Positions 1 to 64,000 of a stretch of DNA of 64,000 bases are shown in pieces. Source of the stretch: Ectothiorhodospiraceae bacterium BW-2 (GTDB lineage Bacteria; Pseudomonadota; Gammaproteobacteria; Thiohalomonadales; Thiohalomonadaceae); contig CP032507.1 in the NCBI GenBank assembly GCA_008375315.1, positions 2,097,001 through 2,161,000 on the forward strand. Reading direction: 5' to 3'. The notes under the pieces were generated by a model that searched no databases, had not been told where the DNA came from, and worked only from the letters and a program-made list of their open reading frames with translations. The position numbers and the translations under genes are program-made. How positions within the stretch are numbered: position 1 is the stretch's first letter; every line of letters starts with the position of its first letter.

Positions 1-1
1 C

Positions 2-874
2 GCTAGCCAAGCTGAGGAGCGGTTTGAGGGGGAGGTTCTGCTAGTCGAGGATCATTGGGTTAACCAAAAGCTTGCACGCTCGTTGTTTGAGAGTCTCGGC
101 CTGAGTGTGACTGTGGCCGACAACGGCCAAGTAGCGGTCGATACTATTAAACAGCGCAGTTTTGGTGCGATCTTTATGGATTGCCAAATGCCGCTACTCG
201 ATGGCTATGCCGCAACTAAGCTGATTCGTAAGTGGGAGCAGGAGCGCAATCTGCCTCGTAGCCACATTATTGCCCTGACGGCCAATGCCACTTCGGAGGA
301 GCGGACGCGCTGTATCGCTTGTGGCATGGACGATTTTTTGACTAAACCCTTTAATCGTAACGATATTATTGCTCGGTTACAGGCTATTTTTGCCGCCTCT
401 GCTAAGGCGTCGTCTGAAGCTGGGGCTGATTTTGACTCTAAATCTGAATCGGCTCAGGTCGCGGCAGAGCCGCCGAGCACTGCCCCGTTGCCGGAGAAGT
501 TCAGTGGCGAACTGCTTCTGGTTGAAGACAATTTGGTGAATCAGAAAATTGCCGAAGTGGTGTTTAAGAGTCTTGGCTTAACGGTGACGATTGCCGCTAA
601 TGGTGAGGAGGCGGTGGCTATCTGTCGGCAGCGGCGGTTTGATATTATCTTTATGGATCTACAGATGCCGGTGATGGATGGTTTTGATGCCACGATCGGT
701 ATTCGCCACTATGAGCGGCAGCAGGGGCTCTCACCGACGCCGATTATTGCGCTAACTGCGAATGCAACCGATGGCCATCGTGAACGCTGCTTTGCGGTCG
801 GGATGGACGACTTTTTAACTAAGCCGCTCAATCGTGATGAGATCGTGCAGCGACTAGCAACGAGACTCGTTTAG
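2..874 (+). CDS. Tandem receiver-domain protein, 5' truncated (probable C-terminus of a hybrid sensor kinase)
   Basis: The reading frame is open from base 2 with no start, so the gene begins outside the window. Two complete CheY-like receiver domains are visible. The first has VLLVED, the phospho-acceptor context FMDCQMP and the lysine in TKPF; the second has LLVEDN, FMDLQMP and TKPL. A linker of about 40 residues rich in Ser, Ala and Glu separates them. The two domains are clearly similar to each other (both have the stretch IIALTANAT), which suggests internal duplication. Tandem receivers of this kind usually sit at the C-terminus of hybrid histidine kinases, so a kinase core is expected upstream; this is inference because that part is not visible. 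The stop lies 28 bases before the TonB-receptor start, so it may share a transcript with the signalling genes downstream. Confidence 0.88.
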   Translation, partial: ASQAEERFEGEVLLVEDHWVNQKLARSLFESLGLSVTVADNGQVAVDTIKQRSFGAIFMDCQMPLLDGYAATKLIRKWEQERNLPRSHIIALTANATSEERTRCIACGMDDFLTKPFNRNDIIARLQAIFAASAKASSEAGADFDSKSESAQVAAEPPSTAPLPEKFSGELLLVEDNLVNQKIAEVVFKSLGLTVTIAANGEEAVAICRQRRFDIIFMDLQMPVMDGFDATIGIRHYERQQGLSPTPIIALTANATDGHRERCFAVGMDDFLTKPLNRDEIVQRLATRLV

Positions 875-902
875 AGTCGGGGGTTACAAAAGGATGATAG
901 TG

Positions 903-2936
903 ATGACTCACCGACCATTCGCGGTAGCGTTACTGGTGATCTTGCTCTGGCCTAGTTGTCGTGCGGTGGCGGGGCATGAGAGCGAGCGGCTACTAACGCT
1001 CGATCTGGAACAGCTACTGTCGGTAGAGGTGACTACCGCTAGCGGGCGTGAGACTCGTTGGCGTGATAGTGCCGCGTCGGTCTATGTGATTCAGCGCAGC
1101 GATATTGAGCACAGTAGCGCCACCACCTTGCCCGATCTATTGCGCACTGTGCCGGGGGTCAATGTGGCGCAGATATCTTCGCACAACTATGCCGTCTCGA
1201 TTCGTGGTCACAATGATCTGATCTCGACTAAACTGCTGGTGTTGATCGATGGCCGAACTATCTACGAGTGGTACTTTAGCGGCACCTTCTGGTTTCGGCA
1301 CGATATTCCGCTGGAGCTCATTGAGCGGATTGAAGTCGTGCGTGGATCAGGGGGGGTGCTGTGGGGGGCTAATGCGGTCAATGGCGTGATTAATATTATT
1401 ACTCGCAAAGCAATCGGCCAAGATGGTTGGTTAGTCCATGGGGCCGGTGGTAATGTCGAGCGCCAGCGGCTGAGTGCTAGCTATACCGGTCGAACCCGAG
1501 AAGGTACCGACTATCGCCTCTATCTTGCCAGCCGTGAGCGCGAGGGGCTGGAGGAGACTCCGACCATCAATGGGATGCAGGCAGAGGATGGCTGGCGCAA
1601 TCGGCTCGTTGGGATGCGGTTCGATAACGATCTGGTGTGGGGGGGGAAGCTGGCGATAAGTAGCCAGTTGACTCAAGGTGAGATCGATCAGTGGCAGTGG
1701 TATCCGCAGCAGCCGCTGCCGGGGAGCGACTATAGCGATTTTTATCTACAGGGGCGGTGGGTGAGAAGAGTCTCCTCTGGCGCTGAGCTCGATATTAGTG
1801 GCTATCTAGATCGATTTGAGAATTACTTTCCGCTCCCCTATTTAGGGACATCGCAGGCGCTTGAGGTGAAGTTGAGTTGGCTCAATGTTCCCGGCCATAG
1901 CGTGCAGCTTGGTCTGGGCGGGCGCAATATGAGGATGCGTGGTGAGCTTAACGAGGCCTTTTTAAACGGTAACAGGGTGAGTCACTATCTGTTACAGGGC
2001 TTTATTCGGGATGAGATTGAGCTGGGGACGCCTGATCTTACCCTCACTTTGGGAACTAAGCTGGAGTATTATGATGAGATTGATAGGAGCTTTCTCGCCC
2101 CCTCTGCTCGCCTAAAGTGGCGTCTGGGGGAGGAGGCGTTGAGTTGGGCGGCCTGGTCGCGGGTCGAGCATGTGGCGAGCCCGCTAAATCGTGGGCTGCA
2201 GATGCGTCTGGCCGATGTGGTGGTTGGCGATGCCTCATCAAGCACGCCGCAGTTGAGTTCGGTTTATATCTGGAATAATCCTCAACTGGAGTCGGTGAGT
2301 GTCGAGAGTGTGCAGTGGGGGGTACGGCTGACGCCATCACGGCGACACTATATCGATCTGTCGCTATTTACCTCTCGCTATCGGGGATTGTGGCGGCGGA
2401 TTGAGGAGCTATCACAAGAGGCGTTGTTATTGGATGGCAATGTGGCCGCGACTCTCTTTCGTCCCCTCCCTATTATTGATGAGCGCAACTTTGGTGGAGA
2501 GTTGACCCTCGGCTGGCGCTCGGTGCCGTGGCTAGTTGAGGTAGGGTACGCGGCAGCACGGGAGGGGTGGTTTAGAACAGAGGAGAACACCACACCGGCG
2601 ATTAAAGTGGCTCCTATCAAAACGGCTAGTGATACCGTGACTCTGCGTGGTGGTTGGGAGCAGGGGAGGTATAGCGCTAATCTCTGGATCCGTTATGTCG
2701 GTGAGCTGTCTGAGGTCTTTGCCAATGCAGTACAGCCGCTTGAGGGGGGCTCTATTCCCGCCTATACCGCTGTCGATTTGAGTTTAAGTTGGCGTCCGTC
2801 TAAAGCGACTCGGCTACAGTTGAGTGGCCGTAATTTGGGGGCAGATCACCATCAGGAGTTCGACTCTTTTGGGGGCGATACGATGATAGGTTATCTGCCA
2901 CAAAGCTGGCTATTATCGCTATCACACCAGTTTTAG
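903..2936 (+). CDS. TonB-dependent outer-membrane receptor-like protein
   Basis: About 677 residues. An N-terminal signal peptide (hydrophobic VALLVILLW, probable cleavage after AVAG) precedes a plug domain with VYVIQRSDIE, LRTVPGVNV, SIRGHND, VLIDGRTIYE and the closing motif IERIEVVRGSGG. A beta-barrel-like region follows and ends in an aromatic residue (LSLSHQF), typical of outer-membrane proteins. ATG 903 is preferred over ATG 894 because the AAAGG at 889-893 directly abuts 894 but is 9 bases from 903. The next gene encodes a YfiR-family protein, then a hybrid kinase and a GGDEF protein. Plug/barrel proteins in this context are commonly annotated as receptors, but the ligand cannot be read from sequence. 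It may act as a sensor or import pore feeding the downstream signalling proteins. Confidence 0.9.
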   Translation: MTHRPFAVALLVILLWPSCRAVAGHESERLLTLDLEQLLSVEVTTASGRETRWRDSAASVYVIQRSDIEHSSATTLPDLLRTVPGVNVAQISSHNYAVSIRGHNDLISTKLLVLIDGRTIYEWYFSGTFWFRHDIPLELIERIEVVRGSGGVLWGANAVNGVINIITRKAIGQDGWLVHGAGGNVERQRLSASYTGRTREGTDYRLYLASREREGLEETPTINGMQAEDGWRNRLVGMRFDNDLVWGGKLAISSQLTQGEIDQWQWYPQQPLPGSDYSDFYLQGRWVRRVSSGAELDISGYLDRFENYFPLPYLGTSQALEVKLSWLNVPGHSVQLGLGGRNMRMRGELNEAFLNGNRVSHYLLQGFIRDEIELGTPDLTLTLGTKLEYYDEIDRSFLAPSARLKWRLGEEALSWAAWSRVEHVASPLNRGLQMRLADVVVGDASSSTPQLSSVYIWNNPQLESVSVESVQWGVRLTPSRRHYIDLSLFTSRYRGLWRRIEELSQEALLLDGNVAATLFRPLPIIDERNFGGELTLGWRSVPWLVEVGYAAAREGWFRTEENTTPAIKVAPIKTASDTVTLRGGWEQGRYSANLWIRYVGELSEVFANAVQPLEGGSIPAYTAVDLSLSWRPSKATRLQLSGRNLGADHHQEFDSFGGDTMIGYLPQSWLLSLSHQF

Positions 2937-2941
2937 CCGCT

Positions 2942-3472
2942 ATGCGTCCACTCTCATTGCTGTTTGCGCTGCCACTGTTGATGGGGCTCTCTATCCCGAC
3001 GGTTCGACTCAACGCGCTGACTGTCGGCGGAGAGGAGGTGGTGGCGGCGCTGCTGTATAACTTTGCCAAATTTGTCGAATGGCCACAGGAGTCTGCGACG
3101 AGTGAGCTGCGTTTTTGTATTGCCGAATCGAGACCACTGGTCGATAAGCTACAGCGACAGGGGTTGTCGGTGCGGGGGATGAGGTTGGCGATTGTTGATG
3201 TCGATCGCTACACGATGGATAGCGAGATAGTGCGCTGCCATCTGCTCTATATTCCGGCTGAACGCGCTTTTATCGAAGAGCGGCTACTACCTAGGCTACA
3301 GCAGGCACCGCTACTACTGGTGGGGGAGTCGGAGCAGTTTTTAGAGCACGGGGGGGTGATTCGGCTCTTTATGCAGCAGGGGCGGATCTGGTTTGATATT
3401 AGCCCCGATAGCGCGAATAGACGGCAGCTCTCGATTGCCGCGCAGCTATTAGATTTGGCGCGCAAGCCGTGA
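2942..3472 (+). CDS. YfiR family periplasmic protein (DUF4154)
   Basis: 176 residues with an N-terminal signal peptide ([11 protein letters not shown]). The hallmark [12 protein letters not shown] of YfiR/HmsC-type proteins is present near residues 38-49, and the C-terminal half keeps the family pattern ([19 protein letters not shown], then a conserved WFDIS). In Pseudomonas, YfiR is a periplasmic repressor of the diguanylate cyclase YfiN; here the likely partner is the CHASE-type sensor of the kinase encoded immediately downstream. The gene starts 6 bases after the TonB receptor and overlaps the kinase gene by 4 bases (GTGA), so translational coupling is likely. The single cysteine pair (FCIA, RCHLL) could form a disulfide; that is inference. 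Confidence 0.87.
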
Positions 3473-6468
3473 GTCTGCGGCAGAAGTTACTCTTTATCGG
3501 CGGCGTCTCGGCGCTCGTGGCGCTGCTACTCGTCAGTGGCGTGCTCTATCTCTATCAGCAGCACAGTGCGACCGATTTAGTGACCAAATCGCTACAGGGA
3601 CAAGCGCAGATTATCGCCTTTAACAGCCGCGCTGCGCTGATCTTTAATGACAAAAAGAGTGCCGTTGAGATTTTGCAGGCGCTGGCGGCGAGTGAGCCGA
3701 TCCACTTTGGGGTGCTGTTTCGCCACAATCAGGCTGAGCCCTTTGCTAGTTATGTGAGTGAGCAGTTTCTTAAACTCGCCGCTAACGGGGCACTGCCACA
3801 GCAGCCCCCCTCTTGGTTGGGGGTGAGGCAGCAGCCAGATCGAATCTTGGTGAGTCAGCAGGTGATGCTCGATGGTGAGCGGATAGGTCAGCTCTACATC
3901 GAATCGGGTCGTCACCATCTGCAGCAGCTAAGCTACGACTGGTTAGTGGTGACCCTAGGCGCGACCCTGTTCGGACTCTGTATCGCCTTTATTCTGGTGT
4001 GGCGCTTGCAGCGGCTAGTGGCCGAACCGTTGCAGCAGCTACTCGATGCGACGCGCACCATTAGCCACAGCAATGACTACTCGCTCCGGGTGAAGACGCA
4101 GAGCAGTGACGAGTTAGGGCAGTTGGTGGATGGCTTTAACCAGATGGTGGCGATGATTGAGCAGCGAACCGCCGAGTTAGCGCTGCATCGTGACCATTTG
4201 CAGCAGCGGGTGGAGGAGCGAACCTGCGAGTTGCGCCAAGCGAAAGAGGAGGCGGAGGCCGCCTCGCGGGCCAAATCGGCCTTTCTCTCCACCATGAGCC
4301 ATGAGATTCGCACCCCGATGAATGCGATTATCGGCTTCTCCCATCTAGCTCGGCCACGGGTAGAGCAGACGCTGGTGGCCGACTATCTCGATAAGATTAT
4401 CGACTCCTCTAAAATCCTGCGCTACATTATCGACGATATTCTCGACTACTCTAAATTTGAGGCCGGACGGCTGACGCTAGAGATAACGGAGCTCGATGTG
4501 CCACTACAGATAGTTAAGGTCATTAATCTGTTTAGCGATAAGATGGCGGAGAACGGCAACCAGCTCATCGGCTATGTCGATCCGGCCATTGTGGTCAATC
4601 TAAAGGGGGATCCGACTCGACTGGTGCAGGTGTTGACCAATTTGGTCAGTAACGCGCTGAAATTTACCCACCAAGGTGAGGTGGTCGTGCGAGTCGATCT
4701 AGTGGACGCCGCGCCAGAGGCGCACCAGATCCGTTTTACGGTGCAAGATAGTGGCATCGGTATGGATAGCGAGCAGATTGAGACCCTCTTTCAGCCCTTT
4801 ATTCAGGCCGATGCCTCCACGACCCGTCAATATGGCGGCACCGGGCTGGGGTTAGCGATTAGCAAAAATCTGGTACAGATGATGGGGGGGGAGATTAGCG
4901 TCACTAGCTCACCCGGTGAGGGGAGCTGTTTTGAGTTTATGCTGACGCTGCCGCTCTCGTTGTCGGCAGAGGGGGCGATCTCTTGGTTGGCGGGGCATGA
5001 GATATTGCAGCAGCGGCGGCTACTGCTTTTTGAACCGAATCAGACCTTGGCCGCTATTATGCAGCAGCAGCTCGGTGGCTATGGTCTAATGGTGAGTCGG
5101 GTAGCTAGCGCCGAGGCGGCACGACAGCAGCTCTCGCAACAGCGTTTTGACCTACTGCTCATCGATATGGTGCAGCAGGGGAGCGGGGAGGCGCTACAGT
5201 TCGTTGACGCCTTAGGGCCGCGATCTCAAATCGAGAGGCCACGAGTGCTGTTAATGGGGTCGGCGACCCAAATTGAGGCGGTTAGGCTCGATCTTCACCC
5301 CTCTGTGGTGCAGGGAGTGTTGCGTAAACCGCTAGCGGCACCGGAACTCTTAGCCGGTTTACTAGCCGCTTTTGATGTGAACACTAGAGAGTGGACAGCG
5401 GTTAAGCGTCCTAAAACAGAGACAGAGCATCTCTCCTTCAGAGGGGCCAACATTTTACTGGTCGAAGATGTCGAAATTAACCAAAAGGTTGCGATAGGCT
5501 TTTTGAGCGAGTGGGAGGTGGCGGTAACGGTCGCGGCCAATGGCGCTGAGGCGCTAGAGAGGCTAGAGCAACAACCCTTTGATCTGATCTTAATGGATAT
5601 TCAGATGCCGGTGATGGATGGCTTTGAGGCGACGGCTAACATTCGGCAGCAGCCGCAGTGGCACTCGCTACCGATCGTAGCGATGACAGCCTATGCGATG
5701 GTAGAGGAGCGGCAGAAGTTTTTAAGCGCCGGCATGAATGACTATATCAGTAAGCCGTTTGAACCCGATGAGCTGTTTAGCGTACTCTCTCGCTGGCTAG
5801 AGGCGGTGGTTGAGGTTGAGGTTGAGAATGAGAATGAGGCGGTGTTGGCGGGAGGGTGGCGACCGCCGCCGCAGATCGATCCACACCATGCGCTGTTACA
5901 AAATTCGGAGCGACGAGGGAATTTACGACAGCTACTTATCGACTTTGTCGAGCGTTACCAAGCCCTACCTGAGCAGCTAGCGGCACTGCTTGAGGCGCAA
6001 AACCATAGCGAAATTGGCCATTTAGCCCATCTTATGAAAGGGGTGAGCGGCAATTTAGGGATGGGAGCGCTGCATGAGGCGGCCAAAAAGTTGGATCACT
6101 GCCTGAAAAAGGAGCCGTTTGCAGTCTGTCAACCGCAGCTAACACTCTTTATCATTGAGCTGCGAGTGATCGTGGCGGCGATTGAGGCGACGCTTGATGA
6201 GGAGGGTGTCGAGGAGCTGGCCGAGGGGGGGGATATCTCTCAAGAAGAGGCATTAGCGCTGTTACAGCAGTTAGCGCAGGAGCTACAGCACTATAACTTT
6301 TCGGCAGTCGATACGATGGAGAGGCTCTATACTCTCCTAGCTCCTCTAAGAAGCGAGCAGGTGCGCAGAGTGCGTCAATTGGTAAAAGATTTCGATTTTC
6401 AGCAAGCTCAGATGGAGCTAGCTAAAGTAACCGCCTTAGTCAATGATGGAATGATAACTAGTGAATGA
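3469..6468 (+). CDS. Hybrid sensor histidine kinase (periplasmic sensor, HAMP, HisKA, HATPase, two receivers, HPt)
   Basis: 999 residues from a GTG start. Order: transmembrane segment about 8-28; periplasmic region resembling CHASE8 to about 150; second transmembrane segment about 158-178; HAMP; coiled coil; HisKA with the phospho-accepting histidine H278 in [10 protein letters not shown]; HATPase with DSGIGM and [10 protein letters not shown] first receiver follows (about 507-625) whose acidic pocket is weak (FEPNQ in place of an acidic pair, although LLIDM and RKP remain). The second, canonical receiver has the phospho-acceptor D710 in LMDIQMP. A C-terminal HPt domain has H854 in AHLMKG. 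The protein therefore carries a full multistep phosphorelay, most likely ending on the GGDEF response regulator encoded next, which its stop overlaps by 8 bases. Ligand input probably comes through the YfiR-like protein. Confidence 0.93.
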
Positions 6469-7738
6469 AAATAGCCGTAAACCACGCATCCTTTTAGTTG
6501 ATGATGAACCGATTAGTCTGACCACTGTCGCGACTTTTCTAAAATATAGCTACCAGACCTTGGTGGCTAAAAGTGGCGCTGAGGCCTTAATCATCGCCTC
6601 CAGAGAGCCCTACCCCGATATCATTCTGCTCGATGTCGAGATGCCGGGGATGGATGGTTTTGAGATCTGTCGCAAGCTCAAATTTAACCCTGATACGCGC
6701 GATATTGCGGTGATCTTTGTCACCTCCCGCGAGAGTGATGAGGATGAGCGTGCTGGCCTAGAGCTCGGAGCGGTCGATTTTATTACCAAACCGGTGAAAC
6801 CCGATATTTTGCGGGTACGAATTAATACCCAAATGAAGTTACAGCAGCAGCGCCAGCAGCTACAGGAGAGTGAGGAGCTGCTCAAAGCGACGCTCGATTC
6901 GACTCGCGATGCAATTGCGCTATGGCACCAAGGGGAGAGCACCCCCTGCCTGACTAACGATAACTTTCAGCAACTGTGGCAGAGAGATAGCGGGAAGCTG
7001 TCGCCGCTAACGCTGGCAGATATCTCGACCCGATTTAAAGAGGGGGAGCAGTGGCTACAGGAGATGGAGCAGCTACTACTGCAAGATAGCATCGATGAGC
7101 GGGTGATCTGCTGCTGTGAAGAGAGCCGCTATATCAATCAATACTCCCGACCGATGAGGAGAGGCAGTCGCATAACCGGACGAGTGTTTAGCTTTAGCGA
7201 TGTGACCGAACAGGTGCTGTTAGAGAACAGTCTGCGCCAGATGAGTACCACCGATGCACTAACCGGTCTGCGTAATCGACGCGATATGTTGACTATTTTA
7301 GAGCGGGAGGTGGCGTGGGCGCGACGCAATCTCGCCGATTTAGGGGTCATGCAGCTCGATATTGATCACTTTAAGCAGGTGAATGATACCTATGGTCACA
7401 CCTTGGGGGATGAGGTGTTACGAACGGTGGCCGAGATCATTAAAACAACCATTCGGAGTGATGACTACGCCTTTCGAACCGGCGGGGAGGAGTTTTTGAT
7501 CTTTGTGCCGGCTATTGAGCGCTGCTCGCTCCTAGAGATGGCTGAGCGGTTGCGAATGGGGGTAGAGAACGGCAGCTATGCGATCGAGAGCGGCTGTACT
7601 ATCAGTATCGGTCTGGTGCTGCTGTCGCAGTTAGAGCCAGAGAACAAGGAGGATAGGCTGCTAGTGATGGCGGATGCTCAGCTCTATCGTGCTAAAGCAA
7701 AGGGGCGCAATCGGATCTGCATTAGCGAATCGGGGTAG
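6461..7738 (+). CDS. Response regulator with GGDEF diguanylate cyclase domain
   Basis: 425 residues, GTG start overlapping the kinase stop by 8 bases. The N-terminal receiver has the acidic pair VDDE and phospho-acceptor D58 in [12 protein letters not shown] helical linker and PAS-like stretch (about 140-255) is followed by the GGDEF domain from [12 protein letters not shown]. The active site is GGEEF at 341-345, and an RxxD inhibitory site (R332 to D335) sits exactly five residues upstream, so both cyclic di-GMP synthesis and product inhibition are expected. This is the predicted output of the TonB/YfiR/hybrid-kinase module: phosphorylation would control conversion of two GTP to cyclic di-GMP. 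A 21-base gap to murJ suggests possible read-through. Confidence 0.94.
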
Positions 7739-7759
7739 GGGTAGAGGGGCTAACGCCGC

Positions 7760-9319
7760 ATGAGACTGTTTCGCTCTACCGCGATTGTCAGCGCCATGAC
7801 GCTTATCTCGCGTATCTTCGGCTTTATGCGTGATCTGCTGTTTGCACAGCTATTTGGTGCCGGTTCGGCAACTGATGCCTTTTTTGTCGCCTTTAAGATT
7901 CCCAACTTTATGCGCCGCCTCTTTGCGGAGGGGGCGTTTGCCCAAGCCTTTGTGCCGGTATTAAGCGAGTATCGCACACAACGAACACCGCAGGAGGTGC
8001 GCGAGCTGATCGGGGCGGTCAGTGGTACCTTAGGGACGCTGTTATTGGGGTTGACGCTGCTAGTCTGGATGGGGGCGGGGACAGTGGTGTGGCTCTTTGC
8101 CCCCGGATTTGGCGACGATCCGTTTCGACAGCAGCTAACGACTGAGATGTTGCGCTGGACTTTTCCCTATCTTTTGTTTATCTCGCTTACCGCTCTAGCG
8201 AGCTCGGTTCTCAATAGCTACCAGCGCTTTGCGATACCGGCACTCACCCCGATCTGGCTCAATATTATTTTAATGACAGCCGCACTCTACTGGACTCCCT
8301 ATAGTCGGGAGCCGGAGTTAGCGCTAGCGTGGGGGGTGGCGTTGGCCGGTGTGGTGCAGCTACTGTTTCAGCTCCCCCCCCTGTGGCGAATGGGGTTACT
8401 GCCGCTGCCGCGCTGGGGCTGGCGTGATAGGGGGGTACGGCGGGTGATGACATTGATGTTGCCAGCGATGTTTGGCTCCTCAGTGGCGCAGATTAATCTG
8501 CTGTTTGATACTATTTTAGCCTCGTTTCTCATCGCCGGCAGCGTCTCTTGGCTCTACTACTCAGATCGATTAGTCGAGTTTCCGTTAGGACTCTTTGGCG
8601 TAGCGCTAGGCACGGTTATTCTCCCTACCCTGTCGCGCCACCACGCCGAAGCGACGCCTGAGGCGTTTAGCCATACGCTCGATTGGGCGCTGCGTTGGCT
8701 GTTTTTAATTGGCACGCCAGCGATGATCGCGTTAATGGTTTTGGCCGAGCCGCTGCTAATTACGCTCTTCTATTATGGTGAGTTTGATAGCCATAGTGTT
8801 ACTATGACGGCGCTGAGCCTTCGCGCCTACAGCGTGGGGCTGTTGGGGTTTATGCTGGTTAAGGTCTTGGCGCCGGGGTTTTATGCTCGTCAAGATACCC
8901 GTACGCCGGTGCGTTATGGGGTGATCTCGATGGGGGCGAATATGGGGCTTAACCTACTGTTTGTGGTACCGTTGGTGTGGTGGCAGGTGGAGGGGACTCA
9001 CGCCGGTCTGGCGTTGGCGACCTCGCTGGCGGCCTATTTGAATGCGTTTTTGTTGGGGCGATACCTCTATCGGGAGCAGATCTATCGGCCACAGCTCGGC
9101 TGGGGTCACTTTGCTCGGCGGCTGCTGTTGGCCAATCTCCTGTTAGCGTTGGGGTTGTTGTGGGGGGTGCCGGCCGCTGAGGCGTGGATGTCGTGGCCGT
9201 TTGAGCAGCGGTTGGCGATGATGGTTCTGGTGGTGGTTGTCGGGATGGTGGGGTATTTGGGGCTGCTGTGGGGGTTGCGCTTGTCGTTAAAGCAGTTACT
9301 GCGCTACCAAATTAATTGA
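7760..9319 (+). CDS. murJ: Lipid II flippase MurJ (MviN)
   Basis: 519 residues, close to the 511 of the E. coli protein. The start region (LFRSTAIVSAMTLISRIFGFMRDLLFAQLFG) and FFVAFKIPNFMRRLFAEGAFAQAF are the family's signature N-terminus. About fourteen hydrophobic segments fill the chain, as expected for the MOP-superfamily flippase that moves lipid-linked peptidoglycan precursor across the inner membrane. The conserved charged residues of the central cavity (arginines of the first helices) are present. It lies upstream of rppH and ptsP in the same direction; the usual neighbours ribF or rpsT are not seen. Confidence 0.96.
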   Translation: MRLFRSTAIVSAMTLISRIFGFMRDLLFAQLFGAGSATDAFFVAFKIPNFMRRLFAEGAFAQAFVPVLSEYRTQRTPQEVRELIGAVSGTLGTLLLGLTLLVWMGAGTVVWLFAPGFGDDPFRQQLTTEMLRWTFPYLLFISLTALASSVLNSYQRFAIPALTPIWLNIILMTAALYWTPYSREPELALAWGVALAGVVQLLFQLPPLWRMGLLPLPRWGWRDRGVRRVMTLMLPAMFGSSVAQINLLFDTILASFLIAGSVSWLYYSDRLVEFPLGLFGVALGTVILPTLSRHHAEATPEAFSHTLDWALRWLFLIGTPAMIALMVLAEPLLITLFYYGEFDSHSVTMTALSLRAYSVGLLGFMLVKVLAPGFYARQDTRTPVRYGVISMGANMGLNLLFVVPLVWWQVEGTHAGLALATSLAAYLNAFLLGRYLYREQIYRPQLGWGHFARRLLLANLLLALGLLWGVPAAEAWMSWPFEQRLAMMVLVVVVGMVGYLGLLWGLRLSLKQLLRYQIN

Positions 9320-9368
9320 TTGAGAGACAACATTTGCTCCGATGGATAGAGTGTGAAAAAATGGATTC

Positions 9369-9908
9369 ATGGTGGCTGATTCGGTAATCGACAGAGATGG
9401 TTTTCGTGCTAATGTGGGTATTATCCTAACCAATCGTGAGGGTAAGCTGCTGTGGGCGCGTCGTTGTGGCCACGATGGCTGGCAGTTTCCTCAAGGGGGA
9501 ATTTTGCGTAGTGAAACGCCGGAGGAGGCGCTATTTCGTGAGCTTAAAGAGGAGATTGGGCTGGAGCCGGCGGATGTGGAGCTGTTAGGGCAGACTCGTG
9601 GCTGGCTGCGCTATCGGCTGCCAAAGCGCTATATTCGCTACCGTAGCCGCCCCCTCTGTATCGGCCAGAAGCAGCGCTGGTATCTGCTGCGCCTGTTGGC
9701 TAGTGAGAGCAAAGTACGGCTCGACCTAACCGAAAAGCCGGAGTTCGACCAGTGGCGCTGGGTGAAGTACTGGAAGCCGCTAGATGAGATCGTCTTCTTT
9801 AAACGCCGAGTCTATGAACGGGCTCTGACTGAGTTAGAGGGGCTACTCTTTCCCGAGCAGGCGAAAAACGCCCCCCCTGTCTGTCGCGAACTATCACGCC
9901 GTCGATGA
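9369..9908 (+). CDS. rppH: RNA pyrophosphohydrolase RppH
   Basis: 179 residues. The Nudix box runs from G43 to L65 with the catalytic REL-x-EE-x-GL pattern, and the RppH-specific start ([12 protein letters not shown], then WQFPQGGI) is clear. The enzyme removes pyrophosphate from the triphosphorylated 5' end of mRNA and so triggers decay by RNase E. Its C-terminus [12 protein letters not shown] and VVFFKRRVY-like region match the family. The stop codon overlaps the ptsP start by 4 bases, the standard rppH-ptsP arrangement of gammaproteobacteria. Confidence 0.96.
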
Positions 9909-12166
9909 GAGATAGCCTCAATCAACTCCACCTAGAGCTAGAGGCGGCGACGACGCTGCCGTTGGCGCTAGAGCTGACGGTCAACGGTCTGCAGCAGCTA
10001 CTGGATGTCGCGGTCTGCTCTATCTATCTGCATGATGAGTCGAAGCACGATTTGGTGATGGTCGCTACCGCCGGCCTAAACCACCACTCTATCGGCCAGG
10101 TGCGGCTGACGCTCGATCAGGGAATTGTCGGGCTGGTGGCGCAGCGAGCCGAGCCGATTCATCTAACCGATGCCCCCGAACACGCCCGTTTTCGCTTCTT
10201 TCCCGAGATTGGTGAGGAGGGGTTGACCACCTTTTTGGGGGTGCCGATTATCGATCGGCGCGAAAATATGGGGGTGATGACGCTACAGCAGCCCACTGGT
10301 GCCTTTTCAGATGAGGTGTCGAGCCAGTTAGTCACCTTTGCCGCTCAACTCGCCCGCATTGTGACCCGTTTTAACGGCCTAGAGGCGCTCAATCTGCCCG
10401 GTGGGGGGCGGCTGAAGCGACGAGACGCCGCGGAGAGGCGCCACTATCAGGCGATTAGCGGTGCCCCTGGGGTCGCCTTTGGCAAGGCGGTGGTGATCGA
10501 TAGTGAGCTTGATCTCGCCTCGGTGACTGAGCAGAAGCCGGGCGATAGTGCGACGGAGCTACAACGGCTGCGTCAGGCGATCGACGCGGTAGATCTAGAT
10601 CTCCATGCGATGCGAGATAACTGGGATGAGCTGCTGCCTGAGGGCGATAGGGCGCTATTCGATGTTTACAGTATGATGCTACAGAGCAGTAGTTTTGCGG
10701 TCGAGATGGAGCGCCACATTGTCAACCAAGGCTGTGGCGCGGCGACTGCGGTGCGCAATGTGGTGGCGAGCCACATGGAGCTATTCGCCCAGATGAGCGA
10801 TCCCTATCTGCGCCAGCGGGGGGAGGATGTCTATGAGTTAGGGCGTCGTATTGTCGAAAAGCTACAAGATGGCACTGCCGGGGCGGAGAAGCACTACCCC
10901 CGCAACACTATTTTAGTTGCACGGGAGATCACCGCCGCGATGATGGCGGAGGTGCCGGCTAAACGGCTAAAGGGGATTATTTCGCTCCAGGGCTCTCGCA
11001 CCTCCCATAGCGCTATTTTGGCGCGGGCGCTAAAAATTCCGGCGATTTTGGGGCTGGAGAATCTGGCAATGAACCAGCTCTCGGGGATGGAGATCGGCAT
11101 GGATGGTGCTAGTGGCGATCTCTATATCAAACCCTCGACCATTACCCGCAAGGCGCTGCGGGTGAAGCAGCAGCTACGACAGGAGGAGCAGCAGCAGTTT
11201 GAGACGATTCGAGAGCTACCGGCCGAGACGCTAGATGGTGTGCGGATAAAACTCTACGCCAATTCGGGCCTCATGGCCGATCTTGATGATGCGATTAGCT
11301 GCGGCGCTGAGGGGATAGGGCTCTATCGTACTGAATATCCATTTATGATTCAAAATCGCTTCCCCGGTGAGGAGGAGCAGCTAAAGATCTACCGTAAGGT
11401 GCTACAGACGCTCGCCCCCCAGCCGGTGACGATGCGCACGCTCGATATTGGCGGCGATAAGGCGCTGCCCTACTTTCCGATTCAAGAGTCGAACCCCTTT
11501 CTAGGCTGGCGCGGGATCCGCTTTACCCTCGACCACCCCGACATCTTTCTAGTTCAGGTGCGAGCGATGTTGCGGGCTAATATTGGGTTGGGAAATTTGC
11601 GAATTTTGCTGCCGATGATTACCAATTTGAGCGAGCTCGATAGTGCGCTAATGCTGATTCAGCAGGCCTATCAGGAGCTACAGGGGGAGAGCAAACGGGT
11701 CGAGTTACCGCCGCTCGGAGCGATGATTGAGGTGCCCTCAGCGGTCTATCAGGCCCACTGTATTGCTCGTAAGGTCGATTTTCTCTCCATCGGCAGTAAC
11801 GATTTAACCCAATATCTGCTGGCGGTCGATAGAAATAATGCCCGGGTCGCGGGGCTATACGACTCGTTTCATCCGGCGGTTATTCAGGCGTTAGCCCAGG
11901 TGGTTCGGGCAGCGAATGAGCAGCGGACCGAGCTGAGTATCTGTGGCGAGATGGCCGGTGATCCCGATGCGGCGAGGTTGTTAATCGGTCTTGGGATTGA
12001 GAATTTAAGTATGAACGCCTCCTCCATTCCGGAGGTGAAGCAGTCGATTCGCCAAACGAGCATGGCACAGCTACGAGAGCAGGTGGAGAGGCTGCTCGAT
12101 GCCGAGAGCGCTAGCGAGGTGGCCTCGGGGTTACAGAGGGTTTTAGGGCGGCAGCGCCTCTACTAG
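9905..12166 (+). CDS. ptsP: Phosphoenolpyruvate-protein phosphotransferase PtsP (nitrogen PTS enzyme I)
   Basis: 753 residues. An N-terminal GAF domain (about 15-155) precedes the PEP-utilising enzyme I body, which starts near [13 protein letters not shown]. The phosphohistidine is H368 in [11 protein letters not shown], and the C-terminal TIM barrel has [26 protein letters not shown] and the active-site cysteine in CGEMAGDP. The protein takes phosphate from PEP and passes it to NPr in the regulatory nitrogen PTS; NPr and EIIA-Ntr are not in this window. The GAF domain is expected to sense nitrogen status. The 3' end overlaps the convergent waaF gene by 24 bases with no terminator between them. 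Confidence 0.96.
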
Positions 12167-13171
12167 CTGGTGTGGAGTAAGCCGCTGTAGGCAGTCGGTA
12201 TGGCCTAGCGGGCAGTGGCGTTTAAAGCAGGGGCTGCACGGTAGCTTTAGCGTCATCATGGTGCGCTTGGGCGTGAGTGGCGGGGTGTAGTCGGGGCTGG
12301 AGGAGCCGTAAATGGCCACAACTTGGATGCCGACCGCGGCGGCGATATGCATTAACCCCGAATCGTTACTCACCGCGCAGTGGCAGAGGGCGAGTAGATC
12401 AATCGCCTCGGTGAGTGAGGTTTTGCCGCAGAGGTTTTGCAGCGGCCGTTGGCTTAAGGCGGTAATTGTCTCGGCGTTGGGGCGATCTTTGGCCGAGCCG
12501 AGTAGCCATAGCTGATAGCCTCTATCGTATAACTGCTGTGCTAAGGTGGCAAAGTGGTGCGCCGGCCACTGTTTGGCTGGGCCATATTCGGCACCGGTGA
12601 GCAGCGCGATAGCCGGAGAGTCGGAGGCAAGGCGCAGCCGCTGTCGTAGCTGCTGTTGCTGCTCTCTATCGACCCTTAGTTTGGGAAAGGGGGTGGGGGG
12701 CGGCAGGGGAGCGTTAGTCGGGTAGCCGAGGGCGACATAGCGCTGTACGGTTTGGGTCAGTAGGCGCCTGTTTAGGGGGCGTAGATCGTTGAGTAGCCCG
12801 TAGCGCATCTCACCACGATAGCCTGTGCGCAGGGGTGTCTGGGCTAGCCACGGAATGAGTGCCGCCTTCCAAGCGCGGGGCAGGGTTATCGCCTGCTGGT
12901 AGTGTTGTTGACGCAGCGAGCTACCGAGGCGATAGCGCTCGCTCCAACCAAATTGGCCGTGGCCGACCGCCAGTGGCAGGGCGCGATCCACCTCTGGCAT
13001 TCGTTGCAGTAGCGGTAGTGACCAGGGGGGGGCAACGACATCGATAAGGGCTCCACTGTGGCGCTGTTTGAGGCTGATAAACAGGCTCTGCGCCATGACC
13101 ATATCGCCAATCCAGGCCGGTCCGATAATGAGTCGCCTATCTATTGACTTAACTCGTGGTGTCGCTGCCAC
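12143..13171 (-). CDS. waaF: ADP-heptose:LPS heptosyltransferase II (WaaF-like, GT9)
   Basis: 342 residues of the GT9 family. The N-terminus LIIGPAWIGDMVMAQSL and the block YRGEMRYGLLNDLR are close to WaaF. The C-terminal nucleotide-sugar site has GAEYGPAKQWP and SNDSGLMHIAAAVG, followed by CSPCFKRHCPLGHTDCL, the cysteine-rich tail common in this enzyme. It adds the second heptose to the LPS inner core. The chosen ATG overlaps the upstream aldo/keto reductase gene by 31 bases; the core begins about residue 12, so a start closer to RRLIIG is possible. The heptose donor is made through hldE two genes upstream. Ends convergently inside ptsP. Confidence 0.92.
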   Translation of the reverse strand: MAATPRVKSIDRRLIIGPAWIGDMVMAQSLFISLKQRHSGALIDVVAPPWSLPLLQRMPEVDRALPLAVGHGQFGWSERYRLGSSLRQQHYQQAITLPRAWKAALIPWLAQTPLRTGYRGEMRYGLLNDLRPLNRRLLTQTVQRYVALGYPTNAPLPPPTPFPKLRVDREQQQQLRQRLRLASDSPAIALLTGAEYGPAKQWPAHHFATLAQQLYDRGYQLWLLGSAKDRPNAETITALSQRPLQNLCGKTSLTEAIDLLALCHCAVSNDSGLMHIAAAVGIQVVAIYGSSSPDYTPPLTPKRTMMTLKLPCSPCFKRHCPLGHTDCLQRLTPHQLVEALPP

Positions 13172-13971
13172 TGCGCTACTGTTGCGATATTGGCCTGTAG
13201 ATGCTTTGGGTTGATAGTTCCCACAATCATGGAGCTCACCGCCGGTTGCGAGAGCACAAACTGCAGTGCCGCCTCCACGCCGCCACCGCCAGCGGCACGA
13301 TCCGCATGGCCACTCTGTAGCCCCTTTTTTATCACCACACCCCGATTTAACTCAGCCGCTCGTTGTAGCACCGGCAGCTCATCGGTATAGGCGGGGTTGA
13401 TGGTTGCCATCACCACATCCATGTTCTCGACACACCAGAGCCCGCCGGCAACCGTTTTGGTGGAGAGCCCTACTGCTCGAATTAAGCCGCGTAGCTTCAG
13501 CTCTAGCAGGGTGTCACAGATCGGTTGCTGCTCAATAATCGCCATGTCATCGCCGTGGGAGTGGACTAAAACGACATCAAGATAGTCGCGTTTAAGGCGA
13601 CGCAGGCTCTGTTCGACAGAGGCAATGGTGGCGTGACGGCTAAAATCGAAGTGGGAGTGGCCGTCGATAAACTGCTCTCCGACCTTCCCGATTACGACCC
13701 AGTCGTGACGGTGGGGGAGGAGTTGACCTAAGCGCTCCTCCGAGCTGCCATAGGCGGGGGCGGTATCGAGGGTATTGATGCCGCTCTCCCACGCGAGCTC
13801 TAGCAGTTGTGCCACCGCTCTATCGTCGGGGAGTTCAAACCCTTGGGGATATTTTACCTGTTGATTGCGACCGATTTTAACCGTTCCTAGCCCTAGCGGG
13901 CTGACGCTGATTCCGGTCTCTCCTAAAAGATGGCGTTGCATGGGCGCTACTGTTAATCGCTCTTTAGCCAC
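13141..13971 (-). CDS. Aldo/keto reductase family protein
   Basis: 276 residues. The fold and catalytic set of the aldo/keto reductase superfamily are visible: LGLGTVKIG at the N-terminus, the tetrad Asp and Tyr in LDTAPAYGSSEERLG, the lysine in VIGKVG and the histidine in VLVHSHG, then a late cofactor region SMIVGTINPKHL. Substrate cannot be predicted. It is wedged between hldE and waaF with overlaps on both sides (8 bases with hldE, 31 with waaF), so it is translated with LPS heptose genes, but I would not assign it to that pathway on position alone. Confidence 0.9.
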   Translation of the reverse strand: MAKERLTVAPMQRHLLGETGISVSPLGLGTVKIGRNQQVKYPQGFELPDDRAVAQLLELAWESGINTLDTAPAYGSSEERLGQLLPHRHDWVVIGKVGEQFIDGHSHFDFSRHATIASVEQSLRRLKRDYLDVVLVHSHGDDMAIIEQQPICDTLLELKLRGLIRAVGLSTKTVAGGLWCVENMDVVMATINPAYTDELPVLQRAAELNRGVVIKKGLQSGHADRAAGGGGVEAALQFVLSQPAVSSMIVGTINPKHLQANIATVAQWQRHHELSQ

Positions 13972-15403
13972 GCTTTTTTGTGGTTCGAATTGAGCCGATA
14001 ATTGCGGTGGTGGAGAGATTATCGAGATAGCTCATCACGCTAACCTCGCCGCCGGCGGCGCGAACGCACTCGCCACCGGGTATGTTATCGGGATCGTTAT
14101 CCCCCCCTTTGACTAAGATATCGGGGGTGACTGCGCAGATCAGGCGGGTTGGGGTATCTTCACTAAAGCCGACGACCCAATCGACACAGTGGAGCGCCGC
14201 CACGACCTGCATCCGTCGGTTCTGGCTGTTGACTGGGCGCTCTTCGCCTTTAAGTCGCTTGACGGAGGCATCATCATTGATGGCGACGATTAACCTCTCC
14301 CCTAGTCGAGCCGCCTCCTCTAGGTAGGTGACATGGCCGGCGTGTAGAATGTCGAAACAGCCGTTGGTCATCACGACCTTTTCACCGTGGGCTTTGGCCT
14401 CCTGCACCAGCGCTAGGAGCTGGGTTTCGTTAACGATCCCTTTATCGACACTATCTTGCTGTCGTAGCGCCTGGCTTAGTTCGGTGGTGTTGACCGTTGC
14501 CGTACCGAGCTTACCGACGACAATGCCGGCAGCGAGATTGGCCAGTTCGGTCGCCTGTTTGAGCGAGTAGCCGCTCGCTAGTGCCGCACCGAGGGTGGCA
14601 ATGACCGTATCGCCCGCGCCGGTGACATCAAACACCTCCCGAGCGCGGGTGGGGCAGTGGAACGGCGGCTGATTAGGCTCTAACAGGGTCATGCCCGCTT
14701 CGCTGCGGGTAATTAATAGCGCCTCTAGCTTAAGGTGCTCCATGAGTTGGCTCCCTCTGCTAACCAGAGTCTGCTCATCGGGACAGCTACCGACGACCCG
14801 CTCTAGCTCGTGCAGATTAGGGGTGAGTAGGGTGGCGCCGCGATAGGGGGTAAAGTCATCCCCTTTCGGATCAATTATCACAGCTTTGCCGGCAGCACGG
14901 GCTGCGCTAATAAAGGGTTGCGGGGCGGCGAGAGTCCCCTTGCGGTAGTCGGAGAGGATCACGACGTCGCACGCTGAGAGCTGTTCATGGTAACGAACTA
15001 GTAGCTGCTGTTGTGAGGCGGGGGGGAGCGTCTGCTCAATATCGAGTCGAATGAGCTGCTGGTGGCGGCTCATGACCCGCAGTTTGACGGTGGTGGGGTG
15101 CTGTTTGAGCCGGTTGAAGTGGCACTCTATCTGGGCGTGGCCTAACTTGAGCTGGAGCGCCTCTGCCGCTTCGTCATCGCCGGTGGTACCGGTTAGGCTG
15201 ACCCGACAGCCGAGGGCGGCTAAGTTGAGAGCGACATTCGCTGCCCCGCCGGGGCGCTCTTCACACTCACCGATGTTGACCACCGGTACCGGTGCCTCAG
15301 GTGAGATGCGGGAGGTATCGCCATGCCAGTAGCGATCTAGCATTAGATCGCCACAGACGAGCACTCGGTGGTGGTGAAACGGGGGCAGCAGTAGGGTCTG
15401 CAT
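13964..15403 (-). CDS. hldE: Bifunctional heptose-7-phosphate kinase / heptose-1-phosphate adenylyltransferase HldE
   Basis: 479 residues, near the 477 of E. coli HldE. The N-terminal PfkB-type kinase (about 1-320) has GGAANVALNLAALG and the catalytic DVTGAGDTV. The C-terminal nucleotidyltransferase (about 345-479) has TNGCFDILHAGHVTYLEEA and INDDASVKRLKG. Together they phosphorylate D-glycero-D-manno-heptose 7-phosphate at C1 and adenylylate it to make the ADP-heptose precursor used by waaF downstream. Starts 9 bases after the zinc-finger gene on the same strand, so the minus-strand genes from ilvE onward probably form one operon. Confidence 0.96.
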   Translation of the reverse strand: MQTLLLPPFHHHRVLVCGDLMLDRYWHGDTSRISPEAPVPVVNIGECEERPGGAANVALNLAALGCRVSLTGTTGDDEAAEALQLKLGHAQIECHFNRLKQHPTTVKLRVMSRHQQLIRLDIEQTLPPASQQQLLVRYHEQLSACDVVILSDYRKGTLAAPQPFISAARAAGKAVIIDPKGDDFTPYRGATLLTPNLHELERVVGSCPDEQTLVSRGSQLMEHLKLEALLITRSEAGMTLLEPNQPPFHCPTRAREVFDVTGAGDTVIATLGAALASGYSLKQATELANLAAGIVVGKLGTATVNTTELSQALRQQDSVDKGIVNETQLLALVQEAKAHGEKVVMTNGCFDILHAGHVTYLEEAARLGERLIVAINDDASVKRLKGEERPVNSQNRRMQVVAALHCVDWVVGFSEDTPTRLICAVTPDILVKGGDNDPDNIPGGECVRAAGGEVSVMSYLDNLSTTAIIGSIRTTKKRG

Positions 15404-15412
15404 CGGGCTACC

Positions 15413-15589
15413 TTAATCACTCTCCGGAAGATGGTACTCGGCACCGCAGTAGGGGCACTTCGCTCTACCGCTAGCCTCAATATCGAGAAAGACGCGGGGG
15501 TGGCTATTCCAGAGGGTCTCGGCGGGGCGAGGGCAGTGGAGCGGTAGCTCGCTGCGTTCAATGGTGATAGGGGAGGTAGCGGGGATCAT
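15413..15589 (-). CDS. Small zinc-finger domain protein (zf-CHCC type)
   Basis: A 58-residue reading frame that fills the gap between ilvE and hldE. The protein reads MIPATSPITIERSELPLHCP at its start and contains C-x(n)-H followed by CPYCG, giving a C-H-C-C zinc-binding set like that of the zf-CHCC family (related to the complex I accessory subunit NDUFS6). Small proteins of this family are commonly found next to ilvE and LPS core genes in gammaproteobacteria, which supports the call. The gene lies 9 bases upstream of hldE and 28 bases after the ilvE stop. A longer frame on the same strand (15343-15561) overlaps it but has no family features. Confidence 0.85.
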   Translation of the reverse strand: MIPATSPITIERSELPLHCPRPAETLWNSHPRVFLDIEASGRAKCPYCGAEYHLPESD

Positions 15590-15617
15590 GATTCGACTCC
15601 TGACAATTTGAATAGCG

Positions 15618-16538
15618 CTATAGGTAGCTTAACCAACTATCGGTGACCGGGTGGCGGCCGTGGACGGCATCAAAATAGAGGCTCTGTAGCTTTTCGGTGA
15701 TTGGCCCGCGGCTACCGGAGCCGATAGGGCGGTTATCGACTTCACGAATGGGGGTGACTTCGGCGGCGGTGCCGGTAAAGAACGCCTCATCGGCGATATA
15801 GACCTCATCTCGGGTGATGCGCTTCTCTTTGACCTCAATGCCTAACTCTGCTGCGAGATGGAAAATGGTCTTGCGGGTGATGCCATCGAGCGCTGAGGTG
15901 AGATCGGGGGTAATCAGTCTGCCATCTTGGACGAGGAAGATATTTTCGCCACTCCCTTCGGCGACATAGCCTTCGTTATCGAGCAGCATCGCCTCATCGT
16001 AGCCGCAGCTAATCGCCTCCTGTAGGGCGAGCATCGAGTTCATGTAGTTACCGTTCGCTTTCGCTTTACACATGGTGATGTTGACATGGTGGCGAGTGTA
16101 GGAGGAGGTGCGAATGCGAATGCCCCTCTCCATCCCCTCGGCCCCTAGGTAAGCTCCCCAAGACCAAGCGGCAACGATGGTATGCACCTTTAGGTTATCG
16201 GCTCGCAGCCCCATCCCCTCCGAGCCGTAGAAGCACATCGGACGGATATAGGCCGATTCGAGGTTGTTCTCTCGCACCGCCTGTCGCTGAGCCTGATTGA
16301 GCGTCTCTTTATCGAACGGCAGCGCCATCTGCAAAATATGGGCCGACCGAAAGAGGCGGTCGGTGTGATCCTGTAGCCGGAAGATGGCGGTTCCCCGCTC
16401 GCCTTTATAGGCTCTCACCCCCTCAAACACCCCCATGCCGTAGTGCAGGGTGTGGGTTAGGACATGAGTCTGCGCCTCACGCCAGGGAACCATCTCACCA
16501 TCCATCCAAATTACGCCGTCACGATCTGCCATGCTCAT
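15618..16538 (-). CDS. ilvE: Branched-chain amino acid aminotransferase IlvE
   Basis: 306 residues from the chosen start MSMADRDGVIWMDG, which matches the usual gammaproteobacterial IlvE N-terminus and has GAGGAG about 11 bases upstream. An in-frame ATG at 16589 would add 17 unconserved residues. Fold-type IV PLP aminotransferase features are HTLHYGMGVFEG, the PLP-lysine region CKAKANGNYMNSMLA, AMLLDNEGYVAEGSGENIF and FFTGTAAEVTPI. It catalyses the last step of Leu, Ile and Val synthesis and the first of their breakdown. It is the first gene of the minus-strand group and diverges from the TPR lipoprotein gene across about 196 bases. Confidence 0.95.
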   Translation of the reverse strand: MSMADRDGVIWMDGEMVPWREAQTHVLTHTLHYGMGVFEGVRAYKGERGTAIFRLQDHTDRLFRSAHILQMALPFDKETLNQAQRQAVRENNLESAYIRPMCFYGSEGMGLRADNLKVHTIVAAWSWGAYLGAEGMERGIRIRTSSYTRHHVNITMCKAKANGNYMNSMLALQEAISCGYDEAMLLDNEGYVAEGSGENIFLVQDGRLITPDLTSALDGITRKTIFHLAAELGIEVKEKRITRDEVYIADEAFFTGTAAEVTPIREVDNRPIGSGSRGPITEKLQSLYFDAVHGRHPVTDSWLSYL

Positions 16539-16734
16539 GGGTCGTCTCACTCCTCTGCAAAATTGACTATTGACGCTATATTGCACCATAAAACTGAGCG
16601 TGGGGATACTCCATTTTGTGCTCTAGTTGCTGTTTTGATGCCCTCTTTTCGGTTAAAGTAGCGTTCAGATTGGTAAGGGTGGGTCGAGTTGGTTATGGCC
16701 TACGCAAAACGGGATGGTTTTAAAGATAGGTAAG

Positions 16735-18483
16735 ATGATGCGTTTGCTTCTCTCTTTTTGGCTGCTAATGGCAGTGGTGCAGTTCGCTGGTTGTAGTTCG
16801 CTGCAGGTTGATTCTGAACTTGAGGAGCCGGCTATTACCGTAGTCTCCCCCTCTCCACAGCAGGGAGAGAGCCCGGCCGTTAGTGTCAGTGCGCGATCGC
16901 GTGAGCTGCCTGAGGTGGAGCTGACCGCGCCGTTGATGATGGAGCTACTTATCGCTGAGATGGCCGATGTGGAGGGGCAGTACGGCATAGCAATGATCTA
17001 CTTTTTTGATACCGCTCAAAAGAGCCGTGATCCCCGCCTAGCGCAGCGGGCGACGCGGGCGGCGGTCTTTGCCAAAAACTACCCCTTTGCTGTTCAGGCG
17101 GCGGCGTTTTGGGTCGAGCTAGAGCCGCAACATCAGGAGGCTCGACAGGCGCTAATCTCGCTGCTGGTATCGCTTGATCGTTATCAGGAGGCGAAACCCC
17201 ATCTACAACAGCTAGCAGAGGCGCAGAGGCTACAGCAAGTTAGCAAGATACTGGCGCGAGCCGCTGACGCGAAGCAGGCGCTGGCGCTGTTCGATGATCT
17301 CTATCTGCCAGCAGAGCGCACTGCCGCACAGCACTATGTCGGTGCCGAGCTCGCTTTTGAGCTAAAGCAGTATGAGAGTGCGCTATCGCGGCTTAAATTA
17401 ATGGGGGAGGAGGAGACCCTGACGCTGGAGCAGCGGCAGCTACAGGCGAATGCGCTCTACCATAGCGGCGATATAGCCGCGGCGATTGAAGTGCTAGCGG
17501 AGCTGTTGCAGCGCTCTCCTGACGCGGCCACCATTCGGCTGCGCTACGCTAGAATGTTAATCGATAATAACCAGCTAGAGCAGGGGTATCAACAGCTTAA
17601 AATGCTCTCCGAGCAGCTACCTGATAACAGTGATGTGATCTACGGTCTAGGCCTTATCGCCTATAACGCTGGCCGCTATGATGAGGCTAAGGAGCAGTTT
17701 GAAAAGCTGCTGGCACTCAATAACCGTGTCGATATGGTTCGGCATACCTTAGGGCAGATTAGTGAGTTACAGCAGCAGCTAGCGCAGGCGATTGAGTGGT
17801 ATCTCCAGGTTGAGAAGGGGGAGTACTACATTCAGTCGCAGCTCCGGGCGGCAGTGCTGATGGCAGAGACAGGGTCGTTACAGCAGGCCCTAGCCCATCT
17901 CCAGCAGCTTCAGGTTGAGAGTGAACAGGAGCAGCTACAACTAGAGCTGATTCAGACCGAGCTGCTGGTGCAGGCTGGGCGGTATGATGAGGCGATGGCG
18001 CGTTATACCACCTTGTTGCAGCAGACGCCCGATAGTATAGAGCTGCGTTACGCGCGGGCGATGGTGGCTGAGAAGCTAGAGCAGTTAGCGCTGTTAGAGC
18101 AGGATTTGCGCCATGTGTTACAGCTAGAGCCCGATAACCATCAGGCGTTAAATGCGCTGGGCTATACGCTGGCAGATCGCACCGAACGGGCCGAGGAGGC
18201 GTATCAGTTAATCGAGAGGGCGTATCAGATCTCTCCCGATGATCCGGCGATTCTGGATAGTATGGGCTGGGCGCTCTACCGACTCGGACGCCTTGAGGAG
18301 GCGCTACAGTTTTTACAACAGGCAGCTGAGGCGCTCGAAGATGGGGAGATATTTGCCCATTTAGGCGAGGTGTTGTGGATGGCAGGCGAGCGCGAAGCAG
18401 CGCAGCAGGTGTGGCAGCGAGCGAAAGAGATCGATCCCGATAATCGAGTCCTGCGCCGTACTCTGCAGCGGCTGCTGCCTTGA
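16735..18483 (+). CDS. TPR-repeat outer-membrane lipoprotein (LbcA/PA4667-like by synteny)
   Basis: About 582 residues. The lipoprotein signal ends in FAGC (lipobox) after a hydrophobic stretch beginning MMRLLLSFW, and AGG lies 5 bases upstream of ATG 16735; an earlier in-frame ATG at 16714 is less likely. At least eight tetratricopeptide-type helical pairs follow, for example YEVIYGLGLIAYNAGRY-like and ILDSMGWALYRLGRLEEAL. The position directly upstream of lolB, ispE, tRNA-Gln, prs, rplY, pth and ychF is that of PA4667 in Pseudomonas, whose product LbcA is an adaptor for the periplasmic protease CtpA. The role in this organism is therefore inferred from synteny and architecture, not from residue-level matches. 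Confidence 0.88.
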   Translation: MMRLLLSFWLLMAVVQFAGCSSLQVDSELEEPAITVVSPSPQQGESPAVSVSARSRELPEVELTAPLMMELLIAEMADVEGQYGIAMIYFFDTAQKSRDPRLAQRATRAAVFAKNYPFAVQAAAFWVELEPQHQEARQALISLLVSLDRYQEAKPHLQQLAEAQRLQQVSKILARAADAKQALALFDDLYLPAERTAAQHYVGAELAFELKQYESALSRLKLMGEEETLTLEQRQLQANALYHSGDIAAAIEVLAELLQRSPDAATIRLRYARMLIDNNQLEQGYQQLKMLSEQLPDNSDVIYGLGLIAYNAGRYDEAKEQFEKLLALNNRVDMVRHTLGQISELQQQLAQAIEWYLQVEKGEYYIQSQLRAAVLMAETGSLQQALAHLQQLQVESEQEQLQLELIQTELLVQAGRYDEAMARYTTLLQQTPDSIELRYARAMVAEKLEQLALLEQDLRHVLQLEPDNHQALNALGYTLADRTERAEEAYQLIERAYQISPDDPAILDSMGWALYRLGRLEEALQFLQQAAEALEDGEIFAHLGEVLWMAGEREAAQQVWQRAKEIDPDNRVLRRTLQRLLP

Positions 18484-18499
18484 TGGTCGAGCCCTTGTC

Positions 18500-19096
18500 G
18501 TGATCATCGTCGTTGTCGCTTTGGTTCTGCTGCTAGGGGGGTGTGCTGTTTCGGTAGCGCCGGAGCTGCCCTATCTCTCCCATCTCACCCCGCAGCAGCA
18601 GCAGCAGCGCTTGATCGCTTGGGAGTTTGGTGGCCGAGTGGTGGTCAATATGGCTAGCGAGAGCTGGCCGGCCTCGCTACGCTGGCAGCAGGTGGCTAGT
18701 GGCTACCGTCTGGCGATTGAGGCGCCCTTAGGGCAGGGGAGCTTGCGACTGAGTGGGGGGGGCTCTGAGGTGTTGCTAGAGAGTGACACGGGGGAGCAGT
18801 GGCGAGCTGGTTCGGCCAGAGAGCTACTACAGCAGCAGTTAGGATGGGAGCTGCCGCTGGAGAGTCTGCGCTACTGGGTTGTCGGGGTGCCGGCACCGGG
18901 CGAGTTTCGCCAGCGGTTGAGCCGAGAGGGCGATATGGCGCTGTTAGAGCAGCAGGGGTGGCAGTTAGAGTTAAGCGGCTACCGCCCCTACGACGGCTAC
19001 CGCCTGCCGCATAAAATTATCGCCCGCGCTGAGGATAGTAGCGTTAAAGTGGCGATTAGTCGCTGGCAGCTCGGCCTTGGTGAGCTATCGTTATGA
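18500..19096 (+). CDS. lolB: Outer-membrane lipoprotein receptor LolB
   Basis: 198 residues from a GTG start. The signal peptide ends in the lipobox LLGGC within the first 16 residues. The body has the LolB pattern FGGRVVV then LRWQQVASGYRLAIEAPLG and a C-terminal YRLPHKIIAR followed by VKVAISRW. LolB accepts lipoproteins from the carrier LolA and inserts them in the inner leaflet of the outer membrane. It lies between the TPR lipoprotein and ispE, as in other gammaproteobacteria, and its stop overlaps the ispE start by 4 bases (ATGA). Confidence 0.93.
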   Translation: MIIVVVALVLLLGGCAVSVAPELPYLSHLTPQQQQQRLIAWEFGGRVVVNMASESWPASLRWQQVASGYRLAIEAPLGQGSLRLSGGGSEVLLESDTGEQWRAGSARELLQQQLGWELPLESLRYWVVGVPAPGEFRQRLSREGDMALLEQQGWQLELSGYRPYDGYRLPHKIIARAEDSSVKVAISRWQLGLGELSL

Positions 19097-19962
19097 GTCG
19101 TAGCGCTCTAGCGGCAGCGGGGTATTGGCCAGCACCAGCCAAAATTAACCACTTTCTTCACATCACTGGCCGCAGAGCCGATGGTTATCATCTGTTACAG
19201 ACGGTGTTTCAGTTTCTCGATTTTGGCGATCAGCTCGCCTTTGAGATCAATCAGACGGGTCAAATTGGGCTAACAAGCTCGCTCTTAGGGGTGGCGGATG
19301 AGGATAATTTGGTACTTAGAGCGGCGAAACGGCTCCACTCTCATTGCCGCTGCCGCTATGGGGTAACGATTGATCTCCGAAAACAGATCCCTGCCGGTGC
19401 TGGCCTAGGGGGAGGTAGCTCCGATGCGGCGACGACGCTGGTGGCATTAAATCGGTTATGGCGCTGCTCGTTATCGGTTGATGAGTTGGCGGAGCTGGGG
19501 CTAACGCTAGGTGCTGATGTGCCGGTATTTGTTCGCGGTGAGGCGGCTTGGGCGGAGGGGATAGGGGAGCGATTGCAGCCGATAACGCTGCTAGAGCCGT
19601 GGTTTTTGGTGGTGGTGCCACCGGTGTCTATCGCCACTGCGGAGCTTTTTTGTCATCAGCAATTGACACGAGACCAATCTGCCATCACAATATGCGCATT
19701 CCTGACGGGGTCTGAGAACACCATCAATGTGTTCCAGCCACTGGTAAGTCGGCTCTATCCAGAAGTGAACCGAGTTATTCAATGGTTAGATCAATTTCAG
19801 ACTCCCCGCATGAGTGGTACCGGTTCGGCTGTCTTTGCACCGTTTGCCAGTCGCGCTCAGGCGCTAGAAGTTGCGGCAACTTGCCCCGACTCTAGCTGGA
19901 AGAGTTTCGTTGCCAGAGGGATCAACTCCTCGCCATTAAAGCAGCGATTGCTTTTGGAATAG
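19093..19962 (+). CDS. ispE: 4-diphosphocytidyl-2-C-methyl-D-erythritol kinase IspE
   Basis: 289 residues. GHMP-kinase features are visible: PAPAKINHFLHITGRRADGYH at the start, the ATP loop IPAGAGLGGGSSDAATTL, and the late RMSGTGSAVFAPF. It phosphorylates CDP-methylerythritol in the non-mevalonate isoprenoid pathway. The reading frame overlaps lolB by 4 bases and is followed after 14 bases by tRNA-Gln and then prs, the conserved gene order of this region. Confidence 0.95.
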   Translation: MSRSALAAAGYWPAPAKINHFLHITGRRADGYHLLQTVFQFLDFGDQLAFEINQTGQIGLTSSLLGVADEDNLVLRAAKRLHSHCRCRYGVTIDLRKQIPAGAGLGGGSSDAATTLVALNRLWRCSLSVDELAELGLTLGADVPVFVRGEAAWAEGIGERLQPITLLEPWFLVVVPPVSIATAELFCHQQLTRDQSAITICAFLTGSENTINVFQPLVSRLYPEVNRVIQWLDQFQTPRMSGTGSAVFAPFASRAQALEVAATCPDSSWKSFVARGINSSPLKQRLLLE

Positions 19963-19976
19963 CTTAATCATACTTC

Positions 19977-20050
19977 TGGGGTATCGCCAAGCGGTAAGGC
20001 AGCGGGTTTTGATCCCGTCATCCCAGGTTCGAATCCTGGTACCCCAGCCA
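19977..20050 (+). tRNA. tRNA-Gln (anticodon TTG)
   Basis: A 74-base cloverleaf with the CCA end encoded. The acceptor arms are TGGGGTA and TACCCCA, the anticodon stem GCGGG/CCCGT encloses the loop TTTTGAT with anticodon TTG, and the T arm is CCAGG-TTCGAAT-CCTGG. A single tRNA-Gln between ispE and prs is the conserved arrangement in many gammaproteobacteria. Confidence 0.97.
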
Positions 20051-20103
20051 TATTTTCATATTTCGTTGAGGTTGTTACCATTAAACAAGAGGCTAGCAGA
20101 GCT

Positions 20104-21042
20104 ATGATGGTCTTTGCAGGCAATGCCAACCCCCAACTGGCACAAGACATCGTAGGCTATTTGGGAATCCCGCTCGGTAAAGCGATCGTCGGCCAGTTTA
20201 GCGATGGCGAGGTGATGGTTGAGATCCTCGAAAATGTGCGCGGTCGCCATGTCTTCATTCTGCAACCGACCTGTCAGCCGACTAACGACAATCTGATGGA
20301 GCTACTGGTATTGGCCGATGCCCTAAAACGCGCCTCGGCCCATACCATTACCGCTGTGATTCCCTATTTCGGTTATGCGCGTCAAGATCGGCGTCCTCGC
20401 TCTAGTCGCGTCTCGATTACCGCTAAGGTGATCGCCAATATGCTCGCCTCCGCTGGGGTGCATAATCTGCTGACGGTTGATCTCCATGCCGATCAGATTC
20501 AGGGCTTTTTCGATATCCCGGTCGATAATGTCTATGCTTCACCGCTACTGTTAGGCGATATTTGGCGCAGCAGCGACCCCGATCTCATGGTGGTCTCTCC
20601 CGATGTCGGTGGCGTGGTGCGAGCTAGGGCGATAGCGAAGCGGCTCGATGATGCCGATCTGGCTATCATCGATAAACGGCGTCCCCGCCCTAATGTGGCG
20701 CAGGTAATGCATATTATTGGGGATGTTAAGGGGCGCAGTTGCGTGCTAGTCGATGATCTGGTCGATACCGCCGGAACACTCTGCCTAGCCGCTAAAGCAT
20801 TAAAGGAGCATGGCGCGGCTAGAGTGAAGGCCTATATCACCCACCCCGTTCTCTCCGGCCCGGCGATTGACAATATCAACGGTTCGCAACTCGATGAGTT
20901 GGTGGTAACCGATACCATTCCCCTAGCTGAGTCGGCACGACATTGCGAGAAAATTCGCCAAATTTCGATTGCTGAGATGTTAGGTGAGACGATTCGACGC
21001 ATCTACAACGATGAGTCGGTCAGTTCACTTTATATGGATTAG
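20104..21042 (+). CDS. prs: Ribose-phosphate pyrophosphokinase Prs
   Basis: 312 residues. The N-terminal [16 protein letters not shown], the flexible loop [35 protein letters not shown] and the PRPP-binding loop [13 protein letters not shown] are all present and match class I PRPP synthase. It makes phosphoribosyl pyrophosphate from ribose 5-phosphate and ATP for nucleotide, His and Trp synthesis. ATG 20104 and ATG 20107 are adjacent; either could serve. Follows tRNA-Gln by 53 bases and precedes rplY by 96 bases. Confidence 0.97.
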
Positions 21043-21138
21043 CCGCCGCTTTTTTAGTAGAATCCGCGCTCTTTTTTGGATGGCTGCTCTCTGGTCGCGG
21101 AGAGGTAGCCTTTTTGCTCTATTATCAGGAGAACAAGT

Positions 21139-21750
21139 ATGAGTAGTGTTAACTATAAACTGACTGCCGAAGTTCGCAGCGATACAGGTAAAGGTGCGAG
21201 CCGCCGCCTGCGCAAAGCGGGCAAAATTCCGGCAATTATCTATGGCGGCTCTGGAGCGCCGCAGTCGATTATGATGGATCATGATAAATTGATGCACCAG
21301 CTAGAGCATGAATCGTTCTACTCCCATATCCTAGAGCTAGATATGGGGGGGCGTAGTGAACAGTGTGTCCTCAAGGATCTACAGCGCCATCCGGCCAAAA
21401 ACAGGATTCTTCATGCCGATTTTTTACGCACTAATCCCGAAGAGCGGTTGCGTATGAGCGTGCCGATCCACTTTATTAACGAGGATATCGCCCCTGGAGT
21501 GAAGAAGGGGGGAATGGTCTCCCATAACATTACTGAGGTGGAGATATTCTGTCTGCCCAAAGATCTGCCCGAGTATCTGGTGGCTGATCTAAGTCAGCTA
21601 GAGATTGAGCAGACGCTCCATATCTCCGATATTCAGCTACCCGAAGGGGTCGCTTTAGTGGAGCTAAGCCACGGGAGTGAACACAATCTACCGATTGCCG
21701 CGATTCATAAGACTCGTGCGAGTATCGAGGCGGAAAAAACGGGCGCTTAA
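21139..21750 (+). CDS. rplY: 50S ribosomal protein L25 / general stress protein Ctc
   Basis: 203 residues, the long (Ctc/TL5) form. The N-terminal L25 domain has LTAEVRSDTGKGASRRLRKAGKIPAIIYGG and the 5S rRNA-binding VLKDLQRHPAKNRILHADF. A C-terminal beta-rich domain runs from VPIHFINEDIAPGVKKGG. A strong ribosome binding site AGGAGA is 8 bases before the ATG. L25 binds 5S rRNA in the central protuberance. Located between prs and pth as usual. Confidence 0.96.
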   Translation: MSSVNYKLTAEVRSDTGKGASRRLRKAGKIPAIIYGGSGAPQSIMMDHDKLMHQLEHESFYSHILELDMGGRSEQCVLKDLQRHPAKNRILHADFLRTNPEERLRMSVPIHFINEDIAPGVKKGGMVSHNITEVEIFCLPKDLPEYLVADLSQLEIEQTLHISDIQLPEGVALVELSHGSEHNLPIAAIHKTRASIEAEKTGA

Positions 21751-21776
21751 AGCTCGTCTCGTCTCTGGCCCGATTG

Positions 21777-22355
21777 ATGGGGGCGATACAGATAATAGCT
21801 GGTCTAGGAAACCCTGGGCCACAATACCAGCAGACCCGGCACAACGCCGGGTTTTGGTTAGTCGATGCGCTAGCTGAGCGCTGCGGTGCAAGCTGGCAGA
21901 GGCAGAGCCGTTTTCAGGCCGAAGTGGCTCAAATCACTCTCAACGGCGAACCGGTGTGGCTGCTCAAACCGATGACCTTTATGAATCGTAGCGGTAGCGC
22001 AATAGGTGCCTTAAGCCGCTACTACAAAATTGAGGCACCCGAGGCGATATTGGTCGCCCATGATGAGCTCGATCTGCCGCCCGGTAGGGTGCGCCTAAAG
22101 CAGGGGGGAGGGCATGGGGGCCATAATGGCCTGCGCGATACTATCTCTCATCTCAATAGTCGTGATTTTTGGCGGCTGCGACTCGGGATCGGCCATCCGG
22201 GCAGCGCCGCCGAAGTTACCCCCTATGTCCTAGGGAGTGCGCCTGTTAGCGAACAGCCGCAGCTATGGCAGATGGTGCAGCGCACGGTGGAGGAGATAGA
22301 GGCTATCGTCGCCGGTGAGTTTCAAGTGGTGATGAACCGACTCCATCGCGATTGA
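21777..22355 (+). CDS. pth: Peptidyl-tRNA hydrolase
   Basis: 192 residues from ATG 21777; a TTG codon directly before it is in frame but not needed. The sequence has IIAGLGNPGPQYQQTRHNAGFW-type signature, with the catalytic histidine in TRHNAG, then KPMTFMNRSG and HDELDLPPG, followed by GGGHGGHNGLRD. It releases peptides from prematurely dissociated peptidyl-tRNA. It sits between rplY and ychF, the conserved order. Confidence 0.96.
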   Translation: MGAIQIIAGLGNPGPQYQQTRHNAGFWLVDALAERCGASWQRQSRFQAEVAQITLNGEPVWLLKPMTFMNRSGSAIGALSRYYKIEAPEAILVAHDELDLPPGRVRLKQGGGHGGHNGLRDTISHLNSRDFWRLRLGIGHPGSAAEVTPYVLGSAPVSEQPQLWQMVQRTVEEIEAIVAGEFQVVMNRLHRD

Positions 22356-22416
22356 GAGCAGGATCGGTTGATGGGAGCAATTAACAGTTTAACTTTGTTG
22401 AGCGGGAAGAGAGTCT

Positions 22417-23508
22417 ATGGGAATTAAGTGTGGCATTGTGGGTCTGCCTAATGTGGGTAAATCGACCCTGTTTAATGCCTTGACCCAAGCCGGTATTCAG
22501 GCAGAGAACTACCCCTTCTGCACCATTGAGCCTAATGTCGGGGTGGTGGCGGTACCGGATGAGCGGTTATTGCAGCTAGAGCAGATTGTGAAACCACGCC
22601 AGAGAGTCGCGACGACGATGGAGTTTGTCGATATCGCCGGTCTGGTCGCGGGAGCCTCTAAAGGCGAGGGGTTGGGGAATAAGTTTTTAGCCAATATTCG
22701 CGAAACCGATGCCATTGCCCAAGTGGTACGCTGTTTTGACGATGAGAATGTGGTTCATGTGGCCGGTCGGGTTAACCCGCTGGACGATATTGAGACGATT
22801 AACACCGAACTGGCACTTGCTGATCTGGAAACGGTGGAAAAAGCGGTGGTAAGAGTCTCTAAGTTGACCAAAAGCGGCAATAAAGAGGCCAAAGCGAAGC
22901 TAGAGACGATTGAAAAGGCGCGTGCTCACCTAGAGCGAGGAGAGTTGGTTCGTACGCTAACGCTTGATGAGGAGCAGCAGAGCCACCTCTATGATCTCCA
23001 TCTTTTGACAGTCAAACCGACGATGTATATCGCCAATGTGGCCGAAGAGGGTTTAGAGAATAACCCCCATCTGGAGGCGGTAAGGGAGCTAGCTAAGGGT
23101 GAGGGGAGTGAAGTGGTTCCGGTCTGTGCCGCTATCGAAGCGGAGCTAGTCGAGCTAGAGGCACAGGAGGCGGCGCTATTTTTGGCCGAAATAGGCCAGA
23201 GCGAACCGGGACTCAATCGGGTCATTCGTGCCGGTTATCGGTTATTGGGGTTGCAGACCTACTTTACTGCCGGCGAGAAGGAGGTGCGTGCTTGGACGGT
23301 GAAGGTGGGAGCGACCGCACCGCAGGCGGCGGCGGTGATTCATACCGATTTTGAGAAGGGCTTTATTCGTGCTGAAGTAATAGCCTACCACGACTTTGTC
23401 GCCTGTGGAGGGGAGCAGGGGGCAAAGGAGGCGGGTAAGTTTCGGTTGGAGGGGAGAGAGTATATCGTCAATGATGGTGATATTATGCATTTTCGGTTTA
23501 ATGTGTAA
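22417..23508 (+). CDS. ychF: Redox-regulated ATPase YchF (OLA1 family)
   Basis: 363 residues, the exact usual length of E. coli Ych[19 protein letters not shown] is the P-loop, [20 protein letters not shown] is switch II, and the NKxD guanine motif is replaced by NVAEE in YIANVAEEG, which explains ATP preference in this family. A C-terminal TGS domain has [20 protein letters not shown] and ends MHFRFNV. It binds ribosomes and acts in stress responses. It is the last gene of the TPR-to-ychF cluster. Confidence 0.97.
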
Positions 23509-23675
23509 CTTTAAGAGTTAGCTCACCCCATTTAGCCCCAGCATAGGTACCGAACGGGTGAACAGGGCCTCATGTGGCGATAAAACTGGCCAACAGGGCA
23601 TAAGAATGTCATAATTATTGCATATTCTAACGAAGAGATGGCCTTTTAGAAATGAAACATGGGGTTTAACCGAAT

Positions 23676-24119
23676 ATGTTAGTAGAGTGGGATGATGAAC
23701 TGAGTGTCGGTATTCAGGAGATTGATGAGCAGCATAAAGTGCTAGTCGGTCTAGTGAACGAGATGCATGATGCCATCCACGAACACCAAGGTCGCGAAGC
23801 GTCGATCGCGATTTTGGTGAAGCTAGTGGACTATACCAAGATTCACTTCGCCGTTGAAGAGAGTCTAATGCGGATCTTTGAGTACCCAGAGTACGAAGAG
23901 CACAAAGAGCAGCATGCCGCCTTGCTAGATGAGATTGCGATTATGCAGGAGAAGATTGACGCAGGTGGAGCCATTAGCTTTCAGCTACTCCACTTTTTGA
24001 AGATGTGGCTCACTAAGCATATTGTCGATTCAGACAAGAACTATACCGAACATTTTCTAAATACCGGCGTTAAGGCCACAACCAAAAACCAGAGCTGGTT
24101 CTCTCGCTTATGGCACTAG
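23676..24119 (+). CDS. Bacteriohemerythrin
   Basis: 147 residues. The full set of seven di-iron ligands of hemerythrin is present: H20 (DEQH), H57 and E61 (IHFAVEE), H76 and H80 (EEHKEQH), H115 and D120 (KHIVDSD). No signal peptide or fused signalling domain is seen, so this is a stand-alone cytoplasmic oxygen carrier, sensor or scavenger. The globin-like gene starts 16 bases downstream, making a co-transcribed pair of oxygen-binding proteins likely. The 167 bases upstream hold no gene I can support. Confidence 0.95.
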   Translation: MLVEWDDELSVGIQEIDEQHKVLVGLVNEMHDAIHEHQGREASIAILVKLVDYTKIHFAVEESLMRIFEYPEYEEHKEQHAALLDEIAIMQEKIDAGGAISFQLLHFLKMWLTKHIVDSDKNYTEHFLNTGVKATTKNQSWFSRLWH

Positions 24120-24135
24120 CGTTTAGGTGCAATGG

Positions 24136-24564
24136 ATGACACGACTCACCCCTCAAGAGAATTGCATAGTTCATGACAGCCTCAATCGGGCTAGTCAACA
24201 TGAAGAGTTTATTGATATTTTTTACGATGACTTCTTTCATAACGCCACCGGTGCCCTGCAGTTTTTTAAGGTGGTCGATATGGAGCGGCAGAAGAAAAAG
24301 CTCCGCTCCACCCTTAAAACCCTCATTCAAGCGATAGACGAAGAGCCGGGGCTGGAATTCTATCTGGAGTATCTGGCTCGAATGCATCAACGGTTTCATA
24401 TTCCGCCGGAGATGTATGAGGTATGGGTCGATTCACTGATGGTGGCGCTGCGCCGCTGCGACCCGCTCTTCTGTCAGTCGCAGGAGGAGTTGTGGCGCAG
24501 AGTGTTACAGCATAGTGTCGATATCCTCTCTGGCGTTGAGGTCGAGCACTACCACTCTGCCTAA
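24136..24564 (+). CDS. Globin-like protein
   Basis: 142 residues from ATG 24136, chosen because AGG lies 8 bases upstream; a GTG nine bases earlier is in frame. The all-helical sequence fits single-domain bacterial globins: an early FYDDFF, KVVDMERQKKKL, and LEYLARMHQRFHIPPEMY, where H84 aligns with the proximal heme histidine (LxxxH...xPPxxY). A role in oxygen, NO or redox sensing is likely but not shown. It follows the bacteriohemerythrin by 16 bases. The family assignment rests on this motif spacing, not on overall identity, so confidence is moderate. Confidence 0.72.
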   Translation: MTRLTPQENCIVHDSLNRASQHEEFIDIFYDDFFHNATGALQFFKVVDMERQKKKLRSTLKTLIQAIDEEPGLEFYLEYLARMHQRFHIPPEMYEVWVDSLMVALRRCDPLFCQSQEELWRRVLQHSVDILSGVEVEHYHSA

Positions 24565-24858
24565 GAGAGGTGTCTAAATTTGCCTTCCTCAGCGGGGGAG
24601 GCTAGGGGCTAAGACCGTTAATTTGACATCAACAAGATTGATTTTGTCCCCGAGGTTTAGCGCAATTCGTTGCTGCGCCGGGATGAAAATAGTGTCAATG
24701 ACCGAACGATGTCCGGTAATCAACGGCGTGTAGGTTTCAAACCCGCCCCTACGAAACCCGAAACATCCTCCATCCTCCATCTGGCGATAGGCGAACCGCT
24801 CCTCATCAATGTGAACTCTATTTTTAGAATGCCACTGTCTTGAGCTAGACTAGCGATT
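24565..24858 (+). other. Non-coding stretch with possible gene remnant
   Basis: About 290 bases without a convincing gene. A minus-strand open frame (24589-24780, 63 codons, containing TPLITGHRSVIDTIFIPA and ALNLGDKINLVDVKL) has no recognisable domain and could be the tail of a lost gene. The bases around 24731-24752 read TTTCAAACCCGCCCCTAC, which looks like one arm of a repeat, but I see no partner arm here. No confident promoter. Confidence 0.4.
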
Positions 24859-24883
24859 GCAGTAGCATGGACAGCCCTGAGCT
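24859..24883 (+). repeat. 25-bp direct repeat, copy 1 (upstream of first coiled-coil gene)
   Basis: A 25-base sequence starting GCAGTAGCATGGACAGCC and ending TGAGCT occurs identically at 27003-27027 upstream of the second coiled-coil gene. In copy 1 it is separated from the shared ribosome-binding segment GGAGAGATATAAAG by only about 6 bases; in copy 2 by about 60. It marks the left end of the duplicated unit. Confidence 0.9.
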
Positions 24884-24903
24884 GTGATTGGAGAGATATA
24901 AAG

Positions 24904-25530
24904 ATGAAAACGATGATTATCACCTTGCTATTATTAAGCCATCTATCGAGCGGCTATGCGCTGGAAGTCGCGCCACGCTTAACAGATCGAGAGATTATCG
25001 AATCGCTAGCCGATCTAAAGAGCGACATAGCGCGGGTTGACCAGCGTTTTGATGCTGTTGACCAGCGTTTTGATGCTGTTAACCAGCGTTTTGATGCTGT
25101 TAACCAGCGTTTTGATGCCGTTAACCAGCGAATCGATTCGCTAGAGAAGCAGACCTCAGAGCGTTTTGATGCGATGGAGAAGCAGACGGCAGAGCGTTTT
25201 GACGCAATGGAGAAGCAGACCAACGCCCGTTTTGACGCGATTGACCAGCGTTTTGAGCAGATGAATGCTCAATTTGATAAGCTTTGGAATCTAATGCTGG
25301 TCATCATTGCCGGCGTCTTTGGCCTCATTGGTTTTGTGGTTTGGGATCGTAAAACGGCATTAAAGCCCCTAGAGCAGCGGTTAGAGCGGCTTGAGATGAG
25401 TCTGCAACAAGATTTTGAGATTCAGCATCGGCAGGGCTCAAAGATGACCCGACTGATAAACGCCCTCAAAGAGCTCGCGCAAAGCGACCCAAAACTGCAA
25501 GGGGTGCTGCGCAGCTTTTCTCTGCTGTAG
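24904..25530 (+). CDS. Membrane-anchored coiled-coil protein, paralogue 1
   Basis: 208 residues, function unknown. An N-terminal signal peptide (IITLLLLSHLSSGYA) precedes a coiled coil made of five 7-residue units (VDQRFDA, VNQRFDA and variants, residues 45-79) and three 11-residue units (LEKQTSERFDA type, residues 80-112). A single transmembrane helix follows (LWNLMLVIIAGVFGLIGFVVW) and then a charged C-terminal helix. It is almost identical to the gene at 27101-27781 apart from repeat number. Heptad and hendecad units are both compatible with a continuous coiled coil, so the protein probably oligomerises outside the membrane. Strong SD GGAGAG precedes the ATG. No family could be named. Confidence 0.88.
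   Translation: MKTMIITLLLLSHLSSGYALEVAPRLTDREIIESLADLKSDIARVDQRFDAVDQRFDAVNQRFDAVNQRFDAVNQRIDSLEKQTSERFDAMEKQTAERFDAMEKQTNARFDAIDQRFEQMNAQFDKLWNLMLVIIAGVFGLIGFVVWDRKTALKPLEQRLERLEMSLQQDFEIQHRQGSKMTRLINALKELAQSDPKLQGVLRSFSLL
25036..25239 (+). repeat. Coding tandem repeats: 5 x 21 bp then 3 x 33 bp
   Basis: Within the first coiled-coil gene, 21-base units (GTTGACCAGCGTTTTGATGC type) fill 25036-25140 and 33-base units encoding EKQTxxRFDAM fill 25141-25239. Copy number differs in the paralogue (6 and 4), so these arrays have expanded or contracted in whole units. Confidence 0.9.
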
Positions 25531-25627
25531 TTAAATTATTCAGGCCTTTTTTAGCCCCACCCCAACCCTCCTCGCTGGGGGCAGTGAGTCACAATACCTG
25601 TTTTTTGCTCTTGAGAGAGACGACCCG

Positions 25628-26019
25628 ATGAGTACCCTAGAACAGCATCAGACCCCGCTACCGGCCAACTATCGACTACACCGCTACCACATACAGCGCC
25701 AGCTAGGCAAAGGGGGCTTTGGGATTACCTACTTAGCGCTAGATACCGAACGGAATCGGTCGGCAGTGATCAAAGGTGGTTTCAAACCAAACCCCTACGG
25801 TCTCTACGATATGTTAGGCAATGTGTGGGGGTGGTCCTGCTTAGGGTATGATGAGCGGTATAGTGGAGGCGAAAATCAATGTCAAAATCGTGTAGATTCC
25901 GGCGGCTGCGCCCTCCGTGGCGGTTCATGGTTCGGCAGCCCCTGATCGCGATATTTTCAGGCAGAACGCATGAGACAGAAAATGACCACCAGCATACAAG
26001 GCTAGCTGCCAGAAACTAC
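25628..26019 (+). pseudogene. Serine/threonine kinase / FGE-sulfatase (C-type lectin fold) fusion pseudogene
   Basis: The intact N-terminus (ATG 25628) gives 105 residues: a kinase glycine-rich loop QLGKGGFGITYLALD and a VAIK-like lysine (SAVIK), then a direct jump to the C-terminal part of a formylglycine-generating-enzyme-like domain (NPYGLYDMLGNVWGW, then CALRGGSWFGSP). About the whole kinase body and most of the FGE domain are missing, so an internal deletion fused the ends. A TGA at 25943-25945 interrupts the FGE tail; reading on gives SRYFQAERMRQKMTTSIQG and another stop, after which LAARNYP appears in a shifted frame, matching the usual end of such domains (GFRLAR). Kinase-FGE fusions are known from large sulfur bacteria and cyanobacteria. 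It lies between the two coiled-coil paralogues. Confidence 0.85.
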
Positions 26020-26029
26020 CCACCACCAC

Positions 26030-26998
26030 ATGAAAAAACCGCCCCACACCACCCTCACCGACCCCCACGATCGCTTCTTTCGCGAGAATTTCGAACGCAA
26101 AGAGCTAGCGCAAGACTACCTGCAACACTACCTACCGAACGAGATAGTCGCCCTCCTAGATATGAGCACCCTAACCATCGCCAAAGATAGCTATGTCAGC
26201 AAAGAGCTACGCAAATCGTTTTCAGATCTAGTCTATCGCGTAGAGTATCGTCACGAACCCGACCTATCCGAGGAGGAGAGGCCAGAAGGGGTTCACATCT
26301 ACCTGCTGTTTGACCACAAAAGCACCCCCGACCGCTGGGTAGCGCTACAACTACTGCGTTATCAAGTGCTTAGTGCAGAGGCCTATCGCAAACAGAATCC
26401 GAAAGCCAAATACCTGCCACCGGTCTATCCGATAGTGCTCTACCACGGCCAATCGCGCTGGAATATAGCCCGCGACTATCAAGCCCTAATCCGACCACTC
26501 CCCGCAGCACTCACCCCCTATATCCCCCAATTTCGTTACGATCTACACGACATCTCCCCCCACGGAAAACTGGAACTCAAAGGGGAGGTGTTGACCCGTA
26601 TGGCCTCATTAGCGTTACGCTATATCTATGATAAGCAACCGCTACAGCGACTGCTAGAGCTGATTGACCTAATCCGGCAAATTCAAGATCGCGCCACAGC
26701 GGTAGATGTATTAGAGTGCCTATTGCGCTACTATGTACAAGCCACGGAACGAGTTAGCGAAACCGAAGCGCGTGAAGCATGACAGACCCTACCCGATGGA
26801 GAACCACTGATGCAGACATTTATCGATAAATATGTGCAACAAGGTGAGGCAAATATACTCATCCGCCAACTGAAAACCAAATTTGGTATGGTACCTGGTG
26901 AGACGATGGCAAGGATCGAACAGGCCGATGCCGACACTTTGCTGCGTTGGTCTGAACGCATCCTGACCGCCGAAAAGCCCGAAGATCTATTTCATTGA
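26030..26998 (+). pseudogene. Rpn-family PD-(D/E)XK nuclease / putative transposase, interrupted by an in-frame TGA
   Basis: The frame from ATG 26030 runs 250 residues to TGA at 26780-26782, and the same frame continues without further stops to 26998 (MQTFIDKYVQQGEANILIRQL to EKPEDLFH), which is the normal C-terminal tail of this family. Removing the stop gives about 322 residues. The nuclease core is intact: TDPHDRFFRENF at the start, FSDLVYRVEYR and YLLFDHKS for the catalytic Asp and D-x-K motifs, then LLRYQVL. Rpn-family proteins are DNA nucleases linked to recombination and gene transfer. A single nonsense mutation is the simplest reading; the truncated product could still carry the catalytic domain. 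Confidence 0.85.
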
Positions 26999-27002
26999 GG
27001 TG

Positions 27003-27027
27003 GCAGTAGCATGGACAGCCCTGAGCT
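27003..27027 (+). repeat. 25-bp direct repeat, copy 2 (upstream of second coiled-coil gene)
   Basis: Identical to 24859-24883. It lies 4 bases after the Rpn pseudogene stop and about 75 bases before the start of the second coiled-coil gene, with an extra segment of about 60 bases between it and the ribosome binding site that copy 1 lacks. Confidence 0.9.
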
Positions 27028-27100
27028 ATTGATCGATTAACTTAAGCCATGAAAAGCGCGTTTATTTAACACCACCACCGTATTAAGGAGAGATATAAAG

Positions 27101-27781
27101 ATGAAAACGATAATCATCACCTTGCTGTTATTAAGCCATCTATCGAGCGGCTATGCGCTGGAAGTCGCGCCACGCTTAACAGATCGAGAGATTATCGAAT
27201 CGCTAGCCGATCTAAGGAGCGACATAGCGCGGGTTGACCAGCGTTTTGATGCTGTTGACCAGCGTTTTGAAGCCGTTAACCAGCGTTTTGAAGCCGTTAA
27301 CCAGCGTTTTGACGCCGTTGACCAGCGTTTTGACGCCGTTAACCAGCGGATCGATTCGCTAGAGAAGCAGACTGTAGAGCGTTTTGATGCGATGGAGAAG
27401 CAGACTAACGCTCGTTTTGACGCGATGGAGAAGCAGACGGCAGAGCGTTTTGACGCGATGGAGAAGCAGACCAACGCCCGTTTTGATGCGATTGACCAGC
27501 GTTTTGAGCAGATGAATGCTCAATTTGATAAGCTTTGGAATCTAATGTTGGTCATCATTGCCGGCGTCTTTGGCCTCATCGGTTTTGTGGTTTGGGATCG
27601 TAAAACGGCATTAAAGCCCCTAGAGCAGCGGTTAGAGCGGCTTGAGATGAGTCTGCAACAAGATTTTGAGATTCAGCATCGGCAGGGCTCAAAGATGACC
27701 CGACTGATAAACGCCCTTAAAGAGCTCGCGCAAAGCGACCCAAAACTGCAAGGGGTGCTGCGCAGCTTTTCTCTGCTGTAG
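27101..27781 (+). CDS. Membrane-anchored coiled-coil protein, paralogue 2
   Basis: 226 residues and nearly identical to the protein at 24904-25530. Same signal peptide, same coiled coil built from 7- and 11-residue units, same transmembrane helix (LWNLMLVIIAGVFGLIGFVVW) and same C-terminal helix. It has six 7-residue units and four 11-residue units, exactly 18 residues more than the first copy. SD AAGGAGAG precedes the ATG. Few substitutions outside the repeats indicate a recent duplication or ongoing gene conversion. Function unknown. It is followed by a perfect inverted repeat and the nuo promoter candidate. Confidence 0.88.
   Translation: MKTIIITLLLLSHLSSGYALEVAPRLTDREIIESLADLRSDIARVDQRFDAVDQRFEAVNQRFEAVNQRFDAVDQRFDAVNQRIDSLEKQTVERFDAMEKQTNARFDAMEKQTAERFDAMEKQTNARFDAIDQRFEQMNAQFDKLWNLMLVIIAGVFGLIGFVVWDRKTALKPLEQRLERLEMSLQQDFEIQHRQGSKMTRLINALKELAQSDPKLQGVLRSFSLL
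27233..27490 (+). repeat. Coding tandem repeats: 6 x 21 bp then 4 x 33 bp
   Basis: The 21-base units fill 27233-27358 and the 33-base units 27359-27490 inside the second coiled-coil gene. One more unit of each type than in the paralogue accounts for the whole length difference (7 plus 11 residues). Confidence 0.9.
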
Positions 27782-27793
27782 TTAAGTCGTTCC

Positions 27794-27851
27794 GGCCTTT
27801 TTTAGCCCCCATCCAACCCTTCTCTGTTGGGAAAGAGGGCTAAAAAAGGCC
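27794..27851. terminator. Perfect 15-bp inverted repeat, probable bidirectional terminator
   Basis: GGCCTTTTTTAGCCC (27794-27808) pairs perfectly with GGGCTAAAAAAGGCC (27837-27851); inside the 28-base loop CCAAC (27813-27817) pairs with GTTGG (27826-27830). It lies 13 bases after the second coiled-coil gene and before the nuo promoter candidate, so it would insulate the nuo operon. It is not a textbook terminator because the T-run is inside the left arm. Only the left arm survives after the first paralogue (25543-25557). Confidence 0.65.
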
Positions 27852-27859
27852 ACAAAATC

Positions 27860-27887
27860 TTGACAACCCCCCCGCCTCTGGTAGAGT
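27860..27887 (+). promoter_or_regulatory. Candidate sigma70 promoter for the nuo operon
   Basis: TTGACA (27860-27865), 16-base spacer, TAGAGT (27882-27887), about 82 bases before the nuoA ATG. The -35 is a perfect match and the -10 matches four of six positions. Its place between the inverted repeat and nuoA supports it. Confidence 0.5.
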
Positions 27888-27969
27888 GGTCAAGCTTTTT
27901 TGCGCTGCGCCTCGCCACGACTTAGGCTGAGGGTGCGGTGGAGGTTTAACCGAAATGTCTGTGTAACTT

Positions 27970-28326
27970 ATGCTGGAAAACTATCTGCCCGTTTTGATCT
28001 TCTTGGTTGTCGGCGTACTCTTTGGTGCGGTGATGCTTGGCATGGGTTTTCTGCTCTCGACCTCTAAGCCCGACAGAGAGAAGGACTCGCCTTACGAGTG
28101 CGGCTTTGAGGCGTTTGAAGATGCCCGTATGAAGTTCGATGTCCGCTTCTATCTGGTGGCGATTCTGTTTATTATTTTCGATCTGGAGATCGCCTTTCTC
28201 TTTCCTTGGGCGATTGTGCTGCGAGATATCGGCCTTTTCGGCCTACTAGCGATGGGGCTCTTTTTGGCAATTTTAGTGGTTGGGTTCATCTATGAGTGGA
28301 AAAAAGGGGCACTGCGGTGGGAATAG
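27970..28326 (+). CDS. nuoA: NADH-quinone oxidoreductase subunit A
   Basis: 118 residues with three hydrophobic helices and the subunit A signatures [22 protein letters not shown] and [17 protein letters not shown]. It is a membrane-arm subunit near the quinone cavity of complex I. First gene of the fourteen-gene operon. Its stop lies inside the nuoB start region, so the two genes overlap by 10 bases. Confidence 0.96.
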
Positions 28327-28805
28327 AGGGCAAGCTGAATGAGGGGGTTGTAACTACCTCTCTTGATAGCCTAATTAACTGGGCGCGAACCGGCTCAATG
28401 TGGCCGATGACCTTTGGGCTAGCCTGCTGTGCGGTGGAGATGATGCACGCTGGGGCGGCTCGTTACGATCTGGATCGTTTTGGAATCATTTTTCGCCCCA
28501 GTCCGCGCCAATCCGATGTGATGATTGTGGCCGGAACCTTATGTAATAAAATGGCTCCAGCGCTGCGTAAGGTCTATGACCAGATGGCCGAACCGCGCTG
28601 GGTGATCTCTATGGGCTCTTGTGCTAATGGCGGCGGTTACTACCACTACTCCTACTCAGTGGTGCGCGGCTGTGATCGCATTGTACCGGTCGATGTCTAT
28701 GTCCCCGGCTGTCCGCCGACGGCTGAGGCGCTGCTCTACGGCATTTTGCAGCTACAGCAGAAGATCCAGCGCACCAATACCATTGCTCGACCGAAGGTGG
28801 CTTGA
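28317..28805 (+). CDS. nuoB: NADH-quinone oxidoreductase subunit B
   Basis: 162 residues from GTG 28317, giving the usual [10 protein letters not shown] start, with AAGGGG about 7 bases upstream; the in-frame ATG at 28296 would add seven residues from within nuoA. Cysteines for the terminal cluster N2 are in [20 protein letters not shown] and VPGCPP. The subunit sits in the peripheral arm at the quinone site. Confidence 0.95.
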
Positions 28806-28807
28806 CG

Positions 28808-29437
28808 ATGTCTGACTACTATCTTGCCCTCTCTGAGAGCGTCAGTTCGGTGTTAGGCGAACTCTGTGGCGAGAGAGTTGTCGCCCATCGGGAGCTAACA
28901 GTGACGCTCAGTGCGGCCACTCTGCTCGCCGCCATGACGCGGTTACGCGATGATGAGGCACTCAAGTTTGAACAGCTGATCGACCTGTGCGGTGTTGACT
29001 ATCTTGACTACCATGGTAAACAGCAGCTACAGCGTCAGGGCCGTTTTGCCGTCGTCTATCATCTACAGTCGATTAGTCTAAACCATCGGCTGCGAGTGCG
29101 CTGTTTTTGCGAGGAGGAGGCGATGCCGCTGCTCCCCTCGGTGACCACTATTTGGAGCTGTGCCGACTGGTTTGAGCGAGAGGCGTTTGATCTCTATGGC
29201 ATCCTGTTTGAAGGCCATCCCGATTTACGCCGCATTTTGACCGACTATGGCTTTATCGGCCATCCGTTTCGCAAAGATTTCCCGATAAGTGGCCATGTTG
29301 AGATGCGCTACGATGAGCAGAAGCAGCGGGTTGTCTATCAGCCAGTGACGATTGATCCCCGTGATCAGATCCCAAAAGTGGTTCGGGAAGATCACCGCTA
29401 CCTCTCTCCTGCTGCCGAGGAGGCCAAGAATGGCTGA
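28808..29437 (+). CDS. nuoC: NADH-quinone oxidoreductase subunit C
   Basis: 209 residues from ATG 28808, with AAGGTGG about 8 bases upstream; a TTG two codons earlier overlaps the nuoB stop. Family signatures are [47 protein letters not shown] and [16 protein letters not shown]. It is a separate gene here rather than fused to nuoD. Overlaps nuoD by 8 bases. Confidence 0.95.
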
Positions 29438-30689
29438 AATTCGTAACTATACCCTTAACTTTGGCCCACAGCATCCGGCCGCCCATGGCGTGTTGCGGCT
29501 CATTCTGGAGATGGATGGCGAGGTGATTGAGCGAGCCGATCCCCACATCGGTCTGCTCCATCGCGGGACTGAGAAGCTGGCCGAGACTAAACACTATCTA
29601 CAGAGTTTGCCCTATATGGATAGACTCGACTATGTCTCCATGATGTCTAACGAACACGCCTACTGTATGGCGATAGAGAAGGCGTTAGGGTTGGAGGTGC
29701 CGCTGCGGGCGCAATATATTCGGGTGATGTTTGACGAAGTGACTCGCATTTTGAACCATCTTATGTGGCTCGGTGCCCACGCCCTTGATGTCGGTGCGAT
29801 GACGGTGTTTCTCTACGCTTTTCGGGAGCGAGAAGATCTGATGGATTGCTACGAGGCAGTCTCTGGGGCGAGGCTCCACGCCGCCTACTATCGCCCTGGT
29901 GGAGTCTATCGTGACCTACCCGCTAAGATGCCGCAGTTTAATCAGCAGGCGACTAAATACCACTCAGCGGAGGAGCTGCGACGGCTAAATGAGCCGCGAC
30001 AGGGATCGTTGCTCGATTTTATCGAAGATTTTACCCACCGTTTTCCCGGCTATATTGATGAGTATGAGACCCTGTTGACCGATAACCGTATCTGGAAACA
30101 GCGCCTAGTCAATATTGGCGTTGTGACCCCGGAGCGGGCGTTGCAGCTCGGGTTAAGTGGGCCGATGCTGCGCGGTTCGGGGATAGCGTGGGATCTACGC
30201 AAAAAGCAGCCTTATGAGGTCTATGATAGACTCGATTTCGATATCCCCGTCGGGGTTAACGGCGACTGTTATGATCGCTATTTAGTTCGCATTGAGGAGA
30301 TGCGCCAGTCGAACCGCCTCATCAAGCAGGCGATTCAGTGGCTAAGAGAGCACCCAGGCCCGGTGATTACCGATAATCGCAAGGTAGCGCCACCGCCACG
30401 AGAAGAGATGAAGCAGGAGATGGAGGCGCTTATTCACCACTTTAAGCTCTTTAGTGAGGGCTTTACCATCCCTGAAGGGGAGGTCTATGCGGCAGTGGAG
30501 CACCCAAAAGGGGAGTTTGGTATCTATCTAATCTCTGATGGAGCGAATAAGCCCTACCGCTTAAAGATTCGTGCCCCCGGTTTTGCCCACCTTGCCTCAA
30601 TGAATGAGATGGTTTCGGGACACATGCTCGCTGATGTGGTGGCTGTGATTGGAACCCAAGATATTGTATTTGGAGAGATTGATCGCTAA
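29430..30689 (+). CDS. nuoD: NADH-quinone oxidoreductase subunit D
   Basis: 419 residues from ATG 29430 ([20 protein letters not shown]), the normal N-terminus; an upstream in-frame ATG at 29352 lies within nuoC and is rejected. Conserved [36 protein letters not shown] and the C-terminal VFGEIDR are present. The subunit forms the quinone pocket with NuoB. Its last base is shared with the nuoE start (TAATG). Confidence 0.96.
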
Positions 30690-31207
30690 TGAGTGCTGCT
30701 GACCAGAGTCTGTTAACCGAGGAGTCTCGTATTGAGCTCGATAGCTGGATTGCCAAATATCCCCCCGAGCACAAAGTCTCGGCCGTGATGGCTGGGCTGC
30801 GTATCGCCCAAGAGCAGAATGGGGGTTGGCTCAGTAATGAGTTAATTGAAGCGGTTGCCGACTACCTTGAGATGCCCAACATTGCCGCCTACGAAGTGGC
30901 TACCTTCTACTCAATGTATGAGCGTGAGGCGGTAGGCAGACATAAGCTCTGCCTCTGCACCAATATCTCCTGTATGTTGCGCGGCTCGGATGAGTTAGTT
31001 AACCATCTACAGCAGCGGTTGGGGATTAAATTAGGCGAGACCACGGCCGATGGGCGGATTACCCTAAAAGAGGTGGAGTGTCTCGGTGCCTGTGTCAATG
31101 CGCCGGTAGCGCAACTTGGCCGCGACTATTACGAAAATCTGACTCCGGATGCGCTAGATCGCATTTTGGATCAACTCGATGAGTCTGTTTTGAAGGAGCC
31201 GTCGTGA
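30689..31207 (+). CDS. nuoE: NADH-quinone oxidoreductase subunit E
   Basis: 172 residues, thioredoxin-like [2Fe-2S] protein. The cluster cysteines appear as CTNISC and CLGACVNAP. Helical N-terminus has [17 protein letters not shown] and the conserved VATFYSMY. It forms the NADH-input module with NuoF and NuoG. Ends in a 4-base overlap (GTGA) with nuoF. Confidence 0.95.
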
Positions 31208-32469
31208 CAAATCAGGTCTGTTTCCGAACCCTAGATCAAGAGACCCCTTGGAGATTGGAGAGCTACGCGAGTGCCGGTGGGTATGAGGTATTCAAACGAC
31301 TCTTGACAGAGAAGACCCCGGCGGCGGAGATTATCGACGAACTGAAGAGGTCGGCGCTACGGGGTCGCGGTGGTGCCGGCTTTCCGACCGGACTGAAGTG
31401 GAGCTTTATGCCCAAAGATGAGCGGCAGAAGTATATCGTCTGCAACTCCGATGAGGGGGAGCCGGGCACCTGCAAAGATAGAGATATACTGCGCTACAAC
31501 CCGCACCAACTCATTGAGGGGATGGCGATTGCCGGTTATACCATCGGTGCCTCCATGGGCTACAACTACATTCGGGGCGAGTTCTGGGAGCCGTATGAGC
31601 GCTTTCAAGGCGCGATAGAGGAGGCGCGAGCTGCGGGCCTACTAGGCAGAGATATTCTCGGCAGCGGTTTTGATTTCGATCTAGAGGTACACCTCGGTGC
31701 CGGTGCCTATGTCTGTGGCGAAGAGACGGCGCTATTAGAGTCGTTAGAGGGCAAAAAGGGGCAGCCCCGTTTTAAACCCCCCTTTCCGGCCAACTATGGC
31801 CTCTATGGGCAGCCGACAACCATTAATAATACCGAAACCCTCGCCTCAGTACCGATCATTTTAGCCAAAGGCGGAGAGTGGTTTCTCAACTTAGGCAAGC
31901 CGAATAATGGGGGTGAGAAGCTCTTCTGTCTGTCGGGTCATGTTAATAAGCCGGCTAACTATGAGATTCCGCTAGGCACACCCTTTAGTGAGCTACTAGA
32001 GATGGCTGGCGGCGTGCTCGATGGGCGCCAGCTCAAAGCGGTGATTCCCGGCGGCAGCTCAACCCCAGTACTTCCTGCCGCTAAGGCGATGGCGATGAGT
32101 ATGGATTACGACTCGATCGCAGCGGCCGGATCGATGCTAGGGGCGGGCTCAGTGATTGTGATCGCTGAGGGGACCTGCATGGTCAAAGTGCTGGAGCGCT
32201 TAGCCTACTTCTACCATGAAGAGTCGTGTGGCCAGTGTACCCCCTGTCGTGAGGGGACTGGCTGGCTCTATCGAATCATTCACCGTATCGAAAATGGTCA
32301 GGGGCGGCCAGAGGATTTAGACCAGCTCGATGATGTCGCCAGTCGTATTATGGGCAATACCATCTGTGCGCTAGGGGATGCGGCGGCGATGCCGGTGCGC
32401 AGTTTTCTGGAACACTTTCGCCATGAGTTCGAGTACCATATCGAGCATAAGCGGTGTATGGATAGCTAG
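31204..32469 (+). CDS. nuoF: NADH-quinone oxidoreductase subunit F
   Basis: 421 residues from a GTG start. NADH/FMN site [14 protein letters not shown] and [28 protein letters not shown], and the [4Fe-4S] N3 cluster motif [14 protein letters not shown] with a later cysteine in GNTICALGD. It accepts hydride from NADH and passes electrons to the iron-sulfur chain. Confidence 0.96.
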
Positions 32470-32484
32470 ACGGGCGGAGAAGAG

Positions 32485-34887
32485 ATGAGACAAGTTACAA
32501 TTGAGCTTAATGGTCAGCCACTACAGGTCGATAGCGACCGCTATGTGATCGAGGTAGCCGATGAGTATGGCGTGACCATCCCTCGCTTCTGTTACCACGG
32601 CAAACTCTCACTCGCGGCTAGCTGCCGGATGTGCCTAGTCGAAGTTGAACGGGCACCTAAACCGATGCCTGCCTGCGCCACACCGGTCGCCGAGGGGATG
32701 AAGATTCATACCCGTTCCCCCAAAGCGATTGCAGCACAGCGCTCAGTGATGGAGTTTCTGCTTATTAACCACCCGCTCGATTGTCCGATTTGCGATCAGG
32801 GGGGGGAGTGTGACCTACAAGATATCGCCGTCGGCTACGGTAATAACGCCTCTCGTTACCGTGAGAGCAAGCGGGTGGTGGTGGATCACGATATCGGGCC
32901 GTTAATTAGCACCGATATGACACGCTGTATTCAGTGTACCCGCTGTGTCCGTTTTGGGCAGGAGATTGCTGGGGTGATGGAGCTAGGGGCACCGGGTCGG
33001 GGCGAGCATATGCATATCGCCACCTATTTAGAGGGATCGGTCGATGCCGAAATATCGGCTAATGTGATCGATCTCTGCCCAGTCGGAGCGCTGACCTCAA
33101 AGCCGTACCGCTTTAGTGCCCGCTCGTGGGAGTTGAGCTCTATGACATCGATCTCCCCCCACGATATCTTAGGCAGCCATCTGCGGGTCGATACGCTGCG
33201 GGGGGAGGTCAAACGGGTTGTGCCGGCAGAGTGCGAGGCCTTAAATGAGTGTTGGCTCTCAGATAGAGACCGATTTAGTTATCAGGCGTTGACCCACCCC
33301 GACAGGTTATTAACTCCCGAAATTAAACGGGATGGTCGGTGGCAGAAGATCGACTGGGATAGTGCACTAACCTATGCGGCCGAAGGGTTGCTAGGGGTGG
33401 TCAAAGAGTCGGGTAGCAGCGCTCTCGGAGCGTTACTCAGTGCTGAGTCTTCAGTAGAAGAGCTCTATTTAGCACAAAAACTGCTGCGTGGTCTCGGGAG
33501 TCACCATATCGATAGCCGCCTCTGGCGTAGTGACTTCTCCACCCAACAGGGCGATCCGCACCGCCCCGGTTTTGCCAAACCGCTGGCCGAACTGATGGCG
33601 GTGCCGTTGCTGCTGGTTATCGGTAGTGATCTGACTAAGGAGCAGCCGCTACTAGCCCAGCGGGTTCGTCGTGCAGCGCGTGAGTTACCGTGTGAAGTGG
33701 TGGCGCTCAATCCGATAGACTTCGACCTGCGTCTGCCAGCCTCGCCACTGTCGCAACACCTCGCACCACTGGTGCTAGAGGGCCACCTTGCCGGTACGGT
33801 CAAACAGTTGGCTAAGCTGAGCGGTAGCGCAGTCGCCGAACCCCATCGGGAGTGGATAGAGCAGGCAAGTGTCGGTACACGCGAAGAGGCGCTGGCCGAC
33901 AAATTGGCGCAGCAGCACGGCCAGATTTCGATCTTATTAGGGGCACACGCCATGGCGCTGCCGAACTATGGCCGCCTGCAGCAGTTAGCCGCACTGCTAG
34001 CTAAGTTAAGTGGTGCCTCCCTGTCGCTACTGCCTACCGGGGGGAATAGTGCGGGCGCGGCATTAGCAGGGGCACTCCCGCACCGCCTTGCTGGCGGGGC
34101 GACTATTGAGGGTGGCGATGCGGGGATGAGCTGGCCACAGATGTTTAGCGAGGGGCTTAAAGGGTATCTGCTACTCAATGTCGAACCGGTAGATGATTGT
34201 CTCGATAGTCAGTTAGCCTATCAAGGGCTAGCTAAGGCCGATTTTGTGGTAGCGTTAAGTAGTTATGGGAGCGATTTGCTGCGAGAGCAGGCCGATCTAC
34301 TGCTGCCGATTGCGCCATTTTTGGAGTCAGAGGGGACTTTTATCAATGGCTTAGGGGAGTGGCAGAGCTACTTTGCGACGGTTCCCCCGCAAGGTGAGAG
34401 TAAACCGGCTTGGAAGCTGCTGCGGGTGCTGGGCAATCTGTGTGATCTGGCCGGATTTGAGCAGATGGAGCTGTGTGATGTCACGGCCGAGCTACGGGAG
34501 ATCGTCTCACCGCTCGATGATAGCGACTCTGTGGCAGTGACAGCCGTTAGTGTCGCCGACCCTTCGCCCTCAGCGGGGCTACAGCGTCTCGCCGCCGCCG
34601 CTATCTATCGCGCCTCGCCGATGCTGCGGCGGGCCACGGCGCTGCAAGCGACTCAAGACGGTGTGCGGGCCGATACTCTGCGTCTCTCAAGTGCGACAGC
34701 GACCGCTGCCAAAATTGATGTCAGCGCCACTGACATTGAGTTAAAAGCGGCAGATCTCTCGCTAACCCTCAATTGGGTTGTGGATGAGGGTGTGCCGCCG
34801 GACTGCTTCTATCTGGCAGCTGGCAGTGAAGCGGCACGCAGAGTGCCGCTGCAGGGCCGTTTTGAACTCAGTCGCGTAGCGGATTAA
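32485..34887 (+). CDS. nuoG: NADH-quinone oxidoreductase subunit G
   Basis: 800 residues, shorter than the roughly 900 of E. coli and Pseudomonas. The N-terminal [2Fe-2S] cysteines are in PRFCYHGKLSLAASCRMC and PACATPV. The HxxxCxxCxxxxxC cluster is in HPLDCPICDQGGECDLQD, and the N4 motif is TRCIQCTRCVRF. A molybdopterin-oxidoreductase-like domain (without a cofactor in this family) fills the C-terminal half, beginning about residue 220. The last 130 residues are low in conserved motifs. Confidence 0.95.
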   Translation: MRQVTIELNGQPLQVDSDRYVIEVADEYGVTIPRFCYHGKLSLAASCRMCLVEVERAPKPMPACATPVAEGMKIHTRSPKAIAAQRSVMEFLLINHPLDCPICDQGGECDLQDIAVGYGNNASRYRESKRVVVDHDIGPLISTDMTRCIQCTRCVRFGQEIAGVMELGAPGRGEHMHIATYLEGSVDAEISANVIDLCPVGALTSKPYRFSARSWELSSMTSISPHDILGSHLRVDTLRGEVKRVVPAECEALNECWLSDRDRFSYQALTHPDRLLTPEIKRDGRWQKIDWDSALTYAAEGLLGVVKESGSSALGALLSAESSVEELYLAQKLLRGLGSHHIDSRLWRSDFSTQQGDPHRPGFAKPLAELMAVPLLLVIGSDLTKEQPLLAQRVRRAARELPCEVVALNPIDFDLRLPASPLSQHLAPLVLEGHLAGTVKQLAKLSGSAVAEPHREWIEQASVGTREEALADKLAQQHGQISILLGAHAMALPNYGRLQQLAALLAKLSGASLSLLPTGGNSAGAALAGALPHRLAGGATIEGGDAGMSWPQMFSEGLKGYLLLNVEPVDDCLDSQLAYQGLAKADFVVALSSYGSDLLREQADLLLPIAPFLESEGTFINGLGEWQSYFATVPPQGESKPAWKLLRVLGNLCDLAGFEQMELCDVTAELREIVSPLDDSDSVAVTAVSVADPSPSAGLQRLAAAAIYRASPMLRRATALQATQDGVRADTLRLSSATATAAKIDVSATDIELKAADLSLTLNWVVDEGVPPDCFYLAAGSEAARRVPLQGRFELSRVAD

Positions 34888-34911
34888 CAGGGAGCCACAA
34901 GGGAGAGCGTT

Positions 34912-35985
34912 ATGGTGGAGTTTCTACAGTCGATAATGACCACAATCGGTCTGCCCGAGGGGCTGCAATATCTGCTAATGACCCTACTGAAAATAGCGGC
35001 TATTTTGCTGCCGCTGCTCGCTGCCGTCGCCTACTACACGCTGGCAGAGCGCAAAGTGATAGGCTACATGCAGGTTCGTATCGGCCCGAATCGAGTCGGC
35101 CCTCGGGGGCTGCTGCAGCCGATTGCCGATGCGGTTAAGTTAATGTTTAAGGAGATTGTGATCCCCTCTCGGGCCGATAAGCCGCTATTTATTATCGCCC
35201 CTATCTTATCGATGGCACCGGCGCTAGCGGCTTGGGCGGTGATTCCCTTTAACAGTGAGCTGATTTTGGCCGATGTCGATGCCTCGCTGCTCTATGTGCT
35301 AGCGCTCACATCAATTGGTGTCTATGGGGTGATTGTGGCCGGTTGGGCGTCGAACTCTAAGTATGCTCTGCTAGGGGCGATGCGTTCGGCGGCGCAGATC
35401 GTGTCGTATGAGATTGCGATGGGCTTTGCCCTAGTCGGCGTCTTAATGGCCGCCGGTAGTATCAATTTAGGTGAGATTGTCAATGGCCAGCAGGGGGGGA
35501 TTTGGCACTGGTACTGGCTGCCGCTGCTGCCGCTGTTCTTGGTCTATTTTATCTCCGGTGTCGCCGAAACCAATCGTGCCCCCTTTGATGTCGCTGAAGG
35601 GGAGTCGGAGATTGTGGCCGGCTTCCATGTCGAGTACTCTGGAATGGCGTTTGCAGTCTTCTTTTTGGCCGAATATGCCAATATGATCCTTATCTCGTTA
35701 CTGACAGCACTGATGTTTATGGGGGGGTGGCTGTCACCGTTTGAGGGCTTTGAGGCCTTCGCCGGAACGCTATTAGCGGAGTCGAGTATCGTCTGGTTGC
35801 TTCTAAAAACGGCGCTCTTTATGTTTCTGTTTCTCTGGTTTCGGGCTACCTTTCCCCGCTACCGTTACGATCAGATTATGCGGTTGGGGTGGAAGGTCTT
35901 CATTCCGATCACCCTCGTCTGGATTGCCGTCGTCGGGGTCGCGGTGGTGGCTGAATTAGGCCCCTGGTTTACACTCAATGGATAA
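34912..35985 (+). CDS. nuoH: NADH-quinone oxidoreductase subunit H
   Basis: 357 residues with about eight transmembrane helices. Signatures are [66 protein letters not shown]-type block and [14 protein letters not shown]. It links the quinone chamber of the peripheral arm to the membrane arm. A weak SD precedes the ATG at 34912. Confidence 0.96.
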
Positions 35986-36003
35986 CCAAGCAGGTAGGCA
36001 AGC

Positions 36004-36492
36004 ATGAGCGCAATGTTACAACTCTTAAAGAGTCTGACTCTCGCCGAGCTACGCAAAGGGCTAGGGGTCACTGGCCGCTACTTTTTTAAGCGCAAATTGA
36101 CGGTACAATACCCTGAGGAGCGGGCACCTATCTCGCCTAGATTTCGTGGTCAGCACGCTCAGCGGCGCTACCCTAATGGTGAGGAGCGCTGTATCGCCTG
36201 CAAACTGTGTGAGGTGATCTGTCCGGCGCAGGCGATTACGATTGAGGCCGAAGAGCGCAGCGATGGTAGCCGTCGAACCACTCGCTACGATATCGATCTA
36301 GCTAAGTGTATCTTTTGTGGCTTTTGTGAGGAGGCGTGTCCGGTCGATGCTATCGTTGAGACTCATCTCTACGAGTATCATGGCGAGTCGCGTGACGATC
36401 TACTCCTTACCAAAGCGAAGTTGCTGGCGAATGGTGATAAGTATGAGACCCAAATCGCCGCCGCTCGTGCCGAAGATGCCCCCTACCGTTAG
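36004..36492 (+). CDS. nuoI: NADH-quinone oxidoreductase subunit I
   Basis: 162 residues. Two [4Fe-4S] motifs, [12 protein letters not shown] and [12 protein letters not shown], provide clusters N6a and N6b on the way to NuoB. The amphipathic N-terminus ([21 protein letters not shown]) anchors it to the membrane. SD AGGCA at about 7 bases before the ATG. Confidence 0.96.
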
Positions 36493-36512
36493 CGTGTGGA
36501 GTTTATAGCGTT

Positions 36513-37118
36513 ATGTCATTAGAGCAGTTGGTCTTCTACTTTTTTGCCGGGGTGCTGCTTGTGGCCGCACTGATGGTGGTGACGGTGAAAAATCCGGTGC
36601 GTGCGGCGCTATTTCTGGTGCTCGGCTTTTTTGCCAGTGCGGCACTATGGCTGCTACTAGAGGCGGAGTTTCTCGCGATTACCCTCATTTTAGTCTATGT
36701 CGGTGCGGTGATGGTGCTGTTTCTGTTTGTGGTGATGATGCTCGATATTAATCTTGCTATCCTGCGAGAGGGGTTTGCCCGCTATCTGCCGCTAGGAGTC
36801 GCTGTTGCTGTGGTCATGGCGGTTATGATGGTGATGGTCGTGGGGGGGGAGCCGTTCGGACTAGAGCACGCTGCTGCACCGGAGCGACAGGGGGCTGAAT
36901 TTAGCAATACCCGTCTGTTAGGCAGTGTCCTCTACACCGACTATCTGTTTGCGTTTGAGTTAGCTGCCGTGGTGCTGTTAGTGGCGATTATTGCCGCGAT
37001 TGCGCTAACGCTGCGCCACCGAGATACCACCAAGTTTCAGGAGGTGGGTAATCAGGTGGTAGTGAGTCGTGAGGATCGGGTTCGCCTGGTTAAAATGGAG
37101 CCTGAGCAGCGGCGTTAG
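36513..37118 (+). CDS. nuoJ: NADH-quinone oxidoreductase subunit J
   Basis: 201 residues, five predicted transmembrane helices. [30 protein letters not shown] and [18 protein letters not shown] are the NuoJ signatures. Membrane-arm subunit; the C-terminal 25 residues are charged and cytoplasmic. Confidence 0.95.
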
Positions 37119-37141
37119 CCCTGTTCAATAAGGAGAGCGTT

Positions 37142-37447
37142 GTGATAGCACTTGCCGATTATTTGACTGTGAGCGCCATACTCTTCAGTATCAGTATGGC
37201 TGGGGTTTTTATTAACCGTAAGAATCTGATTATTCTATTAATGTGTATTGAGTTAATGTTACTGGCAGTCAATATTAACTTTATCGCCTTCGCCCACTTT
37301 TTGGGGGATAGTGCCGGGCAGGTGTTTGTCTTCTTTATTCTGACTGTGGCGGCTGCGGAGGCGGCGATAGGGCTGGCGATTCTGGTGGTGCTGTTTCGTA
37401 ACAAACGCACTATTAATGTGGCTGATCTGAATGGGTTGAAAGGGTAG
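37142..37447 (+). CDS. nuoK: NADH-quinone oxidoreductase subunit K
   Basis: 101 residues from a GTG start that follows AGGAGAG at about 6 bases. Three helices with the conserved buried glutamate in [16 protein letters not shown] and [15 protein letters not shown]. MrpC-like antiporter-type subunit. Confidence 0.95.
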
Positions 37448-37456
37448 GAGCGCTTC

Positions 37457-39460
37457 ATGTTTGAAAACTGGCATCAGGTCACCATCGCTACCGTTCTCGC
37501 GCCGCTTATCGGTGCTATTATCGCTGGGCTGTTTGGGGCAAAAATTGGCCGTAAGGGGGCGCATCGAGTCACTATTATCGGTGTCGCTATCGCCACGCTG
37601 CTCTCGCTTGCACTGTTTGTCCATATTGTCTTTGAGGGTGGGGCGGTGATAAATCAGACCGTCTATCTCTGGATGATCGCCGATGGGATCTCGTTTGAGA
37701 TCGGCTTTTTGATTGATGAGTTGACGGTGATGATGATGGTGGTGGTCACCTTCGTCTCGCTGATGGTGCATATCTATACCATCGGCTATATGGCCGATGA
37801 TGAGCATAACTGGCCTGCGGAGAGCCGGGCCGGTAAACATAGCTATCAGCGCTTCTTTAGCTATATTTCGCTCTTCACCTTCTCAATGTTGATGCTGGTG
37901 ATGGCCAACAATTTTATGCAGCTCTTCTTTGGCTGGGAGGCGGTCGGGCTGGTCTCCTATCTGCTGATCGGTTTCTGGTCAACCCGAGAGTCGGCGGTCT
38001 ATGCCAATTTAAAGGCCTTTTTGGTCAATCGGGTGGGCGATTTTGGCTTTATTCTCGGTATTGCGGCGGTCTTAATGTACTTTAATTCGCTCGACTATAT
38101 GACCGTCTTCGGTAGTGTCGATCAATTTAAAGAGGTGACTATCTCTATCTGGCCCGGAACCGAGTGGTCTTTAATGACTGTGATTGCGATTCTGCTCTTT
38201 ATCGGTGCGATGGGAAAGTCGGCGCAAGTGCCGCTACATATCTGGCTGCCCGACTCAATGGAGGGTCCGACACCTATCTCGGCGCTTATTCATGCCGCTA
38301 CCATGGTGACCGCCGGTATCTTTATGGTAGCGCGGATGTCGCCTATCTATGAGCTCTCTGAAACGGCGCTGTCGTTTGTGTTAATCATCGGCGCGGTGAC
38401 GGCGCTATTGATGGGCTTTTTGGGGCTGGTGCAGCACGATATTAAGCGCGTGGTGGCCTATTCGACCCTGTCGCAGCTCGGTTATATGACGGTGGCGCTC
38501 GGTGCCTCAGCCTACTCAGCGGCGCTGTTTCATCTGATGACTCACGCCTTTTTTAAAGCGCTTCTCTTCTTAGCCGCCGGGTCAGTCATTATTGCCATGC
38601 ACCACCAGCAGGATATGCGCCAAATGGGCGGTCTGCGTCGATATATGCCGATTACCTGGATCACCTCGCTCATAGGCTCGTTAGCCCTTATTGGTGCCCC
38701 CGGTTTTGCTGGTTTCTTCTCTAAGGACACCATTATTGAGGCGGTAGGTTATAGCCAAATAACGGGGTCTGGTTTCGCCTATGCGGCGCTTCTTATCGGG
38801 GTGTTTGTTACCGCCCTCTATAGCTTTAGAATGTATTTTCTGGTCTTTCATGGTCAGGAGCGGATGGATGAGCATACCCGTCACCATCTACACGAAACGC
38901 CATGGGTGGTGACGCTGCCGTTGGTGCTGTTGGCGATCCCCTCGGTGGTGATAGGCTATCTCTATGTCGATGAGATGGCCTTTGGGAGCTTCTTTGGTAG
39001 TGCGATTACGGTGCTGCCGCACCATAGTGCCCTGGCTGAGTTGGAGCAGCAGTTTCATGGGCCGTTGGCGATGATAGAGCACGGCCTTGTGACCGCCCCC
39101 TTCTGGTTAGCGTTAGCTGGGGTGGTGACTGCGTGGCTGCTCTATATGAAATTTACCTCAATGCCGGCGCTTATCGCCGAGAGGCTGGCACCGCTACACC
39201 GCCTGCTGCTCAATAAATACTATTTTGATGAGCTGTTCGCCGGTCTCTTTGGTGGCGGGAGCCGTGCACTAGGGGGGGGCTTGTGGCGTGTCGGTGATCG
39301 GGTGCTAATTGATGGGTTGATGGTTAATGGCAGTGCATGGTCGGTCGGTTGGATAGCCTCTATTGTCCGTCATATTCAGTCGGGTATGCTGTTTCACTAC
39401 GCCTTTACCATGATTTTGGGGCTGTTGGGGCTCTTCATCTGGTCTGTTCTGGTCTGGTAA
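37457..39460 (+). CDS. nuoL: NADH-quinone oxidoreductase subunit L
   Basis: 667 residues, Mrp-antiporter-like proton channel with about sixteen helices and the long lateral helix expected near the C-terminus. GWEAVGLVSYLLIGFW, GKSAQVPLHIWLPDSMEGPTPISALIHAATMV, HDIKRVVAYSTLSQLGYM and THAFFKALLFLAAGSVI are clear. The family motif lysine and histidine residues of the channel are present. Confidence 0.96.
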   Translation: MFENWHQVTIATVLAPLIGAIIAGLFGAKIGRKGAHRVTIIGVAIATLLSLALFVHIVFEGGAVINQTVYLWMIADGISFEIGFLIDELTVMMMVVVTFVSLMVHIYTIGYMADDEHNWPAESRAGKHSYQRFFSYISLFTFSMLMLVMANNFMQLFFGWEAVGLVSYLLIGFWSTRESAVYANLKAFLVNRVGDFGFILGIAAVLMYFNSLDYMTVFGSVDQFKEVTISIWPGTEWSLMTVIAILLFIGAMGKSAQVPLHIWLPDSMEGPTPISALIHAATMVTAGIFMVARMSPIYELSETALSFVLIIGAVTALLMGFLGLVQHDIKRVVAYSTLSQLGYMTVALGASAYSAALFHLMTHAFFKALLFLAAGSVIIAMHHQQDMRQMGGLRRYMPITWITSLIGSLALIGAPGFAGFFSKDTIIEAVGYSQITGSGFAYAALLIGVFVTALYSFRMYFLVFHGQERMDEHTRHHLHETPWVVTLPLVLLAIPSVVIGYLYVDEMAFGSFFGSAITVLPHHSALAELEQQFHGPLAMIEHGLVTAPFWLALAGVVTAWLLYMKFTSMPALIAERLAPLHRLLLNKYYFDELFAGLFGGGSRALGGGLWRVGDRVLIDGLMVNGSAWSVGWIASIVRHIQSGMLFHYAFTMILGLLGLFIWSVLVW

Positions 39461-39500
39461 CGGTCGTTGCTGGTTATGACAACAACACAGGGAATGAGGA

Positions 39501-41018
39501 ATGGTTGCTGATCTTCCGCTATTAAGTCTGGTTATCTGGATGCCGATCGTCGGCGGCCTGCTGGTGCTCTATTTGGGCAGTGGCGGTAATGCCTTTCATG
39601 CAAAGGTGGTGGCGTTACTTGTCGCTATCGCTACCTTTTTAATCTCGCTGCCGTTGTGGGGCGGGTTCGATACGACCACTGCGGCGCTACAGTTTCAGGA
39701 GCAGGCGCTCTGGATTGAGCAGTTTAAGGTCAACTACCATTTAGGCGTCGATGGCTTTTCGATGCCGTTGATTCTGTTAACCACCTTTATGACGGTGATT
39801 GTCATCCTCTCGGCTTGGGAGGTGATTAAGGATAGACCGGCGCAATATATGGCCGCGTTTTTGATTATGGAGGGGTTGATGAACGGCGTCTTCGCCTCCC
39901 TCGATGCGATGCTCTTCTATGTCTTTTGGGAGGCGATGCTGATTCCGATGTTTATTATCATCGGGATATGGGGTGGCGATAATCGGGTCTATGCGACGAT
40001 TAAGTTCTTTCTCTACACCTTTCTCGGCTCAGTCTTTATGCTGGTGGCGTTAATCTATCTTCGCTTTGAGACCGGTAGCTTTTCGATTCTCGACTACCAC
40101 GCGGCGGCTATTCCGCTAGAGGCGCAGATAGCTATCTTCCTAGCCTTTCTAATCGCCTTTGCGGTTAAAGTACCGATGTGGCCGGTACACACATGGCTAC
40201 CCGATGCCCATGTGCAGGCCCCGACGGGGGGGTCGGTGATTCTGGCGGCTATTATGTTAAAACTCGGTACCTATGGTTTTGTCCGCTTCTCTCTGCCAAT
40301 TACTCCTGACGCCTCTCACGCCCTCGATGGCTTGATGGTCGCGCTGTCACTGATTGCGATCACCTATATCGGCTTTGTGGCGCTGGTGCAGCAGGATATG
40401 AAGAAGTTAATCGCCTACTCCTCCATTTCGCACATGGGGTTTGTGACCCTCGGCTTCTTCATTCCGTTTATGATCTATGAGGCGACCGGCTCGTTTCATG
40501 GGGCGGCGATGGGTATTGAGGGCGGTTTAGTGCAGATGATTGCCCACGGTTTTGTCTCTGGGGCGATGTTTCTCTGTGTCGGGGTGATGTATGACCGAGT
40601 TCACAGCCGTGATATCGATAGCTACGGCGGTGTGGTTCATGTGATGCCCCTGTTTACCGGTTTTATGGTGCTATTTGCGATGGCAAACGCCGGCCTGCCT
40701 GGGACGGCCGGTTTTGTCGGCGAGTTTATGGTGATTTTAAGCGCCTTTAAAGCTAACTTTTGGGTAGCCTTTATTGCTGCTACTACGCTGATTCTTGGTG
40801 CAGCCTACACCTTGTGGATGGTCAAGCGGGTACTGTTTGGTAAGGTAGTCCATGATCACGTCGCGACGATGGAGGATCTCTCAAGGCGGGAGTTTCTGAT
40901 AATGGCGATACTAGCGCTAATGGTGCTGCTGTTGGGCCTTTGGCCCGCGCCTCTGCTGGAGGTGATGACGCCAAGTGTCGATAACCTAATCCAACACCTT
41001 GCGACACCTAAAATTTAA
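39501..41018 (+). CDS. nuoM: NADH-quinone oxidoreductase subunit M
   Basis: 505 residues, Mrp-type antiporter-like channel subunit. FYVFWEAMLIPMFIIIGIWGG, KVPMWPVHTWLPDAHVQAPTGGSVILA, QQDMKKLIAYSSISHMGFV and GLPGTAGFVGEFM-type block are the signatures. Starts 40 bases after nuoL, with AGGAATG-like SD. Confidence 0.96.
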   Translation: MVADLPLLSLVIWMPIVGGLLVLYLGSGGNAFHAKVVALLVAIATFLISLPLWGGFDTTTAALQFQEQALWIEQFKVNYHLGVDGFSMPLILLTTFMTVIVILSAWEVIKDRPAQYMAAFLIMEGLMNGVFASLDAMLFYVFWEAMLIPMFIIIGIWGGDNRVYATIKFFLYTFLGSVFMLVALIYLRFETGSFSILDYHAAAIPLEAQIAIFLAFLIAFAVKVPMWPVHTWLPDAHVQAPTGGSVILAAIMLKLGTYGFVRFSLPITPDASHALDGLMVALSLIAITYIGFVALVQQDMKKLIAYSSISHMGFVTLGFFIPFMIYEATGSFHGAAMGIEGGLVQMIAHGFVSGAMFLCVGVMYDRVHSRDIDSYGGVVHVMPLFTGFMVLFAMANAGLPGTAGFVGEFMVILSAFKANFWVAFIAATTLILGAAYTLWMVKRVLFGKVVHDHVATMEDLSRREFLIMAILALMVLLLGLWPAPLLEVMTPSVDNLIQHLATPKI

Positions 41019-41035
41019 TAGAGGGAACGACATTG

Positions 41036-42484
41036 ATGAGCTTTAGCCTGCCTCAGTTTGCCGCAGCGTTGCCGGAGATATTTGTACTGGGAATGATCTG
41101 CCTCATTCTGCTGCTAGATCTCTTTTTGAGTGATGAGCAGCGAATTGTCACCTATCTATTGTCGCAGTTGACCGCTGTCGGCGTAGCGCTATTATCGTTC
41201 GGTTATCTCGGCAGTGAGACGGTGGTGACCTTCTCCGGCCTATTTATTATGGACGATATGGCGGCGCTACTTAAGGGGAGTGTCGGGCTGATGATGGTGG
41301 CTATCTTTGTCTATTCGCGCCACTATCTGTTGCAACGAGAGCTCTTTAGCGGTGAGTTTTTTACCCTCTCTCTGGCGGCGATGCTAGGGATGATGGTGAT
41401 GATTTCGGCGCATAGTCTGTTAACTATCTATCTAGGGCTGGAGTTGATGTCGCTGTCGCTCTATGCGCTGGTGGCCCTGCAGCGCGATTCGATGCAGGCC
41501 TCCGAGGCGGCGATGAAATATTTTGTCCTCGGTGCGATGGCTTCGGCGATGCTGCTCTACGGCATGTCGATGCTCTATGGTATGAGCGGTACCCTTAATC
41601 TTAACGATATGAGCGCAGTGTTAAGCGCGATTGAGGGGGAGGGGGAGCTGTCGGTATTGATCTTTGGCTTGGTTTTTGTGTTGGTCGGGGTGGCCTTTAA
41701 ACTCGGTGCGGTGCCGTTTCATATGTGGGTGCCCGATGTCTATCACGGTGCGCCGACGGCGGTGACGATGCTCATTAGCACCGCCCCGAAAGTGGCCGCT
41801 TTGGCGATGTTAATGCGGCTGGTGGTGGAGGGGATGGGGCCGCTACAGCCGCAGTGGATCGATATTTTGACCCTTTTGGCGCTGCTGTCGATTATTGTTG
41901 CTAATGTGATTGCGATAGCGCAGACCCATTTGAAGCGAATGTTGGCCTACTCTGGTATCTCCCATATCGGTTTTCTGCTGCTAGGGGTGATCGCCGGCAC
42001 GGCAGAGGGGTATGGGGCGGCGATCTACTATGTCATCGTCTATGCGATCATGGGAATGGCCGGTTTCGGTCTGGTGATTCTGCTCAGTCGGCGCGGTTTT
42101 GAGGCGCAAAATATTAGCGATTTAGCCGGTCTGCACCGTCACCACCCTTGGTTTGGCTTGATGGCGCTGCTGATTATGTTCTCCATGGCCGGTATGCCAC
42201 CGCTGCTCGGTTTTTGGGCTAAACTGGCGGTACTACAGGCGGTGGTTGAGGTCGGTTTAATCCATTTAGCCATTATTGCGGTCATCTTTTCGGTCATCGG
42301 GGCGTTCTACTATCTGCGCGTCGTGAAGGTGATCTACTTTGATGAGCCGGCAGAGGGGGCACCTAAGTTGTCACCTCCGGAGGATTTGCGGCTAATCTTC
42401 ACTCTCAATGCGTTGGCTATTCTGGTCTTAGGGTTGATGCCCGATGGCTTGTTAGAGCTCTGTTTGGCTCTGTTTGTGGTTTAA
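41036..42484 (+). CDS. nuoN: NADH-quinone oxidoreductase subunit N
   Basis: 482 residues from ATG 41036, with AGAGGGA about 9 bases upstream; a TTG one codon earlier is also in frame. Features include YLGLELMSLSLYALVAL, SEAAMKYFVLGAMASAMLLYG, KLGAVPFHMWVPDVYHGAPT and LAYSGISHIGFLL. Last gene of the nuo operon. The heme-handling gene ccmC starts only 19 bases after its stop. Confidence 0.95.
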   Translation: MSFSLPQFAAALPEIFVLGMICLILLLDLFLSDEQRIVTYLLSQLTAVGVALLSFGYLGSETVVTFSGLFIMDDMAALLKGSVGLMMVAIFVYSRHYLLQRELFSGEFFTLSLAAMLGMMVMISAHSLLTIYLGLELMSLSLYALVALQRDSMQASEAAMKYFVLGAMASAMLLYGMSMLYGMSGTLNLNDMSAVLSAIEGEGELSVLIFGLVFVLVGVAFKLGAVPFHMWVPDVYHGAPTAVTMLISTAPKVAALAMLMRLVVEGMGPLQPQWIDILTLLALLSIIVANVIAIAQTHLKRMLAYSGISHIGFLLLGVIAGTAEGYGAAIYYVIVYAIMGMAGFGLVILLSRRGFEAQNISDLAGLHRHHPWFGLMALLIMFSMAGMPPLLGFWAKLAVLQAVVEVGLIHLAIIAVIFSVIGAFYYLRVVKVIYFDEPAEGAPKLSPPEDLRLIFTLNALAILVLGLMPDGLLELCLALFVV

Positions 42485-42503
42485 GGTTGGCTATCGATTT
42501 TGC

Positions 42504-43244
42504 ATGAAAAAAAAGCTGATTAACTGGTTTCACTTCTCCTCTCCGGCGACCTTCTACCCGTTGGCGGGGCGGTTAATTCCTTGGTTCGCGCTGGTGACGG
42601 TGGTGTTGATGGCTATCGGGCTCTATATGAGCTTCTTTGTGGCACCGACCGACTATAAGCAGGGGGAGGGGTATCGGATTATCTTTATCCATGTTCCGGC
42701 GGCGTGGATGTCGATGTTTATCTATGTGATTATGGCCGGCTGGGCCGCCGTTGGGTTGGTGTTTAATACTCGTTTGTCCTCTATGATGGCGAGTGCGCTA
42801 GCACCGACCGGAGCGGCGATGGCCTTTTTGGCGCTCTGGACTGGTGCCTTTTGGGGTAAGCCGATGTGGGGCACTTGGTGGGTGTGGGATGCGCGGTTGA
42901 CCTCGGAGCTAATTCTGCTGTTTCTCTATTTGGGTTTTATGGCGTTACAGGCTGCGATTGATGATCCGCGTCGTGCTGATCGAGCCGGTGCGGTATTGGC
43001 GATTGTGGGCGTGGTCAATATTCCGATTATCTACTTCTCGGTTAAGTGGTGGAATACGCTCCATCAGGGGGCGACGCTGACGATGCAGGGGAGTTCGATG
43101 AACCCGACGATGCTAAATACACTACTCATCATGACATTCGCCTTTTGGGGCTACTGCATTGTCATGGCGTTAATGCGGGTGCGAACTCTGATTTTGCAGC
43201 GAGAGCGCCACACTAGTTGGGTTAAAGAGTTAACCGGAGGGTAG
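42504..43244 (+). CDS. ccmC: Heme exporter/heme-handling protein CcmC
   Basis: 246 residues from ATG 42504 (MKKKLINWFHFSSPATFYPL), which is the usual N-terminus; the in-frame ATG at 42474 lies inside nuoN. Six helices and the tryptophan-rich WWD-type motif WGTWWVWDARLTSELILLFLYLG are present, with conserved histidines in IFIHVPAAWMS and LHQGATLTM. CcmC loads heme on CcmE in system I cytochrome c maturation. ccmA and ccmB, which normally precede it, are absent, and nuoN takes their place. Confidence 0.95.
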   Translation: MKKKLINWFHFSSPATFYPLAGRLIPWFALVTVVLMAIGLYMSFFVAPTDYKQGEGYRIIFIHVPAAWMSMFIYVIMAGWAAVGLVFNTRLSSMMASALAPTGAAMAFLALWTGAFWGKPMWGTWWVWDARLTSELILLFLYLGFMALQAAIDDPRRADRAGAVLAIVGVVNIPIIYFSVKWWNTLHQGATLTMQGSSMNPTMLNTLLIMTFAFWGYCIVMALMRVRTLILQRERHTSWVKELTGG

Positions 43245-43248
43245 TCGA

Positions 43249-43449
43249 TTGGACGGGGTGAGAGAGTTTTTCTATATGGGGGGGTACTGGCTCTATGTTT
43301 GGGGCTCATTTGTGGTTACCGCTCTGTTTATGGTGGCTGAACCGGTGATTCTCTATCGGCGTCAGCGACACATTGAAGGGGCTCTGCGCCGCCAACAGCG
43401 GCAAGAGAAGGCGTTGGTTGATGGAGGATTAGATGAAAGCACGACATAA
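43249..43449 (+). CDS. ccmD: Heme exporter protein CcmD
   Basis: 66 residues with a single transmembrane helix (YWLYVWGSFVVTALFMVAEPVILY) followed by a basic tail (RRQRHIEGALRRQQRQEK), the typical layout. The start is TTG 43249, decided by GGAGG at 43235-43239; the next candidate is GTG 43258. It stabilises the CcmC-CcmE complex. Overlaps ccmE by 17 bases. Confidence 0.9.
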   Translation: MDGVREFFYMGGYWLYVWGSFVVTALFMVAEPVILYRRQRHIEGALRRQQRQEKALVDGGLDESTT

Positions 43450-43918
43450 ACGATTATCGATACTGGTCGCGGGGGTGGCCGTTCTCTCTTTAGCGACGCT
43501 ATTTATCTTTAAGGCGTTAGATAACAACCTCTCCTACTTCTTCTCCCCTACCGAGGTGACGCAGGGGGTAGCACCGGTTGAGCATATTTTTCGCTTAGGG
43601 GGATTGGTCGAGGTCGGTAGTGTGCAGCGGGGGAGTGATGATCTCATGGTCACCTTCGTCGTCTCCGATGGGCCGCACCAGGTGAAGGTGAACTACAGCG
43701 GTATTTTGCCCGATCTCTTTAGCGAAGGGCAGGGGGTGATTGCCCAAGGGAGGCTAAATGATCAAGGTATTTTTGTTGCTCAGGAGGTGCTGGCTAAACA
43801 CGATGAGACCTATATGCCGCCAGAGGTGGCAGAGGCGCTAGAGAAGGGGCATCAGGCCGGAGAGGCGCAAAACTATCAAAACTATCAAAACCATAACGCG
43901 GCAGGTCAGAGTATATGA
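43433..43918 (+). CDS. ccmE: Cytochrome c maturation heme chaperone CcmE
   Basis: 161 residues. An N-terminal membrane anchor (LSILVAGVAVLSLATLFIF) is followed by the OB-fold domain (FSPTEV, FRLGGLVEVGSV) and the heme-binding HxxxY motif H123-DET-Y127, where heme attaches covalently to the histidine. GGAGG precedes the ATG. The C-terminus ends in a short NYQ repeat. Overlaps ccmF by 4 bases (ATGA). Confidence 0.95.
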   Translation: MKARHKRLSILVAGVAVLSLATLFIFKALDNNLSYFFSPTEVTQGVAPVEHIFRLGGLVEVGSVQRGSDDLMVTFVVSDGPHQVKVNYSGILPDLFSEGQGVIAQGRLNDQGIFVAQEVLAKHDETYMPPEVAEALEKGHQAGEAQNYQNYQNHNAAGQSI

Positions 43919-45915
43919 TTCCAGAACTTGGTCACTTTGCGCTTATTCTGTCGCTAGCGTTTGCCATTATGCTGGGGACACTGCCGTTGATTGGTGCTCA
44001 GCGAGGGGTAGCGGCTTGGATAGCGCTGGCACGGCCTTTGGCGTGGGGAGTGTTTGTCTGTATGGCGCTCTCCTATCTGGCACTCACCTGGTCGTTTATA
44101 GTGCACGACTTTTCGGTCGCTTATGTGGCGCAGAACTCCAATACTAAACTGCCGTTTATCTACCTTATCTCAGGGGTATGGGGGGCACATGAGGGGTCGC
44201 TGCTGCTGTGGGCGCTGATTTTGGGTCTCTGTGGTGCTGCGGTGGCAAGCTTTAGCCGCAGCGTGCCGGACGCGATGGTGGCGCGAGTGTTGGCCGTTAT
44301 GGGGCTGGTGAGTGTCGGTTTTCTGCTCTTTATGCTCTTAACTTCTAACCCGTTTGAGCGGCTATTCAATCCGCCGGCCGATGGGCGTGATCTCAATCCG
44401 CTGCTGCAAGATCTTGGGCTCATTATCCATCCGCCGCTACTCTATATCGGCTATGTCGGCTTTGTGGTGCCGTTTGCCTTTGCTATCGCCGCGATGCTTG
44501 GGGGGCGGCTCGATGCCGCTTGGGCTCGCTGGTCGCGGCCGTGGACTAATATCGCATGGCTCTTTTTGACCCTCGGTATTGCGCTCGGGAGTTGGTGGGC
44601 CTACTACGAGCTAGGGTGGGGCGGCTGGTGGTTTTGGGATCCGGTCGAAAACGCCTCGTTTATGCCGTGGCTGGTCGGAACGGCGCTGATGCATTCGCTA
44701 GCGGTGACTGAAAAACGGGGGGGCTTTAAGGCGTGGACGGTACTTTTGGCCATCTTTACCTTCTCGTTAAGTCTATTGGGTACCTTTTTAGTCCGTTCGG
44801 GGGTTTTGACCTCCGTTCACGCCTTTGCAACCGATCCGGAGCGGGGGCTGTTTATCCTAATCTTTTTGGTGGTCGTGGTGGGGAGCTCACTGCTGCTCTA
44901 TGCGGTTCGTGCGGCTGATATTCGTTCTCGGGTGCGGTTTGAGCTAATCTCGCGGGAAACTGGCCTGCTACTGAATAATGTCATTTTAGTCGTTGCCGCC
45001 GTGAGTGTGCTGCTCGGAACACTCTATCCGCTTATTATTGATGCGTTGGGCTATGGCAAGATTTCGGTCGGGCCGCCCTACTTTAATACAGTGTTTATCC
45101 CTCTAACCGCGCCTTTAGTGGTGTTAGTCGGTATCGGTATTTTGGTGCGCTGGAAACGGGATAGTGTGGCTAATCTACTGCCTCGTCTCTGGCCGGCTGC
45201 TGTGGCTGCGATAGCCGCAGGACTGGTGTTACTGCTGCTCTTTGCCGACTCTTTTAGTCTGTTGGCATGGTTTGGGGTGACGCTAGCGGTGTGGGTGGTG
45301 CTAATGACTCTGCAGGGGGTACGGGAGCAGCGCTCTAACCGTCGTTGGCGAGATATCAGCCGTGGCTACTGGGGGATGGTGCTAGGCCACATCGGTCTGG
45401 CGGTGTTTGTGATTGGCGTGACGCTGACCTCTATCTACAGTACCGAAAAGGATGTCAGATTAGCCCCGGGAGAGAGCTATCTTATGGGGGGTTATACCTT
45501 TGTGTTTCAAGGGGTTAAAGAGCTTACTGGGCCAAACTATACCGCTTGGCGGGGGGAGGTGGATGTCTTCTATGGCGATGAGAAGGTGACTCACCTTAGC
45601 CCTGAAAAGCGGACTTATTGGGTTCAGACGATGCCGATGACCGAGGCGGGAATCGATCCTGGACTGTTTCGCGATCTCTTTGTCGCCATCGGCGAGCCGT
45701 TAGGAGAGAGTGGGGCGTGGAGTGTGCGCCTCTACCATAAACCGTTTGTGCGCTGGCTCTGGTTTGGGGCGTTAATAATGGCGTTGGGGGGCGGCTTAGC
45801 GGCTTTTGATAAGCGCTATCTGCGTATGGCCAAACTGGCTCGTGGCACGGTTAATAGTGAAAAGAGCGAGCCACATTCGCGCCCCATCGCGACACCACAA
45901 GAGTCGTTGGGATGA
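43915..45915 (+). CDS. ccmF: Cytochrome c heme lyase subunit CcmF
   Basis: 666 residues with about fifteen transmembrane helices. The WWD motif WAYYELGWGGWWFWDPVENASFMPW and conserved GVWGAHEGSLLLW, HPPLLYIGYVGF and TLGTFLVRSGVLTSVHAF are present. It is the core of the heme ligation complex that transfers heme from CcmE to apocytochrome c. Overlaps ccmG by 4 bases. Confidence 0.96.
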   Translation: MIPELGHFALILSLAFAIMLGTLPLIGAQRGVAAWIALARPLAWGVFVCMALSYLALTWSFIVHDFSVAYVAQNSNTKLPFIYLISGVWGAHEGSLLLWALILGLCGAAVASFSRSVPDAMVARVLAVMGLVSVGFLLFMLLTSNPFERLFNPPADGRDLNPLLQDLGLIIHPPLLYIGYVGFVVPFAFAIAAMLGGRLDAAWARWSRPWTNIAWLFLTLGIALGSWWAYYELGWGGWWFWDPVENASFMPWLVGTALMHSLAVTEKRGGFKAWTVLLAIFTFSLSLLGTFLVRSGVLTSVHAFATDPERGLFILIFLVVVVGSSLLLYAVRAADIRSRVRFELISRETGLLLNNVILVVAAVSVLLGTLYPLIIDALGYGKISVGPPYFNTVFIPLTAPLVVLVGIGILVRWKRDSVANLLPRLWPAAVAAIAAGLVLLLLFADSFSLLAWFGVTLAVWVVLMTLQGVREQRSNRRWRDISRGYWGMVLGHIGLAVFVIGVTLTSIYSTEKDVRLAPGESYLMGGYTFVFQGVKELTGPNYTAWRGEVDVFYGDEKVTHLSPEKRTYWVQTMPMTEAGIDPGLFRDLFVAIGEPLGESGAWSVRLYHKPFVRWLWFGALIMALGGGLAAFDKRYLRMAKLARGTVNSEKSEPHSRPIATPQESLG

Positions 45916-46442
45916 ACCGCTATCTGTTACCGCTAGTTATCTTTATCGCCCTGTCACTACTGTTAGCGATCGGGTTGAAGCTCAATCCGCGTGAGGTACC
46001 TTCGCCCTTTATCGGTAAGGTGGCACCGGCGTTTACCTTGCCGCAGCTACATCAGGCAGAGAAGTCGTTCGATCCGGTACAGATGCAGGGGCAGATCTGG
46101 TTGCTCAATGTCTGGGCTTCGTGGTGTGTCTCCTGTCGGGCTGAACATAAGGTGATCACCTACATGGCTGAGGTGGAGGGGGTGACGATTATCGGTTTGA
46201 ACTATAAAGATGAGCGGGGCGATGCGATTCGCTGGTTAGGGCAGTTTGGTAACCCCTATCTCTTAAGCGCCCACGATCTGGCGGGCGAGGTTGGTATCGA
46301 TTGGGGGGTCTATGGGGTGCCGGAGACCTTTGTTATCGATAGAGAGGGGGTGGTTCGCCATAAACATATCGGGCCGGTGACGATGGAGTCGTACCGTAGC
46401 CAAATTAAACCGCTGCTTGAGCAGCTACAACAGGAGAGTTAA
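45912..46442 (+). CDS. ccmG: Thiol:disulfide interchange protein CcmG/DsbE
   Basis: 176 residues, one N-terminal membrane anchor and a thioredoxin fold. The redox motif is C72-V-S-C75 in VWASWCVSCRAEH, and the cis-proline loop is YGVPETFVID. It keeps apocytochrome or CcmH cysteines reduced for heme attachment. Directly abuts ccmH. Confidence 0.94.
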   Translation: MNRYLLPLVIFIALSLLLAIGLKLNPREVPSPFIGKVAPAFTLPQLHQAEKSFDPVQMQGQIWLLNVWASWCVSCRAEHKVITYMAEVEGVTIIGLNYKDERGDAIRWLGQFGNPYLLSAHDLAGEVGIDWGVYGVPETFVIDREGVVRHKHIGPVTMESYRSQIKPLLEQLQQES

Positions 46443-46925
46443 GTGCGCTGGATTGTTCTGCTACTGTCGGGGCTGCTGCTCTGCTCTCCTCTTAGGGCTA
46501 AAGTCGATATCTACCACTTTGACCAGCCAGAGCAGGAGGCGCTCTATAAAGAGCTAATCGCGGAGCTGCGCTGTTTGGTGTGTCAAAATCAGAATCTAGC
46601 CGATTCGAATGCCGAACTAGCACAAGATTTGCGCCGTAAAACTTATGAGATGGTGGTTGCAGGTAGCCGTCGCGAGGCGATTATCGATTATATGGTAGAG
46701 CGCTATGGCGATTTTGTCCTCTATAATCCGCCCATGGGGGGTAAGACGCTAATGCTCTGGATTGGGCCATTTATGATTCTGCTACTGGCGCTATTTGTGG
46801 TTGGGCGTCTAATTCAGCAGCAGCGTCGTAGGGTGAGTCTATCCGATGAGGAGGCACCCGATCCGGTGGCGTTGCAACGGGCAGAGGCGCTGCTTCGTGA
46901 TGGCTCAAAGGAGGGGGGCTTATGA
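46443..46925 (+). CDS. ccmH: Cytochrome c-type biogenesis protein CcmH
   Basis: 160 residues from a GTG start. Signal peptide (IVLLLSGLLLCSPLRA), the redox pair C44 and C47 in LRCLVCQNQNLADSNAELA, YGDFVLYNPP and a C-terminal transmembrane helix (LMLWIGPFMILLLALFVVG) match the family. It presents reduced apocytochrome to CcmF. Overlaps ccmI by 4 bases. Confidence 0.95.
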   Translation: MRWIVLLLSGLLLCSPLRAKVDIYHFDQPEQEALYKELIAELRCLVCQNQNLADSNAELAQDLRRKTYEMVVAGSRREAIIDYMVERYGDFVLYNPPMGGKTLMLWIGPFMILLLALFVVGRLIQQQRRRVSLSDEEAPDPVALQRAEALLRDGSKEGGL

Positions 46926-48175
46926 TAACCTTTACCCTCTTGGCCGCACTGCTGCTGCTAGTGGCTGTGGTGAGTGTGATTCTGATGATGCGCCGTTCAG
47001 TGACCCATCTCACTAACATCGATGGCGAGGCGCAGAATATCGCCATCGCCAGAGAGCGCTTAGCTGAGCTAGAGGCGATGCAGCAGCAGAACCAGCTCTC
47101 TGATGAGGAGGTAGCGCAGATTCGTGCCGAAATTGAGCAGGTCTTAGCGAGCGAAATTGCCACCCCAGTGGCCAATAACATTGCGCAAAGCGGCGCGGGG
47201 CGGGGGCGTCGAAGCGCGATCGCCTTAGCTATCTTTGTGCCGCTGTTTACGGTGCTGCTCTATCTGCAACTCGGTTCGCCCTCCCATCTTACCCCCGCTG
47301 AGGAGCGGCAGGCACAGCAGTTAGCGGCCGCTGGCGAGGTGCCGGCCTCAATGGAGGAGCTGGTGGTTCAGCTCGAAAAGCGGCTACAGCAAGAGCCCGA
47401 TAATATCGATGGCTGGTTTATGCTCGGGCGTAGCTATGCGGCGCTAAATAACTATCCTAAAGCGGTTGAGGCGTATGAGCGGGTCTATGCTGAAGTTAAA
47501 GATAACCCGATGGTACTGCTAGCGCTCGCCGATGGTTTAGCGATGCTGCAAAACGGCTCGATGCAGGGGCGGCCGCAGCAACTGATTCAGCAAGCGCTCG
47601 ATATTGAGCCGCAAAATGCGATTGCGCTCTGGTTAGCTGGCCACGCCGCGACGGAGACGGGTGAGAGTGAGCAGGCGCTACAGTTCTGGTATCAGGCTCG
47701 GCGGGGGTTACAGCAGCAGCCCGATGAGCTAGAGGTATTAAACCAGCAGATTACAGCACTAGAGCAGCAGCTCGGTGTGGAGCCGCCGGCCCCCTTGACC
47801 CCCTTGGCTGCTGTAGCCGAGGGAGACGAGGTAGCGTTACAACTACGGGTCGAGCTCGATGCGGCCTTGCAGAACGACATTCGTGGGGATGAGGTACTCT
47901 TTATCTTTGCGCGGGCGGTATCGGGGCCACCGATGCCGTTAGCTGCGGTACGAAAACAGGCCTCCGATCTCCCCTTGACAATTACCCTAGACGACTCACA
48001 GGCGATGATGCCTGAGATGCGACTCTCCAACTTTGAACAGGTCAATCTAGTCGCCCGTATCTCCAGAACGGGGCAGCCAACGGCCCAAAGCGGTGATCTC
48101 ACCGGTGAGCTAGATGCCATTACTACCCGTCACCAACAACCACTGCTGATAACGATTAACCGCAAGGTTCCCTAA
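46922..48175 (+). CDS. ccmI: Cytochrome c biogenesis protein CcmI (TPR)
   Basis: 417 residues. Two N-terminal helices (ITFTLLAALLLLVAVVSVILMM and IALAIFVPLFTVLLYLQL) flank a cytoplasmic coiled coil, and a periplasmic TPR region (WFMLGRSYAALNNYPKAVEAYERVY) follows, with a C-terminal beta-rich domain. CcmI binds the C-terminus of apocytochrome c. Separate from ccmH here. Last gene of the ccm cluster. Confidence 0.93.
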   Translation: MITFTLLAALLLLVAVVSVILMMRRSVTHLTNIDGEAQNIAIARERLAELEAMQQQNQLSDEEVAQIRAEIEQVLASEIATPVANNIAQSGAGRGRRSAIALAIFVPLFTVLLYLQLGSPSHLTPAEERQAQQLAAAGEVPASMEELVVQLEKRLQQEPDNIDGWFMLGRSYAALNNYPKAVEAYERVYAEVKDNPMVLLALADGLAMLQNGSMQGRPQQLIQQALDIEPQNAIALWLAGHAATETGESEQALQFWYQARRGLQQQPDELEVLNQQITALEQQLGVEPPAPLTPLAAVAEGDEVALQLRVELDAALQNDIRGDEVLFIFARAVSGPPMPLAAVRKQASDLPLTITLDDSQAMMPEMRLSNFEQVNLVARISRTGQPTAQSGDLTGELDAITTRHQQPLLITINRKVP

Positions 48176-48187
48176 CGATAACTGCTA

Positions 48188-50431
48188 ATGACCGATACGC
48201 CGATTCAAGATCCCTACGCTGAACGCGAAGCCGAAAAATATACCAACCCGATCCCCAGTCGGGAGTGTATTTTGCAACTACTACAAGATAACCGTGGCCC
48301 GATGCGCTACAAGGAGATTGCCTCGGCCCTCTCCATTGACGATGAGGAGCAGCTAGAGGGGTTACGACGACGACTTAGGGCGATGGAGCGCGATGGCCAG
48401 GTGCTATTTAACCGTCGGGGAGGCTATGGGCCGATTGACCGTATGAATATGGTTCGTGGCCGTGTGATTGGTCACCCCGATGGCTTCGGCTTTCTGGTAC
48501 CGGAGGAGGGGGGCGGTGATCTCTTTCTCTCGGCACGGCAGATGCACCGCTGTTTTCATGATGATCGGGTGCTGGTGCATATTACCGGTGTCGATGAGCG
48601 CGGGCGACGAGAGGCGGCGATTATCGAGGTGTTAGAGCACGCCCACCACACCATTGCCGGGCGCTACTTCGAGGAGGATGGGGTCGGCTTTTTTGAAGCC
48701 GATAACCGCCGAGTCAACCAAGATATCTTAATTCCGGCTGAGCACCGTCATGGCGCTAAACATGGCCAACTGGTTGTGGTTGAGATTATACAGTACCCCG
48801 ATCAGAAGCGCCAAGCGTGTGGTCGAGTGGTGCAGGTCATGGGGGATCACATGGCCCCGGGGTTAGAGATCGATATGGCGATTCATAGCCACTCACTGCC
48901 ACATGAGTGGCCGCAAGAGGTCGTGGCGCTCACGGCGACGATGAGTCATCAGGTGAGTGAAGCGGATAAAGAGGGGCGCATCGATCTGCGTCATATTCCG
49001 TTAGTGACTATCGATGGCGCCGACTCGAAAGATTTCGATGATGCCGTCTATGCTGAGGCGATGGGGAAGGGGTGGCGGCTACTGGTAGCGATTGCCGATG
49101 TCTCCCACTATGTGCTGCCCGATACCCCGCTGGATCGTGTCGCTAAAGAGCGCGGTAACTCGGTCTATTTTCCGGGCCGGGTGGTACCGATGCTGCCCGA
49201 AATTCTCTCTAACGAACTCTGTTCACTTAACCCCCTAGTTGATCGACTCTGTCTGGTGGCCGAGATTGAGCTGACCGGTACCGGTAAGATGAAAAAGTCG
49301 CAGTTCTATCCGGCGGTGATGAACTCCCACGCCCGTCTCACCTACGATCAGGTAAACGCTATTTTAGTCGAAAGAGATGCGGCGCTAAGTCGTCAGTTTG
49401 AGGCTGTTCGCCCCCCACTAGAGGAGCTCTACCGACTGTTTAAGGTGCTGCATAGTGTGCGCTTACAGCGCGGCGCTATCGACTTCGATACCACCGAGAC
49501 CCGCTTTGTCTTTTGTGATAACCGTAAAATTGATCAAATTGTACCGGTCGAGCGCAACGATGCCCATCGGCTGATCGAAGAGTGTATGCTGCTCGCTAAT
49601 ACTGCTGCGGCTGAAAAGCTGCTCAAGTCGAAATTAGCCGTCCTCTATCGTAACCATGAGCAGCCCTCGGTAGATAAATTAACCGCAGTGAGAGAGTTTT
49701 TAAGCGAGTTAGGACTGCAACTTAAAGGGGGCGATAGCCCCGAGGCGAGCGACTACGCCACGCTGCTCGACGCGATTCGTGACCGAGAGGATTACCATCT
49801 GATTCAAACAGTACTGCTACGAAGCATGATGCAGGCGAACTATAGCCCCGACAATATCGGCCACTTCGGGCTAGCCTATGAGGCCTATACCCACTTTACC
49901 TCCCCGATTCGGCGCTATCCCGACCTTCTGATCCATCGAGCGCTGAAACATCGCTATGAGCATGGGCGTAAATGGAAAAATTACCGCTACTCCCATGACG
50001 ATATGGTGTTAATGGGGGCGCACTGCTCCATGACCGAGCGCCGTGCTGATGAGGCGACCCGTGACGCCTGTGACTGGCTAAAGTGTGAATTTATGCTCGA
50101 TCGAGTCGGGCAGGAGTTTGAGGGGATTATTAGCAGTGTCACCTCGTTTGGCCTGTTTGTGGAGCTAAAATCGATCTATGTCGAAGGGTTAGTCCATATC
50201 TCTGAGCTAAAGAACGACTACTACCACTTCGATCCGGCCAAACACCGCCTGCTAGGGGAGCATAGCCGCAAAATCTACCGCCTCGGTGATGCGGTACGAG
50301 TGAGTGTGGTGCGGGTCGATCTAGATGAGCATAAAATCGACTTTGCCCTAGCGGCGTCAGAGCTGCCAGCGGCACCTGCGCCTAAAAATCCTAAACGCAA
50401 AAAGCGCTCTAATCGATCAAAGAAGTCGTAG
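48188..50431 (+). CDS. rnr: Ribonuclease R
   Basis: 747 residues. N-terminal winged-helix domain (YKEIASALSIDDEEQLEGLRRRL), cold-shock domains, the RNB catalytic core with DGADSKDFDDAVYAE carrying the metal-binding aspartates, HFTSPIRRYPDLLIHRALKH, a C-terminal S1 domain (VGQEFEGIISSVTSFGLFVEL) and a basic tail (KNPKRKKRSNRSKKS). It is a processive 3'-5' exoribonuclease that degrades structured RNA. rlmB follows after 3 bases, the standard pair. Confidence 0.96.
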   Translation: MTDTPIQDPYAEREAEKYTNPIPSRECILQLLQDNRGPMRYKEIASALSIDDEEQLEGLRRRLRAMERDGQVLFNRRGGYGPIDRMNMVRGRVIGHPDGFGFLVPEEGGGDLFLSARQMHRCFHDDRVLVHITGVDERGRREAAIIEVLEHAHHTIAGRYFEEDGVGFFEADNRRVNQDILIPAEHRHGAKHGQLVVVEIIQYPDQKRQACGRVVQVMGDHMAPGLEIDMAIHSHSLPHEWPQEVVALTATMSHQVSEADKEGRIDLRHIPLVTIDGADSKDFDDAVYAEAMGKGWRLLVAIADVSHYVLPDTPLDRVAKERGNSVYFPGRVVPMLPEILSNELCSLNPLVDRLCLVAEIELTGTGKMKKSQFYPAVMNSHARLTYDQVNAILVERDAALSRQFEAVRPPLEELYRLFKVLHSVRLQRGAIDFDTTETRFVFCDNRKIDQIVPVERNDAHRLIEECMLLANTAAAEKLLKSKLAVLYRNHEQPSVDKLTAVREFLSELGLQLKGGDSPEASDYATLLDAIRDREDYHLIQTVLLRSMMQANYSPDNIGHFGLAYEAYTHFTSPIRRYPDLLIHRALKHRYEHGRKWKNYRYSHDDMVLMGAHCSMTERRADEATRDACDWLKCEFMLDRVGQEFEGIISSVTSFGLFVELKSIYVEGLVHISELKNDYYHFDPAKHRLLGEHSRKIYRLGDAVRVSVVRVDLDEHKIDFALAASELPAAPAPKNPKRKKRSNRSKKS

Positions 50432-50434
50432 CCT

Positions 50435-51190
50435 TTGAGTAGTACGATTCGGCTTCTTTTGGGTCGCCATGCGGTAGAAGGGGCGCTAGCGCGGCAGCCA
50501 GAGCAGCTAATTCAGCTCTGGTTTGATAGTCGCCTAACGCCGCCACTGGCGGCTCTGGAGCAGCAGGTGGTGGCGCTCGGTATTCGTTGTCATCGAGTCT
50601 CGCGGCAGGAGCTGACCAAGCTGGCGGCGAGTGAGCGTCACCAAGGGGTGGTGGCCGAACTTAAAGCGCATCCTTTGGGCGGCGAGCGGGAGCTGGAGCG
50701 CTGGTTAGCGCAGCTACCGTCGGCACCGCTGCTGCTATTTCTGGATGGGGTGCAAGACCCCCACAACCTAGGTGCCTGCCTCCGAACGGCGGCGGCGGCC
50801 GCTGTTGCCGGGGTGATCTTCCCTAAAGATCGTAGCTGTGGTCTCACCCCCGCCGTCAGCAAGGTCGCTAGCGGCGCGGTGGAGCAGTTAGTGCTGTTTC
50901 AAGTGACCAATTTAGTGCGTTCGATGGCGCTCTGTCAGCAGGCGGGAGTCTGGCTCGTTGGCACCACCTTGCACCAGCAGGCAGCATCACTCTATCAGCT
51001 CGATATGCGCGGGCCGATCGGCATTGTCATGGGGGGCGAAGGTAGGGGGCTGCGCCGGTTAACCGCCGAGCAGTGCGACTATTTGGTTGAGATTCCGATG
51101 CCCGGTGCCATTGAGAGCTTGAATGTCTCGGTAGCTAGCGGCATAGTGCTATTTGAAGCGGTGAGACAGCGTTTGCAGCAAGGGGGATGA
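50435..51190 (+). CDS. rlmB: 23S rRNA (guanosine-2'-O)-methyltransferase RlmB
   Basis: 251 residues from an unusual TTG start 3 bases after rnr. SpoU-family motifs are LLGRHAVEGAL, LDGVQDPHNLGACLRTAAAA, VMGGEGRGLRRLT and IPMPGAIESLNVSVASGIVLFE. It methylates 23S rRNA G2251 in E. coli. Stop overlaps msrA by 4 bases. Confidence 0.95.
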   Translation: MSSTIRLLLGRHAVEGALARQPEQLIQLWFDSRLTPPLAALEQQVVALGIRCHRVSRQELTKLAASERHQGVVAELKAHPLGGERELERWLAQLPSAPLLLFLDGVQDPHNLGACLRTAAAAAVAGVIFPKDRSCGLTPAVSKVASGAVEQLVLFQVTNLVRSMALCQQAGVWLVGTTLHQQAASLYQLDMRGPIGIVMGGEGRGLRRLTAEQCDYLVEIPMPGAIESLNVSVASGIVLFEAVRQRLQQGG

Positions 51191-51732
51191 GAGTGAGTGA
51201 GTTGGCAACTTTAGGTGGCGGCTGTTTTTGGTGTCTTGAGGCGCCCTTTAATGAGTTGGCGGCTGTGACGATGGCCATATCGGGCTACGCCGGTGGCGAG
51301 CTGGAGGATCCCTCCTATGAGATGGTCTGCACCGGTCAGACTGGGCACGCAGAGGTGGTGCAGGTCGAGTTTCAGCCAGAACTGCTGGAGTATCGGCAGC
51401 TATTACAGCTCTTTTTTGAGCTGCACGATCCGACCACTTTGAACCGTCAGGGTAACGATAGTGGGACTCAGTACCGTTCTGTTATCTTTACCCATTCGCA
51501 AGAGCAGGAACAGACGGCAACAGAGGTGATAGCAGAGCTAACTCAGCGTCAACTCTGGCCTAATAGGTCGATTGTGACCCACATTGAGCCACTATATCAA
51601 TTTTGGCCGGCTGAAACCTACCATCAGCAATTTTTTCGCCACAACCCCTATCAAGGCTACTGCCGAGCGGTCATTGCGCCGAAGATGGCGCAGTTCAGAC
51701 GGCGCCATGCCGCACTGTTAAAGGGGCATTAA
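51187..51732 (+). CDS. msrA: Peptide methionine-S-sulfoxide reductase MsrA
   Basis: 181 residues. Catalytic C13 is in LGGGCFWCLEAPF; SGYAGGELEDPSYEMVCTGQTGHAEVVQVEF and GTQYRSVIF are also typical. It repairs oxidised methionine residues. Translationally coupled to rlmB by an ATGA overlap, an unusual partner. Confidence 0.95.
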   Translation: MRVSELATLGGGCFWCLEAPFNELAAVTMAISGYAGGELEDPSYEMVCTGQTGHAEVVQVEFQPELLEYRQLLQLFFELHDPTTLNRQGNDSGTQYRSVIFTHSQEQEQTATEVIAELTQRQLWPNRSIVTHIEPLYQFWPAETYHQQFFRHNPYQGYCRAVIAPKMAQFRRRHAALLKGH

Positions 51733-51740
51733 CCCGCCTT

Positions 51741-52862
51741 ATGACGCAGCTAAAGAGCGGGCAGGCTCAACTGCGGCTACAGCGGTTGCAGTTAGAGTAT
51801 GCGCTACAGTGGCATCAGCAGCAGCAGCAGCTAACGCAGCAGCTACAACAGGCGCTAGCCGTTCAGCACCAGGCGGAGCAGGGCTATCGTGAGGCGGCGT
51901 CGCGACGGCAGCGATTACAACAGCTTAATCAGATTCAGCCGCTGCGCCACCAGCGCCAGAAGATAGCGCGGTTACAGCAGCAGTTAGTGCAGACCGAAGA
52001 GGGGCAGCATGGGGCGGAGTTGAAGTTAACCGAAGTGGATGAGTGTCGGCAGATTGCGCTCGATAATCAGCACCATGCAGCAGAGCTGCTGCGAGAGCAC
52101 CTGCAGCAGTGGCAGGCGCTGCAACCGCAGTTTGAGCAGGCGCGGGCGCTCAACAGCCAGATCAATGCCCTACAACTGCCGTTACAGCGCCGCCGTAACC
52201 AGCTACACGAGCTAGAACGGGAGTTGCAGCTACTTAAACAGAGCGGCCCTCAACCCCTCTATGAAGCGCATGAGCTGATGGGAGAGGAGAGTAACTACTG
52301 GCAGCAGGAGCTCTCCTTTCTGCAGTCGCAGCTAGAGGAGACGCAGGCGCAAGTTAATGAGATGGAGCACCAGCTCGAAGCGTTGCAGCTACAACGCAAA
52401 TCGCTGCTCGATGGTCGGCCAGTGCCGGTGGTAGAGCGCCAGCAGCAGCAGCAGCTATGCCGTTTTCGGGAGAGCTTTGAGCAGGCCGATAGAGAGCTAG
52501 AGCGGGTCTTGCTGGAGCTAGAGCGGGCGCGTACCATCGTTGAACAGAGTCGCGCTGAGCTGCGCTACTGTCGTGAACGGCTCGATGAGGCCGAACACCA
52601 TCTACAGCAGGCGTTAGAGGAGATGGAGTTAAGTTGGGAGCAGCTAGAGCAGTGTCTGCTCTATGGTGACGATTGGCTGCAGGAGGAGGCGGTCGCATTA
52701 GAGCAGCTCTATCAGCAGCAGCTCGATGCGAGAGCCGTGGTCAAACAGTGCGAACGGCTGCTCCGTTCCCACCAGATGCAGAGTGAAGGGGCGATGCAGT
52801 TGACTGTGCGTGAAATTGAGCAGCAGCTACAGCGCCTGACACAGAGTTTTCCCCCCGTATAA
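51741..52862 (+). CDS. Unrecognised coiled-coil protein, Gln/Leu/Glu-rich
   Basis: 373 residues, almost entirely helical and strongly coiled-coil. It is rich in Gln, Leu, Glu and Arg (for example QQQQLTQQLQQALAVQHQAE), with no signal peptide and no transmembrane helix. A short break near residues 160-185 (SGPQPLYEAHELMGEESNYW) divides two coiled-coil arms, which resembles an SMC-like or Rad50-like arm without the ATPase heads. No family is recognised. It starts 8 bases after msrA and precedes DUF302, so it may be in the same transcript. The function is unknown. Confidence 0.82.
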   Translation: MTQLKSGQAQLRLQRLQLEYALQWHQQQQQLTQQLQQALAVQHQAEQGYREAASRRQRLQQLNQIQPLRHQRQKIARLQQQLVQTEEGQHGAELKLTEVDECRQIALDNQHHAAELLREHLQQWQALQPQFEQARALNSQINALQLPLQRRRNQLHELERELQLLKQSGPQPLYEAHELMGEESNYWQQELSFLQSQLEETQAQVNEMEHQLEALQLQRKSLLDGRPVPVVERQQQQQLCRFRESFEQADRELERVLLELERARTIVEQSRAELRYCRERLDEAEHHLQQALEEMELSWEQLEQCLLYGDDWLQEEAVALEQLYQQQLDARAVVKQCERLLRSHQMQSEGAMQLTVREIEQQLQRLTQSFPPV

Positions 52863-52887
52863 GATACGCAACGACAGAGGAGTTACG

Positions 52888-53283
52888 ATGATGACATATG
52901 GTTTTACAACGACGGTAGCGAGTGATTTTGAGACGGCAGTAGCGCAGGTGATTGAGGCGTTAAAAACCGAAGGCTTCGGCATCATGACTGAGATTGATGT
53001 GCAGGCGACGATGAAGAAGAAGCTCGATATCGATAAACGCCCCTATAAAATTTTGGGGGCCTGCCATCCTTTATTAGCGAATCGGGCGATTGAGGCCGAG
53101 CCCGATATCGGGCTGCTGCTCCCCTGTAATGTCATCGTGAGAGAGGATGAGAGTGGCAAAGTGGTGGTCGGTTTTATGGATCCGATGACGGTACTAGGCT
53201 TAGTGGAGGGGAGCGCTGCGGTGGCGAGTCTCGGCGCTGAAGTGAAGGCCAAAATGGAGCGTGTCTGCCAGCAGCTTAGTTAG
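52888..53283 (+). CDS. DUF302 domain protein
   Basis: 131 residues. The pattern TTTVASDFETAVAQVIEALKTEGFGIMTEIDVQATMKKKL-like start, KILGACHPLLANRAIE, GLLLPCNVIV and DPMTVLG is typical of DUF302, a small alpha/beta domain of unknown biochemical function, often beside redox or sulfur genes. AGAGGAG precedes the two adjacent ATG codons 52888 and 52891. Confidence 0.92.
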   Translation: MMTYGFTTTVASDFETAVAQVIEALKTEGFGIMTEIDVQATMKKKLDIDKRPYKILGACHPLLANRAIEAEPDIGLLLPCNVIVREDESGKVVVGFMDPMTVLGLVEGSAAVASLGAEVKAKMERVCQQLS

Positions 53284-53286
53284 CGT

Positions 53287-53305
53287 TAGGCTAGGCTAGG
53301 CTAGG
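53287..53305 (+). repeat. TAGGC tandem repeat (3.8 copies) upstream of miaE
   Basis: A 5-base unit TAGGC repeats at 53287, 53292, 53297 and a partial TAGG at 53302. It sits directly before the TTAGGA ribosome binding site of miaE, so copy-number change would alter the leader. Confidence 0.8.
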
Positions 53306-53315
53306 GTTAGGAGTT

Positions 53316-53909
53316 GTGGTGAGCGAGAGGGCACTATTTGAGCTGCGCTATCAGACCCCATCGCCGTGGTTAGAGGCGGTGCTGGCCGACTTCGATACCT
53401 TTTTGGCCGACCACGCTACCTGCGAAAAGAAGGCCTCCGGTATGGCGATGTCGATGATCTCCCACTATCCTAACCGGCCGCAGCTTATTGAGGCGATGCT
53501 CGACTTGGCCGTTGAGGAGCTACAGCACTTTCGGCAGGTGAGCCACTATCTCTACCAGCGCGGTAGGCAGCTACAGGCCGATGAGAAAGATAGCTATGTC
53601 AATCGATTGCGGCAGGCGATGCGGGCGAAGAGTGAACACTATCTGCTCGATCGGCTGCTTATCGGCTCAATAATCGAAAAGCGGGGTGTGGAGCGGTTCG
53701 GTCTGATTGCCGCTGCCCTGCCCGACGGTGAGGCGTTGCAGCTATTTTACGCCGCGCTTACTCGCTCTGAAGAGCGTCACTATGAGATCTTTTACCGTCT
53801 AGCCGAGGGCTACTTTGCCGCCGATTGTGTCGCGGCTAGAACGGCTGAACTGCTCGATATTGAGGCTCAGATTGTCGCCTCACTGCCGTTTCGAGCCGCG
53901 CTGCACTGA
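53316..53909 (+). CDS. miaE: tRNA-(ms2io6A)-hydroxylase MiaE
   Basis: 197 residues of the ferritin-like di-iron fold. Iron ligands fit CEKKASGMAMSMISHYPN, LAVEELQHFRQV and RSEERHYEIF, and DSYVNRLRQAMR and LIGSIIEKRGVERFG are characteristic. It hydroxylates the isopentenyl side chain of ms2i6A37 in tRNAs that read UNN codons. Starts with two tandem GTG codons (53316, 53319) after TTAGGAG. The glycosyltransferase-like gene starts 9 bases later. Confidence 0.94.
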   Translation: MVSERALFELRYQTPSPWLEAVLADFDTFLADHATCEKKASGMAMSMISHYPNRPQLIEAMLDLAVEELQHFRQVSHYLYQRGRQLQADEKDSYVNRLRQAMRAKSEHYLLDRLLIGSIIEKRGVERFGLIAAALPDGEALQLFYAALTRSEERHYEIFYRLAEGYFAADCVAARTAELLDIEAQIVASLPFRAALH

Positions 53910-53918
53910 CCCCCCTCT

Positions 53919-55091
53919 TTGGCCGATTATCGTCGCCAATACTTCTGTCGCTACGCTGAGACGGAGATTACCGCCTTAGCTAGCTGGGATCGTGCTATGA
54001 GCTACCAGCGGGTGCTGGTGATTCCCGCCTTTGCTGAGCCGTTTGTGGCGCTACAGCGGTTGGTGGACTCTATTATCCAGAAGCCGCAGACGCTGCTGCT
54101 GTGGGTGAGTAACTATCCTAGTGGCTGTGCTAGCGCCGATCGACGACTAACCCTTGAGACCGCACACCGCGCCCAAGCGAGCTATCCGCTGTTATGGCGC
54201 AACTCGCCCTATTCGCTGCACGACTGTGGTAACGGCTCGGCGCTGCTGCTGCTCGATATGGGCGCAAGGGGGCTACCGGTTAAAGAGGGGGTCGGTCTGG
54301 CACGAAAGTTAGGGGCCGATAGCGCCTGCTGGTTAATTGAGCAGGGGCAGATCGCCGATCGCTGGTTCTACTGTAGCGATGCGGATGTCGAGCTACCGTT
54401 AACCTACTGGTTAACGACATTCAAGGCCGGTTTGGGGATCTACCCCTTTCGCCATCTGCCGCTGAGTGATACCGCTTGCCAACGCTATGAGGCCTCACTG
54501 CACCACTATGTTAACGGACTGAAGGCGGCTGGGTCACCCTACGCTTGGCATACCATCGGCAGCCTATTTGTGATGAGTACGGCGGCCTATCTACAGGTGC
54601 GGGGGTTTCCGAAGCGGGCGGCGGGGGAGGATTTTTACCTATTGAATAAGCTTGTTAAAGTGGCACCGGTGGTGGCGATTGAGGGGCATGGGCATCTCAT
54701 CCTCTCTTGCCGTCGCAGCCATCGGGTGCCGTTTGGAACCGGCGTCGGGATTGGGAAGCTGGCGGAGGCGGGGCAGAGATCAAAACGCCACTACCCCCCC
54801 CACTGTTTTCAGCGACTACGGCAGTGGTTAAGCTACCTTAATGACTGTGGCCAGGCGTTGGCCGCAGGGGAGGGAGGGGCGACCCTCTGGTCTCAGATGC
54901 CGCCCCAGTTAGTGCCCTACGCTGAAGCTAGTGGATTGCAAGCGAAGCTATCTCGTTGGTCAGGGCAGCGGCTGCATCGCGCTCAGGCCGATAGACAGCT
55001 CATGGAGTGGTTCGATGGCTTTAAAACCCTGAAGTTTATCCATCAGTGTCGCGACTCGCTGAGACCGGCCTCCTCACAGCGGCCGCCGTAG
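53919..55091 (+). CDS. GT-A glycosyltransferase-like protein
   Basis: 390 residues from a TTG start. The N-terminus (YQRVLVIPAFAEP) resembles family 2 glycosyltransferases, and YCSDADVELP resembles the metal/nucleotide-sugar D-x-D motif; GEDFYLLNKLVKV near residue 240 matches the late ED of these enzymes. The specific sugar and acceptor cannot be predicted. It directly follows miaE and its 3' end overlaps the convergent SulP gene by 49 bases. I rate it a glycosyltransferase by fold motifs only. Confidence 0.72.
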   Translation: MADYRRQYFCRYAETEITALASWDRAMSYQRVLVIPAFAEPFVALQRLVDSIIQKPQTLLLWVSNYPSGCASADRRLTLETAHRAQASYPLLWRNSPYSLHDCGNGSALLLLDMGARGLPVKEGVGLARKLGADSACWLIEQGQIADRWFYCSDADVELPLTYWLTTFKAGLGIYPFRHLPLSDTACQRYEASLHHYVNGLKAAGSPYAWHTIGSLFVMSTAAYLQVRGFPKRAAGEDFYLLNKLVKVAPVVAIEGHGHLILSCRRSHRVPFGTGVGIGKLAEAGQRSKRHYPPHCFQRLRQWLSYLNDCGQALAAGEGGATLWSQMPPQLVPYAEASGLQAKLSRWSGQRLHRAQADRQLMEWFDGFKTLKFIHQCRDSLRPASSQRPP

Positions 55092-57163
55092 CGCTCACAG
55101 AGCGCCTTTAGCGCCGACTCTTTATCGGCGTAGAACGACTCTCTACCTAACTCATCGATCAGACCGCTAAGCTCAAATATCTTCCATACCTGATGTTTAA
55201 GGCTACTAAAGACTAAAGTCACACCGACCTCTTTGAGCCGTTTAGCTACCTCTCGCACCTTCTCCTCACCCGAGGCGTCCATTTCGTTAATACCGCTGCC
55301 AACGACCATGATGACTTTGGCATTAGGGTATTCGCTGTGGGCTTCGAGGATAATATCTTCAAAGTAGGCGACATTAATAAAACTTAACGAGCCATCGAAC
55401 CGAACGGGGACAAAGGCCTCACTAATCGGCTCTAGGTTATGGGCGCGAATACCGCCGAGTGTGCCATCGTGTTTACGAGAGACGATTTCGGCTCTAGGTT
55501 TCATAATTCGCACCATATAGTGGAGCACTGTTAACGCGACCCCGATGAGGATTCCGTTAGCGATTGCCGGTGCCATGAGCAGCGTGGCGATAAAGGTGAT
55601 CATGCCGATAGCGGCACTGCCCCGATCGACTCGCCAAGCCTGAACTAGGGGGGCAATGCGAATCAGGCTAAAGACTGCCATCATCACGATAACAGCCAGC
55701 ACCGCCTGCGGCAGGTGGTAGAGGTAGTCGGTAAAAAAGAGCAGCACTAAGACCACCGCTAGTGCGCTGATAATAGCAAACAGCCCCGTTTTTGCACCAG
55801 TTTTAGCCGCCACAGCAGAGCGGGAGAAGGAGCCGCTGACGGTGTAGGAGCCGAAGAAGCTGCCGGCGATATTGGCCAGCCCCTGACCGACTAGCTCTTT
55901 ACTCGTATCGACCCTATCACCGGTAGTGGTGGCAATCGCTTTAGAGATAGAGGTCGCCTCCATAAAGCCGATAAGCGCCATCACCATTGCTGCCGGCAGG
56001 AGTGCAAGTAGCAGATCCCACTGAATCGTCGGCACAGCGAAGGAGGGGAGGCCGGATGGTATCTCGCCCACAACCGCACCGCCGGAGGAGAGGATAACTT
56101 GACTCTCTTTAACGCCGCTAAAGCGCCAAGTGAGGCCATCACCTCTAGCATCGGAGGGGAGGCTCTCGGTACGGTAGAAACGCACTCTCTGAGACTCTGC
56201 GGTGGTGACCCTTTCGAGCTTCATCGCATGCAGCACCACCCGGCGCGACGTATTATCACTCTTTAGACGGCGTAGCTGCTGCTCTAGCACCTCTGCCTGA
56301 CTATGGAGCTGGGCGAGCTGTTTAATACTCTCCATCGCCTGCTCACTTCGCAGCGCATCGGCTTGGCGGTTGAGATCGGCAATGGTATTGGTGAGCTCGT
56401 CGATATGTTGAGTGGTCGTGTGGTAGGCCTGCACCGCAGCGACCACTTCACTATCGGCTATCTGCTCGATATCGATTTGAACTCGGTTTTCATAGCCGAT
56501 TAGCGCACTGATTAGCGTTGTCAGGACGACGGCTACTAATACTCCGGGCAGTGCGGGCAGCTTTTTACGCAAGATAGCGATTAGCGCCCAAGCGGCGATG
56601 GCAAATAGCAGCGTGGCTAGATGGAGCTCTGGGATCTGCATCACCACCCGACTCAAATCCTCTAAGTAGTTCTCGGTACGAGGAAAGGGGACGCCGATCA
56701 CTTTACTCAACTGCGATAGACCGATGATGAGCGCGGCGGCATTAGTGAAACCGACAATAACCGGACTAGAGAGGAGATTGACAATCGTGCCGAGCCGAAA
56801 TAGCCCAAGCAAGAGCCGTAAAATACCGACCATCATCGCTAACATAATCGATAGTTCGATAAAATCGACACTTCCCGGGCTCGCAAACGGAATGAGTGCG
56901 GCGGCGCTCATTAACGAGAGCATCGCCACCGGACCGGTATGGAGCTGGCTGCAAGAGCCCCAGAGTGAGGCGATAATGACCGGCACAAAGGAGGCATAGA
57001 GGCCATAGACCACCGGTAGCCCTGCTAACTGTGCGTAGGCCATGCTCTGGGGTACGAGGACTAAGGCGACGGTAATGCCGGCGAAGAGATCGGCGCGTAG
57101 GCCCTCACGAGAGAGCGGAAACCAGCGCAGGAAGGGGAGGATATGGTGTAACATCGTGTGCAT
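55043..57163 (-). CDS. SulP family inorganic anion transporter with an extra coiled-coil insert
   Basis: About 706 residues. SulP signatures are DLFAGITVALVLVPQSMAYAQLAG, GLYASFVPVIIASLWGSCSQLHTGPVAMLSL and VGEIPSGLPSF, with about ten to twelve helices and a C-terminal STAS domain (LSFINVAYFEDIILE, DASGEEKVREVAKRLKE). It moves sulfate or bicarbonate-type anions; the substrate is not readable. Residues about 230-362 form a long insert between transmembrane segments, including a coiled coil (253-303), absent from typical members. ATG 57163 is preferred; an in-frame TTG is two codons earlier. Confidence 0.9.
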   Translation of the reverse strand: MHTMLHHILPFLRWFPLSREGLRADLFAGITVALVLVPQSMAYAQLAGLPVVYGLYASFVPVIIASLWGSCSQLHTGPVAMLSLMSAAALIPFASPGSVDFIELSIMLAMMVGILRLLLGLFRLGTIVNLLSSPVIVGFTNAAALIIGLSQLSKVIGVPFPRTENYLEDLSRVVMQIPELHLATLLFAIAAWALIAILRKKLPALPGVLVAVVLTTLISALIGYENRVQIDIEQIADSEVVAAVQAYHTTTQHIDELTNTIADLNRQADALRSEQAMESIKQLAQLHSQAEVLEQQLRRLKSDNTSRRVVLHAMKLERVTTAESQRVRFYRTESLPSDARGDGLTWRFSGVKESQVILSSGGAVVGEIPSGLPSFAVPTIQWDLLLALLPAAMVMALIGFMEATSISKAIATTTGDRVDTSKELVGQGLANIAGSFFGSYTVSGSFSRSAVAAKTGAKTGLFAIISALAVVLVLLFFTDYLYHLPQAVLAVIVMMAVFSLIRIAPLVQAWRVDRGSAAIGMITFIATLLMAPAIANGILIGVALTVLHYMVRIMKPRAEIVSRKHDGTLGGIRAHNLEPISEAFVPVRFDGSLSFINVAYFEDIILEAHSEYPNAKVIMVVGSGINEMDASGEEKVREVAKRLKEVGVTLVFSSLKHQVWKIFELSGLIDELGRESFYADKESALKALCERYGGRCEEAGLSESRH

Positions 57164-57241
57164 AATCAACTTTTCCCACTCTACAGAGTTCGTTTAGAAG
57201 GTATCCCCGTCTCTGATTTGGAGCATACCCGACGATTTGCG

Positions 57242-57307
57242 CTATTATCTCGCTTCCATAGAGGGCTAACCAATTGATAATAGCTGCCATAACTATCGAC
57301 TATTATC
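57242..57307. promoter_or_regulatory. Three CTATTATC elements in the sulP-potD divergent intergenic region
   Basis: The 262-base gap between sulP and potD contains CTATTATC at 57242-57249 and 57300-57307 and its inverse GATAATAG at 57276-57283. The last two form an inverted pair of 8-base arms 16 bases apart, flanked by AATT on the outer sides. This could be a regulator-binding site, but the region is AT-rich and chance is possible. The potD ribosome binding site AAAGGAG lies at about 57418-57424. Confidence 0.4.
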
Positions 57308-57431
57308 TATATCAAATTGGCAAACATATCAATGGGGCTCGAAACACTACCGTTATCGGGCCACTCTCTGGTATAAGGTCTTTTCAAGATTGAATCTAAC
57401 CGTCAATTAAGTTTATAAAAGGAGCCATTGA

Positions 57432-58472
57432 ATGCGTATCATGTGTTGGGTAGCGGCGCTGGCCGTCTCGATTTCGATTGTCACGGCAACAGCTGCCGCA
57501 GCGGATAAGCTGGTGATCTATAACTGGACTGAATATATCCCCGATGGGATGGTGGAACGATTTAGTCAGGAGAGTGGCATTGAGGTAGAGTATGCTACCT
57601 TCGATAGCAATGAGACGATGTATGCCAAAGTCAAACTACTCAATGGCGCAGGTTACGATCTTATCGTCCCCTCAAGCTACTATATCTCTAAAATGGCGCG
57701 AGAGGGGCTACTGCAACCGATCGATAAACGTCAGTTAACCGAGCTAAAAAATCTCGATCCGGCGCTACTGGATAAACCCTACGACCCCGGTAACCGCTAT
57801 AGTATCCCCTATCTGTGGGGCAGCACCGGTATTGGTGTCGATAGCAGTCGGGTCGATCCGGCGACAGTGACCCGCTGGGCCGATCTCTGGAAACCCGAAT
57901 TTAAAGGACAAGTTCTCCTAACCGATGATGTGCGTGAAGTCTTCCAGGTGGCGTTAAGTACCCAAGGCTACTCCGCCAACACCACCGATCCGGATGAGAT
58001 TAAAGCGGCCTATGAGCTGCTACAGCAGCTCATGCCGTCGGTACGGCTATTTAACTCCGATGCACCACGCATCCCCTATCTAGCCGGAGATGTTAGCGTC
58101 GGTATGCTCTGGAATGGCGAGGCGTGGATGGCCAGAGAGGAGAGTGAAACCCTCAAATATATCTACCCTAAAGAGGGGGCGATCTTTTGGGTTGATAGCT
58201 TTGCGATCCCCGTTAATGCCGCCAATCCCACCGCCGCACACCGCTTTATCGACTATATTTTGCGCCCAGAAAATGCCAAAGAGGTGATCGAGTACACCGG
58301 TTTTGCCGCCCCTAATCTCCCCGCCATGCGGCTACTAGATAGCGCCGTATTGGCGAGCCCGACCATCTTTCCCGATACCGCAACGATTGCTAAAGGGGAG
58401 TTCCAAAAAGATATCGGCGATGAGACCCTCCAGCTATACAACCGCTATTGGCAGAAACTTAAGAGCCATTAG
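57432..58472 (+). CDS. Polyamine ABC transporter substrate-binding protein (PotD/PotF family)
   Basis: 346 residues. The signal peptide (MCWVAALAVSISIVTATAAAA) is followed by LVIYNWTEYIPDGMVERFS and YDLIVPSSYYISKMAREGLLQPID. WGSTGIGVDSSRV, LWNGEAWMAREE and WVDSFAIPVNAANP line the polyamine pocket in this family. It binds spermidine or putrescine in the periplasm. No permease or ATPase genes accompany it, so it is an orphan here. Strong SD AAAGGAG. Its 3' end overlaps the convergent putative aminopeptidase gene by 14 bases. Confidence 0.92.
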   Translation: MRIMCWVAALAVSISIVTATAAAADKLVIYNWTEYIPDGMVERFSQESGIEVEYATFDSNETMYAKVKLLNGAGYDLIVPSSYYISKMAREGLLQPIDKRQLTELKNLDPALLDKPYDPGNRYSIPYLWGSTGIGVDSSRVDPATVTRWADLWKPEFKGQVLLTDDVREVFQVALSTQGYSANTTDPDEIKAAYELLQQLMPSVRLFNSDAPRIPYLAGDVSVGMLWNGEAWMAREESETLKYIYPKEGAIFWVDSFAIPVNAANPTAAHRFIDYILRPENAKEVIEYTGFAAPNLPAMRLLDSAVLASPTIFPDTATIAKGEFQKDIGDETLQLYNRYWQKLKSH

Positions 58473-59505
58473 CGAGCTGCTGTAGCCTCTTGTGGCGCGC
58501 CTCTCTATCGAGAGAGGCGAGCGGCTGGAGCTGCTGATAGAAAAACTCCCATGAACGGCTGCGCTGCCGGACTCTCTCCAAGAGCGGTACATAGGCGTGG
58601 TACTCTGCCACCAGCGCTAAGTGGGCGTTATTGAGCGGTTGCGCCATCCAGCTATCGTAGCCACTGTCGCCCTGCCACTGCTGTTTGAGCTGTTGATAGT
58701 GCTGCTGTAGCTGTCGGAACAGTTGCTGTTTCTGTGCTATGGTGGCGCTGCGGTGGTGCGGGTCGGCGGCGGCATAGAGTTGAGCTAACTGCTGGCGGAT
58801 CTGTAGCAGCAGCGCTCGAAACTGCTGTCGCCTCTGGCGTGAGCTAAGATAGCCCTCAGGGAGAGCCGTGGCTTGATGGCGATACCACGCCTCGACCCCA
58901 GCTTGGGCGACTGTGGTGGCGAAGGACTCATTAAACATCGTATCATCGGCAATATAGAGCTGCTGATGGGCTAACTCATGAAAGATCACCTCTAGGAGAT
59001 CGGCATCAGAGCGGTTGATCATAGTGCTCAGTAGCGGATCGCTTAACCAGCCGAGCGTCGAATAGGCCGTTGCCCCACTGACAGCGACATCGAGCCCCTG
59101 CTGCCTTAGCTTATCGGCGTAGGCTTCGGCCGCTTCGCGCCGATAGTAGCCGCGATAGCTAAGACAACCGACGATAGCAAAACACCACTGTTTAGGGATC
59201 AAGCTATCGGCGGGGGTGGCGACCACATTCCAGACCACCGCCCGCTGTGAGCCGAGATCGACGAAGCTGCGGTAGCTGCCGTTATCGGGCAGTTTTAGCT
59301 CTGAGTGGGCAAATTCGAGCGCCCGCTGACTAAGTTGTAGCTGCTGCTGTTGCTTAGGTTCGAGAGTAGGCTGCTGTAGTAGCTGCTCAATCGATTGACG
59401 CTGCCAGAGTAGCTGGATATGGCCCCCCACCGCCTGCGAATAGTAGCCAAGGTGGCTACAGCCGCTGAGTGCGGCCCACAGCAGCGCAAACCACACCGCT
59501 CTCAC
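58459..59505 (-). CDS. Putative lipoprotein aminopeptidase (PF10023-type)
   Basis: 348 residues. A lipoprotein signal ends in LSGC (C16). The zinc protease motif HELAHQ is in EVIFHELAHQQLY, and a glutamate lies in MFNESFATTVAQAG, matching the HExxH plus distal Glu layout of this putative aminopeptidase family. VGCLSYRGYYRREAAEAYADKL is a conserved middle block. Anchored in the outer membrane or inner membrane, periplasmic. The third of three minus-strand genes with 4-base overlaps; probably one operon. Confidence 0.87.
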   Translation of the reverse strand: MRAVWFALLWAALSGCSHLGYYSQAVGGHIQLLWQRQSIEQLLQQPTLEPKQQQQLQLSQRALEFAHSELKLPDNGSYRSFVDLGSQRAVVWNVVATPADSLIPKQWCFAIVGCLSYRGYYRREAAEAYADKLRQQGLDVAVSGATAYSTLGWLSDPLLSTMINRSDADLLEVIFHELAHQQLYIADDTMFNESFATTVAQAGVEAWYRHQATALPEGYLSSRQRRQQFRALLLQIRQQLAQLYAAADPHHRSATIAQKQQLFRQLQQHYQQLKQQWQGDSGYDSWMAQPLNNAHLALVAEYHAYVPLLERVRQRSRSWEFFYQQLQPLASLDREARHKRLQQLANGS

Positions 59506-59867
59506 GGCGAGATCACCTCTAGCCGTAGCTGATGCGGATCGGCGGTAGCGCCTGGCAGCAGCTCAATCCGATGCAGCGGCAGACCGAGGGCGGTAAGCCA
59601 GTCGGCTAGCTCTTTGGCCCACATCAGCCCCTGTTCATGGCCGAGATAGCGGATCCGCAGCCGTTTGCGCTCATCGGTCAGCAGTTGTGGCATTAGCTGC
59701 CTTAATAGCGGTAGCGAGGCGAGATGCGCACCGCTACGAGGCTGTAGCCGTAGCCAGTCGCTATAGTGCAGCAGCGCGGTTGAGTGAGGCAGTTCGACGG
59801 CGCTCACCGTCAGCGGTAGGCAGAGCAGCACCGCCATCAGAGCGGTTGGGATTAGGGAGAGTCTCAT
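59502..59867 (-). CDS. Small secreted protein, unknown function
   Basis: 121 residues with a clear signal peptide (LMAVLLCLPLTVSAVE). The mature part contains IRYLGHEQGLMWAKELADWLTALGLPLHRIEL, which resembles the helix-strand end of OmpA-like peptidoglycan-binding or similar domains, but the match is not strong enough to name a family. It overlaps the upstream gene (59864) and the downstream aminopeptidase gene by 4 bases each. Confidence 0.75.
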   Translation of the reverse strand: MRLSLIPTALMAVLLCLPLTVSAVELPHSTALLHYSDWLRLQPRSGAHLASLPLLRQLMPQLLTDERKRLRIRYLGHEQGLMWAKELADWLTALGLPLHRIELLPGATADPHQLRLEVISP

Positions 59868-60364
59868 GCGCGACTAAAGAGCCCCTGCCACCAGCGTCGG
59901 CGACCGCCAGGATTAGGAAAACTGGCTCGTAGATCGATGGGGGGGGTATGGCTTAGCACCCAGCCGGGAAGAATTTTCAGCCCACGACTACCGCAAGAGG
60001 AGCCGAGATGGTTGGGATCATAGATTTTGATAAACGAGGGGGTGGGGCGGTGATCGACATAGACGATACCGAGATACTCCTCTTGGTGATCCTGTCGCAG
60101 TAGTTTATCGATCTCAGCCAGAAAATGGCGCAGCTCATCGATCGAGAGCGGCTGTTCAGGAACCGCCTCACCGACAAAATAGACGAACCACGGCTGCTCG
60201 CTCTGCCAGAGCTGTTGTCGCAGTTGATCCCACTCCTGCCACTGTTTAAGACCACTAAAATAGCCGTTAAATTGTGCTAAAAAGTCGCTCACACCAGACA
60301 CCTCATCGATTGACTGCTTAAGGAATAGGCCATAAGCATAAGGCGCGATGAGTGGGCGATGCAA
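59864..60364 (-). CDS. Hypothetical cytoplasmic protein
   Basis: 166 residues, no signal peptide and no transmembrane helix. Recognisable blocks are YLGIVYVDHRPTPSFIKIYDPNHLGSSCGS and LPGWVLSHTPPIDL. I do not recognise the family. First gene of the three-gene minus-strand operon, diverging from the pspA homologue. Confidence 0.78.
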   Translation of the reverse strand: MHRPLIAPYAYGLFLKQSIDEVSGVSDFLAQFNGYFSGLKQWQEWDQLRQQLWQSEQPWFVYFVGEAVPEQPLSIDELRHFLAEIDKLLRQDHQEEYLGIVYVDHRPTPSFIKIYDPNHLGSSCGSRGLKILPGWVLSHTPPIDLRASFPNPGGRRRWWQGLFSRA

Positions 60365-60383
60365 AAAAAATTTGCCCCATCCC

Positions 60384-60441
60384 TTGATTTAACATCGGGA
60401 ACCCGATATATTTTAGCCATGAGTTATCGGGAGCCCGATAA
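60384..60441 (+). promoter_or_regulatory. pspA promoter candidate with two matching palindromic operators
   Basis: TTGATT (60384-60389), 17-base spacer, TATATT (60407-60412) form a good sigma70-like promoter for the pspA gene. Palindrome 1, ATCGGG-AA-CCCGAT (60394-60407), fills the spacer and touches the -10. Palindrome 2, TTATCGGG-AG-CCCGATAA (60424-60441), lies just downstream of the expected start point. Their centres are exactly 32 bases apart, about three helical turns, so the same protein could bind both on one face. No regulator gene is adjacent. Confidence 0.7.
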
Positions 60442-60480
60442 TTTGTTCTCTCAAAAACCCTTAACTTTAGGAGTATGACA

Positions 60481-61182
60481 ATGGGTTGGTTATCGACAGT
60501 GATTGATGCGGTTCGTGGTAGTATGAATGAGGCCGGTGAAGCGTTGGCAGATCGTCACGCTATCACCGCTTTAGAGCAATCGATACGGGATGCAAAGAGT
60601 GAGATGCAACAGGCAAAAGAGGCGTTAACTGAAGTGATGGCGCAAGAGAAGCTAGCGCACAAGCGGCTTAAGGAGCTACAACAGTCACTTGCTGAGTATG
60701 AGACTTATGCTAAACAGGCGGATGACAAGGGGGATGAGGCGCTATTTAACGATATTGCCGACAGAATTATCGATATCCAGGAGGAGGTTGATGCCCAGCA
60801 GGAGCTCTACAGCGGCTATGCGGAGAATGTGCGTCAATTGAAGCAGGTTATCTTAGAATCAGATCGTAATGTCAAAACCTTTGAGCGGGAGATCAAAAAT
60901 CTGAAGGCGAATCATGCAGCACAGCAGGCGGCGCAGATGAGTGCCGCCAAATATTCGGGGGCCTCCTCGGCGATGCTAACCGCCTCAGAACGCATTGGTA
61001 GAGTCAAGGAGAAGCAGCAACAGCGTTCAGCTAGGATGGCAGCTGCACGAGAGTTAGCTCAAGCTAGCTCGGGTGATGAGCTAAAAGATCGGATGCGTAG
61101 TGCTGGGATTATTCGTGGTAAGAGCAATCGGGAGGAGGTTCGCGCTCGGCTTAGAGCGAAGAGTGAGTCCCCTGCTGTCTAG
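60481..61182 (+). CDS. PspA/IM30 family membrane-stress protein
   Basis: 233 residues from ATG 60481, chosen because AGGAG (60469-60473) is 7 bases upstream; ATG 60475 is too close to it. The sequence is nearly all helical coiled coil, opens with WLSTVIDAVRGSMNEAGEAL (the amphipathic membrane-binding helix), and has LEQSIRDAKSEMQQAKEAL and IQEEVDAQQELYSGYA. PspA proteins form rings or rods on stressed membranes. The usual pspBC and pspF are not nearby, so regulation must differ; the two palindromes upstream are candidates. The C-terminus carries an extra KDRMRSAGI segment. Confidence 0.88.
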   Translation: MGWLSTVIDAVRGSMNEAGEALADRHAITALEQSIRDAKSEMQQAKEALTEVMAQEKLAHKRLKELQQSLAEYETYAKQADDKGDEALFNDIADRIIDIQEEVDAQQELYSGYAENVRQLKQVILESDRNVKTFEREIKNLKANHAAQQAAQMSAAKYSGASSAMLTASERIGRVKEKQQQRSARMAAARELAQASSGDELKDRMRSAGIIRGKSNREEVRARLRAKSESPAV

Positions 61183-61196
61183 GTGATAATTGAGGC

Positions 61197-61229
61197 CGAG
61201 AGAGCGCCGCTGACTGCGGCGCGGTCTCG
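61197..61229. terminator. GC-rich hairpin after pspA, possible terminator
   Basis: GCGCCGC (61204-61210) pairs perfectly with GCGGCGC (61216-61222) around the loop TGACT, extended by CGAGA (61197-61201) and TCTCG (61225-61229). It lies 15 bases after the pspA stop. No T-run follows, so it may be a stabilising hairpin or a Rho-independent terminator of poor type. Confidence 0.55.
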
Positions 61230-61624
61230 AACTTTAATGTGCTGATACATCTAATGATGCTATCGTTGCCTGCCGAAGCGCTCGCCCTCACTGCGTTCCA
61301 AAAAATTTAGAGACCGTTGTCCCTAAATCGGTTATATTTGTTCGGCAATGAACAAAAATCAACACACCCAACTCACTCTGAACGAGACACAGAAGGGCGG
61401 TAGCGTGCCTAAAGTGGTTAAATTAAACGGATATTAATATTAATGTTGACATCTGACATCTGAAATTGTACTATTTACACAAGATAAGATAATTCCTTTT
61501 TCAAATGCCCGTGTATGAGAGCTTCCACGCTCATACCACGAAGGGTTTTGGGTTGTTGTCGATTGTCCCTTACCTTCAAATTCGATTCTAACTGGTCTGA
61601 TCATGCTGGGTATTGTGCAGATAA
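61230..61624 (+). other. Non-coding left flank of the AT-rich mobile region
   Basis: About 395 bases without a gene I can support. A 29-codon open frame (61348-61437, MNKNQHTQLTLNETQKGG start) has no family. Direct repeat ACATCTG occurs twice at about 61450-61463. A candidate promoter TTGACA (61446-61451), 17-base spacer, TACTAT (61469-61474) points at the AT-rich ORF. An inverted pair GTATGAG/CTCATAC lies near 61512-61535. Base composition changes here from the GC-rich chromosome to AT-rich DNA. Confidence 0.4.
61446..61474 (+). promoter_or_regulatory. Candidate promoter upstream of the AT-rich ORF
   Basis: TTGACA (perfect -35), 17 bases, TACTAT (four of six -10 matches). It lies about 150 bases before the 61625 ORF, within the ACATCTG repeat. 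Confidence 0.35.
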
Positions 61625-62242
61625 ATGGCTTTGATTCTAGACCTGACCCCGTTCCCTCCTGATACTGGATTAATTTACAAAATGTTAAATGACAAACCAA
61701 ACATAAACGAAAATACTGATTTTGTCTATTCTATGATTGAAAAATATACTAAAAAGAGCCATGCACCCATCAAGAATACCTCTATAAATATAGAGGCAAA
61801 AGAAATAGTATATAAACTGGTTCGGTTAAATGATGAACAATTTTATTTATTGCACAAAAACAGTATTCCTATATTTGAAAATTACACCCATTTAATGTAT
61901 TTATCTACGGATAAAGACATAATTTTTTCAAGTTTTTCAAAAATGTATATAACATTGAAAGATCTTTTTGGGGAAAGCGGCAAACATTACGATGACTGGA
62001 AAGGCTCATTTTCTTTTCCATTTTTAATCTATTTTCGAAAAGAAGAAAAAGAGTTCGGGTACATAATGAATATCCATAATATCAGATCATCAATAGAATT
62101 TAACATTGCCAAACTGATTCATGCAGATAATGAAAATCTTGAAAGGCACATCCTTCACAATCCATTTGACGAATTTCCACGAGAGGAAATTACCTATTTT
62201 ATTAAAGTTGTTTCCCAATCAAACCATATAGTTTATAATTAA
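61625..62242 (+). CDS. AT-rich hypothetical protein
   Basis: 205 residues (or 186 if the start is ATG 61682). Very AT-rich with Lys, Asn and Ile codons unlike the rest of the window, a sign of recent transfer. Segments such as KEIVYKLVRLNDEQFYLLHKNS and FPFLIYFRKEEKEFGYIMNIHN are globular, with no signal peptide or membrane segment. No family is recognised. The first 19 residues have a different composition and may not be translated. It could be a cargo or defence-type gene, but nothing in the sequence says so. Confidence 0.6.
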   Translation: MALILDLTPFPPDTGLIYKMLNDKPNINENTDFVYSMIEKYTKKSHAPIKNTSINIEAKEIVYKLVRLNDEQFYLLHKNSIPIFENYTHLMYLSTDKDIIFSSFSKMYITLKDLFGESGKHYDDWKGSFSFPFLIYFRKEEKEFGYIMNIHNIRSSIEFNIAKLIHADNENLERHILHNPFDEFPREEITYFIKVVSQSNHIVYN

Positions 62243-62272
62243 TTTTTTTAAACAATTTTTTGAAAGGTTTTA

Positions 62273-63189
62273 ATGATGAAATTTAGCACATCAGAGTTAA
62301 ATACTGATAGAGGTTGGGCTGCTGCTACTGGCATAAAGAAAAAGCAGTTTTACTTAATTTTGGAAACTTTCGAAAAAAGCCACTCTAGTATTATCGAATC
62401 GAAATTACTTAAAAATACGATTGAAATTGGTGATGAATTCTGTATCAAAAACACAGAGGAACTTTTATTTTTTACGCTGTTCAGTTTAAAGAGTGGATTA
62501 ACTTATGATAACTTGGGTTTTGTGGCTGGAATATCATCATCTTATGCGCACAAAATTCAAGCATTTGGTCTCTCTGTTTTGGAGCACGCATTAAATGAGT
62601 TAGAATGTATGCCAATTAGAAAATTTAAGGATCCCACTGAATTTAAAGAGTTTTTTGAGAAAAATAATATCGAAAACATACTCATAGACGCAACCGAGCA
62701 ACCGAAACAAAGACCATCAGAATATGATAGACAAAAAGAACATTTTTCAGGTAAAAAAAAAGGCATACAGTAAAGGCTTTAGTGATTGCAACCTCTGGAA
62801 GAAATATCCCATATATAAGTATGCCATATGCAGGTAGTGTACATGATTTTTCAATGATGAAGCAAGAATTTGATCCGATGGAAAACTGGTTTGAAAATAT
62901 GAATGCAAATGTTGATTTAGGGTTTCTTGGTATTGAGTCTGTTTATGATTTTAACTCAATAAAAATTCCACATAAAAAACCTAAAAATGGCTCATTGACA
63001 GATGAGCAAAAAGCAGAAAATAAAATGGTTGGTTCTGAGAGGATTTTCGTTGAACATAGCATTGGTGGGCTAAAACGTTTTAGAGCTTTAGCTGATAGAT
63101 TAAGAACTCATTCCGTCAAGTTATATAGCAAAATACTAGGAATATGCGCTGGAATCTGGAATTTCTCTCTCGCTAACCCATTGATTTAA
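62273..63189 (+). mobile_element. IS5-superfamily-like transposase split by -1 frameshift (HTH + DDE_Tnp_4-type)
   Basis: Frame 1 (62273-62773, 166 residues) has an N-terminal helix-turn-helix region (TYDNLGFVAGISSSYAHKI) and the first catalytic aspartate D139 in ILIDATEQPKQRP. It ends just after A9 (62753-62761). Frame 2 continues as RHTVKALVIATSGRNI and has the second aspartate in GSVHDFSMMK and the glutamate in FVEHSIGGLKRF. A -1 slip on the A run joins them into a full transposase of about 305 residues with intact DDE residues and the family's GKKKRHT junction. No terminal inverted repeats could be fixed. Confidence 0.82.
62753..62761 (+). promoter_or_regulatory. A9 slippery site for -1 frameshift in transposase
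   Basis: Nine A residues (62753-62761) followed by GG. Reading three AAA lysines in frame 1 then slipping back one base enters frame 2 as AGG CAT ACA (R H T), the conserved continuation. A-runs of this kind support programmed frameshifting or transcript slippage in many insertion sequences; a sequencing error or mutation is the alternative. Confidence 0.65.
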
Positions 63190-63199
63190 AAAAAGAAAC

Positions 63200-63442
63200 A
63201 TGTCTATTAATTACATCGTCGGATTTCTTACTGGATATTTTGAATCTGTAAACAAAGGATATGATGAATTTTTCTTTCACACAGTGAGATCGAACCTTAT
63301 CCTATTCGGTTATAAAGATGGTAACTTTTTCGACAATCAATACGAAACTGAAGAAAAATTTAATGAAGCACTTCAAGAGGTATCCTCTCCAAAAGTCAGG
63401 GTAGCCCCCGCCCCCATGACCGAGAGCTCAGGTACTGTCTAA
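63200..63442 (+). CDS. AT-rich truncated hypothetical protein
   Basis: 80 residues. The first 60 (INYIVGFLTGYFESVNKGYD start) are AT-rich and belong with the foreign segment. The last 20 (KVRVAPAPMTESSGTV) come from GC-richer DNA at the end of the adjacent IS66-like element, so the gene was probably cut by that insertion. Its family is unknown. Starts 10 bases after the transposase stop. Confidence 0.5.
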   Translation: MSINYIVGFLTGYFESVNKGYDEFFFHTVRSNLILFGYKDGNFFDNQYETEEKFNEALQEVSSPKVRVAPAPMTESSGTV

Positions 63443-64000
63443 TACCGAGCTGGCTTTGAGCCTGATGATTTCGGCCAGTGATGGCAGGTTTTTGGCAGAG
63501 CTAAGTCGATCGTAGATGTAATCGAACAGGTTGACCCCCAGCTTTTTGGCGATTTGCGCGATCGTCATCATTGTATCTTTGGCCTCGGTACCCTTTGCGT
63601 TTTGAGTCTGAAAGCTCACATCCCGTTTGCGCGCCTGCGCACGGGCGGCGAGTTCGGCCGAGTTGTTATGCAGCGGTAGCTCCGGATACTTTAACACGAG
63701 CAGCAGATTCGACTTTTTAGCCGCTGTTTTCCGTAACCGGTCATCCAACGGTGCATCGCCCGTCGTTTGAGTGAAGAGCTCATCAAACCGGTTAGAGAGG
63801 CGCTCCGATTCCGTTTCAGAGGGCGCCTCTTTATAACTGAGCAGCTCACGGTAGTAGTCCCAGAATTCACCCAAGACCCGTTCCTGCTGCGCTTGATGGA
63901 GTTTTAGAAACGGACTGAGCCGTTTGTAGTGCCGACCTTCATGAATCCAGCAGAGCATCAGGTCGCTCAAGATCCCCTTAAATTGTGGCGCATCATCGCA
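63428..64000 (-). CDS. IS66-like transposase, C-terminal part (runs off the window)
   Basis: The open frame continues past the window edge: upstream of the apparent TTG start (63970) the translation reads CDDAPQFKGILSDLMLCWIHEG, the catalytic-Asp context of this transposase group. LPLHNNSAELAARAQARKRDV and GTEAKDTMMTIAQIAKKLGVN are the usual C-terminal blocks. The 5' part lies outside. It is GC-richer than its AT-rich neighbour and transcribed toward it. Family placement is by motif recall and is moderately certain. Confidence 0.78.
   Translation of the reverse strand, partial: CDDAPQFKGILSDLMLCWIHEGRHYKRLSPFLKLHQAQQERVLGEFWDYYRELLSYKEAPSETESERLSNRFDELFTQTTGDAPLDDRLRKTAAKKSNLLLVLKYPELPLHNNSAELAARAQARKRDVSFQTQNAKGTEAKDTMMTIAQIAKKLGVNLFDYIYDRLSSAKNLPSLAEIIRLKASSVLDST

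Follow-up and report, generated by a model that had tools for sequence, protein, structure and literature searches.

The window, a stretch of 64,000 nucleotides in the single-contig genome (4.07 Mb) of Ectothiorhodospiraceae bacterium BW-2, harbours two paralogous genes, here called W1 and W2 (Table 1). In both proteins the predicted signal peptide is followed by a EVAPRLTDREIIESLADL segment of the D-R-E-I-I-E type, a block of heptads, a block of hendecads, one further heptad, the transmembrane (TM) helix NLMLVIIAGVFGLIGFVVW, a sequence beginning WDRKTALKP and a tail with the C-terminal end RSFSLL. The first-pass annotation had counted five heptads and three hendecads in W1 and six and four in W2. 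Both counts were reproduced exactly, and TRF recovered the arrays independently with periods of 21 and 33 and scores of 127-220. Variant units are found as the last of the heptad block (VNQRIDS) and as the first hendecad (LEKQT..). A hydrophobic periodicity of 7 or 11 residues, as in coiled coils, is present in both proteins. Outside the arrays W1 and W2 differ in 7 of 423 bases (4/132 in the N-terminal part and 3/291 from the last heptad on), and the arrays are one heptad and one hendecad apart; the unit changes are therefore recent. Antisense open reading frames at 24954-25223 and 27151-27474 overlie the arrays as a by-product of the repeats. A 22-base tract located 5′ of both genes was considered as the end of a mobile element and rejected, since it occurs at these two places only. 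Rfam reported no RNA except the tRNA, and no excess of promoters or terminators was found.

Table 1. Features of W1 and W2 in the window and of the three further close paralogues in the same genome.
Feature	Position	Strand	Length or units	Basis or remark
Paralogue 1 (W1)	24904..25530	+	208 aa	100% self match in genome search
W1 predicted signal peptide	24904..24960	+	residues 1-19 (..SSGYA)	sequence
W1 heptad array, VxQRFDA type	25036..25140	+	5 x 7 residues	21-bp units
W1 hendecad array, MEKQTxxRFDA type	25141..25239	+	3 x 11 residues	33-bp units
W1 trailing heptad	25240..25260	+	IDQRFEQ	missed in the first-pass count
W1 transmembrane helix	25288..25344	+	NLMLVIIAGVFGLIGFVVW	sequence; relatives' alignment
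W1 conserved tail, predicted cytoplasmic	25345..25527	+		charge pattern, conservation
Paralogue 2 (W2)	27101..27781	+	226 aa	AlphaFold2 helix 28-192
W2 predicted signal peptide	27101..27157	+	residues 1-19	sequence
W2 heptad array	27233..27358	+	6 x 7 residues	unit count, TRF
W2 hendecad array	27359..27490	+	4 x 11 residues	unit count, TRF
W2 trailing heptad	27491..27511	+	IDQRFEQ	
W2 transmembrane helix	27539..27595	+		sequence; relatives' alignment
W2 conserved tail, predicted cytoplasmic	27596..27778	+		protein identical to W1 tail
Paralogue	L021:1589-2266		225 aa; 6x7, 3x11, 7, 11	
Paralogue	L022:2023-2637		204 aa; 5x7, 3x11	
Paralogue	L023:1639-2382		247 aa; 5x7, 4x11, 7, 2x11, 7	

According to the available text of two reports, periods of 7/2 and 11/3 are accommodated in coiled coils, which are broken by insertions of two or six residues (PMC4786415, PMC5082667). 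The earlier proposal that both unit lengths of the arrays stay in phase holds for the coil core, which is kept in register by heptads and hendecads alike; it does not hold with respect to a straight helix. Compared with the latter, each heptad falls behind and each hendecad runs ahead by about 20 degrees, and long one-sided arrays therefore drift. An AlphaFold2 model of W2 (11 sequences, pTM 0.27) displayed helices at residues 2-14, 28-192, 198-210 and 214-222, of which the second crosses every repeat boundary and the TM segment (block pLDDT 84-94 for residues 31-160). The model thus agrees with a coil that is unbroken where the repeats meet, and is weak evidence for it, because a lone chain of such composition gets drawn helical anyway. 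A model of a class II protein (see below; L140, 4 sequences) was too poor to use, with a mean pLDDT of 53 and a helix broken at 97-103. A trimeric autotransporter adhesin was rejected: the two proteins lack a C-terminal beta-barrel anchor, the model shows a helical TM segment and tail, and no autotransporter anchor domain was above the cut-off among the Pfam matches listed.

The relatives share one plan: a signal peptide leads into a coil of variable length, a single TM helix (FGLIGFxxWDR) follows, and the tail after it is conserved. The TM segment and the tail are the best conserved parts of the protein, and all 13 aligned relatives have F-G-L-I-G-F and W-D-R without change. The signal peptide and single TM helix that had been proposed for W1 and W2 are plausible from the sequence, as a hydrophobic run with an A-x-A-like site was found at the N-terminus of 64 of the 65 measurable relatives and the positive charge was greater after the TM segment than before it in 62 of the 65, a pattern that fits a tail-inside topology. 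Related proteins, termed class II, carry a DRDRLIR-type segment in place of DREIIE. A profile of the TM segment and tail (A3) matched the five copies of the BW-2 genome, from which it was partly built, with E values of 1e-41 to 1e-43. In a scan of 84,980 species genomes 15 loci were detected, including Nitrosomonas, Nitrospinae, Desulfofervidaceae, Cytophagales and Bacteroidia; the last of the 15, a Bathyarchaeota record, was by eye unconvincing as a member. Matches to A3 were present in 24/198 genomes of the phylum of the Desulfofervidaceae genome, 12/398 of the phylum of BW-2, 2/198 of the phylum of the Cytophagales genome, 1/2 of the phylum of the Nitrospinae genome and 5/61 of Nitrosomonas, where some copies are broken. 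A narrower profile (A1) found 4 of 369 genomes in the class of BW-2, two of them weakly. Genomes with multiple copies, often in tandem, are common, and up to nine copies occur in one genome. No relative of the TM segment and tail was found among viral contigs, plasmids and phages.

No Pfam or NCBIfam model covers the family; W1 and W2 received generic coiled-coil matches, and for the TM segment and tail of the first member nothing was above the cut-off among the Pfam matches listed. PF03670 (UPF0184) passed the cut-off for both proteins and was dismissed as a coil artefact, its best stretch being about 35-39 residues inside the heptads, and the PHROGs phage families that matched cover the coil. 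A search of the PDB by sequence returned none for W2 at 0.001, and the best E value of the profile was 0.014, to a designed helical repeat. The literature search, which had most subscription journals outside its reach, returned no paper on this family.

For the relatives, 87 open reading frames were collected from the fetched loci, and the stalk was measured from a landmark to WDR in 65 of them; the 22 without the landmark were fragments, broken copies or copies with another N-terminal sequence (e.g. three L048 copies). An earlier landmark rule, which kept 38 of the 87, was replaced before counting. Between consecutive motifs of the xR[FILM][DE] type, written slightly differently between sets, 135 of 158 spacings were 7 (n = 108) or 11 (n = 27), compared with about 4% and 3%, respectively, after shuffling of residues. 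The 7/11 spacing of the relatives is not due to chance. The other spacings in this first set were 4 (5 cases), 14, 15, 18, 22, 25, 29, 40 and 51, and some spacings between motifs were 4, 5 or 6. A later set from a search of the phylum of BW-2, with 16 of 22 open reading frames measured and 6 dropped, gave 79 of 92 spacings of 7 or 11.

Stalk length spans 45 to 159 residues among the relatives, and it is length that varies between close ones. In the first set, pairs at least 80% identical in the TM segment plus tail had equal tails in 31/31 cases and equal stalks in 2/31, and all 29 unequal stalks differed by 7a+11b residues (15/15 when the pairs were made disjoint by a greedy choice). The rule was looser at 60-80% identity, with 8 of 14 disjoint unequal pairs, and 19 of 24 length differences of up to 30 residues were of this form. 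In the later set it applied to only 1 of 4 pairs at identities of at least 80% and 2 of 7 at 50% or above; by eye, in at least two of the misses one unit type had been gained and the other lost. Total lengths in the first set were clustered with a period of 3.58 residues for the 26 class I proteins and of 3.60 for the 39 of class II, where Rayleigh p values assume independent relatives and the relatives are kin; no 3.6-residue periodicity was displayed by the later set (R 0.20, p 0.53). Consequently the 7a+11b and 3.6-residue statistics are not general, and the spacing result alone is kept as general. Total length is moreover a poor measure of phase, because 7 and 11 deviate in opposite directions from 3.6 residues per turn, and the claim therefore rests on unit spacing.

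The clustering of total lengths bears on an unlikely alternative, in which the protein is a signalling rod, one continuous helix relaying a periplasmic event from the N-terminus to the tail, and in which phase therefore counts rather than length. The W2 model, with its helix unbroken from DREIIE through the TM segment, and the conservation of the TM segment and tail above all else agree with such a rod, as does the period of the first set. However, that period is missing from the later set, the proteins are without a sensor or output domain, and the tail is like no known domain.

In the genome of BW-2 the five paralogues display five unit patterns, in line with the variable copy number that the first-pass annotation expected. 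The TM segment and tail of the L021, L022 and L023 paralogues are 80-87% identical to those of W1 and W2, and the W1 tail differs from the other three by 32-40 synonymous and 10-16 non-synonymous changes in 82 codons. Units within a gene are homogenised. At third codon positions heptads showed 2.2 differences within genes versus 4.09 between genes, of 7 (0 of 5000 shuffles), and hendecads 3.27 versus 4.29, of 11 (4 of 5000 shuffles), which is the expectation if units copy themselves. An array tract of 51 exact bases is common to W2 and the L023 paralogue, almost 1 Mb apart, whereas elsewhere their longest common run amounts to 16 bases (tail) or 21 bases (N-terminus); this suggests an exchange of units between distant copies, although a repetitive array also raises the odds of such a run. 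Drawn as straight rods, with a rise of 0.1485 nm per residue and an assumed TM segment of 22 residues, the stalks of this genome measure 14.0-20.3 nm.

We consider it probable, at roughly 0.6 for the reading as a whole, that W1 and W2 are inner-membrane spacers of the periplasm whose length evolves by unit duplication. Each would be a type I inner-membrane protein with a cleaved signal peptide, a periplasmic stalk of parallel, oligomeric coiled coil, one TM helix and a short cytoplasmic tail, as read from the sequence. The stalk is composed of two interchangeable in-frame units, one of 21 bp and 7 residues and one of 33 bp and 11 residues, with a common DNA core around CGTTTTGA. Because of this core, any two units could mispair or cross over unequally, with the gain or loss of whole units, which would preserve both the reading frame and the coiled-coil core; the homogenisation within genes and the near-identical copies that differ by units point to such recombination. 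The TM segment and tail appear to be under purifying selection, with stalk length free to vary. Most likely the protein serves as a periplasmic spacer or tether: the TM segment and tail may retain a partner at the inner membrane, and the reach of the N-terminal DREIIE segment may depend on the stalk. Against this role, many relatives are short, and stalks at the low end, of 3-5 nm, are insufficient to span the periplasm. The interpretation in the first-pass annotation is partly supported, by the variation in unit number and by the helix uninterrupted in the model; the tuning of reach by unit number and an oligomeric stalk remain hypothetical.

Near in weight to the spacer reading is a neutral one, somewhat below even odds, in which repetitive DNA slips, every length that stays in register is acceptable and the function lies in the TM segment and tail alone. 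Such tolerance would agree with the wide range of stalk lengths beside tails that are constant among close pairs, and with a family that is patchy and partly decayed, as in Nitrosomonas. Against it, the arrays stay in register, multi-gene sets persist in many genomes, and the rarity of equal stalks among close pairs would also fit diversifying use.

The locus in Nitrosomonas provided a comparison between relatives at one syntenic site, where one species has a stalk of 84 residues, a second has one of 116 and a third carries a tandem pair with 84 and 66; the number of units is thus variable between relatives as well, as had been anticipated. The gene is located between two genes for FtsX/MacB-type permeases at four sites (L039, L041, L049, where it is decayed, and L093/L132), with genes for an ABC ATPase, a DUF1302 protein and a LolA-like protein close by. 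These names rest on Pfam for the permeases, ATPase and DUF1302 gene of L041 and the LolA-like gene of L039, and were given by eye at the other Nitrosomonas sites. The arrangement, with gene or decayed copy between permeases and the ATPase at hand, would agree with an accessory subunit of FtsX/MacB-type ABC transporters. This reading is very doubtful, however, since the neighbours elsewhere are unrelated: nuo and ychF-like genes flank W1 and W2 in the window, and guaB/guaA-like, pyrC-like and gltX-like genes were seen at other loci (all named by eye). No conserved neighbour was found at the examined loci outside Nitrosomonas.

Variable coil lengths have been described in other systems. In the fucosyltransferases FutA/FutB (alpha-1,3) of Helicobacter pylori the variable number of heptads is, in the accessible part of one report, said to set the distance between active site and surface, with 12 versus 4 repeats in two related strains (PMC5358919). 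Like W1 and W2 these are paralogues with variable heptad number; unlike them they are enzymes with heptads only, and without the plan of signal peptide, stalk, TM helix and tail. The Bdr proteins of Borrelia have an 11-residue unit and a C-terminal anchor; they were absent among the best 25 of 88 and 73 Pfam matches for W1 and W2 and are likened to them by description. The consulted sections on Bdr describe multi-copy genes with imperfect direct repeats, about 9 versus about 6 in bdrT orthologues that are otherwise 99.4% identical (PMC3303823). Bdr differs from W1 and W2 in sequence and is borne by plasmids and prophages. Heptad numbers that alter reach (FutA/FutB) and repeat-number differences in near-identical orthologues (Bdr) are thus already known; so far as the literature was searched, the family and its double 7/11 alphabet are new, as is its occurrence in several phyla and among unrelated coil families of one genome.

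An engineered parallel is the Braun lipoprotein Lpp, where, in the part of the study available, two or three added heptads (the +14 and +21 forms) widen the periplasm of Escherichia coli by 3 and 4 nm (PMC5736177). Lpp resembles the stalks as a periplasmic coiled coil in which heptad length sets a distance, but is an outer-membrane lipoprotein joined to peptidoglycan, whereas W1 and W2 have a TM helix. They contain no cysteine, hence no lipobox cysteine of the Lpp type for a lipid anchor, and no C-terminal lysine of the Lpp type. The family would be a natural counterpart of the engineered Lpp lengths, in which the rod changes by whole coil units and the anchor is constant. It would permit a direct test of whether envelope stalk length is selected or merely tolerated, and supplies a matched natural length series in heptads and hendecads for coiled-coil biophysics. 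More distant are the chicken BG molecules, whose coil differs in length with the number of small exons, each coding for 7 (sometimes 8) residues, in the portion of the source at hand (PMC4046983). These molecules are eukaryotic and exon-coded and place the coil in a cytoplasmic tail. In the bacterial O-acetyltransferase NeuO, repeats of 7 residues vary in number and are prone to slippage according to an excerpted report (PMC3046976), but its repeat domain is seemingly unfolded rather than coiled, and its phase varies by 7-nt units.

Other coil proteins of the BW-2 genome fall into three families with different ends, sorted by eye into B (five genes in L024), C (seven) and D (two). Families D and C match PF07798 weakly (E 0.0009 and 0.004), the CCDC90/MCUR1 family of coiled-coil stalks with a membrane anchor, which has prokaryotic members. 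PF07798 was absent among the best 25 of 88 and 73 Pfam matches for W1 and W2, and the TM and tail members that make up profile A3 gave no match to it at E 0.1; W1 and W2 differ from CCDC90/MCUR1 also in that their anchor is not C-terminal, the conserved tail coming after it. A more far-reaching and rather improbable reading is that sets of paralogues with graded lengths form a periplasmic length ladder, in which a 7/11 alphabet slips and recombines within and between copies, reach is quickly re-tuned and several unrelated coil families have converged. Over the family of W1 and W2 (A) and families B-D of this genome together (19 genes), 205 of 209 motif spacings were 7 or 11. Four of the seven copies of family C lie in tandem in L027.

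The same kind of length variation as in W1 and W2, the two stalk-protein paralogues of the window, is shown by family B, an unrelated group of coil proteins in the same genome. Its five copies lie within about 7 kb and have a constant head and C-terminal anchor around their differing arrays of heptad and hendecad units (7/11 arrays). The seven proteins of another coil family, C, span 150-305 aa, and one of the two copies scanned weakly matched PF07798 (CCDC90-like; E 0.004).

The W2 array and that of the distant paralogue at L023:1639-2382 have 51 identical bases in common, an identity from which gene conversion between the two arrays is possible. In the Nitrospinae relative, the super-unit (7+11 = 18 residues) corresponds to exactly five straight helix turns. 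The gene of about 1000 aa following the tandem relatives resembles, by eye, an RND transporter.

Of the four loci that carry W1/W2 family genes in this genome, two have PD-(D/E)XK-nuclease-type transposase genes (PF12784; Transposase_31) adjacent to a family member (L022 and window 26030-26782). The copy in the window is probably broken, because its frame ends at 26782 while similar-looking coding sequence seems to run on beyond. The short ORF in the window is probably a deletion remnant. One arm of the inverted repeat downstream of W2 was found downstream of W1 too.

Coordinates of the coil-protein genes and neighbouring features
Feature	Position	Remark
Family B, five proteins (183-262 aa)	L024:2782-9828	near-identical; different 7/11 arrays
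Family C, four tandem copies	L027:1074-3653	7/11 arrays
Family C, three dispersed copies	L023:11157-12074, L028:980-1615, L029:881-1645	7/11 arrays
Three tandem W1/W2 family members, another genome	L048:3773-5234	directly ahead of ~1000-aa gene
Nitrospinae member	L044:4662-5219	stalk of repeated 18-residue super-units
PD-(D/E)XK-nuclease-type transposase gene	L022:2669-3574	adjoins member
YhgA-like Transposase_31 (Rpn-type) gene	window 26030-26990	between W1 and W2
Short ORF, kinase-like start fused to FGE-sulfatase-like piece	window 25628-25945	
Inverted repeat, arms GGCCTTTTTTAGCCC ... GGGCTAAAAAAGGCC	window 27795-27852	downstream of W2
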